Shown here: positions 1 through 41,946 of the stretch, in pieces
Layout of the letters: every line of letters starts with the position of its first letter
Numbering within the stretch: position 1 is the first letter of the stretch
Assembly: GCF_013179285.1 (NCBI RefSeq)
Contig: NZ_WVNW01000010.1
Location: 1-41,946, forward strand
DNA length: 41,946 nt
Reading direction: 5' to 3'
DNA from: Roseobacter sp. HKCCD6576-2
Lineage (GTDB): Bacteria > Pseudomonadota > Alphaproteobacteria > Rhodobacterales > Rhodobacteraceae
Program-made: the position numbers and the translations under genes
Notes under the pieces: generated by a model
The model's input: only the letters and a program-made list of their open reading frames with translations
Told to the model about the DNA's origin: nothing
Database searches by the model: none

Positions 1-48
1 AACCGATGAACCGATGAACCGATGAACCGATGAACCGATGAACCGATG
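1..48. repeat. 8-bp tandem repeat, six copies, cut by window edge
   Basis: Six perfect head-to-tail copies of the octamer aaccgatg start at position 1 and end at 48; the array may continue to the left. The period is not a multiple of three, so on the + strand every frame meets a TGA within 24 bases. On the - strand the repeat has no stop in any frame and spells a repeating octapeptide (H-R-F-I-G-S-S-V). Perfect copies suggest recent expansion by slippage. Confidence 0.9.
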
Positions 49-147
49 ATACGGCACAGCTAATTGACCCGCAAGTAACAGGCTGAATCTATTGTGGAAA
101 TTGGCGGTTTTTAGCCAAGCACTCGCTGGCCAATCAAATCGTTCCAT
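1..147 (-). other. possible partial ORF through the octamer repeat
   Basis: The - strand is open from a TGA near 236 down to the left edge, in the frame that reads the octamer array as H-R-F-I-G-S-S-V repeats. The first ATG in that frame is at 147. There is no clear ribosome binding site and I recognise no family in the roughly 30 residues before the repeat. A change in repeat number would shift the frame. It may equally be chance, since only 49 codons from the ATG are visible. Confidence 0.15.
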
Positions 148-322
148 ACCGAACAATAGAACCAGCTTGCTGCCTTCAGGAAATTCCCAAATCCTATACT
201 TGGATAGGTAAAAATTATGGAGAGACCTGCGCCGTCAGGCTTTCATTCTGTCAACACGGCCTAGGGTCAGGACCCATTGATTTCGGAGGGACGGCGTGAT
301 TCACGGTTCGAAAACGCGATTG

Positions 323-687
323 TCTTTGAAGACAGCGATGCAATGAAGATCGCGTCAGATGAGGGATCGATGTCTGCAAAGCGTAGAGGCAGTCGTCCAA
401 CGGCAGCAAAGTGTGCCGACGGAACGCGACAACCATGGCCTCTTCTTCTGCATTGAGAACAGTCGAGCGCGGGTCTTTGGGCCCGGTCTTCTGATCCTCG
501 ACCGTCTGACGCTTGCGCCACTTGCCCACCGTCTTCGGATTGATCCCAAGCTCGCGGCTCAGTGCCGCGATCGAAGCTTGCCCCTCTCGGGATCATGCTG
601 CGCATAACCCTGCCGGGCAGGGGATCGCTGTATTGCTGCTCTGACGGCGTGCGTGGTCGTGGCGCTCCCGTGACGAACTTGTCCCAT
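323..687 (-). pseudogene. IS481-type transposase remnant (N-terminal part, frameshifted)
   Basis: From an ATG at 687 the - strand encodes the typical start of an IS481-group transposase (begins MGQVRHGSATTTHAV), then, in another frame, its helix-turn-helix section (ELGINPKTVGKWRKR) and the following segment rich in FRRHTLLPLDDCLYAL and HLTRSSLHRCLQR. Recognisable sequence stops near 323, so the DDE catalytic core is absent. The two frames are offset by an extra 41 bp at about 582-622. The element's outer end is probably near 720, where the reverse strand reads TGTGATCC, directly against the truncated Fic frame. Non-functional. Confidence 0.8.
582..622. repeat. 41-bp palindromic insertion inside the transposase remnant
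   Basis: Aligning the two frames of the transposase leaves exactly 41 extra bases here; removing them restores one frame with 39 codons between the ATG and the start of the GKWRKR segment. The insert contains an inverted repeat (ccctgcc / ggcaggg around 609-622) and a second one (atgc-tgc-gcat near 595-605). Boundaries are uncertain by a base or two. It resembles a small palindromic mobile unit, but only this copy is seen in the window. Confidence 0.5.
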
Positions 688-720
688 AATGCTTCCTTCC
701 ATTCCAACGAAAGGATCACA

Positions 721-1488
721 CCATCAAAACAACTGAAAGCACTGGATGTTGACTATGCACATTACAGGGCGATCCATTATCACTTCTTCCAAGATGTCTA
801 CGCATGGGCAGGACAACCAAGACAAATTCGAACCGCCAAAGGTGGGAACTGGTTCTGCTATCCAGAGTACATCGACACTGAGATGACCCGTATTTTTCGA
901 GAACTCGCCGAAGAGAACCACCTCGCCAAGACGAATAGTTTGCAGGACTTCGCCAGGCGCGCGGCGCACTACATTGCCGACATCAACGCTGTCCATCCAT
1001 TTCGCGAGGGCAACGGGCGCTGCCAACTCACGCTGCTAGATACCCTTATGCAGGTTGCGGGACTTGAGATGGCGGCGCAAAAGGCACAAGGTCGTTTAAC
1101 CGGCTACGGATGGGTCGACAGTAAAGTCGAGAAGGTGATTCATGCGATTGAAGCGCATAGTTTTTCTGCTGAAATTGAGCCAACCTCTATCGAGGCAAAA
1201 GTCCTTCAAGACGCCGACCGCCTCGATGCAATTGGGTACACCGGAGTGGCAAGATGCTTCTATGTGTCCGGGCGACTAGCGAGAGCACTCTATGATCCCG
1301 AAGATCCTGAGGCTGGTGATCGCGAACTGAATGATCTCGATTTCGCCATTGATCATTTCAAGACAAAACTGCTGAAACTATCCGGCTGCTTTCAGACCAA
1401 GGCAGGGCAAGACTTGGCAAACGCAAGGCACAGTGTTGTCGAAGGGTTCTTACAAGGCTTCTTGGCTGAGGTAACGCCAAAAAAGTAG
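721..1488 (+). pseudogene. Fic-domain / HD-hydrolase chimera, 5'-truncated
   Basis: The frame opens without a native start; an in-frame ATG exists only inside the inverted IS481 remnant (562). The first part is a Fic (AMP-transferase) core: the H-x-x-F-x-D-V-Y-x-W-A-G segment, then the active-site motif HPFREGNGRCQL with its catalytic His. From about 1090 onward the protein changes family: KVEKVIHAIEAHSFSAEI and QDADRLDAIG followed by a YedJ-like tail (LDHF-type KLLKLSG segment) are the C-terminal half of an HD-superfamily phosphohydrolase. The N-terminal H...HD metal site of that family is missing. The junction is in frame with no stop. Most likely a rearrangement product of two gene fragments rather than a working fusion; expression would need a start supplied by the insertion. 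Confidence 0.7.
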
Positions 1489-1599
1489 ACATTTTGTTTC
1501 GCCGCGTCTTGGTGAATTTCTACTTCCAAACACCCTCTCCCACTCGAAATTCTATCCGCTGCTTTGATGTCATTGGCCTTCAATGAGGCGCGCGCGACT

Positions 1600-2649
1600 C
1601 TATGTGTGCAATTCGTTGACACGATCCTGAAGGTCGGAAAGCCGTTCAATCAGGGTTTCGAAACCAACGGCGTCCGATTGTAGGAGGCCCGCGTCAAGCA
1701 TTTGCCGATAGTCGTTGCTCAAGGCGTCGAATGCCTCCCCGGACGGTATGAGGCACAATGCCCCGGACACCGCAGCCTGGTAATCGATGATATTGCCGTC
1801 GCAATCATTTTCTCGAAAGAAGTGCTGCTTGTACCTTGCCACATCTTCAGCGAGGTCGTGATCACTGATCGCATTTACGGCTATGTCGGTACGATCAAGA
1901 CAACCTAGATCATACCAATGCCGGGCATAGCGATCACCTCCGCGAAACGCGCCTCTCAAGCAATAGGCATGAATGGCGGTAGCCTTCTCCCAGAATGTAC
2001 GTTCCGCGCGCATGACGCGCGGATTTGCGATTGGCGTCTGCAGATCTGTAATTGCTCCGGAGATATCACAGGTGATTTTATGGGGATCGGCCGGTTCACC
2101 CGTTGAGCGAGCACCGAATTCCAAAAGAACGGCCGGACGAACATAACCTGTTCCGCTGCGAACCGCCTCATACTCCAGGACGATATTGTCGTCGTTCAGG
2201 ACCGCTTTTGCGTCCATGCCAGACGTTTGAATCCTTTCAGTTAAAATCTGAAGGGGGTCGGCTTCGACCCATGTCGAAAGGCGTGCGCGGACGGTGTCAG
2301 TCCACTTCCTTGCTTGGGAGCGGTTCGGCGGATAGGGATTGTCCGGATCATCGATCAGGTCAGGGATGATTTGTCTGATATCATAGGTCAGATCGACATC
2401 CTCGGAAAACCGGTTGATCGCCCGGTAAGCTTTTGAGAGCGATGTTCCGCCTTTGAAGACGAGGTGGTCTCCGACCGAACTCTCAAACAGTGCGTCGAGT
2501 GTCCAGACGACCCAGATGTCTTTCTCGAGTAAATCCGCTGGCCGCCCCGAGATGGAGGCGGCCGTTTCCAGCGCGTCAATCTTATCGGTAGCCGAGAGCC
2601 CGAAGTAGTCCGTCACCGCAAAATCACGATGCGCGATTTGGAGCGGCAA
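1600..2649 (-). CDS. AbiEii/AbiGii-type nucleotidyltransferase toxin
   Basis: A 349-residue protein of the AbiEii (DUF1814) family, the toxin half of type IV toxin-antitoxin and abortive-infection systems. These are nucleotidyltransferase-fold enzymes that stop growth, reported for relatives to act on tRNA. Visible motifs: KGGTSLSK at residues 66-73 (nucleotide-binding GG[T/S] loop) and FSEDVDLTYD at 81-90 with the paired acidic residues D84 and D86. Length is normal. The start overlaps the end of the upstream antitoxin gene by 26 bases, so the two are translationally coupled and antitoxin is made first. It appears intact, unlike the neighbouring Fic fragment. Target and phage range cannot be read from sequence. 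Confidence 0.85.
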   Translation of the reverse strand: MPLQIAHRDFAVTDYFGLSATDKIDALETAASISGRPADLLEKDIWVVWTLDALFESSVGDHLVFKGGTSLSKAYRAINRFSEDVDLTYDIRQIIPDLIDDPDNPYPPNRSQARKWTDTVRARLSTWVEADPLQILTERIQTSGMDAKAVLNDDNIVLEYEAVRSGTGYVRPAVLLEFGARSTGEPADPHKITCDISGAITDLQTPIANPRVMRAERTFWEKATAIHAYCLRGAFRGGDRYARHWYDLGCLDRTDIAVNAISDHDLAEDVARYKQHFFRENDCDGNIIDYQAAVSGALCLIPSGEAFDALSNDYRQMLDAGLLQSDAVGFETLIERLSDLQDRVNELHT

Positions 2650-3229
2650 GAGCGCTCAACTCTTTCGCCATCCAGGTTGGCGCATTGGCGCGCAACTCAA
2701 ACAGCTCGCTGCGCTCTTCTTCATTGAGCCGCGGTTTGATCCTGTTCAAGGCTTCGCGGGCTTCCGGCTGCCCAAAGTAGGCAAGAGCGCGAAATGCGTG
2801 CCCTGCCCGGCTGTTTGGAGCGCGAAGTTGCCAGCTTGGAACATGTTTGAGTTCGACTGCCTGCGCACCCAGCTTCAATTGACGACTAGGACCGGACGTC
2901 CAGAAAACCTGACACGCGGGGTTCTGCGTGGACAGCCCCAAAATATTAGCAGCCGCGGCACCGCTGATCGATACGCGCTCTCCCGTGGCCTTGGCGATGT
3001 TTTCAACCACTGTGTTTGCGGAAGGTGCTCGCTCACCGAACCGGGTCTTGACCGGCAGAGCGAACAGACCGCGTCGAACGCGCAAAAGCTCGCCGCGCTT
3101 GACCAGCCGCGACAGCGCCTGGTCCACGGCTGCCCGCTCGCCAAGATGCAACAACTCCTTCGCGGAAAGCGTTCCTCCTTCCGGCAAAGCTTCCGCATAG
3201 GCTTTGATCGCTTGAGATGTAGTGGTCAT
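2624..3229 (-). CDS. AbiEi-like antitoxin / DUF6088 transcriptional regulator
   Basis: A 201-residue protein with an N-terminal winged-helix region (residues about 1-65, including LSAKELLHLGERAAVDQALSR) followed by the type IV antitoxin-like domain (VSISGAAAANILGLSTQ and the basic Q-LKLGAQ segment). The family (DUF6088, AbiEi-like) pairs with AbiEii toxins; it neutralises the toxin indirectly and represses its own promoter. ATG at 3229 is preceded by AGGAG at a seven-base gap. A perfect 9-bp inverted repeat sits 12 bases upstream of the start, fitting autoregulation. Complete by length. Confidence 0.8.
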   Translation of the reverse strand: MTTTSQAIKAYAEALPEGGTLSAKELLHLGERAAVDQALSRLVKRGELLRVRRGLFALPVKTRFGERAPSANTVVENIAKATGERVSISGAAAANILGLSTQNPACQVFWTSGPSRQLKLGAQAVELKHVPSWQLRAPNSRAGHAFRALAYFGQPEAREALNRIKPRLNEEERSELFELRANAPTWMAKELSALAAPNRAS

Positions 3230-3240
3230 GGTTTGCTCCT

Positions 3241-3272
3241 ACTGTCAGATACATATCTTGTTTTCTGACAGT
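3241..3272 (-). promoter_or_regulatory. candidate AbiEi operator and promoter
   Basis: ACTGTCAGA (3241-3249) and TCTGACAGT (3264-3272) form a perfect 9-bp inverted repeat with a 14-bp spacer, immediately upstream of the antitoxin start. On the - strand a TTGCAA element (near 3277) and a weak TATGTA, 17 bp apart, overlap the repeat. AbiEi proteins are known to repress through inverted repeats, so this is a plausible autoregulatory site; the promoter match itself is weak. Confidence 0.6.
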
Positions 3273-4055
3273 TTGCAAGTTAGAAGCATGGTTGTGTGCG
3301 CACGAAAGAAGGCGCCGGCCGATGAAGGAACGAATTGATTTGAGGCGATTATTGACGCGATATGAACATCGAACCACTGCGAAAACGGAAAACCAGCGGC
3401 GAGCTCTATACGCGACGGTCGCCAACCACGACCTCCCTCCGAAGCGCAGCAGGAGATTGCTCTCGCGGGCACCAGAAGTATGCGTTGCACGCGAGCACCC
3501 ACTTGGAGCGATTTGCTCACTTAACATCCAAAAGTGGGATCCACTTCGCCTGTGTCCAATCACTCTAAAGCCAACCGATGCAACTAGGTTGCATGCCGAT
3601 CTCCATGTATTGAGATCACGTTTCCGTTTGAGGCGTCCAAACAGCTTTAGTCGTCGGGCTCTGAGTTGAGCCTCGGCTGCTCGTGCGTACCCGCCGTCCA
3701 ACCGGCGAACTCGAGCCATCCAGAAAAGCCTGCAAGAAGCATGTTTCTGTAAACCAATGCGGCGGCAAAACTCCAAGATATTCTAATAAGGGCTGTTTCG
3801 TGGCCGTAGCGTTCTAACGTTCTCCTCACAGGACAACGAAGGCGCATGTGCTTTTTTTCGCATGTCTTTGCTGCTCCGTTTGATTGGACGAAACGAGTGT
3901 CACTGACGTGATCAAATCGGCAACTATTCTCCGTAGCACTTGGCGGATTGAATGTCTGCTCTGTGGATGCTGTGGCGCAGCTCGGTACTAAACTTTGAGT
4001 GGCTAGTTTGGGCCGTCTCTCACGGAAACTCAAACCCGCAGGCTGCGACGCCTTA
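3273..4055. other. about 780 bp without a recognisable gene
   Basis: Only short overlapping frames are present. The longest (- strand 3647-4033, 128 codons) has no recognised motif, no good ribosome binding site, and a composition typical of a chance frame. No tRNA-like or rRNA-like sequence was noticed. The stretch separates two toxin-antitoxin pairs and may be eroded mobile DNA. Confidence 0.5.
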
Positions 4056-4439
4056 CTACCCTTCTGGCAGATCGTAGAGCGTCATCGTGCCGTCGGCGTC
4101 AGCTTCCAAGACTTTGTTCAACATCACGTCGGCCAGGTCTCCGAGTTGTTCCAGATGAGCGATGGCAGCTTTGATAAGCGCCTTCGCCTGAACCCTACCG
4201 AGACACGGTAGGATGATCATACCAGGGTGTATTTCGGCGCGCGATGCAAGTGTCCGGAAGTCGCGTGCGTTCTCCGTGACAATAGTGAGGTCATGTTCGA
4301 TGCAACGGGCAAGTACGGTATGATCTGCCTCACCGAGCCCGCCCTGATTGCGCGGATGAACGACATAGTAGCCTTCCTCCGCCATGAGCTCATTTGCCAC
4401 GCGCGGTGACAGGCATTCGTCCAGAAAGAGGCGCATCAA
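4056..4439 (-). CDS. DUF5615 PIN-like toxin
   Basis: A 127-residue protein of the DUF5615 family, a PIN-fold group of predicted ribonuclease toxins. It starts MRLFLDECLSPRVANEL, where the conserved D-E near the N-terminus is the first acidic cluster of the fold, and carries VTENARDFRTLA (the conserved N-D-F) in the middle. Length is typical. It lies six bases downstream of the DUF433 gene, the usual partner, in the same operon. RNase activity is a family prediction; the target is unknown. Confidence 0.85.
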   Translation of the reverse strand: MMRLFLDECLSPRVANELMAEEGYYVVHPRNQGGLGEADHTVLARCIEHDLTIVTENARDFRTLASRAEIHPGMIILPCLGRVQAKALIKAAIAHLEQLGDLADVMLNKVLEADADGTMTLYDLPEG

Positions 4440-4445
4440 TAAGGC

Positions 4446-5045
4446 TTATGCGGCATTGCGCCAAGGCTTGCCAGCACTGGGTCTGCCCCGTGGCGGATGC
4501 GCCTTCGCATAGACGAGTGCCACCTCGAACGCCTCCTTGCTGATCTCGGGATAGTCCTCGACCAAATCGCCCAAAGTCTCGCCACCCTCAATGCGCCCGA
4601 GAACGGATTGGCAAGTAATGCGTGTTCCTTTCAGGATCGGCTCACCGCCTAAGATATCCGGATCTACCGCCAAGTGCTCATACCTAGTTTCAAGATAGAC
4701 ACGTGTTCGATCCCAAACCTCAGTGACGAGCGGCTCAAGATGAAGTGTCAGACCCGGTGACAGCTCCAGACTCCCAAACTTGGTTGTCTTCGAGCTTCGC
4801 AGGAATTTCCAAACCAGACGCTTCGACTTCTTTTCCATCTTGATGCCATCGAGGGATTGCATCGCTCGCGCATAGGCCACCGCATGCATTGGCACATGCG
4901 CGGCCATGGTCTTCCGCATCCAGAGCTTTGACTTACGCCTTGGAATGATACCCTCTTCGCAATCTTTCTCGATCCGCCTTGGGGCGACTCCAGCAAGATG
5001 TGCCGCTTCTTTGATTGTGAGGTCTTCTAATGCATGCGGTGCCAT
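4446..5045 (-). CDS. DUF433 antitoxin with N-terminal helix-turn-helix
   Basis: A 199-residue protein. The N-terminal part (LTIKEAAHLAGVAPRRIEKD) looks like a MerR/excisionase-type DNA-binding helix-turn-helix; the C-terminal DUF433 domain includes DPDILGGEPILKGTRITCQSV and DYPEISKEAFEVAL, diagnostic for this antitoxin family. ATG at 5045 is preferred over an in-frame TTG 15 bases upstream because AAGGGA lies just before it. A consensus-like promoter lies 20 bases upstream. Likely role: binds and neutralises the DUF5615 toxin and represses the operon. Confidence 0.8.
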   Translation of the reverse strand: MAPHALEDLTIKEAAHLAGVAPRRIEKDCEEGIIPRRKSKLWMRKTMAAHVPMHAVAYARAMQSLDGIKMEKKSKRLVWKFLRSSKTTKFGSLELSPGLTLHLEPLVTEVWDRTRVYLETRYEHLAVDPDILGGEPILKGTRITCQSVLGRIEGGETLGDLVEDYPEISKEAFEVALVYAKAHPPRGRPSAGKPWRNAA

Positions 5046-5065
5046 AATCTTTCCCTTCAAGGGGA

Positions 5066-5094
5066 TAAATAAAGACAGACGGCCAATTTGTCAA
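5066..5094 (-). promoter_or_regulatory. sigma70-type promoter of the DUF433-DUF5615 operon
   Basis: Reading the - strand, a perfect TTGACA (complement of 5089-5094) is followed after 17 bp by TATTTA (complement of 5066-5071), about 20 bases before the antitoxin ATG. Spacing is ideal; the -10 match is partial. Confidence 0.6.
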
Positions 5095-5110
5095 GATTTC
5101 GAGAGTCCGG

Positions 5111-5279
5111 TCATCCGTGATCTCGCTGGTACAATTCTAGTTCCGGCAGGTCCCGCAGACTCTGCAGATCGAACGTCGCCAGAAAAGCATCCGGCGTCAC
5201 GAATGTATGCGGGGGCCCTGGACGCGGCGACCGCGGGCCGCTGGCGATCAGGTCCTTGTAACGCAGCCGGGCGAGGAGT
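5111..5279 (-). pseudogene. probable ScpB-like C-terminal fragment
   Basis: The - strand frame ending with a stop at 5111 reads KKLLARLRYKDLIASGPRS, then a TFVTPDAFLATF segment and LQSLRDLPELE. This resembles the C-terminal winged helix of SMC-Scp subunit ScpB, where a Y-x-T-T-x-x-F-L-x-x-F-x-L then L-R-D-L-P pattern is common. About 55 residues remain; upstream the frame runs into the histidine kinase gene in another frame, so the 5' portion is gone. No start or ribosome binding site of its own. Identification rests on motif memory. Confidence 0.45.
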
Positions 5280-5282
5280 TTC

Positions 5283-6668
5283 TTAGAGCATATTGATCTG
5301 CCGTTCAGAAGTTCTCGGGATCGACATCCGAACCATGAGACCAGAGCCGCCGTTTCCAGACAACGCGAGGTGACCGCCATGCGCTTCTGCAACAGCGTTG
5401 GCAATCGGCAAACCCAGGCCACTGCCTGACCCCGGTGACACCTGCCCGAACCGCGACAGCGCGGTGTCGTACTTGCTTGGGTCGATCCCCTGCCCGTTAT
5501 CCCCGACCGTGATCGTGGCGTTTTGGTCCGAGGTTTCGAGCCAAACCTCAATCTCACTCATTGCATCGCCACCGTGGAGAAGGGCGTTGGCGACGAGATT
5601 TTCGATGGCCTGTTCCAGCAGGGTCCGATCCGCGCGAACCTGCACAGGTGGCTCGTTTGCCAGGAGTTGCAGGTGAACACCGCGCTCATCTGCCCGTCGC
5701 CGCTGGCGGGCCACAACGTCATCCAAGACGTCGGCCAGATCTTCGAATGGCAGGTCCTCCACCGGTGGCGCCGATCTGGCCCGCTCGAATGCCAGCAAGT
5801 CTTCGGTCAGTTTCGCCGCATGTGACGCGGCCTCGGTCAGGTCCGCGGATCGTGCCTTGAAGTCCTCCTCCGTCTTCGATGCTGCGACAGCTTCCGACAG
5901 CGCGACAACGCCCGAGATTGGATTGCGCAGTTGGTGGGCAGCGTCTGAAATGAAGATGTCTTTTGCCCGAATGGTCGCCGACATCTCCGAGAAAAGCGCG
6001 TTGAGCCGCCCGACAATTCCCTGGACCTCCTCAGGAATAGGTCGACCAATCGGCGTCAGATCCTGGGACGACCGGCGGGCAATTGCATTCTCCAGATCAA
6101 GAAGCGGCCCCATCCCTAACCGCACGCCGAACCAGACAATCAGCGCAACCGCCACCACAAGGGTCGCCATGACGGCATAGGTCCGCCGCGAAAGGCTTTG
6201 CACAAAGCCATCGCGCAAAGCGAGGTCTTGCCAAACGGTGAAGGTGAAGTCGCCAGAGAGACCGTCGATATCCATTCGGTCCGTGAAGCGGACGGCACGT
6301 ACAGGGCGCCCCTGATAAAGCGCATCAAAATAGATGTAGTCCTGCGCCTCAAGCATGCCTGGCGGAACCGGCGGTGTAGCGTATCCGGTCACGAACACGC
6401 CGTCGGGCGCATAAACATGGTAGAAGACCCGGCCACCTGACGTGTTGCGCAGAAGGTCACGTGTATCCTGGCTGAGCGCATCGCCACCACTGTTCGCAGT
6501 ATCCCTGGAGATGCCAAGCGCCGTCACCAATAGGGATCGGTCGAACCGGTCGGCCGCGCGCGCCTGCGCATCGCCCGCCGCCCAAATGGCAACGCCCACA
6601 GAAATCCCAAGAAGCGGGGCGAGAATAATGATCGTCAGCCGCAATCGAAGCGACAGAGTACGTGTCAT
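5283..6668 (-). CDS. tctE: TctE-like sensor histidine kinase
   Basis: A 461-residue membrane kinase. Transmembrane segments lie near residues 11-30 and 164-182, enclosing a periplasmic sensor region of the 2CSK_N type seen in TctE. A short linker is followed by the dimerisation helix with the phospho-accepting His245 (DAAHQLRNP), then the N box (ENLVANALLHGG), the G1 box (VGDNGQGI) and a GSGLGL box. TctE kinases sense tricarboxylates such as citrate and control tct transport genes. ATG at 6668 overlaps the regulator's stop (ATGA), so regulator and kinase are co-translated. It is divergent from the tctC-like gene it presumably controls. The exact ligand cannot be read from sequence. Confidence 0.85.
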   Translation of the reverse strand: MTRTLSLRLRLTIIILAPLLGISVGVAIWAAGDAQARAADRFDRSLLVTALGISRDTANSGGDALSQDTRDLLRNTSGGRVFYHVYAPDGVFVTGYATPPVPPGMLEAQDYIYFDALYQGRPVRAVRFTDRMDIDGLSGDFTFTVWQDLALRDGFVQSLSRRTYAVMATLVVAVALIVWFGVRLGMGPLLDLENAIARRSSQDLTPIGRPIPEEVQGIVGRLNALFSEMSATIRAKDIFISDAAHQLRNPISGVVALSEAVAASKTEEDFKARSADLTEAASHAAKLTEDLLAFERARSAPPVEDLPFEDLADVLDDVVARQRRRADERGVHLQLLANEPPVQVRADRTLLEQAIENLVANALLHGGDAMSEIEVWLETSDQNATITVGDNGQGIDPSKYDTALSRFGQVSPGSGSGLGLPIANAVAEAHGGHLALSGNGGSGLMVRMSIPRTSERQINML

Positions 6669-7336
6669 TGCGCGGCCTCGGACATCGCATATCCAATGCC
6701 GCGCCGAACTGAGATATCGATGCCAAACCCCTTAATCCGCTTCCGCAGACGGGACACGTAAACCTCGACAACGGCCTCCTCCACGTCGCTGCCGGTGCCA
6801 TACATGCTGTCGAGCAATTGCTGCTTAGAGACAAAACGACCCCGCGCGCCGAGCAAGGTCTCAAAAAGCGCCACCTCCCGACGTGGCACCGAAAGGTCGC
6901 CATCGGGGCCGAGCACCGCCCTGGCCATCGGATCGAAGACAAGCGGGCCAATCTTTTGCAGATCGGGGTCGGTGGTCGGCGGCCTCCGGCTGAGCGCCCT
7001 AAGCCGCGCGCTTAGCTCGTCCATCTCAAATGGTTTTGAGAGGTAGTCATCGGCACCCGCGTCAAGACCGATCACCTTGTCATCCAGATCCGATTGTGCG
7101 GTCAACATCAGGACTGGGCGCTGGTCCCCCCGGGCGCGCATCGCGGCCAGAACCTCTAACCCGCCCATCCCTGGAAGCTTAATGTCCAAGATCACGAGGT
7201 CCGCGCCATCCTCTCGTAGATAGAGGTCAGCCTCGACCCCATCATGTAGAAGATCGACTGCATGTCCTTCGTCTTGGAGACGGTATGCGATGCCTTTCGC
7301 CACCGATACATTGTCTTCAACAATGACAATACGCAT
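6665..7336 (-). CDS. tctD: TctD-like OmpR-family response regulator
   Basis: A 223-residue regulator: receiver domain (residues 1-115) with acidic pair E7/D8, phospho-acceptor D51 (LVILDIKLPG), T79 and K101 (LSKPF), then an OmpR/PhoB winged-helix DNA-binding domain ending RRGIGYAM. The start at 7336 (MRIVIVEDN) fits the family; the frame continues 28 codons upstream, but those residues are not receiver-like. No strong Shine-Dalgarno is visible. Paired with the kinase downstream and divergent from tctC, it probably activates the transport operon when its tricarboxylate ligand is present. Confidence 0.87.
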   Translation of the reverse strand: MRIVIVEDNVSVAKGIAYRLQDEGHAVDLLHDGVEADLYLREDGADLVILDIKLPGMGGLEVLAAMRARGDQRPVLMLTAQSDLDDKVIGLDAGADDYLSKPFEMDELSARLRALSRRPPTTDPDLQKIGPLVFDPMARAVLGPDGDLSVPRREVALFETLLGARGRFVSKQQLLDSMYGTGSDVEEAVVEVYVSRLRKRIKGFGIDISVRRGIGYAMSEAAQ

Positions 7337-7395
7337 GGAGTTTTTCTGCCGATGAAAGGTTCGTGAAAGATTGGCATTGAACTCTTCGCTTATCA

Positions 7396-7417
7396 AGGCG
7401 GCGACAGATTGCCGCCT
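7396..7417. promoter_or_regulatory. inverted repeat in the tctD/tctC divergent region
   Basis: AGGCGGC (7396-7402) and GCCGCCT (7411-7417) form a perfect 7-bp inverted repeat with an 8-bp centre. It lies 59 bases from the tctD start and 47 bases from the tctC ATG. It could be an RNA hairpin in the tctC leader or a binding site. OmpR-type regulators usually bind direct repeats, which makes the TctD-site reading weaker. Confidence 0.35.
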
Positions 7418-7464
7418 CAATGAGACGCGTGGGGTTGGGAGGCCCGGCGCATTGGGAGGAAAAA

Positions 7465-8565
7465 ATGCAGACTATCTTCAAGCGCTCCACCGCGCTTTTG
7501 GTGACAGTTTCAGCCATGGGTCTCTCGGCGCCCGCGCTCGCCGACGGCCACGGGCTAGACCTTTCGGGGGAAACCGTTGAATGGATCATCCCGTTCTCGG
7601 AAACCGGCGGCTCAGCCCGGTGGGCCAATTTCTATGCCCCGCTTCTGAGCGAGGCCCTGCCCGGCAACCCAACCGTTGTCGTGACCTTTATGCCCGGAGC
7701 CGGATCGACCCGCGGCGCGAACCATTTCCAAGAACAGGAATATGAAGACGGCACGCTGATCTTCGGAACCTCGGGCTCGACCCAGTTCCCCTATCTGCTG
7801 AACGATCCGCGCGTGCGCTATGAATACGGCGACTGGAATGTGGTTCTGGCCTCCGGCACCGGCGGCGTGGCCTATCTTCCGGCTGATTTGGCCGCAGAGC
7901 TTGACGCCGGTGGCGTCGAAGCGCTTTTGGACGAAAACTTCATCTATGGCAGTCAGGGGGCGACGCGCCTTGATCTGGTGCCGCTTCTGGCCTGGGAGAT
8001 GTTGGGCCTGAACGTGGAGCCGGTCTTTGGCATCGAAGGCCGCGGCGACGGTCGTCTGATGTTCGAACGCGGCGAGGCGAATATCGATTACCAGACCTCA
8101 TCGTCCTTCCTGTCAGGTGTGACGCCGCTGGTCGAAGCCGGGACTGCCGTGCCGTGGTTCGCCTTTGGTGCGTTGGACACCGATGGCAATGTTGTGCGGG
8201 ACCCGACATTCCCGGACATGCCGAGCTTCGCCGAAGTCTGCGAAGCCGCGCCCTCCTGCGAAACCTCGGGGCCGGCATGGGATGCTTGGCTCGCCTTCTT
8301 CACCGCGGGCTTCCCGGCCCAGAAGATGGTGTTTCTGCCCGCCGGCGCGCCGCAGGAGGCCATCGACACCTATACAGAAGCGTTCCAGGCCATCACCGAG
8401 CGCGACGATTTCGCGGAAATCTCGGCGACCCGTTTGGGGGTCTATCCTCAGATGACAGGTGCTGCCGCGCAGACTGCGCTTGAAAGCGCCACCGCGGTGC
8501 CGGAAGAAGCGCAGACCTTCGTGATCGACTGGCTCGCCGAGCGCTACGGCGTCGTGCTCGAGTAA
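7465..8565 (+). CDS. tctC: TctC/Bug-family tricarboxylate-binding protein
   Basis: A 366-residue periplasmic solute-binding protein of the tripartite tricarboxylate transporter family. ATG at 7465 follows GGGAGGA; the signal peptide has a basic start, a hydrophobic core (TALLVTVSAMGLSAPA) and an A-L-A cleavage site near residue 27. Mature features include VEWIIPFSETGGSARWA and MPGAGSTRGANHF, matching the ligand-binding loops of Bug proteins (normally V-P-x-x-x-G-G and G-A-G-G). It is longer than the usual 320 residues. First gene of an operon with a TctA-TctB fusion and a PrpF-like enzyme. Substrate is probably a tri- or dicarboxylate, given TctDE and the downstream genes. Confidence 0.88.
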   Translation: MQTIFKRSTALLVTVSAMGLSAPALADGHGLDLSGETVEWIIPFSETGGSARWANFYAPLLSEALPGNPTVVVTFMPGAGSTRGANHFQEQEYEDGTLIFGTSGSTQFPYLLNDPRVRYEYGDWNVVLASGTGGVAYLPADLAAELDAGGVEALLDENFIYGSQGATRLDLVPLLAWEMLGLNVEPVFGIEGRGDGRLMFERGEANIDYQTSSSFLSGVTPLVEAGTAVPWFAFGALDTDGNVVRDPTFPDMPSFAEVCEAAPSCETSGPAWDAWLAFFTAGFPAQKMVFLPAGAPQEAIDTYTEAFQAITERDDFAEISATRLGVYPQMTGAAAQTALESATAVPEEAQTFVIDWLAERYGVVLE

Positions 8566-8579
8566 TCGCGACTCTAGCA

Positions 8580-8605
8580 GGCGCCCCCGATCACACGGAG
8601 GCGCC
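8580..8605 (+). promoter_or_regulatory. hairpin between tctC and tctA
   Basis: GGCGCCCCCG (8580-8589) pairs with CGGAGGCGCC (8596-8605) with one mismatch around a six-base loop. No T-tract follows, so it is more likely a processing or attenuation hairpin that raises binding-protein expression over permease than a full terminator. Confidence 0.45.
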
Positions 8606-8634
8606 GCCTATTCCAAGAAATCGGGGAGGCCGCC

Positions 8635-10662
8635 ATGGACCTCTTTGCGGCAGCGTTGCCCGCGCTCAGCGAAGCATTCGGGATGATCCTTCAACCCATT
8701 GTCCTGGGATATCTCGTCCTGGGGGTCGTCATGGGCCTCTGTATCGGGGTCTTCCCCGGGCTGGGCGGCATTGCCGGTCTGTCCCTGCTGCTGCCCTTCA
8801 TGTTCGGGATGGAGCCGCTTTATGGTCTGGCGCTGATGGTTGGGATGGTCGCGGTTGTGCCGACATCGGACACATTCGCAAGTGTGCTTATGGGCATTCC
8901 GGGCTCATCGGCCAGCCAGGCAACCGTTCTTGACGGCTTTCCCTTGGCCAAGAAAGGCCAGGCCGCCCGGGCGCTTTCGGCGGCCTTCACCTCATCTCTC
9001 TTCGGCGGTCTCCTGGGCGCGACGTTTCTGACCTTCTTCATATTAGCCGCGCGCCCGATTGTCCTGGCGTTCCAAACGCCGGAGCTTCTGATGGTCACTA
9101 TTTTTGGCCTGTCGATGGTTGGGATTCTGGCCGGCCGCGTGGCGATCAAAGGCATCGTCGCGGCGTGTTTGGGCTTGCTCATCGGCACAATCGGCGAAGG
9201 CGCCGCCTCGGGTGAGCTGCGCATGGCGAGTTATGACCTGCCCTATCTCGTCGACGGTTTCAAATTGGTGATCGTGGGCCTGGCCATCTTCGCGGTGCCC
9301 GAGATCATCGCCCTTCTGCGCCAAGACAAGGCCATTGCGGACCGCCAGGTCCTGGGCGGCGGGTGGCTGACCGGCGTGAAGGACTGGTGGGCGAACAAAT
9401 GGCTATCGATCCGCTGCTCGCTGATTGGCGTCGCGGTGGGTGTGATCCCGGGGCTTGGCGGGTCCGTGGTCGATTGGATCGCCTATGGTCATGCGGTCCA
9501 GACCTCGAAGGACAAATCGCAATTCGGCTCTGGCGACATTCGCGGGGTCGTCGGGCCCGAAAGCTCCAACAACGCCAAGGAGGGCGGCGGGCTGGTGCCG
9601 ACGCTGCTGTTTGGGATCCCCGGATCGGGCTCCATGGCGATCTTCATCTCGGGCGTGGCCCTTCTGGGCACCGGCCAGATCGAGGTTGGCCCCTCGATGA
9701 TCAACAACAACCTGAATTTCACCTATGCAATTGTCTGGCTCTTGGCGCTCGCCAATGTTATCGGCACCCTTATCTGTATTGGCGCGGCGGGAGGCATTGC
9801 GCGGCTCACGAATATCCGCTTTGCGCTCCTGGCCCCGTTCCTCTTCATGATCATCGCCTTCGCCGCGTTTCAATCTCGGCAATCCATCTGGGACCTGGTC
9901 GCGCTCTTCGGCATTGGCCTTCTGGGCATTCTGATGCGGCGGTTCGATTGGTCGCGGCCCGCCTTTCTGATCGGCTTTGTGCTGTCGACACCGGCGGAGC
10001 GTTACACCAACCAAGCCTATCAAATCGCCAGTTCCCGCTTCCGGCGCAGCTTTGAAGAGGGGCTGGATTACATCTTCAGCCCGATTGTGATTGTCCTGAT
10101 CGTCATCACGCTGCTTTCCGTTGTTATCGGGTTGCGGCAAGCCAAGAGCATTCAGGCCGAGGGGTCGGTCAATTCCGGCGGCAAGCGTGCGCCGCTCATG
10201 TTCCTGCTGGCCGTCACCGCCTATATCGGCATTGCGTATTTGGATGCCGCGACGATCCCGGATTACGCCCGCACCGATCGTGTCTTCCCAGTGTTTGTGG
10301 CCACCGTTGGGCTTATCGGCTGCGCGATCCTGCTGCTGCAGATGCGGCTCAAACCCGAAACGGATGCGCTTTTCGCGGATCGGGAGGTTGAGGATCGAGA
10401 CAGCAATGCCTTCGGTCTATGGGCGACCTTAGCGTGGTTTGCAGGTCTTCTCACACTCACCGCGCTTGTCGGCTTCATTCTTGCTCTTGCGGTCTTTCTG
10501 CTTCTGTTCATCCGGTTCCGCGCCGGGAAACCATGGGGTTATGCCGTGATCTACACGAGCGCGGGGATCGCCTTCATCTGCGCAATGGCAGCGACGCTGA
10601 ACCGGGATTTTCCACCGGGGCTGCTTCAATCCTGGGTCGATTTGCCGTGGCCGCTGACATGA
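8635..10662 (+). CDS. TctA-TctB fusion permease of a tripartite tricarboxylate transporter
   Basis: A 675-residue inner-membrane protein. Residues 1 to about 500 are a TctA-type large permease with the two conserved repeats (GVFPGLGGIAGLSLLLPF near 38-55 and MGIPGSSASQATVLDGF near 86-102; a related GVIPGLGGSVVDW and GIPGSGSMA repeat in the second half). After a short linker, residues about 515-675 form a four-helix TctB-like small subunit (MFLLAVTAYIGIAYL to the C-terminus). In most systems TctB is a separate gene, as in the second system in this window. GGGAGG lies seven bases before the ATG. The stop overlaps the next gene's start (ATGA). Confidence 0.88.
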   Translation: MDLFAAALPALSEAFGMILQPIVLGYLVLGVVMGLCIGVFPGLGGIAGLSLLLPFMFGMEPLYGLALMVGMVAVVPTSDTFASVLMGIPGSSASQATVLDGFPLAKKGQAARALSAAFTSSLFGGLLGATFLTFFILAARPIVLAFQTPELLMVTIFGLSMVGILAGRVAIKGIVAACLGLLIGTIGEGAASGELRMASYDLPYLVDGFKLVIVGLAIFAVPEIIALLRQDKAIADRQVLGGGWLTGVKDWWANKWLSIRCSLIGVAVGVIPGLGGSVVDWIAYGHAVQTSKDKSQFGSGDIRGVVGPESSNNAKEGGGLVPTLLFGIPGSGSMAIFISGVALLGTGQIEVGPSMINNNLNFTYAIVWLLALANVIGTLICIGAAGGIARLTNIRFALLAPFLFMIIAFAAFQSRQSIWDLVALFGIGLLGILMRRFDWSRPAFLIGFVLSTPAERYTNQAYQIASSRFRRSFEEGLDYIFSPIVIVLIVITLLSVVIGLRQAKSIQAEGSVNSGGKRAPLMFLLAVTAYIGIAYLDAATIPDYARTDRVFPVFVATVGLIGCAILLLQMRLKPETDALFADREVEDRDSNAFGLWATLAWFAGLLTLTALVGFILALAVFLLLFIRFRAGKPWGYAVIYTSAGIAFICAMAATLNRDFPPGLLQSWVDLPWPLT

Positions 10663-11744
10663 CCCAGTCGGCCATCCCTTTCTGGTTTCTGCGGGGCGGG
10701 ACATCGCGCGGGCCCTATTTCAGGCGAGACGATCTTCCAGAGGATCGCGATACGCTGGCCGCTGTACTTCTGGCCGCCCTCGGTTCGGGCCATCCACTGA
10801 ATATCGACGGAATTGGCGGTGGCGATGCTGTGACAACCAAAGTCGCCATGCTGTCTCGGTCTGACGATCCGTCGACCGACATCGACTATTTCTTCGCCCA
10901 AGTCGGGGTCGAGGATCGGCGCGTTGATTTCAAGCCGACCTGCGGAAACATTTTGTCCGGCGTCGGTCCCGCGGCGATCGAGATGGGATTGATCTCAGCA
11001 ACTGGGCCGATCACCCGGGTCCGCATCCGGGCCGTGAACACCGGTGCGCGGATCGAGGCGCTAGTGGAGACGCCCGAAAGCAAAGTGCGCTATGATGGAA
11101 CCGCGCAGATCGATGGTGTGCCGGGCAGCGCTGCCGCCGTTACGTTGCAATTCATGGATACGGTGGGCGGTGTGACCGGCGCGCTTCTTCCGACCGGCAA
11201 TCTGATCGACGAATTCGACGGGATCCCGTTAACCTGTATGGATGTGGCCATGCCGATGGTGATTGCGCGCGCCGCCGATTTCGGCCTGATCGGCCAGGAA
11301 ACCGTGGAAGACTTGAACAAAAACGCCGGGTTCTTTGCCCGGATGGAGAGTATTCGCATCGCAGCCGGCCGCGCCATGGGCATGGGCGATATCACCCAAT
11401 CCGTAACGCCTAAATTCGGCCTTTTAGCCCCCGCCAGGGCTGGCGGCATAATTGCGACGCGCTATTTCATGCCGTGGAAGACCCATCCGGCGCTGGCCGT
11501 GACGGGGGCGCAATGCCTGGCCGCCTGTGTCCTGACACCCGGTACGGTGGCCGAGGGCCTGTGTGAGGTCCCAGAGCTGAGCCCCGCAACCATTACGCTG
11601 GAGCATCCGACTGGGCAGTTAGAGGTGGTCGTCGATTTCCAGCGCGACGGTCCAGATACCGTGATCCGCTCCGCTGGCTTGATCCGAACCGCACGTCTTC
11701 TGGCCAAAGGCGAGGTTTTGGTGCCTCAAGGGCTTGGCGCGTGA
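10659..11744 (+). CDS. PrpF-family isomerase (4-oxalomesaconate tautomerase / aconitate isomerase-like)
   Basis: A 361-residue protein of the PrpF family, which moves double bonds in unsaturated tricarboxylates (aconitate isomerisation, 4-oxalomesaconate keto-enol tautomerisation). The N-terminal FWFLRGGTSRGPYF is the family signature; GIGGGDAVTTKVAML, PTCGNILSGVGP (one catalytic-type Cys) and TGAQCLAACVL (second region) follow, as expected for its two diaminopimelate-epimerase-like domains. ATG at 10659 overlaps the permease stop. The frame remains open 80 codons upstream inside the permease, but those residues are not PrpF-like. Context with TctDE, TctC/A and a TcuA-like flavoprotein suggests an aconitate- or tricarballylate-type substrate; the precise one is inference. 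Confidence 0.83.
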   Translation: MTQSAIPFWFLRGGTSRGPYFRRDDLPEDRDTLAAVLLAALGSGHPLNIDGIGGGDAVTTKVAMLSRSDDPSTDIDYFFAQVGVEDRRVDFKPTCGNILSGVGPAAIEMGLISATGPITRVRIRAVNTGARIEALVETPESKVRYDGTAQIDGVPGSAAAVTLQFMDTVGGVTGALLPTGNLIDEFDGIPLTCMDVAMPMVIARAADFGLIGQETVEDLNKNAGFFARMESIRIAAGRAMGMGDITQSVTPKFGLLAPARAGGIIATRYFMPWKTHPALAVTGAQCLAACVLTPGTVAEGLCEVPELSPATITLEHPTGQLEVVVDFQRDGPDTVIRSAGLIRTARLLAKGEVLVPQGLGA

Positions 11745-11759
11745 TATCAAATCAGCTAT

Positions 11760-11777
11760 TGGTATACTATAGTATAC
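11760..11777 (+). promoter_or_regulatory. extended -10 promoter inside a perfect palindrome
   Basis: Positions 11762-11777 are a perfect 16-bp palindrome (GTATACTA / TAGTATAC). Its left arm includes TG at 11760-11761, one base, then TATACT at 11763-11768, an extended -10 element. GGAG at 11782-11785 serves the next gene. A protein bound to the palindrome would cover the promoter, so repression is the simplest reading. GTATAC-centred palindromes are common for GntR-family regulators, but no such gene is in the window. Confidence 0.65.
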
Positions 11778-11790
11778 AATTGGAGATCTC

Positions 11791-12033
11791 GTGATGCCCA
11801 GCACCCCGTCCGATTTGATTGCGGCAGCCGAAAAGCACCTTGTGTCCGCCGCCGAGGCCCTTACGGACGAAATGCGCTCCTACCCCATGCCTGTCTCGGG
11901 CTGCGACGCACAATACAACCACCTGATCGCCGAACGAAACCGCGTGCATGCGGCGTTGACCGCGCTCACAGGCACGCCTTTCGTGGCGACACCGCGAACA
12001 CCTTACGAAGGCGCCGGAATCGAAAGCCGATGA
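11791..12033 (+). CDS. small conserved-looking protein of unknown function
   Basis: An 80-residue (GTG at 11791) or 79-residue (ATG at 11794) soluble protein; GGAG at 11782-11785 allows either start, with better spacing for the ATG. It is mostly helical by composition (LIAAAEKHLVSAAEALTDE, HLIAERNRVHAALTALTG) with one Cys in SGCDAQYNHL and a Pro-rich end. No signal peptide or membrane segment. I do not recognise a named family. It is the first gene after a promoter/operator palindrome, and its stop overlaps the dehydrogenase start (ATGA), which strongly supports it as real and linked to that enzyme, perhaps as an accessory or regulatory subunit. Confidence 0.75.
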   Translation: MMPSTPSDLIAAAEKHLVSAAEALTDEMRSYPMPVSGCDAQYNHLIAERNRVHAALTALTGTPFVATPRTPYEGAGIESR

Positions 12034-13001
12034 ACGTTCACATCCTCGACGATTGGTTCGATACACTCCGCGGGCTGCCCTGCTTCGCGAAGTTGGCCGC
12101 ACATGACGTGACCGTCTGGACCGATCATGAACCGGACCCGATCCGGCTTGCCGCCCGCACCCAAGACGCCGAATGCCTGGTCTTGTTCCGCGAACGGACG
12201 AAGATCACGCGCGACTTGCTGGAACGCCTGCCGAACCTGAGACTGATCTCCCAGAGGAGCGTCTGTCCCCATATCGATGTGCCCGCCTGCACGGATACGG
12301 GTGTCCTCCTCTCCTCAAACATGCACCGCGACACGCCATCATACGCCGCCGCTGAGATGACATTGGCGCTGATCCTGGCCAGCTACCGACAGATCCCAGA
12401 GCAAGTTGTATCGATCCGCAATGGGGACTGGCAGGCTGGTGTCGGTCGGACACTCCGCCGCCGCACCCTTGGGCTCTATGGCTATGGGCGTATCGCGCGT
12501 GCGGTCGCGGGCTATGCCGAGGCGATTGGCGTGCAGGTGCAGTGGTGGGCCTCTGAGGCCGGACGGGCGCGGGCCAAGGCGGACGGTCAGCACGTGGCCG
12601 AAAGCCGGAAGGCATTCTTCGCCGGCTCAGATATTGTCAGCCTGCATGTCCGCCTGAAGCCTGAAACGCGCCGCCTCATCACCGGGCAGGACCTTGCACA
12701 GATGGCGCCACGCAGCCTCTTGGTGAACACGTCCCGTGCAGGGTTGATTGAAACGGGGGCTCTTGAGGTCGAGATTGCCCGCGGGCGCATTTATGCCGCC
12801 GTCGACGTCTTTGAGCAGGAGCCGTTGACCGAGACGGATCACCCGCTTCTGACGCACCCAAATGTCCTGCCGACGCCGCATCTGGGCTATGTCACGGAGG
12901 ACGAATTCGACCTGCAGTTCAACGACATCTTTGACCAGGTGAACGCCTATGACACGGGCAAACCGATCCACATGATCAATCCCGAAGTGTGGCGCCCATG
13001 A
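12030..13001 (+). CDS. D-2-hydroxyacid dehydrogenase
   Basis: A 323-residue NAD(P)-dependent enzyme of the D-isomer-specific 2-hydroxyacid dehydrogenase family, interconverting 2-oxoacids and D-2-hydroxyacids. The cofactor loop reads LGLYGYGRIAR (residues 147-157; the usual last Gly is Ala156). The catalytic set is visible: R236 (NTSRAGLIE), the acidic E262/E264 region (VFEQEPL) and H284 (PTPHLGY). Coupled to the small upstream gene by ATGA and followed by a flavoprotein dehydrogenase and a stress protein. Substrate cannot be assigned; a hydroxylated product of tricarboxylate breakdown fits the context. Confidence 0.88.
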   Translation: MNVHILDDWFDTLRGLPCFAKLAAHDVTVWTDHEPDPIRLAARTQDAECLVLFRERTKITRDLLERLPNLRLISQRSVCPHIDVPACTDTGVLLSSNMHRDTPSYAAAEMTLALILASYRQIPEQVVSIRNGDWQAGVGRTLRRRTLGLYGYGRIARAVAGYAEAIGVQVQWWASEAGRARAKADGQHVAESRKAFFAGSDIVSLHVRLKPETRRLITGQDLAQMAPRSLLVNTSRAGLIETGALEVEIARGRIYAAVDVFEQEPLTETDHPLLTHPNVLPTPHLGYVTEDEFDLQFNDIFDQVNAYDTGKPIHMINPEVWRP

Positions 13002-13119
13002 TCTGGCGCGACCGAAACCCGTCTGTCCCACAAGGGCGCGGAACCGTCTGCACGCGGAAGCACGCCCTCCGGTGCGCCAGACCAGCGGACGCCAAACGCA
13101 ACAAAGAAAGCCTTAGCCC

Positions 13120-14586
13120 ATGACAAAACAGGTGATTGTCGTCGGATCGGGGAACGCGGCGCTTTGCGCCGGGATCGCGGCGCTTGAACAGGGCGCAGAG
13201 GTCCTGATGCTGGAGAAAGCCGACGAGGCGCTGGCGGGCGGCAACACAAAATACACCGCGGGCGCGATGCGGTTCGCATATGACGGAACCGCCGATCTGC
13301 TGCCGCTCTTGCGCGACCGGTTTGACCCGCGGCTCGAACGCACCGATTTCGGCAGCTACAGCGCCGCGACATTCGCCGACGATCTTCTTAGCTTCAATGG
13401 CGGTCGCCCCCTGTCGTCAGAGCAGCGGCGCCTGATCGACGACTCTCTTCCAACACTGCTGTGGCTTGCCACCCATGGCGTGACCTTTGAACCGATCTGG
13501 AGCCGCCAAAGCTTTGAGAAAGACGGGCAGATCGTCTTCTGGGGAGGCCTGACGCTGGCCGCCGAGAACGAGGGGGTCGGCTTATTCGAGATGGAGCGCG
13601 ACGCATTCCTCGGCCTTGGCGGGCAGATCAGATACGAGGCGGGTGTTACGGGACTTGCGCAGGAGGACGGGCGGATCACCGGCGTTCAGGTGGGAGATGA
13701 GGGCCTGCCAGCCGACGCAGTGATCCTGGCTTGCGGCGGATTTGAAGCGTCAGAGGATCTGCGCGACAACTGGATGGGGGGGAACTGGAAAAAGGCCAAG
13801 GTCCGCGGGACCCCGCACAACACCGGTGACGGTTTAAAGATGGCCCGCGCGATTGGGGCGAGGCCGCGCGGGCTTTATGACGGCTGCCACGCCACGCCGA
13901 TGGATCTACATATGGCCGATTTCGGAGGCCTGCATCTGCCGCCGATCGAGCGAAAGAACTACCGCAAGATCTGCTATTTCCTGGGTGTCATGCTGAATGC
14001 GGACGGAAAGCGGTTTGTCGATGAGGGTAAGGATTTCCGCAACTACACATATGCGCAATTCGGGCGCGCTGTGCTTGATCAGCCGGGTCATTTCGCCTGG
14101 CAGGTCTTCGACGCCAAGGTCTCGCATCTTCTTTACGGTGAATACAGTTTCAAGGACGCCCATTTTGTCGAAGCGGATACGCTAGAAGGCTTGTGCGCAA
14201 AACTCGATGGAGTCGATCAGGCGGCCGCGTTCAAGACATTGACCACGTTCAACGAGGCGGTCGATGCCGACACCGCCTTCGACCCAACGGTGCTAGACGG
14301 CAGAAGCGCGCGGGGTTTGGATGTGCCGCGGTCGAACTGGGCCCAAACCCTCGATACACCGCCGTTTCGGGCCTACCCGGTCACGGGCGGCATCACGTTC
14401 ACCTATGGAGGTGTCGCCGTATCTAACCAGGCCGCGGTTCTGGATAGACACGAGACCGAAATCGAGGGGCTCTTCGCCTGTGGCGAGATGGTGGGCGGCG
14501 TGTTCTTTGAGGGCTATCCAGGTGGGTCTGGCCTGACATCCGGGGCCGTCTTCGGACGCCTCGCCGGCACCCATGCCGCGAGATAA
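13120..14586 (+). CDS. TcuA-like FAD-dependent tricarballylate dehydrogenase
   Basis: A 488-residue flavoprotein of the fumarate reductase / succinate dehydrogenase flavoprotein class. The FAD-binding Rossmann loop is at the start (VIVVGSGNAALCAG, then acidic E at the end of the second strand, LMLEKADE). Late conserved segments PVTGGITFTYGG and YPGGSGLTSGAVFGRLAG close the FAD site. Closest in organisation to TcuA, which oxidises tricarballylate to cis-aconitate; other 3-ketosteroid-like or urocanate-like members are possible. A TcuB-type electron-transfer partner is not seen in the window. It lies 118 bases after the hydroxyacid dehydrogenase, with only a weak AAAGAAAG ribosome binding site. 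Confidence 0.78.
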   Translation: MTKQVIVVGSGNAALCAGIAALEQGAEVLMLEKADEALAGGNTKYTAGAMRFAYDGTADLLPLLRDRFDPRLERTDFGSYSAATFADDLLSFNGGRPLSSEQRRLIDDSLPTLLWLATHGVTFEPIWSRQSFEKDGQIVFWGGLTLAAENEGVGLFEMERDAFLGLGGQIRYEAGVTGLAQEDGRITGVQVGDEGLPADAVILACGGFEASEDLRDNWMGGNWKKAKVRGTPHNTGDGLKMARAIGARPRGLYDGCHATPMDLHMADFGGLHLPPIERKNYRKICYFLGVMLNADGKRFVDEGKDFRNYTYAQFGRAVLDQPGHFAWQVFDAKVSHLLYGEYSFKDAHFVEADTLEGLCAKLDGVDQAAAFKTLTTFNEAVDADTAFDPTVLDGRSARGLDVPRSNWAQTLDTPPFRAYPVTGGITFTYGGVAVSNQAAVLDRHETEIEGLFACGEMVGGVFFEGYPGGSGLTSGAVFGRLAGTHAAR

Positions 14587-14598
14587 CGGGAGGAGACT

Positions 14599-15420
14599 AT
14601 GAGCATCAAATCCATTCTCTGCGCCTATAGCGGCGATCCGGCCAAAGGCAGCGGACTGCGCCACGCCTTGCGTCTGGCCCAGCATCACGACGCTTACCTG
14701 ACCGGTGTTGCCAAGATGGGTGGCTTGGCCTTCCTGCATCGGCATTTCTCGGCCCAAGTCCCTGAGAGTGTCCGAGACCAGCTAGAGGCCAATGGCCGCA
14801 AGACACTGGCCGAGATCTCGGACCGTTTCATGGCCATGGCCCGTGCAGCCGAGCTTGGCGACCGGGCCGAGTTTGTGGAGCTTGACCCGAAAACCGACGG
14901 TCCCATCGCCGCCTTTGCCCGTGCCTTCGATCTGGTTGTGATCGGACATCATACAGGCGCACCCTATGAGGATGAATACGCCGCCCACCCCGACCTTATT
15001 GCCTTGCGCAGCGGGCGCCCCGTCTTAATAGTGCCGGACAGGTATGACAGCGCCACGACCTCTGCGGGTGATGTCATTGTGGCTTGGGATGGCAAACGAG
15101 CCGCCACACGCGCGCTTGTGGCCGCGATGCCAATCCTCGAAGACGGGGCGCGGGTCACGCTCCTTTCAGTTGGAACAACACCTCGAAACACAAGCCGGCT
15201 TCAGCAGACCATCGCCCGTCATGGGGTAACGGTTGAGGCCCTGACGGTCCCACAGCAAGGGTCAATCGCAACGACGCTTCTGTCCCACGCGACGGACCAG
15301 AACGCCAATCTGATCCTCATGGGCGCCTTCGAACACAGTAAGTTCAGCCATGATTTCATTGGCGGGGCGACAACCGATGCGCTGAATGACACGCAGATTC
15401 CTTTACTCATGGCGCATTGA
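14599..15420 (+). CDS. tandem universal stress protein (UspA fold)
   Basis: A 273-residue cytoplasmic protein made of two Usp domains. The second half has the better preserved signature: DVIVAWDGKRAATRAL near residue 155, and NLILMGAFEHSKFSHDFIGGATTDAL near the end, matching the ATP-binding G-x-x-x-x-x-x-x-x-G-S/T loop in altered form. GGGAGGA precedes the ATG. Last gene of the operon; double Usp proteins are often found beside TTT and TRAP transporters in roseobacters. Role in the pathway is unknown. Confidence 0.83.
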   Translation: MSIKSILCAYSGDPAKGSGLRHALRLAQHHDAYLTGVAKMGGLAFLHRHFSAQVPESVRDQLEANGRKTLAEISDRFMAMARAAELGDRAEFVELDPKTDGPIAAFARAFDLVVIGHHTGAPYEDEYAAHPDLIALRSGRPVLIVPDRYDSATTSAGDVIVAWDGKRAATRALVAAMPILEDGARVTLLSVGTTPRNTSRLQQTIARHGVTVEALTVPQQGSIATTLLSHATDQNANLILMGAFEHSKFSHDFIGGATTDALNDTQIPLLMAH

Positions 15421-15495
15421 GTGAATTGCCATGGTCGGTTCTGACCAAAACCGCTCGGATGGGCGTAGTTCGACATCAATCTCGATGCGCGCGGC

Positions 15496-16494
15496 TCATG
15501 AGGTTTCGCCCGGGATCAGCGTAAACTGAAGATCCGTCACGCGCGGAACCTCTTGGCCCGCCAAAGCATTCAGCACCGCCCGCGCCGCGCGCTGACCAAC
15601 CCGATAGCGCGGGAAACGAACGGTGGTCAGCCTTCGGGGCAGTGATTGACCAATGTCGAGGCCGCCAAACCCGGCAACCCCGACACGTCCGGGGACTTGC
15701 CACCCCATCTCCTGGCAGAGAAACACGGCGCCCACTGCCATCAGATCATTACCAAAAATGACGGCATCGATCTTATCGTCCTTCTCGAGCAAGCGGATCA
15801 GGCCGGCTCGGCCTTCGGCAACTCCTGGCGGAGCGTCGTAGAGGTTCGGCGCCACAATTGGATAGCCGCGTGCGGCAAGGTGGCCGCGAACCGCCGAGAA
15901 CCGGGCGGAGGCGGCGAACTCGGTCCCGTGCCAGCCGAGAAAGCCAATTCTCTGGTAGCCCTTGGACAGCAGGTGATCAGTCAATGCCCGGGCCGCCGCG
16001 CCGTGATCGAACCCGACGCAGCGGTCGATCGGTTCGCCCGATACTTCCATGATCTCGATCACCGGCACTTCGGCCCGGGACAACAGTTTCTTGGTCCGGG
16101 TCGTGTGGACGAAATCGTTAACGATAAGGCCGGCGGCGTTCCAGGACAGAAGGGATTCCACGAGGCTCTCCTCGCGGTTCACATCGTAATCCGTGACGCC
16201 CACAACCGGGTTATATCCAGCCTTCTCAAGCTCCTTGGTGATCCCGGCCAGAACCTCGGGGAAGATGCCGATCTGCATGGACGGAAGGATCACGCCGATT
16301 TGGTTCGACCGCGCAGAACTCAGCGATCCGGCCATGCGGTTCTTCACATAGCCCATCTCCTCAACTGCGGCGAGCACCAGGTCCCGAGTTCTGGCGGAGA
16401 CGGTGCCACGGCCCGACAGGACCCGGCTGACGGTCATGTCGGAAAGCCCCAGTGACCGGGCGATGTCCTTCTGTGTATATCGGTGGTTGGTCAG
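15496..16494 (-). CDS. LacI-family regulator with probable non-ATG start
   Basis: LacI/GalR-type repressor. The first ATG (16437) would begin inside the DNA-recognition helix (MTVSRVLSGRG). Reading upstream in frame recovers the missing half of the helix-turn-helix (YTQKDIARSLGLSD), with no stop and no ATG, GTG or TTG. The best candidate start is CTG at 16494, preceded by AGGGAAGAG; ATT at 16509 is the alternative. The periplasmic-binding-protein-like effector domain follows (GVILPSMQIGIFPEV, VIFGNDLMAVGAVF, GVAGFGGLDIG). Total about 332 residues. Divergent from the second tct operon, which it probably controls through the inverted repeat at 16510-16531. Confidence 0.8.
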   Translation of the reverse strand: MTNHRYTQKDIARSLGLSDMTVSRVLSGRGTVSARTRDLVLAAVEEMGYVKNRMAGSLSSARSNQIGVILPSMQIGIFPEVLAGITKELEKAGYNPVVGVTDYDVNREESLVESLLSWNAAGLIVNDFVHTTRTKKLLSRAEVPVIEIMEVSGEPIDRCVGFDHGAAARALTDHLLSKGYQRIGFLGWHGTEFAASARFSAVRGHLAARGYPIVAPNLYDAPPGVAEGRAGLIRLLEKDDKIDAVIFGNDLMAVGAVFLCQEMGWQVPGRVGVAGFGGLDIGQSLPRRLTTVRFPRYRVGQRAARAVLNALAGQEVPRVTDLQFTLIPGETS

Positions 16495-16509
16495 CTTCTC
16501 TTCCCTAAT

Positions 16510-16531
16510 TGTTGACGTTAGACATTCAACA
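16510..16531. promoter_or_regulatory. candidate operator of the adjacent LacI regulator
   Basis: TGTTGA (16510-16515) and TCAACA (16526-16531) form a 6-bp inverted repeat with a 10-bp centre, in the gap between the divergent LacI gene and the second tctC. It lies 16 bases beyond the proposed CTG start. The TTGACG at 16513 could also be part of a -35 element, but no well-spaced -10 is seen. Confidence 0.4.
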
Positions 16532-16590
16532 GTATCAGGCCGAGGGGGCGGCGGCTACAGTTCCCCCAAATTCTAAGGGAGGACAAACCA

Positions 16591-17529
16591 ATGACGATGA
16601 GAGGCACTCTGATCGGCGCGAGCGCGCTTGCCTTGGCCGCAGGCGCCGCCATGGCCGAGTATCCCGAGCGCGCGGTGACCATCATGGTCCCGTTTGCCGC
16701 CGGTGGCGGGGCCGATGTGCCCGCACGGTTCCTGGCTCAAGAGCTGGAGCGCGAGCTTGGCCAGTCGATTGTGGTGACCAATGTAGTCGGCGCGGGCGGA
16801 ACCATCGGCGCAACGCAATTGGCCGACGGCCCCACGGACGGGTACAACCTGGGCTTCATGCCAGTGGGCACTACGACAACACAGCCGCATCTGCGCGGCA
16901 CAAGCTATAACGACGAAAGCTTCACACCAATCTGCATGGTCGCCTCTGGCCCCTTCTATCTGGTGGTCAGCCCTGACGGCGGAATTGAAAGCTGGGAAGA
17001 TTTTGAGGCCAAGGCCACTGGCGAAGGTGCTACCTTCACCGGCGCCGCGCCGGGGTCGCTGGCCCATGTCACCTCGGTCGCTTTGGGCGCCATGTTCGAC
17101 AGCGAAATCGGGTATCTGCCGACCTCTGGCGGCGGCGAAGCGGTGAATGAAGTGATGGGTGGGCGCGCCGACGCGACGGCCTGGTTCTCAGACTACGATG
17201 TGCGGTTCGGGCTGAACGCGCTGGCCATCTTCGCACCGGAACGCTCGGAGATTCACCCAGATGTGCCGACGAGTGGAGAGTTTGGCCACCCCTCCGACAT
17301 CGCGGTCTGGATGGGGCTTTTTGCGCCCGCAGACACCCCGGATGACGTGATCGCAACCCTCGATGCGGCCTGCGCGGCGGCGGTGTCTTCGGACGGGTTC
17401 GTCACCAACATGACCGAGGCCAACCGCGAGATCCGCCATATGGATACCGCCGCGTTCGACACGTTCTTCCACGCCGCCTATGAGCAGAATGGAGAGCTTC
17501 TGCGCAATGCCGGTCTTGTGAACAACTGA
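16591..17529 (+). CDS. tctC: TctC/Bug-family binding protein of second TTT system
   Basis: A 312-residue periplasmic binding protein of normal TctC length. AAGGGAGG precedes the ATG; the signal peptide (GASALALAAGAAMA) is cleaved before EYPERAVTIMVPFAAGGGADV, the canonical ligand loop (V-P-F-A-A-G-G). A second loop VVGAGGTIGATQLA matches G-A-G-G. Closer to family consensus than the first TctC in this window. The adjacent sulfatase suggests it binds a sulfated or otherwise modified carboxylate rather than plain citrate; this is inference. Confidence 0.9.
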   Translation: MTMRGTLIGASALALAAGAAMAEYPERAVTIMVPFAAGGGADVPARFLAQELERELGQSIVVTNVVGAGGTIGATQLADGPTDGYNLGFMPVGTTTTQPHLRGTSYNDESFTPICMVASGPFYLVVSPDGGIESWEDFEAKATGEGATFTGAAPGSLAHVTSVALGAMFDSEIGYLPTSGGGEAVNEVMGGRADATAWFSDYDVRFGLNALAIFAPERSEIHPDVPTSGEFGHPSDIAVWMGLFAPADTPDDVIATLDAACAAAVSSDGFVTNMTEANREIRHMDTAAFDTFFHAAYEQNGELLRNAGLVNN

Positions 17530-17541
17530 CAGTGCGCCTAC

Positions 17542-17567
17542 GCGCCGCCGCCACGTTACGGCGGCGC
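17542..17567 (+). promoter_or_regulatory. strong hairpin between second tctC and tctB
   Basis: GCGCCGCCG (17542-17550) and CGGCGGCGC (17559-17567) make a perfect 9-bp GC stem with an eight-base loop, 13 bases after the tctC stop. No T-tract follows. It probably protects the tctC mRNA or attenuates transcription into tctB-tctA. Confidence 0.65.
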
Positions 17568-17631
17568 CCTCGGTCGGCGGACCGCCCGACAGAGGTAAGG
17601 GGCCGGCAGATTTGCTAGAGTATCCGTAGCG

Positions 17632-18090
17632 ATGCGACATCTGGAACTCACACTTGCGGCGACGCTGCTGCTGACGGGCATCGGGCTTTTGTCGGTCACC
17701 TTCTCGCCTGCCTTCGATGTGCCGACCTTTGGCGGCGATGTCGGCCCGGCCTTTGCGCCGCGCGGTTATCTGATCGTTTGGATCACGCTGGCCCTGATCA
17801 TCCTGGTCCAGGCCAAGCAGGCCAACCCTGCGCCCTTGTCGGATTACGGCAATATGCGGCGGCTTCTGGCGGTGGTGGGGGTCGGTGTGGCCACCGGGTT
17901 TGCTATGCTCTGGTTGGGATTTGTTATCGCGGCGATCCCGGGCTTATTCGCCTTCGCTTATGCGCTTGGATATCGGCGGCTTGGGGTGCTGATCACCCTC
18001 AGTATTGCCGCCCCGCTAACGATTTGGGCGCTCTTCACCTTCGGCTTTGAGCTCCTGCTTCCGCGCTCTCCCTGGTTTGGGAGGCTTTGA
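17632..18090 (+). CDS. tctB: TctB-family small permease subunit
   Basis: A 152-residue membrane protein with four predicted helices (LAATLLLTGIGLLSV; GYLIVWITLALIILV; LLAVVGVGVATGFAML with the following segment; LITLSIAAPLTIWALF) and a C-terminal LLPRSPWFGRL of the kind found at the end of TctB proteins. It is the poorly conserved small subunit of the TTT transporter. The stop is three bases before the tctA ATG. Shine-Dalgarno is weak, consistent with low small-subunit expression. Confidence 0.8.
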   Translation: MRHLELTLAATLLLTGIGLLSVTFSPAFDVPTFGGDVGPAFAPRGYLIVWITLALIILVQAKQANPAPLSDYGNMRRLLAVVGVGVATGFAMLWLGFVIAAIPGLFAFAYALGYRRLGVLITLSIAAPLTIWALFTFGFELLLPRSPWFGRL

Positions 18091-18093
18091 GTC

Positions 18094-19584
18094 ATGGACC
18101 TGATCCTGCAAGCCTTTGGCCAATTCAACAGCCCAACCGTGCTGATCGCGCTGGTGATTGGCGGGCTTTGGGGGACACTTGCAGGCGTCTTGCCAGGGAT
18201 CGGCACGGTTGCCGCCCTAATCATCGCGCTACCCTTTACCTTTGCGATGACCACCGAGGCGTCGATGGCGCTGTTCCTGTCGATCTATGTGACCTCAGTC
18301 TATGGCGGCTCGATCTCGGCGATCCTGATCAACACACCCGGCACCCCGCAATCGGCCGCGACGGTGCTGGACGGCTTTCCCATGGCCCAGGCGGGCAAAG
18401 CGGATCTGGCGATTGGCTGGGCGACGGTGGCGAGTTTTGTGGGCGGTATCTTCTCGCTCATCATCTTGATCTTGGCCGCCCCGGCCCTGGCACGAGTCTC
18501 GGTTGCCTTCGGCCCGCCGGCGATCTTTGCCATCGTTCTCTTCGCGCTCACCTGCATCGCCTGGCTGTCGGAAGGGAGCATGGCCAAAGGTCTGCTCGGC
18601 GGCATGATCGGGCTGTGGCTAACCACCATCGGACCGGACAATTACACCGGCATGACCCGGTTCCATTTCGGGACCGGGATGCTAAGAGGCGGGCTGACCT
18701 TGATCCCAATCCTGATCGGCCTTTTTGCGCTGTCCGAAGTTTTTGTACGCGCCGCCAATCTTGGCCAGGCCACGCCGGGCGCCAAGATGAATGTGGGCTT
18801 CCGGCTGCCGCCGATGGGTGACATGCTGCGCCGTTGGCGGGAGTTCCTGCGCGCCAGTGTCATGGGCACCTTCATCGGCATCCTGCCGGGCACGGGTGCC
18901 ATGGCCGCGACTTTCGCCACCTACACCGCCGCTAAACGCTTCTCGCCAAACCGCGACAAGCTGGGCACGGGCGAGCCCGACGGGCTGATCGCGTCGGAGA
19001 CCTCCAACAACGCGGTCACAGGCGGTGCGCTGGTCCCTACCATGGCGCTTGGCATTCCGGGCGATGGCGGCACGCTGGTCCTGCTCGGTGTGATGACGAT
19101 CAAAGGCGTCACGCCCGGCTTTGATCTGGTCAACAACAACCCCCATGTCCTGACCGCTGCCTTCATGATGGTGTTTCTGGCCAATCTCATCATGGTCGGC
19201 ACCGGTGTCTTCTCGGCTCGGCTGTTCCGGCACCTTCTGCGGGTGCCGGAGCCGTTGTTGATGGGGATGATCCTGCTGTTCTCGCTGGTCGGCGCCTTTG
19301 TGGTCCGCGGCAACCCGCTTGACCTGATTGTCTGTGTTCTGGCTGGGATGGCAGGCGTCCTGTTGCGCCTGGCACACTACCCGGTGGCGCCGATTGTGAT
19401 CGGCGTGGCGCTTGGCTTCATCTTTGAGGCCAAGCTGCGCCAGGGGCTAATCGCCAGCCGCGGCAGCGTCTGGGATTTCATAACCGACCCCATCGCCTTG
19501 CCGATCTTCGCCTTAACCGCCGTCATCCTCGTGGCCTCTATCGCCCGGGCGGCCCGCCCCACACCCGTTAAGGAGGCCCCATGA
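18094..19584 (+). CDS. tctA: TctA-family large permease subunit
   Basis: A 496-residue inner-membrane protein with the duplicated TctA signature: GVLPGIGTVAALIIALPFTF and NTPGTPQSAATVLDGFPMAQAGKADLA in the first half, GILPGTGAMAATFATY and ALGIPGDGGTLVLLGV in the second. About ten to twelve membrane segments. Normal length for a free-standing TctA, unlike the fused version at 8635-10662. Overlaps the sulfatase start by four bases, tying transport to desulfation. Confidence 0.92.
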   Translation: MDLILQAFGQFNSPTVLIALVIGGLWGTLAGVLPGIGTVAALIIALPFTFAMTTEASMALFLSIYVTSVYGGSISAILINTPGTPQSAATVLDGFPMAQAGKADLAIGWATVASFVGGIFSLIILILAAPALARVSVAFGPPAIFAIVLFALTCIAWLSEGSMAKGLLGGMIGLWLTTIGPDNYTGMTRFHFGTGMLRGGLTLIPILIGLFALSEVFVRAANLGQATPGAKMNVGFRLPPMGDMLRRWREFLRASVMGTFIGILPGTGAMAATFATYTAAKRFSPNRDKLGTGEPDGLIASETSNNAVTGGALVPTMALGIPGDGGTLVLLGVMTIKGVTPGFDLVNNNPHVLTAAFMMVFLANLIMVGTGVFSARLFRHLLRVPEPLLMGMILLFSLVGAFVVRGNPLDLIVCVLAGMAGVLLRLAHYPVAPIVIGVALGFIFEAKLRQGLIASRGSVWDFITDPIALPIFALTAVILVASIARAARPTPVKEAP

Positions 19585-21080
19585 CGCGCCCTAACGTCCT
19601 TCTGATCGTCACCGACCACTGGTCCGCCAACCTTCTGGGCGCAGCAGGCCATCCGGCGATCCGCACCCCCACGCTGGACCAGTTGGCCCAATGCGGGACA
19701 CGGTACACAAACGCCTATTCCGAACACCCCGTTTGCATCCCCGCTCGCCGGACGCTGATGACCGGCACCTCGGCCCGTGAACATGGCGACAGGACCTTCC
19801 AAGCCAAACTGCCGATGCCCGCCCAACTACCGACCATGGCACAAAGCTTCCGCGACGCAGGGTACCAGGCTTACGGCGTAGGCAAGACCCATACCTATCC
19901 GCAGCGGGATCGGCTGGGGTTCGACGATATCCTGATGGATGACGAGGGCCGCACGCATCACGGCGTGACCGACGACTACGAGATTTTCCTTGGTGATCAG
20001 GGCTATCTAGGCAAGCAGTTCGGCCATGGCATCTCCAATAACGGCTATGCGGCGACCTCCTGGCACCTGCCGGAGGAGGCCCACGCGACAAATTGGGCGA
20101 CCGAGCAGATGTGCCGGATCATGCGCCGCCGCGACCCGGCAAGGCCCGCGTTTTGGTATCTGGGCTATCGCCACCCACACCCGCCCCTGGTGCCGCCACA
20201 GCGCTTTCTGGAGTTCTACCGCGATGTAGATCTGGACGAGGCCTATTCCGGCGATTGGACCGATGACGACGACCTGCCGCTGACGCTTCAGGCCTTCCGC
20301 GCGCGCTACAAGCTGAGCCATGGTGAGGCGCAATGGGCGCGCAAACATTTCTACGCGCTCTGCACCCAGATCGACCAGCAGATCGGACGGCTGATCGGAA
20401 CCCTGCGGGAGGAGGGGCAGCTCGACAACACAATCGTCATGTTCACCTCGGACCATGGCGAGAGCCTGGGCAATCACGGCATCTGGGCGAAGCAGAACTT
20501 CTATGAGGCCTCGGCGAGTATCCCGATGCTTTTGTTGGGCGTGAAGGATTGCCCGCGGGTCGGGAACGACCAGGTCGATGATCGCCTTGTCTGCCTGGCT
20601 GACATCATGCCGACGCTGCTCGATTTGGCGGGGGTGAGAGTGCCGGGAACCGTCACGGGCCGCTCGATGCTGGGGGAGCGGCGCGACCATCTTTATGGCG
20701 AATTCGGCGAAGGCGAGTTGTCCAGCCGGATGATCCATGATGGTCGCCACAAGCTGATCTATTACGCTGCCGGGAACCGGTGTCAGTTGTTTGATCTGGA
20801 GGCCGATCCGATGGAGCTTTCCGACCTTGCAGATGATCCGGGGTATGGCGAGATCCTCGACCGTCTCAAGGGTCTCCTGATCGCGGCGCTTTACGGCAGC
20901 GATCAGGACTGGCTGACCGGCAGCACGCTGACCGGCCTGCCAAACCGGCGTTACCGGCCCGCGCCAAACCGGGGGCTGGGCTTGATGCGCGGCCACCAAT
21001 GGCCGGTACCGCCGGTCAATCCCGACGGGTTGATGAACTTCTTTCCGGAGCAGGCCGACAGGAAGGACACCGCGGAATGA
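19581..21080 (+). CDS. cytoplasmic type I sulfatase
   Basis: A 499-residue member of the alkaline-phosphatase-superfamily sulfatases, hydrolysing organic sulfate esters. The modification motif is C52-I-P-A-R56, where Cys becomes formylglycine; this fits C-x-P-x-R with Ala where Ser is usual. Metal and sulfate ligands visible: D12 (VTDHW), K102/H104 (GVGKTHTY), the HPHPPLVPP His, DH in FTSDHGES and the AKQNFYE Lys. There is no signal peptide, so it acts in the cytoplasm on substrate imported by the preceding TctCBA. A formylglycine-generating enzyme gene lies 1.5 kb downstream in the same direction. Substrate unknown; C-terminal 60 residues are Pro-rich. Confidence 0.9.
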   Translation: MTRPNVLLIVTDHWSANLLGAAGHPAIRTPTLDQLAQCGTRYTNAYSEHPVCIPARRTLMTGTSAREHGDRTFQAKLPMPAQLPTMAQSFRDAGYQAYGVGKTHTYPQRDRLGFDDILMDDEGRTHHGVTDDYEIFLGDQGYLGKQFGHGISNNGYAATSWHLPEEAHATNWATEQMCRIMRRRDPARPAFWYLGYRHPHPPLVPPQRFLEFYRDVDLDEAYSGDWTDDDDLPLTLQAFRARYKLSHGEAQWARKHFYALCTQIDQQIGRLIGTLREEGQLDNTIVMFTSDHGESLGNHGIWAKQNFYEASASIPMLLLGVKDCPRVGNDQVDDRLVCLADIMPTLLDLAGVRVPGTVTGRSMLGERRDHLYGEFGEGELSSRMIHDGRHKLIYYAAGNRCQLFDLEADPMELSDLADDPGYGEILDRLKGLLIAALYGSDQDWLTGSTLTGLPNRRYRPAPNRGLGLMRGHQWPVPPVNPDGLMNFFPEQADRKDTAE

Positions 21081-21817
21081 CCCGTTTGGACCGGGCGCTT
21101 GTGACCGGCGCCACCAGCGGCATTGGGGCCGCGACGGTGCGTGCGCTGACCGCCTCGGGGCGGCAAGTGCTAGCCGTGGCTCGGCGGCAGGATCGGCTGG
21201 ATGCGCTGGCAGCGGAGACCGGGGTTGAGACGCTCACTGCCGATGTGCGCGACACTGAAAGGATTGCTGCCAAGATCGACCGGTTCGAGCCAGAGATCCT
21301 GATCAACAATGCCGGTGTTGGTCATGGGATCGACGGGATTGGCGGGCTTGAGCCCGCCCAAATGCAAGAGGCGTTCGACATCAACGTTACCGCGCCAACG
21401 CAGCTGATCGCTGCCGCCCTGCCACAGATGCGGGCGGCGGGTCGGGGCCATATCGTCAATATCGGCTCGATAGCCGGGCTGCACACGCTGGTCTCTACTG
21501 TCTATGGCGGCGCGAAATCGGCGGTCCACAGGATTAGCCAGAACCTGCGCTTCGAGTTGTCTGGCACGGGCATCCGGGTGACCGAGATTGCCCCGGGGCG
21601 GGTGGCGTCCGAGTTCTATGCCGCCGCCGTGGGCGACCCCGACAAACTGGCAGCGATGGGTCAGTCGGGGATCACCGAGCTTGCACCGGAGGACATCGCA
21701 TCGGCGATCCTCTATGCGCTCGACACGCCGGCGCATGTGAATGTCTCACTAATCGAACTTCTGCCGACGGAGCAGGCCGTGGGCGGGGTGAAGGCGGAAC
21801 CAAGGAAAGGGACATGA
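21077..21817 (+). CDS. SDR-family NAD(P)-dependent oxidoreductase
   Basis: A 246-residue classical short-chain dehydrogenase: cofactor loop TGATSGIG, NNAGVG, catalytic Ser (NIGSIAG) and the Y-x-x-x-K pair in VYGGAKSAV. ATG at 21077 overlaps the sulfatase stop; the frame is open 26 codons further upstream but those residues lie inside the sulfatase. Sequence style (VARRQDRLDALA, LPQMRAAGRGHIVNIGSIAG) resembles YdfG-type serine/3-hydroxyacid dehydrogenases. Probably oxidises an alcohol exposed by desulfation. Confidence 0.87.
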   Translation: MTRLDRALVTGATSGIGAATVRALTASGRQVLAVARRQDRLDALAAETGVETLTADVRDTERIAAKIDRFEPEILINNAGVGHGIDGIGGLEPAQMQEAFDINVTAPTQLIAAALPQMRAAGRGHIVNIGSIAGLHTLVSTVYGGAKSAVHRISQNLRFELSGTGIRVTEIAPGRVASEFYAAAVGDPDKLAAMGQSGITELAPEDIASAILYALDTPAHVNVSLIELLPTEQAVGGVKAEPRKGT

Positions 21818-22563
21818 TGGGACGGCTAACGGGCAAGACGGCGCTAGTGACCGGCGGGGCGAGCGGGATTGGCCGGGCCAGTGTTCTCCGCTTTGCCGAA
21901 GAAGGCGCGAATGTGGTGATTGCTGATTTCAACCGCGACGCGGCGGAGGCGTTGGCGGGTGAGATCGGAGCCTCACGCCAATCGGCCCTTGGGGTGGCCT
22001 GCGATGTGAGTGACGAGGCCAGTGTGGATGCCGCCGTCAGCCGCGCCGTAGCTGAATTCGGTGGCGTCGATGTACTGTTGAACAGCGCCGGCGGCGGCTC
22101 GACCCAGGACGGCGCCATCACCGATCTGTCGCTTGATGAGTTCTGGCGGACGATCCGGGTGGACCTGTTTGGAACGCTGCTTTGCTGCCGGCGGGTGATC
22201 CCCGAGATGGTCAAGACGGTCGGTGGCTCCATCATCAACATCTCGTCGCTTCGCGCGGTGATTGGGACCAAGGGCGCCGATGCCTACACGGCCTCCAAAG
22301 GCGGGGTTCTGGCGATGAGCCGGGCGATGGCGATGCAATGGGCTGAACATGGCATCCGCGTGAATGTGATGGCCCCGGGGGTCGTGCTGACCGACCGGGT
22401 CGCGGCTTTCATTAGACCGGGCAATCCGATCTACCAGAAATCGCTGCTTGGCCCGTCCGAGCCCGCCGATGTGGCCAATCTGGCCCTCTATCTGGCCTCC
22501 GACGAAGCGCGTAAGGTGACGGGGACGGTTCAGCGGCTTGACGGCGGCGCAAGCTGTTATTGA
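21814..22563 (+). CDS. SDR-family oxidoreductase
   Basis: A 249-residue short-chain dehydrogenase: TGGASGIG cofactor loop, acidic residue after the second strand (VVIADFN, suggesting NAD preference), NSAGGG in place of NNAG, catalytic Ser (NISSLRA) and Y-T-A-S-K. The C-terminal L-D-G-G-A motif is that of the FabG-like/glucose-dehydrogenase group. Starts with ATGATG overlapping the previous stop by four bases. Second of two consecutive, clearly different SDRs in the sulfatase operon. Confidence 0.88.
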   Translation: MMGRLTGKTALVTGGASGIGRASVLRFAEEGANVVIADFNRDAAEALAGEIGASRQSALGVACDVSDEASVDAAVSRAVAEFGGVDVLLNSAGGGSTQDGAITDLSLDEFWRTIRVDLFGTLLCCRRVIPEMVKTVGGSIINISSLRAVIGTKGADAYTASKGGVLAMSRAMAMQWAEHGIRVNVMAPGVVLTDRVAAFIRPGNPIYQKSLLGPSEPADVANLALYLASDEARKVTGTVQRLDGGASCY

Positions 22564-22609
22564 GCGGCACGACCCCGGCATTTGATCCGGGCTATGGAGG
22601 TTTTCGGCG

Positions 22610-23542
22610 ATGCAAAGCTGCTGCGGTTCGGTTTCTGCCAGGACGCCCGCGACTGTGCAGCGGGCGCCGTTGCCGCGCCGGGGCCGAGGCGAAACCGCGC
22701 CGGAAACCGTGGCGATCCCGGGCGGCGCCGCGCTGATCGGAACCGACACCCCGGTCTATCCCATCGATGGCGAAGGCCCTCTGACCCGGACCCGGGTCAA
22801 GCCGTTCCGCATGGATGCCTGCACCGTCAATAATGCGCGGTTTCAGAACTTCGTGGAGGACACCGGCCATATCACCGACGCCGAACGGCTTGGCACCTCT
22901 TTCGTCTTCGCGGGCCTCTTGCCGCCCGAAAACCGCGCACTCCCAAGGGTGGCCGAGGCCCCTTGGTGGTGCGAGACCCCCGGCGCCACTTGGCGCGAGC
23001 CTTTCGGGCCGAACAGCACGCACCAGTTCGATCCGGATAACCCGGTTGTCCATATCTCCTGGCATGACGCGCGCGCCTTCGCGGGCTGGGCCGGTGGCCG
23101 CCTGCCAAGTGAAGCCGAATGGGAACATGCCGCGCGCGGGGGCCTCGGCGATGCGCGGTTCCCCTGGGGCAACGCCGAGCCCGACGACATCACCCATTTC
23201 CCCTGCAATATCTGGCAAGGGACCTTCCCAGAGACCGATTTGGGGCGCGACGGATATGCCGGGCTGGCGCCTGCACGGTCCTTTGCGCCGAACGGCTATG
23301 GACTCTACAACATGGTCGGCAATGTCTGGGAATGGACGGCGGAGCCGTTCAAAGTCCGATCGCTGAAGAAATCCGTCCGCGCCGTGCATGGCGGCAAGAG
23401 GGGCTACAAGCTGGTCAAAGGCGGGTCTTTCCTTTGCCATCTCAGCTATTGCTACCGCTACAGGATTGCCGCGCGCAGCCGCACTTCGCCGGACAGTTCG
23501 ACCTCTCATACGGGCCTGCGGCTTGTTTATGATAGGGAGTGA
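22610..23542 (+). CDS. formylglycine-generating enzyme (sulfatase-modifying factor)
   Basis: A 310-residue FGE-sulfatase-domain protein, a copper-dependent oxidase that converts the sulfatase active-site Cys to formylglycine. Diagnostic features: IPGGAALIGTD near the start, RLPSEAEWEHAARGG, GNVWEWTAEPF, and the C-terminal GGSFLCHLSYCYRYRIAARS with both catalytic cysteines (C276 and C281), followed by the TSPDSSTSHTGLRLV end typical of true FGE. An N-terminal Cys pair (C4-C5) is seen in many bacterial relatives. Forty-six bases after the second SDR and in the same direction as the sulfatase, whose CIPAR motif is its obvious substrate. Confidence 0.93.
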   Translation: MQSCCGSVSARTPATVQRAPLPRRGRGETAPETVAIPGGAALIGTDTPVYPIDGEGPLTRTRVKPFRMDACTVNNARFQNFVEDTGHITDAERLGTSFVFAGLLPPENRALPRVAEAPWWCETPGATWREPFGPNSTHQFDPDNPVVHISWHDARAFAGWAGGRLPSEAEWEHAARGGLGDARFPWGNAEPDDITHFPCNIWQGTFPETDLGRDGYAGLAPARSFAPNGYGLYNMVGNVWEWTAEPFKVRSLKKSVRAVHGGKRGYKLVKGGSFLCHLSYCYRYRIAARSRTSPDSSTSHTGLRLVYDRE

Positions 23543-23576
23543 TCCATGACATGTTTGCTTGCGTCGTCACGCATAT

Positions 23577-23596
23577 ATGGTAAAAGCATTTACCAT
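23577..23596. promoter_or_regulatory. LacI-type operator, copy 1
   Basis: ATGGTAAA (23577-23584) and TTTACCAT (23589-23596) form a perfect 8-bp inverted repeat around AGCA. The core TGGTAA-N6-TTACCA is identical to that at 32023-32042 next to the LacI gene at 32108. It sits 23 bases before the binding-protein-like gene at 23619. Confidence 0.75.
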
Positions 23597-23618
23597 CAAG
23601 GAAACCGAGACCTGATCC

Positions 23619-24743
23619 ATGCCGACCCTCAAAGGAATGACCTGGGACCACCCACGCGGCTATGCCTGTCTTGAGGCGGCGTCGGCGCTTTATGAAACCC
23701 AGACCGGTATCTCGATTTCTTGGGATCGCCGCAGCCTTCAGGCCTTCGCCGACGCGCCGATTGAGGCGTTGGCCCGCGACTACGATCTGATCGTGTTGGA
23801 TCACCCCCATGTCGGCCTGATCGCCGAAAGCGGGAGCCTGAGCCCTCTGACGATGCCAGAGGAAGCGGCAGAGAGTTCCATCGGCGGAAGCCTGGAAAGC
23901 TACCATTGGCGCGGCCAGCTCTGGGCCTATCCAATTGACGCGGCCAGCCAGGTCGCCGTCCGTCGACCCGATCTTTGCGCCGAGCCTTTGACGCATTGGG
24001 ACGAACTGCTGCGGGCCGATCACCGGGAATTTCGGCTCGTCACCCCGCTTTTGCCGGTCGATGCCTTCGACATGATGATGACACTGGTCGCCAGCCGGGG
24101 GGAAGAGGATCTGCCCGTCTCAGAGACGGAGTTTGTCTCTCAGGCCAACGGCCTTCTGGCGCTCAAAGTCCTTAAGACACTCTACCGGCTTGGCCCCCCT
24201 GAGGCCGTCACCTGGAACCCAATCCGTGTGCTGGAGATGATGGCCACAACCGATGACTTCGCCCAAAGCCCCTGTCTCTTCGGCTATATCAACTATGCCA
24301 AGCTCGGGTTTCGGCCACATATGTTGGAGTATTGCCATTTGCCCATTTTCGCCGATTACGAGCGCCGGCGCGGCATTCTCGGCGGCGCCGGGATTGGTGT
24401 CTCGGCGCAGAGTGCGTCGGAGGAGGAGGCCATGGGTTTCGCCAGATGGGTCGCGTCCGAACCCGTCCAATCGGGCGTCTATCTGGAGCATGATGGCCAG
24501 CCCGCACATCGCGCAACTTGGGAGCGGATGGGGGGCGATCCACGCTACACAGGATTCCTAACAGGCGCACGGGCGACGATGGAGGCCGCTTGGACCCGCC
24601 CCCGCGCGCCTTGGTTTCTGGGCTTTGTCGATGCCGTTTGCGAGATCATGCCCTCCTTCTTCCTCAATGACCGGTCAGAGGAGGCGTTCCTGCGCGACGT
24701 CAACGCGCTCTACCGAAAATACCGAGATTGGGAGGCCGCATGA
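23619..24743 (+). CDS. family 1 extracellular solute-binding protein-like, no signal peptide
   Basis: A 374-residue protein related to carbohydrate ABC-transporter binding proteins (LKGMTWDHPRGY start; DLIVLDHPHVGLIAESGSL; LWAYPIDAASQVAVRRPDL; FGYINYAKLGF). It begins directly with the mature-type fold and has no hydrophobic leader or lipobox, and no ABC permease or ATPase gene is nearby. A small subfamily of such leaderless proteins exists; whether they are exported otherwise or act as cytosolic sugar-binding sensors is not known to me. First gene after operator copy 1; an upstream AAGGAA is farther than ideal from the ATG. ATGA-coupled to the next SDR. Confidence 0.75.
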   Translation: MPTLKGMTWDHPRGYACLEAASALYETQTGISISWDRRSLQAFADAPIEALARDYDLIVLDHPHVGLIAESGSLSPLTMPEEAAESSIGGSLESYHWRGQLWAYPIDAASQVAVRRPDLCAEPLTHWDELLRADHREFRLVTPLLPVDAFDMMMTLVASRGEEDLPVSETEFVSQANGLLALKVLKTLYRLGPPEAVTWNPIRVLEMMATTDDFAQSPCLFGYINYAKLGFRPHMLEYCHLPIFADYERRRGILGGAGIGVSAQSASEEEAMGFARWVASEPVQSGVYLEHDGQPAHRATWERMGGDPRYTGFLTGARATMEAAWTRPRAPWFLGFVDAVCEIMPSFFLNDRSEEAFLRDVNALYRKYRDWEAA

Positions 24744-25456
24744 AGATCGCCGTCATCACTGGGGGTAACAAAGGGCTGGGCCTAGCCCAGACGTGCCGGT
24801 TCCTAGAGGCCGGGTTCCGCGTCTATGTCGTCGCGCGGTCCGAGGGTGAGATCGACACCTTATCGGGAGAGGTGCGCTTCACCACGACCGACCTCATGAA
24901 CTGGCGCGATACCTCGTATCTCGATACCATTCATACTGCGGAGGGCCACATTGATGTCCTGGTCAACAATGCCGGGATGCATCTAAAAAAGCCGGTTTGG
25001 GAGGTGGCGACGCAGGAGTTGGACGAGCGGCTCGATATCAATGTCAAAGCCGTGTTTGCCGCCTGCGGGCGCTACGTCGCGCTTCAGAAAGACCAGGGCG
25101 GTGCGATTGTGAACATTTCGTCGATGGGTGGCCTCCTAGCCCTGCCCTTCGCAGCCGCCTACGTGACGGCGAAGACGGCGGTCATCGGCCTGACCCGCTC
25201 GGTCGCGGTGGATGGCGCCGAATTCGGCATCCGCTGCAACGCCGTGGCGCCTGGCTTCATCGACACCGACATGACCCGCGCGATCTTCGAGAAAGACCCG
25301 GAACGGCGGACCAAGATCGAAGGACGCATCCCGGGCGGCGAATTTGGCCGCCCAGAGGATGTGGCCAACGCCGTGTTCTTCCTCGCTTCCGATCAGGCGG
25401 CCCATATCAATGGCGTGGTCCTGCCGGTCGATGGCGGCTTTTCCATCGGGTTTTGA
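24740..25456 (+). CDS. SDR-family oxidoreductase
   Basis: A 238-residue short-chain dehydrogenase: TGGNKGLG cofactor loop, NNAGMH, catalytic Ser in NISSMGG, Y-V-T-A-K, and the late motif PVDGGFSIGF. ATG at 24740 follows GGGAGG and overlaps the previous stop; a frame extension of four codons upstream is ignored. Likely a sugar- or hydroxyacid-active dehydrogenase acting with the zinc dehydrogenase and kinase downstream. Confidence 0.88.
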   Translation: MKIAVITGGNKGLGLAQTCRFLEAGFRVYVVARSEGEIDTLSGEVRFTTTDLMNWRDTSYLDTIHTAEGHIDVLVNNAGMHLKKPVWEVATQELDERLDINVKAVFAACGRYVALQKDQGGAIVNISSMGGLLALPFAAAYVTAKTAVIGLTRSVAVDGAEFGIRCNAVAPGFIDTDMTRAIFEKDPERRTKIEGRIPGGEFGRPEDVANAVFFLASDQAAHINGVVLPVDGGFSIGF

Positions 25457-25457
25457 G

Positions 25458-26474
25458 ATGTACGCGAAATCCCTGCTCACCAAGGCCCGGCAGATCGACA
25501 TCGAAGAGGCCGAAATGCCCGACGAGATCGCACCGGATCAGATCCGCCTGCGCCTGGCCACGGCCAGCATTTGTGGCACCGACATGCATTATTTTCGGCA
25601 TTTCGCGAATGCTGGGTTTGCGCTGGATTACCCCGTGACGCTTGGGCATGAGGCCTGCGCTTGGGTGGAGGACGCCAATGGCCACGACTTTGAGTTCGGG
25701 CAGTTGGTGGCGATCAACCCGGTCATCAACTGCGGGACCTGCGAGAACTGCCAGACGGGCGACATCAATATGTGCCCCACCAAACGCTTCCCCGGATCGG
25801 CCACCACCAAACCCCATATCGACGGGTTTTTCCGAGAGCGTTTCGACTTCCCCGCGCGCTGCTGCCATAGCGTTGCCAAGGGCGTCGCGCCCAATCATCT
25901 GACCTTCGCCGAACCGCTCGCCTGCGCGATGCATTCGGTCAACCGCGCCGGGGTGCAGATAGGTCAACGGGTGCTGGTGACGGGCTGCGGACCAATGGGG
26001 CTGTTGGCGGTGGTGAGTTCCGTGGCAAAGGGGGCGGAGGTCGAGGTCACCGATCTAAAGCCTGAAGCCATCGCGGCGGCGGAGGCTGTGAGCGCCAAGG
26101 GCGGTTATGTGATTGGCCAGACCGCCCCGCCTGACAGCGCCTATGACGTGGTGATCGAAGCCAGCGGGTCGCCTCACGCTTATAACCAGGCGCTGTTCGC
26201 TGTGCGCAAACAAGGCGTGATCGGGGTTCTTTCGCTGATCCAACCCTCCGAAGTGCCGATCAACCTCCATCTGAACGCGCTTAAAGAGGTCTCGTCGGTT
26301 GGCTCGATCCTCTTCACCCATGAATTCGCTGAGGCCGTCGATTTGATCGAGCGTGGGACCGTCGATTTCGAGGCGATCACGGCGGCGCGTTTCCCGATCT
26401 CAGAGACCCAAGCCGCCTGCGACATGATGGCCGATCGGCGGGCCGTGGGCAAAGTCCTGATAACACCGGCATGA
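25458..26474 (+). CDS. zinc-dependent alcohol dehydrogenase, L-idonate 5-dehydrogenase-like
   Basis: A 338-residue medium-chain dehydrogenase. Catalytic zinc ligands C39 (SICGTD), H64 and E65 (LGHEA); structural zinc cysteines C92, C95, C98 and C106 (NCGTCENCQTGDINMC). Cofactor loop GCGPMGLLAV (G-x-G-x-x-G) with acidic D after the next strand (VTDLKPEA). The spacing resembles L-idonate 5-dehydrogenase and related polyol dehydrogenases. The start at 25458 begins one base after the SDR stop; a longer frame upstream overlaps that gene and is not family-like. Operates with the PfkB kinase next in line. Confidence 0.88.
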   Translation: MYAKSLLTKARQIDIEEAEMPDEIAPDQIRLRLATASICGTDMHYFRHFANAGFALDYPVTLGHEACAWVEDANGHDFEFGQLVAINPVINCGTCENCQTGDINMCPTKRFPGSATTKPHIDGFFRERFDFPARCCHSVAKGVAPNHLTFAEPLACAMHSVNRAGVQIGQRVLVTGCGPMGLLAVVSSVAKGAEVEVTDLKPEAIAAAEAVSAKGGYVIGQTAPPDSAYDVVIEASGSPHAYNQALFAVRKQGVIGVLSLIQPSEVPINLHLNALKEVSSVGSILFTHEFAEAVDLIERGTVDFEAITAARFPISETQAACDMMADRRAVGKVLITPA

Positions 26475-27379
26475 CTGAGATACTGGCGCTCGGCGAGGCC
26501 CTAATCGAATTCCTGCGCCTGCCCGACCCCGTGGACGGCCGCCCGGCTTATCGCCAAGGCTTTGGTGGCGACACCTCAAGCGCGATCATCGCGGCGGCGC
26601 GGCAGGGGGCCACCACAGGCTATATCAGCGCGGTGGGCGGCGATCCGTTTGGGAAGGAGTTGCTGGCGCTTTGGGCGCGGGAGGGTGTCGATGCCGCCAC
26701 CGTTCTCACCCGCCCGCAGGACCCAACTGGGGTCTATTTTGTCCAACCCCATGCCTCTGGCCGCAGTTTCAGTTACCCCCGCCGCAGCTCGGCGGCAAGC
26801 CTTTATGGCCCCGACGATTTGCCATTAGAAGCCATCCGAAAGGCGTGCATCCTGCATGTCTCAGCGCTCAGCCAGTCGATCAGCCCGACCATGCGTGCCG
26901 CTGTCTCCCGTGCGTGCGAGGTGGCGCGCGAGGCCGGGGTGCTCGTCTCTTTCGACACCAATCTGCGCCTGAACCTCTGGACCTTGGAGGAGGCGCGGGA
27001 GGCGATCTTTGGTCTCCTGCCCTTGGCCGATATCGTGCTACCGAGCGATGACGAGGCCGAGATGCTGCTTGGGACCTCCGATGAAGCCACCATTCTCGAC
27101 CGTTTCGCTGCTTTTGGCGCAGCTCATGTGATCCTGAAACGGGGGGACCGGGGGCCGGTCTTGCGCATGGGCGGCGAAGACACCAGGTTGGATGTGCCGA
27201 AGGTCACAGCGGTCGATTCCACCGGGGCGGGCGACAGTTTCGCCGGGGCCTGGCTGGCCTATTTCCTCGAAACCGGGGATGCCCGCATCGCCGCGGAACG
27301 TGCCGTGATGGTCGCCGCCGACACCGTTAGGGGCTACGGCGCAGTCGACCCGATCCCTTATCGGGCGGATATTCTCTAA
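26471..27379 (+). CDS. PfkB-family sugar kinase, 2-keto-3-deoxygluconate kinase-like
   Basis: A 302-residue ribokinase-family enzyme that phosphorylates a sugar or sugar acid. N-terminal LALGEALIEFLR and FGGDTSSAIIAAARQG (substrate-binding G-G-D), mid-region SFDTNLRLNLW as in KdgK, and the C-terminal catalytic loop VDSTGAGDSFAGAWLA with the base Asp. Last gene of its operon, ATGA-coupled to the dehydrogenase. Together with SDR and IdnD-like enzymes it suggests a sugar-acid route leading toward 2-keto-3-deoxy-gluconate 6-phosphate; an aldolase is not in the window. Its TAA overlaps the stop of the convergent gene. Confidence 0.88.
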   Translation: MTEILALGEALIEFLRLPDPVDGRPAYRQGFGGDTSSAIIAAARQGATTGYISAVGGDPFGKELLALWAREGVDAATVLTRPQDPTGVYFVQPHASGRSFSYPRRSSAASLYGPDDLPLEAIRKACILHVSALSQSISPTMRAAVSRACEVAREAGVLVSFDTNLRLNLWTLEEAREAIFGLLPLADIVLPSDDEAEMLLGTSDEATILDRFAAFGAAHVILKRGDRGPVLRMGGEDTRLDVPKVTAVDSTGAGDSFAGAWLAYFLETGDARIAAERAVMVAADTVRGYGAVDPIPYRADIL

Positions 27380-27672
27380 CCCCACAGCCTTTCTGACGCG
27401 ATCCGTGCACCCTCGGCCAGGGTAGCGAGCTTCGCCCAGACCACCCGGTTCTCCACCTCGGTCTTATAGATTGCCTGGCTGGAAAATCCGCAATCAGTGG
27501 AGGCGATAACATTCTTGCGCTCGCAGCGATCGGCAAATCGAATGATCCGTTCGGCAATGTAGTCCGGATGCTCCACCACGCTTGAGGCATGGGTGATGAC
27601 GCCCGGCAGGTCGTGCGGACGCGGCAGGCTGCCGACATGGGTTGTCAGGATGCGGTTCTTGCTGGTTCTCAT
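27376..27672 (-). pseudogene. MetE-like methyltransferase with large internal in-frame deletion
   Basis: Only 98 residues. The first 22 (KNRILTTHVGSLPRPHDL) are the N-terminus of a cobalamin-independent methionine-synthase-like protein; the rest (VVEHPDYIAERIIRFAD, VIASTDCGFSS, VWAKLATLAEGARIASERLWG) is its C-terminus with the zinc-ligand Cys. Intact relatives are about 370-400 residues, so roughly 280 residues are missing between Asp21-Leu22 and Pro23, yet the frame is kept. It lacks most of the barrel and is very unlikely to be active. Last gene of the CoA-transferase operon; the stop overlaps that of the convergent kinase. Confidence 0.75.
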
Positions 27673-27699
27673 AGCGTCCTCCCTCCGGCGCGTTGGCAG

Positions 27700-28089
27700 T
27701 CAGGGCATCTCTTCGAGAGGGAAATCGATGTGCAGATGGTTGCCGTCGCAGTCGTTGAGATTGATCTGCACCAGCCCGACCTCGGCCACCTCGAACGGTG
27801 TGTAGTCAATCTGTCGGCGGGCGAGATGGTTCTGAAACTCATCCAGACCGGTGGCGCGGAAGGCGATATGCTCCAGTGCCGGAACTACATCCGCGCCCGG
27901 TCGGTGCACATTCGGCGCATCAACCAGATGCAAGATCGCCTGATCACCCAGATAGAGCCAGAGGCCCTCCACCCCCAGGCCATCCGGCCGGGGGCCGATA
28001 CGCAGGCCTAAGATGTCCCCATACCACTCGGCCAGGCGCGCGGTGTCTTCGCTGTGAATATTGATGTGGTCGAAGGCGTGGAGCGGCAT
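27700..28089 (-). CDS. VOC-family (glyoxalase/dioxygenase fold) protein
   Basis: A 129-residue single-module vicinal-oxygen-chelate protein. It begins LHAFDHINIHSEDTARLAEWYGDILGL, with the first metal-ligand His, has LEHIAFRATG in the middle and ends INLNDCDGNHLHIDF with a late acidic/His metal site. Members are isomerases, epimerases or dioxygenases. In an operon with CoA-pathway enzymes an epimerase-like or lactoylglutathione-lyase-like role is possible; no specific one is proven. Confidence 0.85.
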   Translation of the reverse strand: MPLHAFDHINIHSEDTARLAEWYGDILGLRIGPRPDGLGVEGLWLYLGDQAILHLVDAPNVHRPGADVVPALEHIAFRATGLDEFQNHLARRQIDYTPFEVAEVGLVQINLNDCDGNHLHIDFPLEEMP

Positions 28090-28098
28090 CGGCTGTCT

Positions 28099-29055
28099 TT
28101 AATCTCGGTCTAATTCGCGGTTGATTTTGACCCGCCGGACGATCTCGGCATCCCGTTTCGCTTTGAAAGCGTCAGGGTCGCGGGTGGTCCAGTCATAGAA
28201 CCCTTCCCCGGATTTCATACCGAGTTTGCCTTCGGCGAAAAGCGTGCCCACCGGCGTCTCACCGGGATCGGCGGCATTCGACAGATCCGCCCAAACCGCC
28301 TTGGCCGCGTCTGAATTGATCAGGTCGAGCCCGGCCAGATCGGCGTGTTCGAACGCCCCCATGGCGGGTAGACGGCTGGCATAGCCCACTTTCAGGATCG
28401 TGTCGCAGGCCTCGACGGTGACCAGCCCTTGGCCGACCAGCGCGGCGAACTCGCGCAGCACCGCGTGCTGGATGCGCGCCCAGAGAAATCCGGGAATGTC
28501 GGGGCAGAGGACCGGGGTCTTGCCGGTGTCCATCAGTATTGCGGTGGTGAACGCAGTGGTGCGGTCGGCGGTGGCTTTGCCCGGCACGACCTCGACCAGT
28601 TCCACCAAATGAGCGGGCTGAGCGTAGTGAGCGACACAGAAATTCTCAGGCTGGGCCAATGCCGATTGGATATCGCTGGCTGAAAGCGCCGAGGTGGTTG
28701 AAGACAGGACCGCTTCCGGCGCGGCTACGCCTTCGGCCCGGCTCAGCAAGTCCTGTTTGACGATCAGATCCTCCGCCGCGGCCTCGATAACAAACCCGGC
28801 CCCGGCCACGGCGGCGCCCATGCCGGTCTGCACACCGATCCGCCCCAGAACCGCTTGCCGATCGGCGGGCGCAACCAGCCCCTCACGGCTCAGAAAGTCG
28901 AACCCGTCGCCGCAGCGCTCCAAGGCCGCTTCCAGGCTCTCTGCCTGGCGCGCCCAAAGCCGCACCTCCGCCCCGCCAAGGGCGAGCGAAAGCGCAATCT
29001 GCGCGCCCATGGTGCCAGCACCGAGCACCGCACAGACCGGCCGATCACCCGACAT
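28099..29055 (-). CDS. 3-hydroxyacyl-CoA dehydrogenase family protein
   Basis: A 318-residue NAD-dependent dehydrogenase. GAGTMG at residues 12-17 is the cofactor loop; the catalytic segment reads AHYAQPAHLVELVEVVPG, where the usual H-F-F-N-P becomes H-Y-A-Q-P (Asn replaced by Gln). C-terminal helical domain with PGFLWARIQHAVLREFAALV and GMKSGEGFYDW. Such single-domain members include L-carnitine and 3-hydroxybutyryl-CoA dehydrogenases; the Q-P variant suggests a non-CoA or unusual substrate. Its start overlaps the MBL gene's end by 11 bases. Confidence 0.87.
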   Translation of the reverse strand: MSGDRPVCAVLGAGTMGAQIALSLALGGAEVRLWARQAESLEAALERCGDGFDFLSREGLVAPADRQAVLGRIGVQTGMGAAVAGAGFVIEAAAEDLIVKQDLLSRAEGVAAPEAVLSSTTSALSASDIQSALAQPENFCVAHYAQPAHLVELVEVVPGKATADRTTAFTTAILMDTGKTPVLCPDIPGFLWARIQHAVLREFAALVGQGLVTVEACDTILKVGYASRLPAMGAFEHADLAGLDLINSDAAKAVWADLSNAADPGETPVGTLFAEGKLGMKSGEGFYDWTTRDPDAFKAKRDAEIVRRVKINRELDRD

Positions 29056-30010
29056 AATGCCAGCCGTCCCTTCTCTGCTCCGCCAAGCCTTTGGCCGCGA
29101 AATCCTTCAGGCTTGCGTCAATCGACACCAGCGCCCGCCATTCCCGCACCATGTTCTGGTCGTCGCAGCATTTGTCGCGCAACTCGCCAAAACTGATCCC
29201 CGGATTGGCCGTCATATGCGTGACCATCGAGGTCTCCACCTGATCCACCCGCCGTCGGCAATCGTTCACCAATTCCACCGTCTCGGCGGCGGTTTTTACC
29301 TCGTCATGTGCAAACAACACCGCTTGGACGTCGCGCTTGCACAGGAACCGTTCGATCTTGTCGAAGGTCGCGCGCATGACATTGGGGTCTTCGTAAAGGT
29401 AGAGCACCGGGTTGAAGGGTGGCAAAAGTGGGTCGGCGATGACCAGGGTTTTTGTGGAGCGTTCAAAAAACCCGACCTCTGCCATAGAATGGCCGAACAC
29501 CTCGACCACCTCCAACTCCACCCCGCCGCCCAGGTCGATCACGTCGCCATCTTTGATGAATTGCTCAATCGGCCCTTCGACCGGCCCCATCCAATCCAGA
29601 TACTCCGCATTCAGATCGAAATGCTCGCCCTCAGGGAAGGCATGAACGATGGCCTTGGCGTTCAGCATATTGTCGGCCACACGGTCGGCGCGCCCCGCAT
29701 GGCCCAGAATGGTGCAGCCGGTCTCGGCCTTGAGCCAGCCGTTATTGCCCACATGGTCCATATGCTCATGGGTCAGAAGCAACAGGTCAAGGTCGCTGTA
29801 AGCCAACCCCAGCTCCTCAAATGCCTGTTTCAGGTCACCCAGGCCCCCATAAAGCCCGCTGTCGATTAATGCGATTTTCTCCGCGCCGCGCACGAAGAAC
29901 ACCCGCGTCGCGGTCTTGCCCTCATGATCGCCGGGCAGGCCCATGGAGACGACCGCGAAAGGGCCAGATTGGTGAGAGATGACGGATTTTGCCATGTTTG
30001 TTTGCCTCAT
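29045..30010 (-). CDS. metallo-beta-lactamase-fold hydrolase
   Basis: A 321-residue MBL-fold protein. The binuclear metal site is complete: T-H81-E-H83-M-D85-H86, a later FGHSMAEVGFF His and ADPLLPP Asp, and FAHDE His. After the MBL domain (to about 235) a C-terminal region of roughly 85 residues (DQVETSMVTHMTANPGISF) resembles the helical tail of glyoxalase II-like thioesterases. Acting beside CoA-transferase, hydratase and dehydrogenase, it may hydrolyse a CoA thioester. ATG at 30010 overlaps the hydratase stop; an alternative ATG lies 15 bases downstream. Confidence 0.86.
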   Translation of the reverse strand: MRQTNMAKSVISHQSGPFAVVSMGLPGDHEGKTATRVFFVRGAEKIALIDSGLYGGLGDLKQAFEELGLAYSDLDLLLLTHEHMDHVGNNGWLKAETGCTILGHAGRADRVADNMLNAKAIVHAFPEGEHFDLNAEYLDWMGPVEGPIEQFIKDGDVIDLGGGVELEVVEVFGHSMAEVGFFERSTKTLVIADPLLPPFNPVLYLYEDPNVMRATFDKIERFLCKRDVQAVLFAHDEVKTAAETVELVNDCRRRVDQVETSMVTHMTANPGISFGELRDKCCDDQNMVREWRALVSIDASLKDFAAKGLAEQRRDGWHYVG

Positions 30011-30801
30011 TGTCCTTTAAAGTCCGGGTCGCGTTTTTCCATGAAGGCCGCGATGCCCTCCTTGCCGTCCTCGGTGGCGAAAAGCGCCCCCAAGACGCGC
30101 TGTTCCATGGTCAGACCAGCCGAGAGCGCCGTATCGAGCCCGTCATCGACCACCCGCTTGGCCTCGGAGAGCGCCACGGGCGCCATGGTGGCCAGGCTTT
30201 CGGCGAATTCCAGAGCACGCGGCATCAGCGCCTCGGGCGCACAGGCCTCAAGCGCGGCGCCATACTCCACTGCCTCCGCCGCCGTGATCATCCGGCCCGT
30301 CATCAGTAATTCCTTGGCCCGCATCGCGCCCACTAGGCGCGGCAGCCGCTGTGTCCCCCCGCCGCCGGGCAGAAGGCCGAGCTTGATTTCCGGCAGGCCC
30401 AGCTTGGTCTTTTCGTTCACGAAGATGAAGTCGCAACACATGGCCAATTCGAACCCGCCGCCAAGCGCATAGCCATTGACCGCGCAAATCGTGGCCTGGG
30501 GCAGGCCCGCTATGGCGTCGAAGGTTTGGCGGGAGCGGCGCTGGAACCCGTCGAACACGGTCTGACCCGCCCCGTGATAGCCCGCTATATCGGCGCCTGC
30601 GACAAAGCCGCGCCCGGTGCCGGTCAGCATCAAGACCCGGACCTCATCCCGCCGCCCGTAAAGGCCCTGTACATAGGTGCCCAACGCCTCCATGGTCTCG
30701 AAATTGAGCGCGCCCAGCGCTTCCTCGCGATCCACCCGCAGAACCTCAATTGGGCCGCGGCGGTCCAGCGCCAGGTTGGGATGCAGCCGCTCCTCACTCA
30801 T
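30007..30801 (-). CDS. enoyl-CoA hydratase/isomerase
   Basis: A 264-residue crotonase-family protein. The oxyanion-hole strand reads GFVAGADIAGYHG (A-G-A-D-I) and the second oxyanion segment NGYALGGGFELAMCCDF; the catalytic Glu is in LPEIKLGLLPGGGGTQRLPRLVG. Complete and close to consensus. Hydrates a 2-enoyl-CoA, placing it between the CoA-transferase that makes the thioester and the hydroxyacyl-CoA dehydrogenase. Overlaps both neighbours by four bases. Confidence 0.9.
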   Translation of the reverse strand: MSEERLHPNLALDRRGPIEVLRVDREEALGALNFETMEALGTYVQGLYGRRDEVRVLMLTGTGRGFVAGADIAGYHGAGQTVFDGFQRRSRQTFDAIAGLPQATICAVNGYALGGGFELAMCCDFIFVNEKTKLGLPEIKLGLLPGGGGTQRLPRLVGAMRAKELLMTGRMITAAEAVEYGAALEACAPEALMPRALEFAESLATMAPVALSEAKRVVDDGLDTALSAGLTMEQRVLGALFATEDGKEGIAAFMEKRDPDFKGQ

Positions 30802-31985
30802 CCGATGGCCCCCGTTTCGCGCAGGTCCGAAACCCGCTCGACATCCAGGAATTCGCCCAGAACCTCGTCGGTATGTTCCCCCACCTGCGGCGGGACAAAC
30901 CGTAGGCTGGCCGGGGTTTCGCTGAAGATCACAGGGCTGGCGATGGCACGGATGCCGCCCGCTTTAGGATGGTCCATCTCCACCAGCCGTGGAGAGTTCA
31001 GGCGCACGAGCTCCTCCATCGCCTCTGCCGAGCTGCGGATCGGGGCGGACCACACATCGGCCTCGCCGAACAGCACCATGATCTCTTCGGTGGTCATTTT
31101 GCGCGTGCTCTCATCGATCCTCAGCTTCGCTGCATCCCGCTCCGCCCAGGCATCCATCTTTGCCAGCCCTGGGTCTCCCAGAAGCGGCCCCAGCTTACCC
31201 AGAGGGCACATGGCGATCGCCACCCAGCCATCGGCGGTTGGATGCGCCCCATAAGGCGCGTCGTTCCAGCAGGATGCGACACCCGCCTCAGACCGCTCCA
31301 GCGTGATATCCTGATTCAGGACAGCGAAATTCTCCTGCCCCATCATGTTGAGCGTGGCGGAATAGAGATTGGTTTCGACCTTCTGGCCCACCGCGTGCCG
31401 GTCCCGCGCGATCAGCGCCCCGAGGATACCGATGGCCAACGCCTGGCTCGCCGCGAAATCGGCAACCGGTGTGCCGCAATTGGTGGGCGGGTCGCCCCTC
31501 CGGCCGGTATTCATCATCAGCCCCGACATCGCCTGGATCAGCAGATCCTGCCCCGGCATCCCTTGCTCAGCCATCCAACTGCCTGCGCCCCAGCCGGAGC
31601 CGCTGGCATAGATGATCTTGGGGTTCGCGGCCCGGAAATCCTCGTATCCGAGGCCGAGGCGCTCCATGACACCAGTGCGGAAGTTCTCGGCCACCACGTC
31701 GCAGCTTTTCGCCATTTCCAGAAGCAGCGCGCGCCCCTCTGGGTGTTTGAGGTCCACCGCCACCGAGCGCTTGTTGCGGTTAAAGGCATGGAACGCCGCG
31801 CTGTCGCCACCGACAAATTGCCCGATCATCGGCATCGCGCGCATCCACTCACCTTTGCCAGGGCGCTCTATCTTGACGACATCGGCCCCTATATCGGCCA
31901 GCGTCTGGGTGCAAAGGGGGCCCAGCATCATCTGGGTGAAGTCCAGAACACGAATACCATCCAGAGCTTGCGGCGTATCAGCCAT
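30798..31985 (-). CDS. CaiB/BaiF-family (class III) CoA-transferase
   Basis: A 395-residue type III CoA-transferase, moving CoA between carboxylic acids. Begins ALDGIRVLDFTQMMLGPLCTQTLADIGADVVKIERPGKGE, with the family's GP and GADVIKVE-like motif; FNRNKRSVAVDLKHPEGR and the active-site region GTPVADFAAS (catalytic Asp) follow. ATG at 31985 has AGTGAGGA six bases upstream; the longer open frame up to 32042 would run through the operator and is rejected. First gene of a six-gene operon directly under operator copy 2. Confidence 0.9.
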   Translation of the reverse strand: MADTPQALDGIRVLDFTQMMLGPLCTQTLADIGADVVKIERPGKGEWMRAMPMIGQFVGGDSAAFHAFNRNKRSVAVDLKHPEGRALLLEMAKSCDVVAENFRTGVMERLGLGYEDFRAANPKIIYASGSGWGAGSWMAEQGMPGQDLLIQAMSGLMMNTGRRGDPPTNCGTPVADFAASQALAIGILGALIARDRHAVGQKVETNLYSATLNMMGQENFAVLNQDITLERSEAGVASCWNDAPYGAHPTADGWVAIAMCPLGKLGPLLGDPGLAKMDAWAERDAAKLRIDESTRKMTTEEIMVLFGEADVWSAPIRSSAEAMEELVRLNSPRLVEMDHPKAGGIRAIASPVIFSETPASLRFVPPQVGEHTDEVLGEFLDVERVSDLRETGAIG

Positions 31986-32022
31986 CGCAGTCCTCACTTC
32001 TTGATTCCGAATCGTTTTATTA

Positions 32023-32042
32023 TTGGTAATACGATTTACCAA
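32023..32042. promoter_or_regulatory. LacI-type operator, copy 2, in the CoA-transferase/lacI gap
   Basis: TTGGTAA (32023-32029) and TTACCAA (32036-32042) are a perfect inverted repeat with a six-base centre; the core TGGTAA-N6-TTACCA is the same as at 23577-23596. It lies 38 bases from the CoA-transferase ATG and 66 bases from the divergent lacI start, so one repressor could control both. Confidence 0.78.
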
Positions 32043-32107
32043 ATCTATGGCGCGCGCAATATCTATCTGCTAGGCTCCATCGAAACACAGCGTCGAAAGG
32101 GTCCGGT

Positions 32108-33112
32108 TTGGCAACTCTGGCAGAGATCGCGAAACGCGCCGGTGTCTCCCCCGCCGTCGTCTCGCGTGTCCTCAACAAGGACACGACGCTCAGGATCGCC
32201 AAGGAGACGCGAGAGCGGGTCGAGGCCGTCCTTCGCGACACGAATTATGCGCCCAATGTCGCTGCGCAATCCCTGCGCTCGGCCAAGTCAGGGACGATCG
32301 CGGTTGTGCTGCACGACATCGCCAACCCGGTTTATGGAGAGATATTGCGCGGCGCCCAGGAAGAGGCGGAGCGCGAGAACAAGGCGATCCTTTTGGGCGA
32401 TGCCGCCGTTGGGGGTACCAGCGGATCGCGCTTGGCCCAGATGATCGGCGGCGGGGGTGTGGACGGGCTGATCCTGCAGGCCAGCGGCACCTGGACCGAT
32501 GCGCTGATTGTCCAGGCCGCACTGCAGGAGGTGCCGGTTGTGTTGCTCCAGACCCGGCTCGATATCGAGGCTCATCTGATCCTGTTGCCCGATGCCGAAG
32601 CCGCGGCGATGGCCACGGCGCATCTCAAAGGGCTTGGCCACCGCCGGATCGGCTGTTTGGCGACCGAACCCGGGCTGACCTTTACCGAAGACCGGATGCA
32701 GGGATGGCGTCAAGAGATGGGCGGCGACGCGGACGAGGTTTGCGTCATCTACTCCGGCCCCACGGCTCCGGAAGGTGAGGTCGCGACGCACGACCTGCTG
32801 ACACGCCACCCCGATCTGACCGGCTTGGTCTGCTTCAACGCAGTCGCGGCGGTGGGTGCCCTACGCGCGGCGCGCGCCATGGGGCGAAACGTGCCCGGAG
32901 ACCTCTCCGTTATCGCGATCCATGACCTCAAATTCGCCGGTGATCTCCGCGTGCCACTTACTGTGGTCCGAATGCCCCTGGCCGAGATGGGGCGTGTCAG
33001 CATCGGGATGATCTGCGCCCCGAACGGTGCACGCGCCACCATCCACCGGATCACGACGCCGCCGGAGCTTGTGATCCGCGAAAGCGCTACGCCGCCGGTA
33101 CGGTCTGGTTGA
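32108..33112 (+). CDS. LacI-family transcriptional regulator (TTG start)
   Basis: A 334-residue LacI/GalR regulator. The helix-turn-helix is complete (TLAEIAKRAGVSPAVVSRVLNKD) with hinge (ERVEAVLRDTNYAPNVAAQSL), then the ligand domain (IAVVLHDIANPVYGEIL, GVDGLILQASG, GLVCFNAVAAVGALRA). The start is TTG at 32108 with AAAGGG upstream; the next in-frame ATG is far inside. Divergent from the CoA-transferase operon with a palindromic operator between, and the same palindrome precedes the operon at 23619. It most likely represses both and itself until a sugar-acid-type inducer binds. Confidence 0.88.
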   Translation: MATLAEIAKRAGVSPAVVSRVLNKDTTLRIAKETRERVEAVLRDTNYAPNVAAQSLRSAKSGTIAVVLHDIANPVYGEILRGAQEEAERENKAILLGDAAVGGTSGSRLAQMIGGGGVDGLILQASGTWTDALIVQAALQEVPVVLLQTRLDIEAHLILLPDAEAAAMATAHLKGLGHRRIGCLATEPGLTFTEDRMQGWRQEMGGDADEVCVIYSGPTAPEGEVATHDLLTRHPDLTGLVCFNAVAAVGALRAARAMGRNVPGDLSVIAIHDLKFAGDLRVPLTVVRMPLAEMGRVSIGMICAPNGARATIHRITTPPELVIRESATPPVRSG

Positions 33113-33200
33113 AAGGGAAGAAGCGGCCTAGGCGATTGTGCTTCTGGCACCTGCAGCGCGCCATTCAGGCTAAGCGCATACGATCAAGGATCATAATTGT

Positions 33201-33422
33201 CTAATCTATGAAACTGTCGAACCAATCGAGCACGTCGCGAGGATGGTCACCGAACCAATTGTAGCCACCGGAACGATGCGTCGGCTCTTTAAGTCAGAAC
33301 ATCTCCTTCTCAGCCGGGATACGGTTGAACATCATCTTGATCGTGTCGGAATTGGTGAACGGATTCTTGCGCGCCTGCACCAGACACGTTGGAATGGACA
33401 CAAACCTTGTTGCTTGTTCCAT
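33201..33422 (-). pseudogene. alpha/beta-hydrolase C-terminal remnant
   Basis: The - strand frame ending TAG at 33201-33203 reads EQATRFVSIPTCLVQARKNPF, IKMMFNRIPAEKEMF, a TGA stop at 33294-33296 where Trp is expected, then LKEPTHRSGGYNWFGDHPRDV and a final LDWFDSFID. This is the end of an alpha/beta hydrolase of the dienelactone-hydrolase kind, including the catalytic-His segment (PTHR). Upstream it abuts the IS3 remnant at about 33423, so the front part is lost. Dead by truncation and nonsense codon. Confidence 0.65.
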
Positions 33423-33721
33423 GAGGTCGCCGCGCGGGCCGTATCGCCCGCCAGCCGCTTCTTTCCGGCCTCGAGGAACTACTTGGACCAGCTGTAATAC
33501 AGGCTCTGCGCAATGCCTTCACGGCGGCACAGTTCCGCAATGCTGTCTTCGCCCTTCAGGCCGTCCAGCACGATCCGGATCTTCTCCTCGGCGGAATACT
33601 GTTTGCGCGGCGCACGGCGGATGTCTTTGACGACACTTTCGCCGTGGCTCTTGCGTGTTCCGGGTTTCTGTCTCATCTCCACTCCTTGGTGGTTACGATG
33701 TGCCAGAAACCCTCCCTTATC
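33423..33721 (-). pseudogene. IS3-family OrfA remnant and left terminus
   Basis: From ATG 33676 the - strand encodes an IS3-type OrfA (helix-turn-helix protein): MRQKPGTRKSHGESVVKDIRR, then APRKQYSAEEKIRIVLDGLK and IAELCRREGIAQSLYYSWSK. A TAG at 33479-33481 replaces a Glu codon; the same frame continues FLEAGKKRLAGDTARAATS and then stops matching at about 33423. No OrfB is present. The outer end lies at about 33721, where the sequence begins GATAAGGGAGG. The terminal 99 bp (33623-33721) recur in opposite orientation at 41290-41388. Confidence 0.8.
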
Positions 33722-33968
33722 AAATCACCCTAAACTGTCCCATTGGCGCTGACGTCAGACAGACTGTGCCCCAAGTTTCTTTTTGCAGATATGTCGAGCC
33801 CTTCTCCAATTGCCGCCAGTCCGAGACTGAGCTTGAAGTCTTTCTAAACGTGCTCGTTGGCAGAGAAGCAAGCGCAATCGTCCCCGATTGATGAACAAGT
33901 GCATGCCAAGTTACATCGTGCATACTATTGGAGAAACCACCCCGCCCTCTAAAGGAAAGCTCATCCGA
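33722..33968. other. spacer between IS3 end and amidohydrolase gene
   Basis: No gene is recognised. The amidohydrolase frame is open back to 33888, but no family sequence appears before 33969. AAGGAAAG upstream of 33969 is the gene's ribosome binding site. No clear promoter was found. Confidence 0.5.
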
Positions 33969-35588
33969 ATGGTTACAGTCTATAGCGCCAAGAAGATCAT
34001 CACCATGGACCGTAACTGCCCCATTGCCACGCATGTTGCCGTGCAGGACGGGATTATTCTTGGCGTCGGTGGGCCCGATTGCGGCGAGGGGTGGGGACGG
34101 GCCTTGCACGATGACCGTTTCGCTTCACATGTGATGATGCCCGGTTTGATCGAAGCACATGCACATGTCATGGCTGGTGGGATCTGGCGGTTCACCTATT
34201 GCGGCCATTACGCCCGTACTGATCCCGACGGGACACCCTGGCCAGGCCTTCGGGACTATCCCGCACTGATCACCAGATTGCGAAAAGTTGCCGCTCAAAC
34301 GCCGCCGGGGGCTCCCGTCGTTGGGTGGGGGTTCGATCCCAATTTCCTAGAAGGTAACCGGCTTGAAAGGGACCAGCTTGATCAGGTCTCAACCAACCAT
34401 CCCGTGGTTGTCATCCATTCCAATTTTCATCTCCTGACCGCCAACTCTGCGGCCCTTATGCAGGCAGGGATCAACGTGCAGACCAATCTCGAAGGCGTAA
34501 TGCGCGGGGCGGATGGTACACCCAATGGCGAGTTGCAGGAATTTGCGGCGATGGGCCCGGTGATGTCGGCGGCGAAGCTGAATTTCGCAGATCTTGCCGA
34601 TGCAAACGCCGTTTGTGCCTATGGTCAGGTGGCGCGCAATTGCGGCGTCACAACGGTGGCGGACCTCCTGTCTGACCTCGAAGATGCGGAAGTTGACATG
34701 TTGACGCGCGTGACAAGCGATGATGGCTTTGCCGCGCGGTACGTCCCTGTGATGAACGCCATGCGCGCAGATCCCGAAGTCGAGGCAGAGCGCGCGCTGG
34801 CGCTGCGCACGCGCTCGACCGACAAGCTGCACCTGGGGCGTGCAAAGCTTTTTACCGATGGGGCCATTCAGGGCGGCACAGCCAAGCTTAAGGCGCCCGG
34901 CTATTTCCGGATGGAAGATCATGGCATCTGGAACATGGACGTGGACCATTTTCGCGCCGCCGTCGATGCGCTGCACCGTGCAGGGGTCAAAACCCATGTG
35001 CACACCAACGGAGATGCGGCCTCTGAACTGGCGATCGAGACCTTTCGGGATGCGATGATGCGCACGCCCAATGCGGATCACCGCCACACGCTAGAGCATG
35101 TGCAGCTGGCCGGTCTGGATCAATTCAAACGGATGCGGGCGCTTGGCTTGACGGTGAACATCTTTTCAAACCACGTCCATTACTTCGGCGACCTGCATTG
35201 GACGAAGACGATTGGCCCAGACCGCGCCGCGCGGATGGATGCCGCCCGCGACGCGTGGGAGGTCTTCAACGGTGACTTTGCGATCCATTCCGACGCGCCT
35301 GTGACGCCGATGGCGCCGCTGCAGACCGCGTGGATTGCCGTGAACCGGCTGACGGAAACGGGCCGCCAACTGGGCACCAACCAGCAGATTTCCGTGGCCC
35401 AGGCCCTGCATAACATAACAATGGGGGCGGCTTATGTCCTGAAGATGGAAGATCAGGTCGGCTCGATCCAAACAGGCAAGCGCGCCGATTTCACCGTTCT
35501 GGACGGCGATCCGTTGACGACGGACCCTGCGCACCTGCGCGACATTCCCATCGTGGGCACCGTTCTGGGTGGGGTGGTCACGGCCTGA
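33969..35588 (+). CDS. amidohydrolase family 3 (YtcJ-like) metal-dependent hydrolase
   Basis: A 539-residue cytoplasmic amidohydrolase-superfamily enzyme. The first metal motif is E-A-H64-A-H66 after MMPGL; GFDPNFLEG and NSAAL follow as in YtcJ-type proteins; the central KLFTDGAIQGGTAKL, then HVHTNGD and LEHVQL histidines and the late Asp in IHSDAPVTP complete the site. C-terminal GSIQTGKRADFTVLDGDPL belongs to the small beta domain. ATG at 33969 is chosen over 33888 because of the ribosome binding site and family fit. Likely hydrolyses an amide or N-acyl compound brought in by the TRAP system downstream. Confidence 0.86.
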   Translation: MVTVYSAKKIITMDRNCPIATHVAVQDGIILGVGGPDCGEGWGRALHDDRFASHVMMPGLIEAHAHVMAGGIWRFTYCGHYARTDPDGTPWPGLRDYPALITRLRKVAAQTPPGAPVVGWGFDPNFLEGNRLERDQLDQVSTNHPVVVIHSNFHLLTANSAALMQAGINVQTNLEGVMRGADGTPNGELQEFAAMGPVMSAAKLNFADLADANAVCAYGQVARNCGVTTVADLLSDLEDAEVDMLTRVTSDDGFAARYVPVMNAMRADPEVEAERALALRTRSTDKLHLGRAKLFTDGAIQGGTAKLKAPGYFRMEDHGIWNMDVDHFRAAVDALHRAGVKTHVHTNGDAASELAIETFRDAMMRTPNADHRHTLEHVQLAGLDQFKRMRALGLTVNIFSNHVHYFGDLHWTKTIGPDRAARMDAARDAWEVFNGDFAIHSDAPVTPMAPLQTAWIAVNRLTETGRQLGTNQQISVAQALHNITMGAAYVLKMEDQVGSIQTGKRADFTVLDGDPLTTDPAHLRDIPIVGTVLGGVVTA

Positions 35589-35604
35589 TGCGTTTGAATG
35601 CGGC

Positions 35605-36495
35605 TTACGCCACAGGCAAGTTTTCGAGATAGTCAACAAAATGGCTGATCGGCCCGCGCGTCTGGTCTTGTCGCCAGATCGCACAGGTGATCAGCTGTTC
35701 GGACACATCCCGGATGGGCACCACCCGAAGGCCCGGACCAAGTGTCCGGACAACACTTTCGGTCAGAACGGTCACGCCCATGCCACAGGCCACGAGGCCG
35801 AGAATGCCAGCTGTGTTGAAGGCCTCCTGCGCGATGCGCGGCATAAACCCCGCGCGCCGGCACAATGGATTGAGGTAGTCATAGAAATACTGCCAGTCCG
35901 TGGCCCCACCATGCACAAAATCCTCGTCCGCCAGATCGGCCAGCCGGATGTCGTCCCGCCGGGCAAAGGCGTGGCTGTCGGGGCACACACATACCAGTCT
36001 TTCGGCATGAATTGGGCGTTGCGCATATCCCGGTGCATTGACCGGACCCGTGACAAACCCGATGTCCAGCTTACCCTCCGCCAGGCGTTTAAGCTGCGTT
36101 AGCGTGACACCATGTTGCGGGCGCAAGGTGATTTGGGGCTGCAAGATCTGGAAGTCGTTCAGCAACTCGGGCAAGGGCCCCGCAATCGCGAAATCGGTAT
36201 ATCCGATCCGCAACGTCCCCGCCCGGCCCTCATGGGCATTGCGCACATCGCGCCCAGCGCGTTCGGAAAGGCTGAGGATTTCATAGGCGCGTTCCAGAAA
36301 GATCTGCCCGGCAGGTGTCAGGTTCACAACACGGTTGGAGCGCGAAAAAAGCACCGCGCCCATCTCATCCTCAATGGTGCGAATGGCACGGCTTAGCGCC
36401 GGCTGGGCAATACCCAAACGCTCGGCCGCGCGGCGGAAATGCAGCTCCTCTGCAACAGCGACAAAGTAACGAAGGCGACGGAAATCAGACCGCAT
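35605..36495 (-). CDS. LysR-family transcriptional regulator
   Basis: A 296-residue LysR regulator. N-terminal helix-turn-helix (LRYFVAVAEELHFRRAAERL, GIAQPALSRAIRTIEDEMG, LFSRSNRVVNLTPAG) and a C-terminal two-lobed effector domain (LRIGYTDFAIAG, KLDIGFVTGPV, GILGLVACGMGVTVL). Of the BenM/CatR-like type. Divergent from the TRAP genes; a T-N11-A box lies in the gap and touches its own start codon, implying activation of the TRAP operon and self-repression. No strong Shine-Dalgarno. Confidence 0.9.
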   Translation of the reverse strand: MRSDFRRLRYFVAVAEELHFRRAAERLGIAQPALSRAIRTIEDEMGAVLFSRSNRVVNLTPAGQIFLERAYEILSLSERAGRDVRNAHEGRAGTLRIGYTDFAIAGPLPELLNDFQILQPQITLRPQHGVTLTQLKRLAEGKLDIGFVTGPVNAPGYAQRPIHAERLVCVCPDSHAFARRDDIRLADLADEDFVHGGATDWQYFYDYLNPLCRRAGFMPRIAQEAFNTAGILGLVACGMGVTVLTESVVRTLGPGLRVVPIRDVSEQLITCAIWRQDQTRGPISHFVDYLENLPVA

Positions 36496-36535
36496 GATGC
36501 CTATTAGGTATCAAAAAAGTTGTAAATGATATTAT
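36495..36535 (+). promoter_or_regulatory. LysR box and activator-type promoter of the TRAP operon
   Basis: TGATGCC (36495-36501) and GGTATCA (36507-36513) form an inverted repeat with one mismatch and a T-N11-A core. A TATTAT -10 lies at 36530-36535, with no good -35; the box sits where an activator would contact polymerase. The first base of the box is the A of the divergent LysR ATG. Confidence 0.6.
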
Positions 36536-36595
36536 CCCTGCGTTCGTTCCCGTGCAACGCTTGCTGAAAACACTGAACCGACAAGGAGACTGATC

Positions 36596-37588
36596 ATGAG
36601 CTTCAAACGTAACACGCTGGCCGTTCTGGCCGCACTTTCCCTTTCTGCTGGCACGGTCACCGCACAAGAGATTACAATGAACGTGGGCTTTGGCGCGCCT
36701 GAAGAATCTCTTTATGGCCGCTTTGGCGCAATCTTCGAAGAATTGGTAGAAGAGTATACCGATGGCACCGTTGACGTGCGCCTGCGCTGTTGCAACCAGG
36801 TGGCCACCGAAGATGAAGGCTTCCGCGCGATGCAGTTGGGCACGGTTGATGGCTTCTTCATCACCGCCAACAATGTCTCGCCACATTGGCCACTGATGGA
36901 CGTGACTGTGTTGCCCTACATTTTCCAGAACACCGATCATCTGGCCCGCGTGGTGGATGGCGAAGTGGGTGACTTCATCAAGGCTCAGCTGTTGGAAGAC
37001 ACCGGCGTACATCTGCTTGCCTTCGGTCCAGCACTTTACCGGGACTTCTATAATTCAGTGCGCCCCATTGAGACGATGGCCGATATGGCTGGCCTCAAGA
37101 TCCGCACGCCGAACAACGCCGTGATGCTCCAGACGTTTGAGGCGTTTGGTGCCAATCCGGTGCCGCTGGCATGGTCGGAAACACCCACCGCGCTGCAAAC
37201 CGGCACCGTGGATGGGGGTGACAATGGCACGTCCTTTATCCGCGACATGAGCTTTTACGAATTCATGCCGAACCTTGTCATTCTCGAACATTTCGTATCG
37301 ATGGCGCCACTCTTTGCCTCGTCCAGCTTCATGGATCGCCTGAGCGACGAGCAGAAAGAACAGGTGATGCGCGCCGCCACCGATGCCAGCGCACGGTTCA
37401 GCGCTGAGGTGCGCGCCGAAACCGAAGAGATCCGTGGATGGCTAGCCAGTGAGGGCGGGATGACCCGCACAGACCCAGATCGCGCCGATTTCATCGCCGC
37501 CGCCCAGGAAGTACAGCAAGCGGTTGCCGCCGAACGTGGGCAGGAGTTCGTCGATCTTGTCAACATGATCAACGAAGCAACCGAGTAA
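36596..37588 (+). CDS. dctP: TRAP transporter substrate-binding protein (DctP family)
   Basis: A 330-residue periplasmic binding protein. AAGGAGA precedes the ATG; the signal peptide (LAVLAALSLSAGTVTA) is cleaved before QEITMNVGFGAPEESLYG. Conserved DctP features: MQLGTVDGFF, the carboxylate-binding Arg in LKIRTPNN and PVPLAWSETPTALQTGTVDG. It has an unusual Cys pair (RLRCCNQVATEDEGF). The conserved Arg predicts a carboxylate ligand, such as an N-acyl amino acid. Confidence 0.92.
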   Translation: MSFKRNTLAVLAALSLSAGTVTAQEITMNVGFGAPEESLYGRFGAIFEELVEEYTDGTVDVRLRCCNQVATEDEGFRAMQLGTVDGFFITANNVSPHWPLMDVTVLPYIFQNTDHLARVVDGEVGDFIKAQLLEDTGVHLLAFGPALYRDFYNSVRPIETMADMAGLKIRTPNNAVMLQTFEAFGANPVPLAWSETPTALQTGTVDGGDNGTSFIRDMSFYEFMPNLVILEHFVSMAPLFASSSFMDRLSDEQKEQVMRAATDASARFSAEVRAETEEIRGWLASEGGMTRTDPDRADFIAAAQEVQQAVAAERGQEFVDLVNMINEATE

Positions 37589-37595
37589 GATGACA

Positions 37596-37619
37596 TGCGG
37601 GGTGCTTATCGCCCCCGCA
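37596..37619 (+). promoter_or_regulatory. hairpin between dctP and dctQ
   Basis: TGCGGGG (37596-37602) pairs with CCCCGCA (37613-37619) around a ten-base loop, seven bases after the dctP stop. It is followed by CCCTAAAAAGG rather than a T-tract. Probably sets the excess of binding protein over permease. Confidence 0.6.
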
Positions 37620-37638
37620 CCCTAAAAAGGCGCGCGCC

Positions 37639-38175
37639 ATGTTCATTCTCCGCTGGCTCGAAAAACACTTCGAAGAGGCTTTGTGCTGTATTGCCCTTTC
37701 GGTCATCGCCGTTGCGGTGATCAGTCAGGTCGTGGCGCGCTACGTCTTTGAAGTCGCCCTGCACTGGACCGAGGAAGCCGCAGCAATCTGCATGGTCTGG
37801 GCAGTCTATATGGGTGCCTCCCTTTGCGTACGCGAACGCTTCCACATCCGGATCCTGATTGCTGTGCAGGCTTTTCCTGTCAAGATTGGCCGATTTGCCA
37901 TCTTCACCGCCGATCTGGCCTGGGCGGCATTCAGCATCCTGATGGTTCTGGTCAGCTGGCAATACCTGACCGTTCTGTGGAGATTTCCCTCGCGCAGCCC
38001 CAGCTTGGGCATCAATGAATTCTACCCTCAGACCATTCTGGTGATCGGCTATGGCCTGATGCTGATCCGCCTGATCCAGACCTATGTCCTTTGGTACCGC
38101 GATGGCGCCGAGGGCCTTCCGGGGATGCTGGTCGAAGACGGCGATGCGACCCCGGACGAGGAGCACCTGTTTTGA
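37639..38175 (+). CDS. dctQ: TRAP transporter small permease (DctQ family)
   Basis: A 178-residue, four-helix membrane protein. LCCIALSVIAVAVISQVVARYVFEVALHWTEEAA is a canonical DctQ stretch, with the conserved W-T-E-E; MVWAVYMGASLCVRERFHIRI follows as expected. The stop (TGA at 38173-38175) overlaps the TTG start of the large permease. Confidence 0.9.
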   Translation: MFILRWLEKHFEEALCCIALSVIAVAVISQVVARYVFEVALHWTEEAAAICMVWAVYMGASLCVRERFHIRILIAVQAFPVKIGRFAIFTADLAWAAFSILMVLVSWQYLTVLWRFPSRSPSLGINEFYPQTILVIGYGLMLIRLIQTYVLWYRDGAEGLPGMLVEDGDATPDEEHLF

Positions 38176-39467
38176 ACGAGCTGCTCCTTCTGTCGATCTG
38201 TTTTGTCGTTCTGACACTAATTGGCGTGCCGCTTTTTGCCGCTGTTGGCCTGACCACGGCGCTGGCGCTTTTTCTCATCGATATCCCCTACACGCTGCTG
38301 GCTCAGACCGGATACAACAGCCTGACTCCCTTTCCGCTACTGACCATTCCGCTGTTTGTGCTGGCCGGGCGGCTGATGGAAACGGGCGGTATGGCGAACC
38401 GCATGATCGGTATCGCCACCAAGCTGGTGGGGGCCTATCGCGGGTCCATGGGCCTTGTGACCGTCTTCGCCTGCATGCTCTTTGGCGCGCTCTCGGGGTC
38501 GGGGCCGGCGACCACTGCGGCCATCGGATCGGCCACCGTGCCGGCCATGAAGAAAGAAGGGTATGACGTTCCCTTTGCCGCAGCCATCACCGCAAGCGCC
38601 GGTGCTTTGGGCAGCCTGATCCCGCCATCCAACCTGATGATCATCTACGGGTTGGTGTCGGAAACCTCGATCCCCCGGCTTTTCCTGGCTGGCATCGTGC
38701 CAGGTTTCATCGTGACAACGCTACTGATGATGACCACCTACATTATCGCGCGTCGGCGTGGCTATGGCGGTGTCGGTGACCGCTTCACCTGGGGCCCTTT
38801 CCTGAACGCGACCTGGGAAGGCAAATGGTCCATCGGCGCGCCCGTCTTGATCCTTGGCGGCATCTATGGCGGGGTCTTCACCCCAACCGAAGCGGCGGGC
38901 GTCGCGGTATTTTATGCCCTTTTCGTGGGTTTGTTTATATACCGCGAACTGACCGTCAAGAAGGTGCTGGAGGCGCTGCGGTTTACCGCCTTGCTAACGG
39001 GCATCCTGATCCTGCTGACACCGACCTTGGCCTTTGGTCAACTCACCGCGTTCTATGACGTGCCAGCTGCGGTTCAATCGGGCATCACGGCCATCACCAC
39101 CAGCCCGTTTTTGGTCCTGCTGTTAATCGGCGTGTTCTATATTTTCATCGGCACCTTCATGGAAAGCCTCGCGCAGATCGTCCTCTTTACGGCTGTGTTC
39201 CTGCCTCTTGTCGTGTCGCTCGGCATCGACCCCGTGCTCTTTGGCATCTTCACCGTCATCACCTGTGAGATCGGCTTTTTGACACCACCCTTGGGCGCAA
39301 ACCTGACCATCGCATCACGGATCTCAAAAATCTCGCTTGAACGCATATCCGTGGCCGTGCTGCCATTCATTGGCGCCTATATCATTGGCATGATCATCAT
39401 CATCCTCTTCCCCGGTTTGACGCTCTTTTTACCCGACTGGGTCTATGGCCCTGCATCCGTGAGGTAA
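38172..39467 (+). CDS. dctM: TRAP transporter large permease (DctM family, TTG start)
   Basis: A 431-residue multi-pass permease. The start is TTG at 38172 (TTGA overlap with dctQ) with GAGGAG eight bases upstream; an ATG 27 codons earlier lies inside dctQ and adds non-membrane, Arg-rich sequence. Characteristic DctM features: PLFAAVGLTTALALFL, FPLLTIPLFVLAGRLMETGG, GSGPATTAAIGSATVPAMKKEGY, the IPPSNLMIIYG loop and GIFTVITCEIGFLTPPLGANL. Complete, with dctP and dctQ giving a full transporter. Confidence 0.92.
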   Translation: MNELLLLSICFVVLTLIGVPLFAAVGLTTALALFLIDIPYTLLAQTGYNSLTPFPLLTIPLFVLAGRLMETGGMANRMIGIATKLVGAYRGSMGLVTVFACMLFGALSGSGPATTAAIGSATVPAMKKEGYDVPFAAAITASAGALGSLIPPSNLMIIYGLVSETSIPRLFLAGIVPGFIVTTLLMMTTYIIARRRGYGGVGDRFTWGPFLNATWEGKWSIGAPVLILGGIYGGVFTPTEAAGVAVFYALFVGLFIYRELTVKKVLEALRFTALLTGILILLTPTLAFGQLTAFYDVPAAVQSGITAITTSPFLVLLLIGVFYIFIGTFMESLAQIVLFTAVFLPLVVSLGIDPVLFGIFTVITCEIGFLTPPLGANLTIASRISKISLERISVAVLPFIGAYIIGMIIIILFPGLTLFLPDWVYGPASVR

Positions 39468-39471
39468 GACC

Positions 39472-41076
39472 ATGTTTGACATCATTCTGAAAGGCGGCGA
39501 GGTCCACGATGGCACGGGCGCGCCCGTGCGCATCGCAGATGTCGGCGTGAAGGACGGCATGATTACAGAGGTTGGAGACATCACCGCCCAGGCCGAGGAG
39601 GTGATCGATGTCACGGGCCTAACCGTCTCGCCGGGCTTTATCGATATGCACACGCATTCCGATTTCACGCTCATCGCCGATGGTCGCGCCGAAAGCCAGG
39701 TGCACCAGGGCGTCACAACCGAGGTGATCGGCCAATGCGGCATCTCCTGCGCACCGGTCTGCTCCCATTCTGCGATCCGGCAAGTCTCCCCCTGGTTTAC
39801 CGACAAGGCGGAGCACAAGAAATGGCTCAGTTTTGGCGACTACCTTGACGTGCTGGATGAAACGCCCCTCGGTGTGAATGTGGTGGCATTTGTCGGGCAC
39901 GGCACCATCCACCGCGCAGTTCTGGGCGACGAGCTTCACGCCGGACACCCCGAGGACGTCGCTGAAATGGCCAAGCTCGTCGATCAATGCATGGAGGAAG
40001 GGGCCGGGGGCTTTTCCTCTGGGCTTGAATACTATCCCGGCAGCCTTGCCGCACCCGATCATCTGGTGCCCATGGTCGAAGTGGCTGCCAAGCACGAGCG
40101 CCTTTACGCGACGCATGTGCGCAACCGCGACACCGAATATGATATGGGATTCACCGAAGCGATCAGCACCGCGCGTCAGGCCGGTGCCAAACTTCAGATC
40201 AGCCATATTCAGCCCAAATTCGGCGCGCCCTCTCACGCGATGGCGCATACGCTGGAAATGATCGATCTCGCCCGGCGGTACGACGCAGATATCGCCTTTG
40301 ACGTTATCCCGCATGACTGGAACCACACGCTGATGGCCGCGATTCTGCCGAAATGGGCGCAGGCCGGATCCATCGACGATGTGCTCAAACGTCTTGCCGA
40401 CCCCGAGACCCGCGCACAAATCAAGGCAAACCCAAAGCCGATGTGGCTGATCGTAAAGGCGCAGCAGTGGCACGATATCATCCTGCTCAACGCGACAACC
40501 AACAAGGATCTGGTTGGCACCACCTTTGAAGAGATCGGGCGTATGCGCGGCGTCGATCCCTATGACGCGGCTCTCGATATCCTGCTGGAGGAAGGCGAAA
40601 ACATGATGGCGGCGATGTGGTCATCCAAGAGCTTTCAGAACAAGGATATCGAGCTTTGCTTGGAACAGGGGGAATGCGCTGTAATTTCAGACACCGTCGC
40701 GATCGCCAATGACGGGGTTCTCAGCGATCATGTCGGCTCGCTCAGCGGATATGGCTGGGCCGCGCGGTTCCTGCAGTATTATGTCCGCGACAAAAGCATC
40801 CTGACCCTCGGCGAGGGGCTTGCAAAAATCACGTCCTTGCCGGCGAGGCGTATTGGCCTGAAGCAGCGCGGAAAACTGCGCAAAGGGTACCACGCCGACA
40901 TTTGCGTCTTTGACCCCATGGCCATCACCAGCAATGCCACCGCCCGCCACCCGCGCCGCTATGCCAGCGGCATTGCCCATGTGCTTGTGAACGGCGCGCT
41001 CTCGATGCGGGATGGAACCCGAACATCCGTAAACAACGGCACCGTCTTACGTGACTTCGCCGCCGCCGGTCCATAA
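39472..41076 (+). CDS. N-acyl-D-amino-acid deacylase-like amidohydrolase
   Basis: A 534-residue D-aminoacylase-family enzyme. First metal motif D-M-H60-T-H62-S-D; the family's metal-bridging Cys89 in VIGQCGIS; the substrate-binding region THVRNRDTEYDM; LQISHIQPKFG; and the late VISDTVAIANDG, equivalent to the catalytic D in relatives (usually S-D-G/D-T). C-terminal SLPARRIGLKQRGKLRKGYHADICVFDP is typical. GAGG precedes the ATG, four bases after dctM. Removes the acyl group from N-acyl-D-amino acids or opens a related amide; together with TRAP uptake and the YtcJ-like enzyme it forms one catabolic unit. Confidence 0.88.
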   Translation: MFDIILKGGEVHDGTGAPVRIADVGVKDGMITEVGDITAQAEEVIDVTGLTVSPGFIDMHTHSDFTLIADGRAESQVHQGVTTEVIGQCGISCAPVCSHSAIRQVSPWFTDKAEHKKWLSFGDYLDVLDETPLGVNVVAFVGHGTIHRAVLGDELHAGHPEDVAEMAKLVDQCMEEGAGGFSSGLEYYPGSLAAPDHLVPMVEVAAKHERLYATHVRNRDTEYDMGFTEAISTARQAGAKLQISHIQPKFGAPSHAMAHTLEMIDLARRYDADIAFDVIPHDWNHTLMAAILPKWAQAGSIDDVLKRLADPETRAQIKANPKPMWLIVKAQQWHDIILLNATTNKDLVGTTFEEIGRMRGVDPYDAALDILLEEGENMMAAMWSSKSFQNKDIELCLEQGECAVISDTVAIANDGVLSDHVGSLSGYGWAARFLQYYVRDKSILTLGEGLAKITSLPARRIGLKQRGKLRKGYHADICVFDPMAITSNATARHPRRYASGIAHVLVNGALSMRDGTRTSVNNGTVLRDFAAAGP

Positions 41077-41289
41077 CCGATTTGGTTTGTCCAATTTGCT
41101 GTTCGCTACAGCGCCGAATCCATGGGAAGTTCGGACCAACGCTTTGGCTGCGACTTGCCTCCCGCGAGAAGAGATCCCGCTGCGCCGGGAACGACTAGTA
41201 GGTTTTCTCGCTGCTTTGCGGCACTGTTGATGATGGAGACGCGGCGAAATCTGCGCTGCGAGCGCGCACAGCAAGGAGTGGCAAGGCGG
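41077..41289. other. spacer without a recognised gene
   Basis: About 210 bp between the deacylase stop and the IS3-type end. Frames on both strands are short and unfamiliar. No hairpin terminator with a T-tract follows the deacylase gene. Confidence 0.5.
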
Positions 41290-41430
41290 GATAAGGGAGG
41301 ATTTCTGGCACATCGTAACCACCAAGGAGTGGAGATGAGACAGAAACCCGGAACCAAGCAGGGCCACGGCGAGAAGGTCGTCAAAGACCTTACGCAGGAT
41401 CATCGCCCAGTAGTAGGAATGCTAAAATAG
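41290..41430 (+). mobile_element. IS3-family left-end fragment, inverted relative to 33623-33721
   Basis: Positions 41290-41388 match the reverse complement of 33623-33721 over 99 bp without gaps, with about ten mismatches by eye. The OrfA start is present (ATG 41335: MRQKPGTKQGHGEKVVKD), then similarity ends at about 41388 and a short unrelated tail runs to a stop at 41430. Only the first 18 or so OrfA codons remain. Too diverged from the left copy to be a recent duplicate. Confidence 0.8.
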
Positions 41431-41446
41431 ATCCGGAACTTAACCC

Positions 41447-41946
41447 CTAGAACATCACCTTGAGGCCTGCGCTTGCGCTGAGGGCGCTGGCATCGCCAGC
41501 GTTGCCGAGCCCAGTGGCGTAGGAGGCTTCCCCAAACAGATCCACCCGGTCATTCCACGCATAGCGGCCGCCAACGCCAACCCCAAGCGCCCAGGCCTCA
41601 TTCTCACTCGTCAGCGATGCGGACCCAACCCGCACCTCGCTGCCAGACCCAAAGTCATGGTACAGGTTCACGATCCCATAAACACCGCTCGCCCCCTGAT
41701 CCTGCGCCGCAAACTCAAGCCCAAGCCGCAGCTGCTGGCTGGCCGCCTCGCTCAGCGACACACGCTGCTCCCCCTGCGCCTCACCCGTGAAGTCACTGAA
41801 CGTGACAGAGGACAGGCTCAGCTGTGCCTGCGGGATCACCGACAGCCGGGAGCCAAGGTCAAGCTGCTGTCCGGCCTCGATCGACAGCGCATAGCCCGTC
41901 CCGCTGTTGCCTTCGATCAAGCTCCCAAGGCTGTCAGAGCTCAGAT
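41447..41946 (-). CDS. autotransporter-type outer-membrane beta-barrel, C-terminal part
   Basis: The frame is open to the right edge of the window; about 165 C-terminal residues are visible. Alternating hydrophobic and polar strands (YALSIEAGQQLDL, LSVIPQAQLSLSSVTF, RLGLEFAAQD, GVYGIVNLYHDF, WALGVGVGGRYAW, VDLFGEASYATGL) and a terminal LSASAGLKVMF ending in Phe form the beta-signal recognised by the BAM complex. This fits the translocator domain of a type V autotransporter. The passenger domain would lie beyond the window. It sits next to the IS3 fragment, so it is probably outside the TRAP cassette. Confidence 0.85.
   Translation of the reverse strand, partial: LSSDSLGSLIEGNSGTGYALSIEAGQQLDLGSRLSVIPQAQLSLSSVTFSDFTGEAQGEQRVSLSEAASQQLRLGLEFAAQDQGASGVYGIVNLYHDFGSGSEVRVGSASLTSENEAWALGVGVGGRYAWNDRVDLFGEASYATGLGNAGDASALSASAGLKVMF

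What the first reader, a model, noticed from the sequence alone, without database searches (positions are those of the whole stretch)
23577..32042. One LacI operator (TGGTAA-N6-TTACCA) links two convergent operons and the regulator gene
Perfect palindromes with the same core and the same six-base centre occur at 23577-23596, before a four-gene operon (binding-like protein, SDR, zinc dehydrogenase, PfkB kinase), and at 32023-32042, between a six-gene CoA-pathway operon and a LacI gene. The two operons converge with overlapping stop codons. This predicts a single regulon joining sugar-acid oxidation/phosphorylation with CoA-thioester chemistry, an unusual pairing.
Basis: partly seen in the sequence, partly recalled or inferred. 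Interest (0 to 1): 0.75.

Follow-up and report, generated by a model that had tools for sequence, protein, structure and literature searches.

The report
LacI switch over sugar–CoA pathway
A sugar-type repressor protein appears to switch two neighbouring gene sets on and off together through one shared DNA sign, tying sugar-like and coenzyme-A chemistry into one breakdown pathway whose substrate is still unknown.

Summary
The sites are real: TGGTAA-N6-TTACCA occurs exactly twice in the 4.41 Mb genome, at 23578-23595 and 32024-32041. They are not perfect palindromes and their centres differ, so that detail is wrong. The regulon prediction holds. In same-genus genome G003 the operons lie over 1.4 Mb apart, yet its only two exact sites stand before the binding-protein operon and between the CoA operon and lacI. 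In 39 related loci there are 30 exact sites, against 0 for 89 permuted half-sites; consensus TGGTAAANCGNTTTACCA. Before the 60%-type binding-protein gene a site within 2 mismatches is found in 11 of 11 loci with this LacI and in 0 of 8 places without it. Two relatives read in detail also carry it before a sugar ABC transporter-sulfatase operon. Best reading: a local LacI regulon for breakdown of a polyhydroxy, probably sulfated, compound through CoA thioesters. Binding, inducer and substrate are inferred. PfkB is accessory. The 'binding protein' looks cytosolic, and 20 of 29 homologue loci hold a class III CoA-transferase beside it.

The parts
23578..23595 (.). operator 1, TGGTAAAAGCATTTACCA, 23 nt before the start codon of the SBP-like gene
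   Evidence: conserved upstream of SBP-like orthologues
32024..32041 (.). operator 2, TGGTAATACGATTTACCA, between the caiB-type gene (38 nt from its start) and lacI (66 nt from its start)
   Evidence: conserved between CaiB and LacI orthologues
32108..33112 (+). LacI-family regulator (334 aa, TTG start)
   Evidence: Pfam LacI HTH and Peripla_BP_3; helix-turn-helix region largely conserved in the 23 proteins aligned
23619..24743 (+). SBP-like protein without evident signal peptide; MalE/SmoF-type fold
   Evidence: Pfam SBP_bac_8; AF2 mean pLDDT 93; Foldseek
24740..25456 (+). SDR oxidoreductase
   Evidence: Pfam adh_short_C2
25458..26474 (+). zinc-dependent dehydrogenase, nearest NCBIfam model L-idonate 5-dehydrogenase, below its cut-off
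26471..27379 (+). PfkB-family kinase, nearest models KDG/KDGal kinase, below cut-off; accessory
   Evidence: full-length in 4 of 37 loci
27376..27672 (-). remnant of a MetE-like gene (98 aa, middle missing)
27700..28089 (-). VOC/glyoxalase-fold protein
28099..29055 (-). 3-hydroxyacyl-CoA dehydrogenase-family protein, His143/Glu155 invariant in the 8 aligned
29045..29995 (-). metallo-beta-lactamase-fold hydrolase with THEHMDH motif
30007..30801 (-). enoyl-CoA hydratase-family protein, Glu118 and Glu138 invariant in the 6 aligned
30798..31985 (-). class III CoA-transferase (CaiB/BaiF family), Asp147 invariant in the 10 aligned

Best explanation
A local catabolic regulon. The LacI-family protein at 32108-33112 binds 18-bp operators of consensus TGGTAAANCGNTTTACCA as a dimer and represses (a) the SBP-like/SDR/zinc-dehydrogenase(/PfkB) operon, (b) the convergent CoA operon (CoA-transferase, enoyl-CoA hydratase, MBL hydrolase, 3-hydroxyacyl-CoA dehydrogenase) and (c) its own gene. 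A small molecule derived from the imported, sugar-like and probably sulfated substrate binds its periplasmic-binding-protein-like domain and lifts repression of both operons together. The enzymes would then oxidise the polyhydroxy compound (SDR, zinc dehydrogenase), load the resulting acid onto CoA (CaiB type), hydrate or dehydrate it and oxidise it at C3 (hydratase, dehydrogenase), and cleave the product (MBL). Shown here: the sites, their conservation, their near-restriction to these genes, and their co-occurrence with this LacI. Inferred: binding, repression, inducer, substrate and order of reactions.
For: Two exact sites in 4.41 Mb. G002 (LacI 90%) has both. G003 (LacI 43-44%) has exactly two sites genome-wide, one at CaiB/LacI and one over 1.4 Mb away directly before SBP-like, SDR and dehydrogenase orthologues. 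In 39 loci of 696 kb: 30 exact and 47 within 1 mismatch, against means of 0.00 and 0.63 (maximum 11) for 89 permuted half-sites. The centre is CG in 88 of 94 symmetrised rows, as in 1173 of 1303 LacI-family motifs in PMC4052901 (passages). Site within 1 mismatch upstream of LacI in 22 of 27 loci and of the 60%-type SBP-like gene in 10 of 11, within 2 mismatches in 11 of 11. No site at 8 of 8 places of 60%-type SBP-like genes in whose fetched stretches no such LacI was seen. Residues expected of the three CoA enzymes are invariant in the 10, 6 and 8 sequences chosen for alignment (residue roles recalled).
Against: No binding or expression data. Operator 1 in the window has GC, not CG, at its centre. 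With 1 mismatch allowed the reversed control pattern gives more places in the own genome than the pattern (8 against 3), and at 2 mismatches the permuted half-site TGATGA gives more hits (73) than TGGTAA (59) in the 39 loci. No sigma-70-like promoter was found around either site. Two loci without a LacI match passing the cut carry a site before CaiB: L059 (1 mismatch, no CG centre) and L073 (exact; a partial LacI match was seen there). The distant LacI orthologues of L072, L074 and L077 (41-44%) have only degraded sites at 2-3 mismatches, and the 40%-type SBP-like gene of L074 has none (best 4 mismatches). G019, with a 40% LacI, has no exact site. In this window the sulfatase-transport genes lie beside another LacI with another repeat, so no transport gene here is shown to belong. 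The substrate is unknown.
Confidence: 0.85

Rival explanations
1. The sites are bound by another LacI-family regulator (for example the one at 15496-16437 beside the Tct transporter genes), not by the 32108-33112 protein.
For: The own genome has 13 matches to the LacI query, and a second LacI-type gene lies in the window.
Against: The Tct side has a different inverted repeat, TGTTGA..TCAACA. TGGTAA sites are present in loci whose held stretch shows only one LacI, the 32108 type (L048, L051, L063, L065), and they track that LacI.
Confidence: 0.06
2. The two sites regulate their operons, but the operons serve separate pathways that merely respond to the same inducer.
For: L049 has the CoA operon, LacI and site but no SBP-like operon in its 20.9 kb; L173-L178 have SBP-like, SDR and dehydrogenase near other CoA-transferases and without this LacI.
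Against: The dehydrogenase gene faces the CoA operon from downstream in 15 of the 36 loci (my count; in L053 and L075 with over 4 kb between), and the shared site persists when the operons are unlinked. SBP-like homologues sit beside CoA-transferases in 20 of 29 loci.
Confidence: 0.2
3. Chance palindromes in AT-rich intergenic DNA.
For: In the 392 other family genomes (without G000 and G245) 28 exact hits occur, about 0.07 per genome.
Against: Conservation and placement in relatives; both exact sites of the genome lie at this locus.
Confidence: 0.01

Closest known systems
LacI-family local catabolic regulons (Ravcheev et al. 2014, PMC4052901; passages read)
   Same: Even, mostly CG-centred palindromes, over 75% of sites 140-30 bp upstream of start codons; autoregulation in 72% of the regulators studied; mostly few targets and carbohydrate genes
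   Different: Targets here are a CoA-transferase/hydratase/3-hydroxyacyl-CoA dehydrogenase set; words beginning with 'CoA' or 'sulfat' do not occur in that paper's main text. Its supplements and RegPrecise itself were not read
GapR global LacI regulon of Rhodobacteraceae (same paper, passages)
   Same: LacI family, a related bacterial group, palindromic operator
   Different: GapR is described as controlling glycolysis and Entner-Doudoroff genes in 5-13 operons; here there are two exact sites genome-wide, both at this locus
L-idonate/5-keto-gluconate catabolism (idnD, idnO, IdnR; recalled)
   Same: Zinc dehydrogenase nearest the L-idonate dehydrogenase model; the SDR matches gluconate 5-dehydrogenase among many SDR models; LacI regulator
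   Different: Hits are far below the curated cut-offs; CoA enzymes present
Carnitine/oxalate/mesaconate CoA-transferase pathways (class III CoA-transferases)
   Same: CaiB/BaiF family, with hydratase and 3-hydroxyacyl-CoA dehydrogenase relatives
   Different: No equivalog cut-off reached; combined with LacI control and, in relatives, sugar-type transport and sulfatase
Sulfoquinovose-binding protein SmoF and maltose-type binding proteins (solved structures)
   Same: Fold of the SBP-like protein (TM to query 0.77-0.83 for the T. maritima MalE1 and SmoF entries named)
   Different: About 16% identity, no evident signal peptide; its operon in the window holds no ABC transporter gene

Membership tests
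LacI-family transcription regulator | LacI HTH plus periplasmic-binding-protein-like sensor domain | tested here: met
   Pfam PF00356 and PF13377 above cut-off
LacI-family transcription regulator | even palindromic operator with central CG | tested here: met
   consensus of 47 sites; window site 1 has GC instead
LacI-family transcription regulator | autoregulatory site at its own gene | tested here: met
   site 66 nt upstream of lacI; 22 of 27 loci within 1 mismatch, in most the same site that stands before CaiB
LacI-family transcription regulator | binds the operator; released by an effector | not testable with these tools
   needs protein and DNA
ABC-transporter solute-binding protein | signal peptide / export | tested here: not met
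   22 aligned homologues (of 24 found; two with late starts left out) show no N-terminal hydrophobic stretch before the conserved WD..R segment; judged by eye, no predictor run
ABC-transporter solute-binding protein | solute-binding-protein fold | tested here: met
ABC-transporter solute-binding protein | permease and ATPase genes in the same operon | tested here: not met
   operon in the window is SBP-like, SDR, dehydrogenase, PfkB
class III CoA-transferase | family match and catalytic Asp | tested here: met
   PF02515 322.9 bits; Asp147 invariant in the 10 aligned (role recalled)
enoyl-CoA hydratase (crotonase) | two catalytic Glu | tested here: met
   Glu118 and Glu138 invariant in the 6 aligned (role recalled)
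3-hydroxyacyl-CoA dehydrogenase | family match and His-Glu pair | tested here: met
   PF02737/PF00725; His143 and Glu155 invariant in the 8 aligned (role recalled). Lambda-crystallin (L-gulonate 3-dehydrogenase, recalled) is a weaker relative, so a non-CoA substrate is not excluded
L-idonate 5-dehydrogenase (IdnD) | NCBIfam equivalog cut-off | tested here: not met
   190.8 against 469 bits
KDG/KDGal kinase | NCBIfam equivalog cut-off | tested here: not met
   165.5 against 400 bits
GapR regulon | 5-13 target operons of central carbon metabolism | tested here: not met
   two exact sites genome-wide; GapR's own consensus was not compared

The most novel reading that the evidence does not exclude
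Marine alphaproteobacteria and a few other bacteria break down a polyhydroxy, often sulfated, acid through CoA thioesters. A cytosolic protein with the fold of a sugar-binding protein acts not in transport but as a dedicated partner or enzyme of a class III CoA-transferase, and in this lineage the whole set is switched by a LacI-family repressor that senses a sugar-like molecule.
Probability: 0.35. Interest if true: 0.75.

Novelty: new variant of a known kind. Interest (0 to 1): 0.52.

Why it matters
It turns a motif guess into a testable regulon with a consensus operator, so the substrate can be sought by asking what releases the repressor. It also points to a catabolic route, undescribed as far as my searches of an open-access library tell, that joins sugar-type uptake, desulfation and oxidation with CoA-thioester chemistry, and to a solute-binding-protein fold that seems to work inside the cell next to a CoA-transferase. 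That pairing recurs in 20 of 29 family loci and in two loci of metagenome bins labelled Thermoleophilia and Actinomycetota.

Tried and rejected
Chance sites: rejected. Control by the second LacI of the window: rejected as main reading, since its side carries a different inverted repeat. A larger regulon in this genome: TGGTAAANCGNTTTACCA with up to 3 mismatches gave 7 places against 13 for the reversed control; the two known sites are the best, so no further member is claimed. Promoter and terminator scans found nothing. PfkB as a core enzyme: rejected, a full-length copy in 4 of 37 loci. Literature: no paper held the term sets; others (4 papers; 4; 104, 12 listed; 2) listed papers, of which none listed describes this regulon by its title and the shown start of its abstract; only PMC4052901 was opened, for passages. 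The library is open-access only, so absence there is weak. The substrate could not be fixed; choline sulfate, sulfoquinovose and idonate were thought of (from memory) and left open.

Rows dropped before counts: one search examined 29 of the 53 SBP-like places (those with stored loci, own genome left out); four of its five CoA-transferase queries were taken from neighbours of SBP-like genes (L178, L180, L183, L189), so it is tuned to such neighbours, though with the window's own CoA-transferase as query 9 of 10 wider stretches also showed one adjacent (these ten overlap the 29 and are not added). One search left out L083 (G002) and counted only upstream stretches of 100 bases or more. One search left out L050 and L083: L050 is G001, kept as L036; no stretch of G002 was counted. 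Alignments 78-80 used 8 of 31, 10 (7 of 32 plus three distant ones) and 6 of 32 sequences at hand. Many loci are short contigs, so absences of genes are lower-bound statements.
Full report
What was checked. The pattern TGGTAANNNNNNTTACCA occurs exactly at 23578-23595 and 32024-32041 in the window; with up to 2 mismatches there are 3 matches, 0.35 expected, and 1 of 100 shuffles reached 3. In the whole 4,413,114-base genome these are the only two exact matches. With 1 mismatch allowed there are 3 places, against 8 for the reversed control, so only exact matches discriminate; the third place (contig 3) lies inside a coding frame that looks like a large transporter subunit (label by eye).

Background rate. 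Of 394 genomes drawn from the family, 30 have an exact match and only two have two: the own genome and G245. That leaves 28 single hits in the other 392, about 0.07 per genome. The reversed control gave, by my hand count of the listing, about 62 hits in 53 genomes, so the pattern itself is not enriched family-wide. In G245 one site stands before the CaiB orthologue and the other just beyond the LacI orthologue, before sulfatase and SDR genes; a third, with 1 mismatch, stands before a 28%-type SBP-like gene.

Conservation. LacI orthologues were found at 90% (G002), 60% (G001), 44% (G003) and 40% (G019) identity among 101 genomes. An exact search in eight genomes gave two sites in G002, one in G001 and two in G003, none in G004, G005, G019, G023 or G099. 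G003 is the strongest case: one site lies between its CaiB and LacI orthologues at 2,455,192, the other at 94,455 of the same 3.86 Mb contig, directly upstream of SBP-like, SDR and dehydrogenase orthologues. The two operons are unlinked there, so the shared site is not a by-product of neighbourhood. G001 has a degraded second site (CGGTAAAACGTTTTACTA, 2 mismatches) before its SBP-like gene.

Wider set. A search with the MBL protein alignment returned 64 loci, of which L048-L083 (36) hold clear relatives at 42-95% identity. Over 39 loci (696,295 bases) the TGGTAA palindrome occurs 30 times exactly and 47 times within 1 mismatch; 89 permutations of the half-site give means of 0.00 and 0.63, with a maximum of 11. 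At 2 mismatches it ranks second (59 against 73 for TGATGA; mean of the others 11.75). The 47 sites give TGGTAAANCGNTTTACCA, with CG at the centre in 88 of 94 symmetrised rows. In a published survey of LacI-family regulons (PMC4052901, passages read), 1251 of 1303 motifs are even palindromes and 1173 have a central CG.

Does the site follow this LacI? In loci with a LacI of at least 40% identity, a site within 1 mismatch lies upstream of LacI in 22 of 27, of CaiB in 20 of 27 (mostly the same site), and of the 60%-type SBP-like gene in 10 of 11; within 2 mismatches the numbers are 24, 21 and 11. The LacI exceptions are L067 and L171, where lacI stands elsewhere and the CaiB site remains, and the distant L072, L074 and L077. 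Of the seven CaiB exceptions, in L056, L057 and L080 a 26%-type SBP-like gene stands between LacI and CaiB and the site lies before it; L070's counted CaiB is away from its LacI; L072, L074 and L077 are the distant ones. Where no LacI passed the cut, 6 of 8 CaiB upstream regions have no site within 2 mismatches; the two others are L059 (site without CG) and L073 (a partial LacI match was seen). At 8 of 8 places of 60%-type SBP-like genes in whose fetched stretches no such LacI was seen (L075, L113-L119; L075 and L114 are probably the same genome) the best match has 4 or 5 mismatches. Against the trend, L074 has a 44% LacI but no site before its 40%-type SBP-like gene.

Anatomy. Operon A (23619-27379, +): SBP-like protein, SDR, zinc dehydrogenase, PfkB kinase. 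Operon B (31985-27376, -): class III CoA-transferase, enoyl-CoA hydratase, MBL hydrolase, 3-hydroxyacyl-CoA dehydrogenase, VOC protein, MetE-like remnant. The dehydrogenase gene of operon A faces operon B from downstream in 15 of the 36 loci (my count; in L053 and L075 over 4 kb lie between). PfkB in full length was found in 4 of 37 loci, so it is accessory. In five loci (L048, L051, L063, L065, L067) and in L171 an exact site also stands just beyond lacI. In L048 and L065, the two read in detail, it precedes an operon of a MalK-type ATPase, an exported solute-binding protein, two permeases and the sulfatase, with SDR genes behind (Pfam for L048). In the window the sulfatase genes lie instead behind Tct transporter genes and another LacI, with a different inverted repeat between them; its longer form is shared by L049 and L064, 2 of the 7 relatives looked at. 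The sulfatase has a C-x-P-x-R segment (CIPAR) and no evident signal peptide (sequence; motif recalled), which fits a cytosolic enzyme acting on an imported small sulfate ester.

The SBP-like protein. It matches Pfam SBP_bac_8 weakly, shows no N-terminal hydrophobic stretch in 22 aligned homologues (by eye), and is predicted with mean pLDDT 93 to have a MalE/SmoF-type fold. Among 29 homologue loci of the family search, 20 have a CaiB-type frame within about 1.5 kb (four of the five queries came from such neighbours). With the window's own CoA-transferase as query, 9 of 10 wider stretches showed one adjacent. The own genome holds only 5 such genes in 4.41 Mb, so adjacency by chance should be about 1% or less (my estimate). 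Some of these stretches also hold a galactarate/altronate dehydratase, a Gfo/Idh oxidoreductase, an amidohydrolase, an IclR regulator or a MaoC dehydratase, again mixing sugar-acid and CoA-thioester chemistry.

Mechanism. Shown: sites, conservation, near-restriction to these genes, co-occurrence with the LacI. Inferred: a LacI dimer binds both sites and represses both operons and itself; a sugar-like ligand induces. The expected catalytic Asp of the CoA-transferase, two Glu of the hydratase and His-Glu pair of the dehydrogenase are invariant in the 10, 6 and 8 sequences aligned (roles recalled), so a CoA-thioester sequence is plausible: activation, hydration or dehydration, oxidation, cleavage by the MBL hydrolase. 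The dehydrogenase family also holds lambda-crystallins, so action on a free sugar acid is not excluded.

Verdict. The finding stands after two corrections of detail and extends to a consensus operator, a likely third operon in some relatives and a candidate new partnership. No binding or expression evidence exists here. No paper held the term sets in the open-access library; that is weak evidence of novelty.

Noticed in passing
15496-16437 (-) and 16510-16531: A second LacI-type gene divergent from the Tct transporter-sulfatase genes; between them an inverted repeat TGTTGA..TCAACA, whose longer form TTGTTGACGCCAGACAATCAACAA stands in L049 and L064.
   Followed up: partly
27376-27672 (-): A MetE-like gene reduced to its first about 22 and last about 76 residues; the G002 relative spans about 1.15 kb.
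   Followed up: partly
L070 (record titled Spirochaetales metagenome bin): The LacI, operators, SBP-like operon and two MBL copies occur in a bin labelled Spirochaetales, with a sulfatase right behind CaiB-ECH-MBL-HADH; horizontal transfer or a binning error.
   Followed up: partly
L113-L141, L180-L189: SBP-like genes lie beside CaiB-type CoA-transferases in 20 of 29 family loci, some with sugar-acid genes.
   Followed up: yes
L067, L171, L058: Loci in which lacI or a second, 27-28%-type SBP-like gene stands elsewhere, with operator-like sites beside the moved genes.
   Followed up: partly
L048-L083 record titles: Some carriers look animal-associated by name (Hoeflea poritis, Pacificoceanicola onchidii) and many are metagenome bins, some with codes I recall as from sponge studies; not checked.
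   Followed up: no
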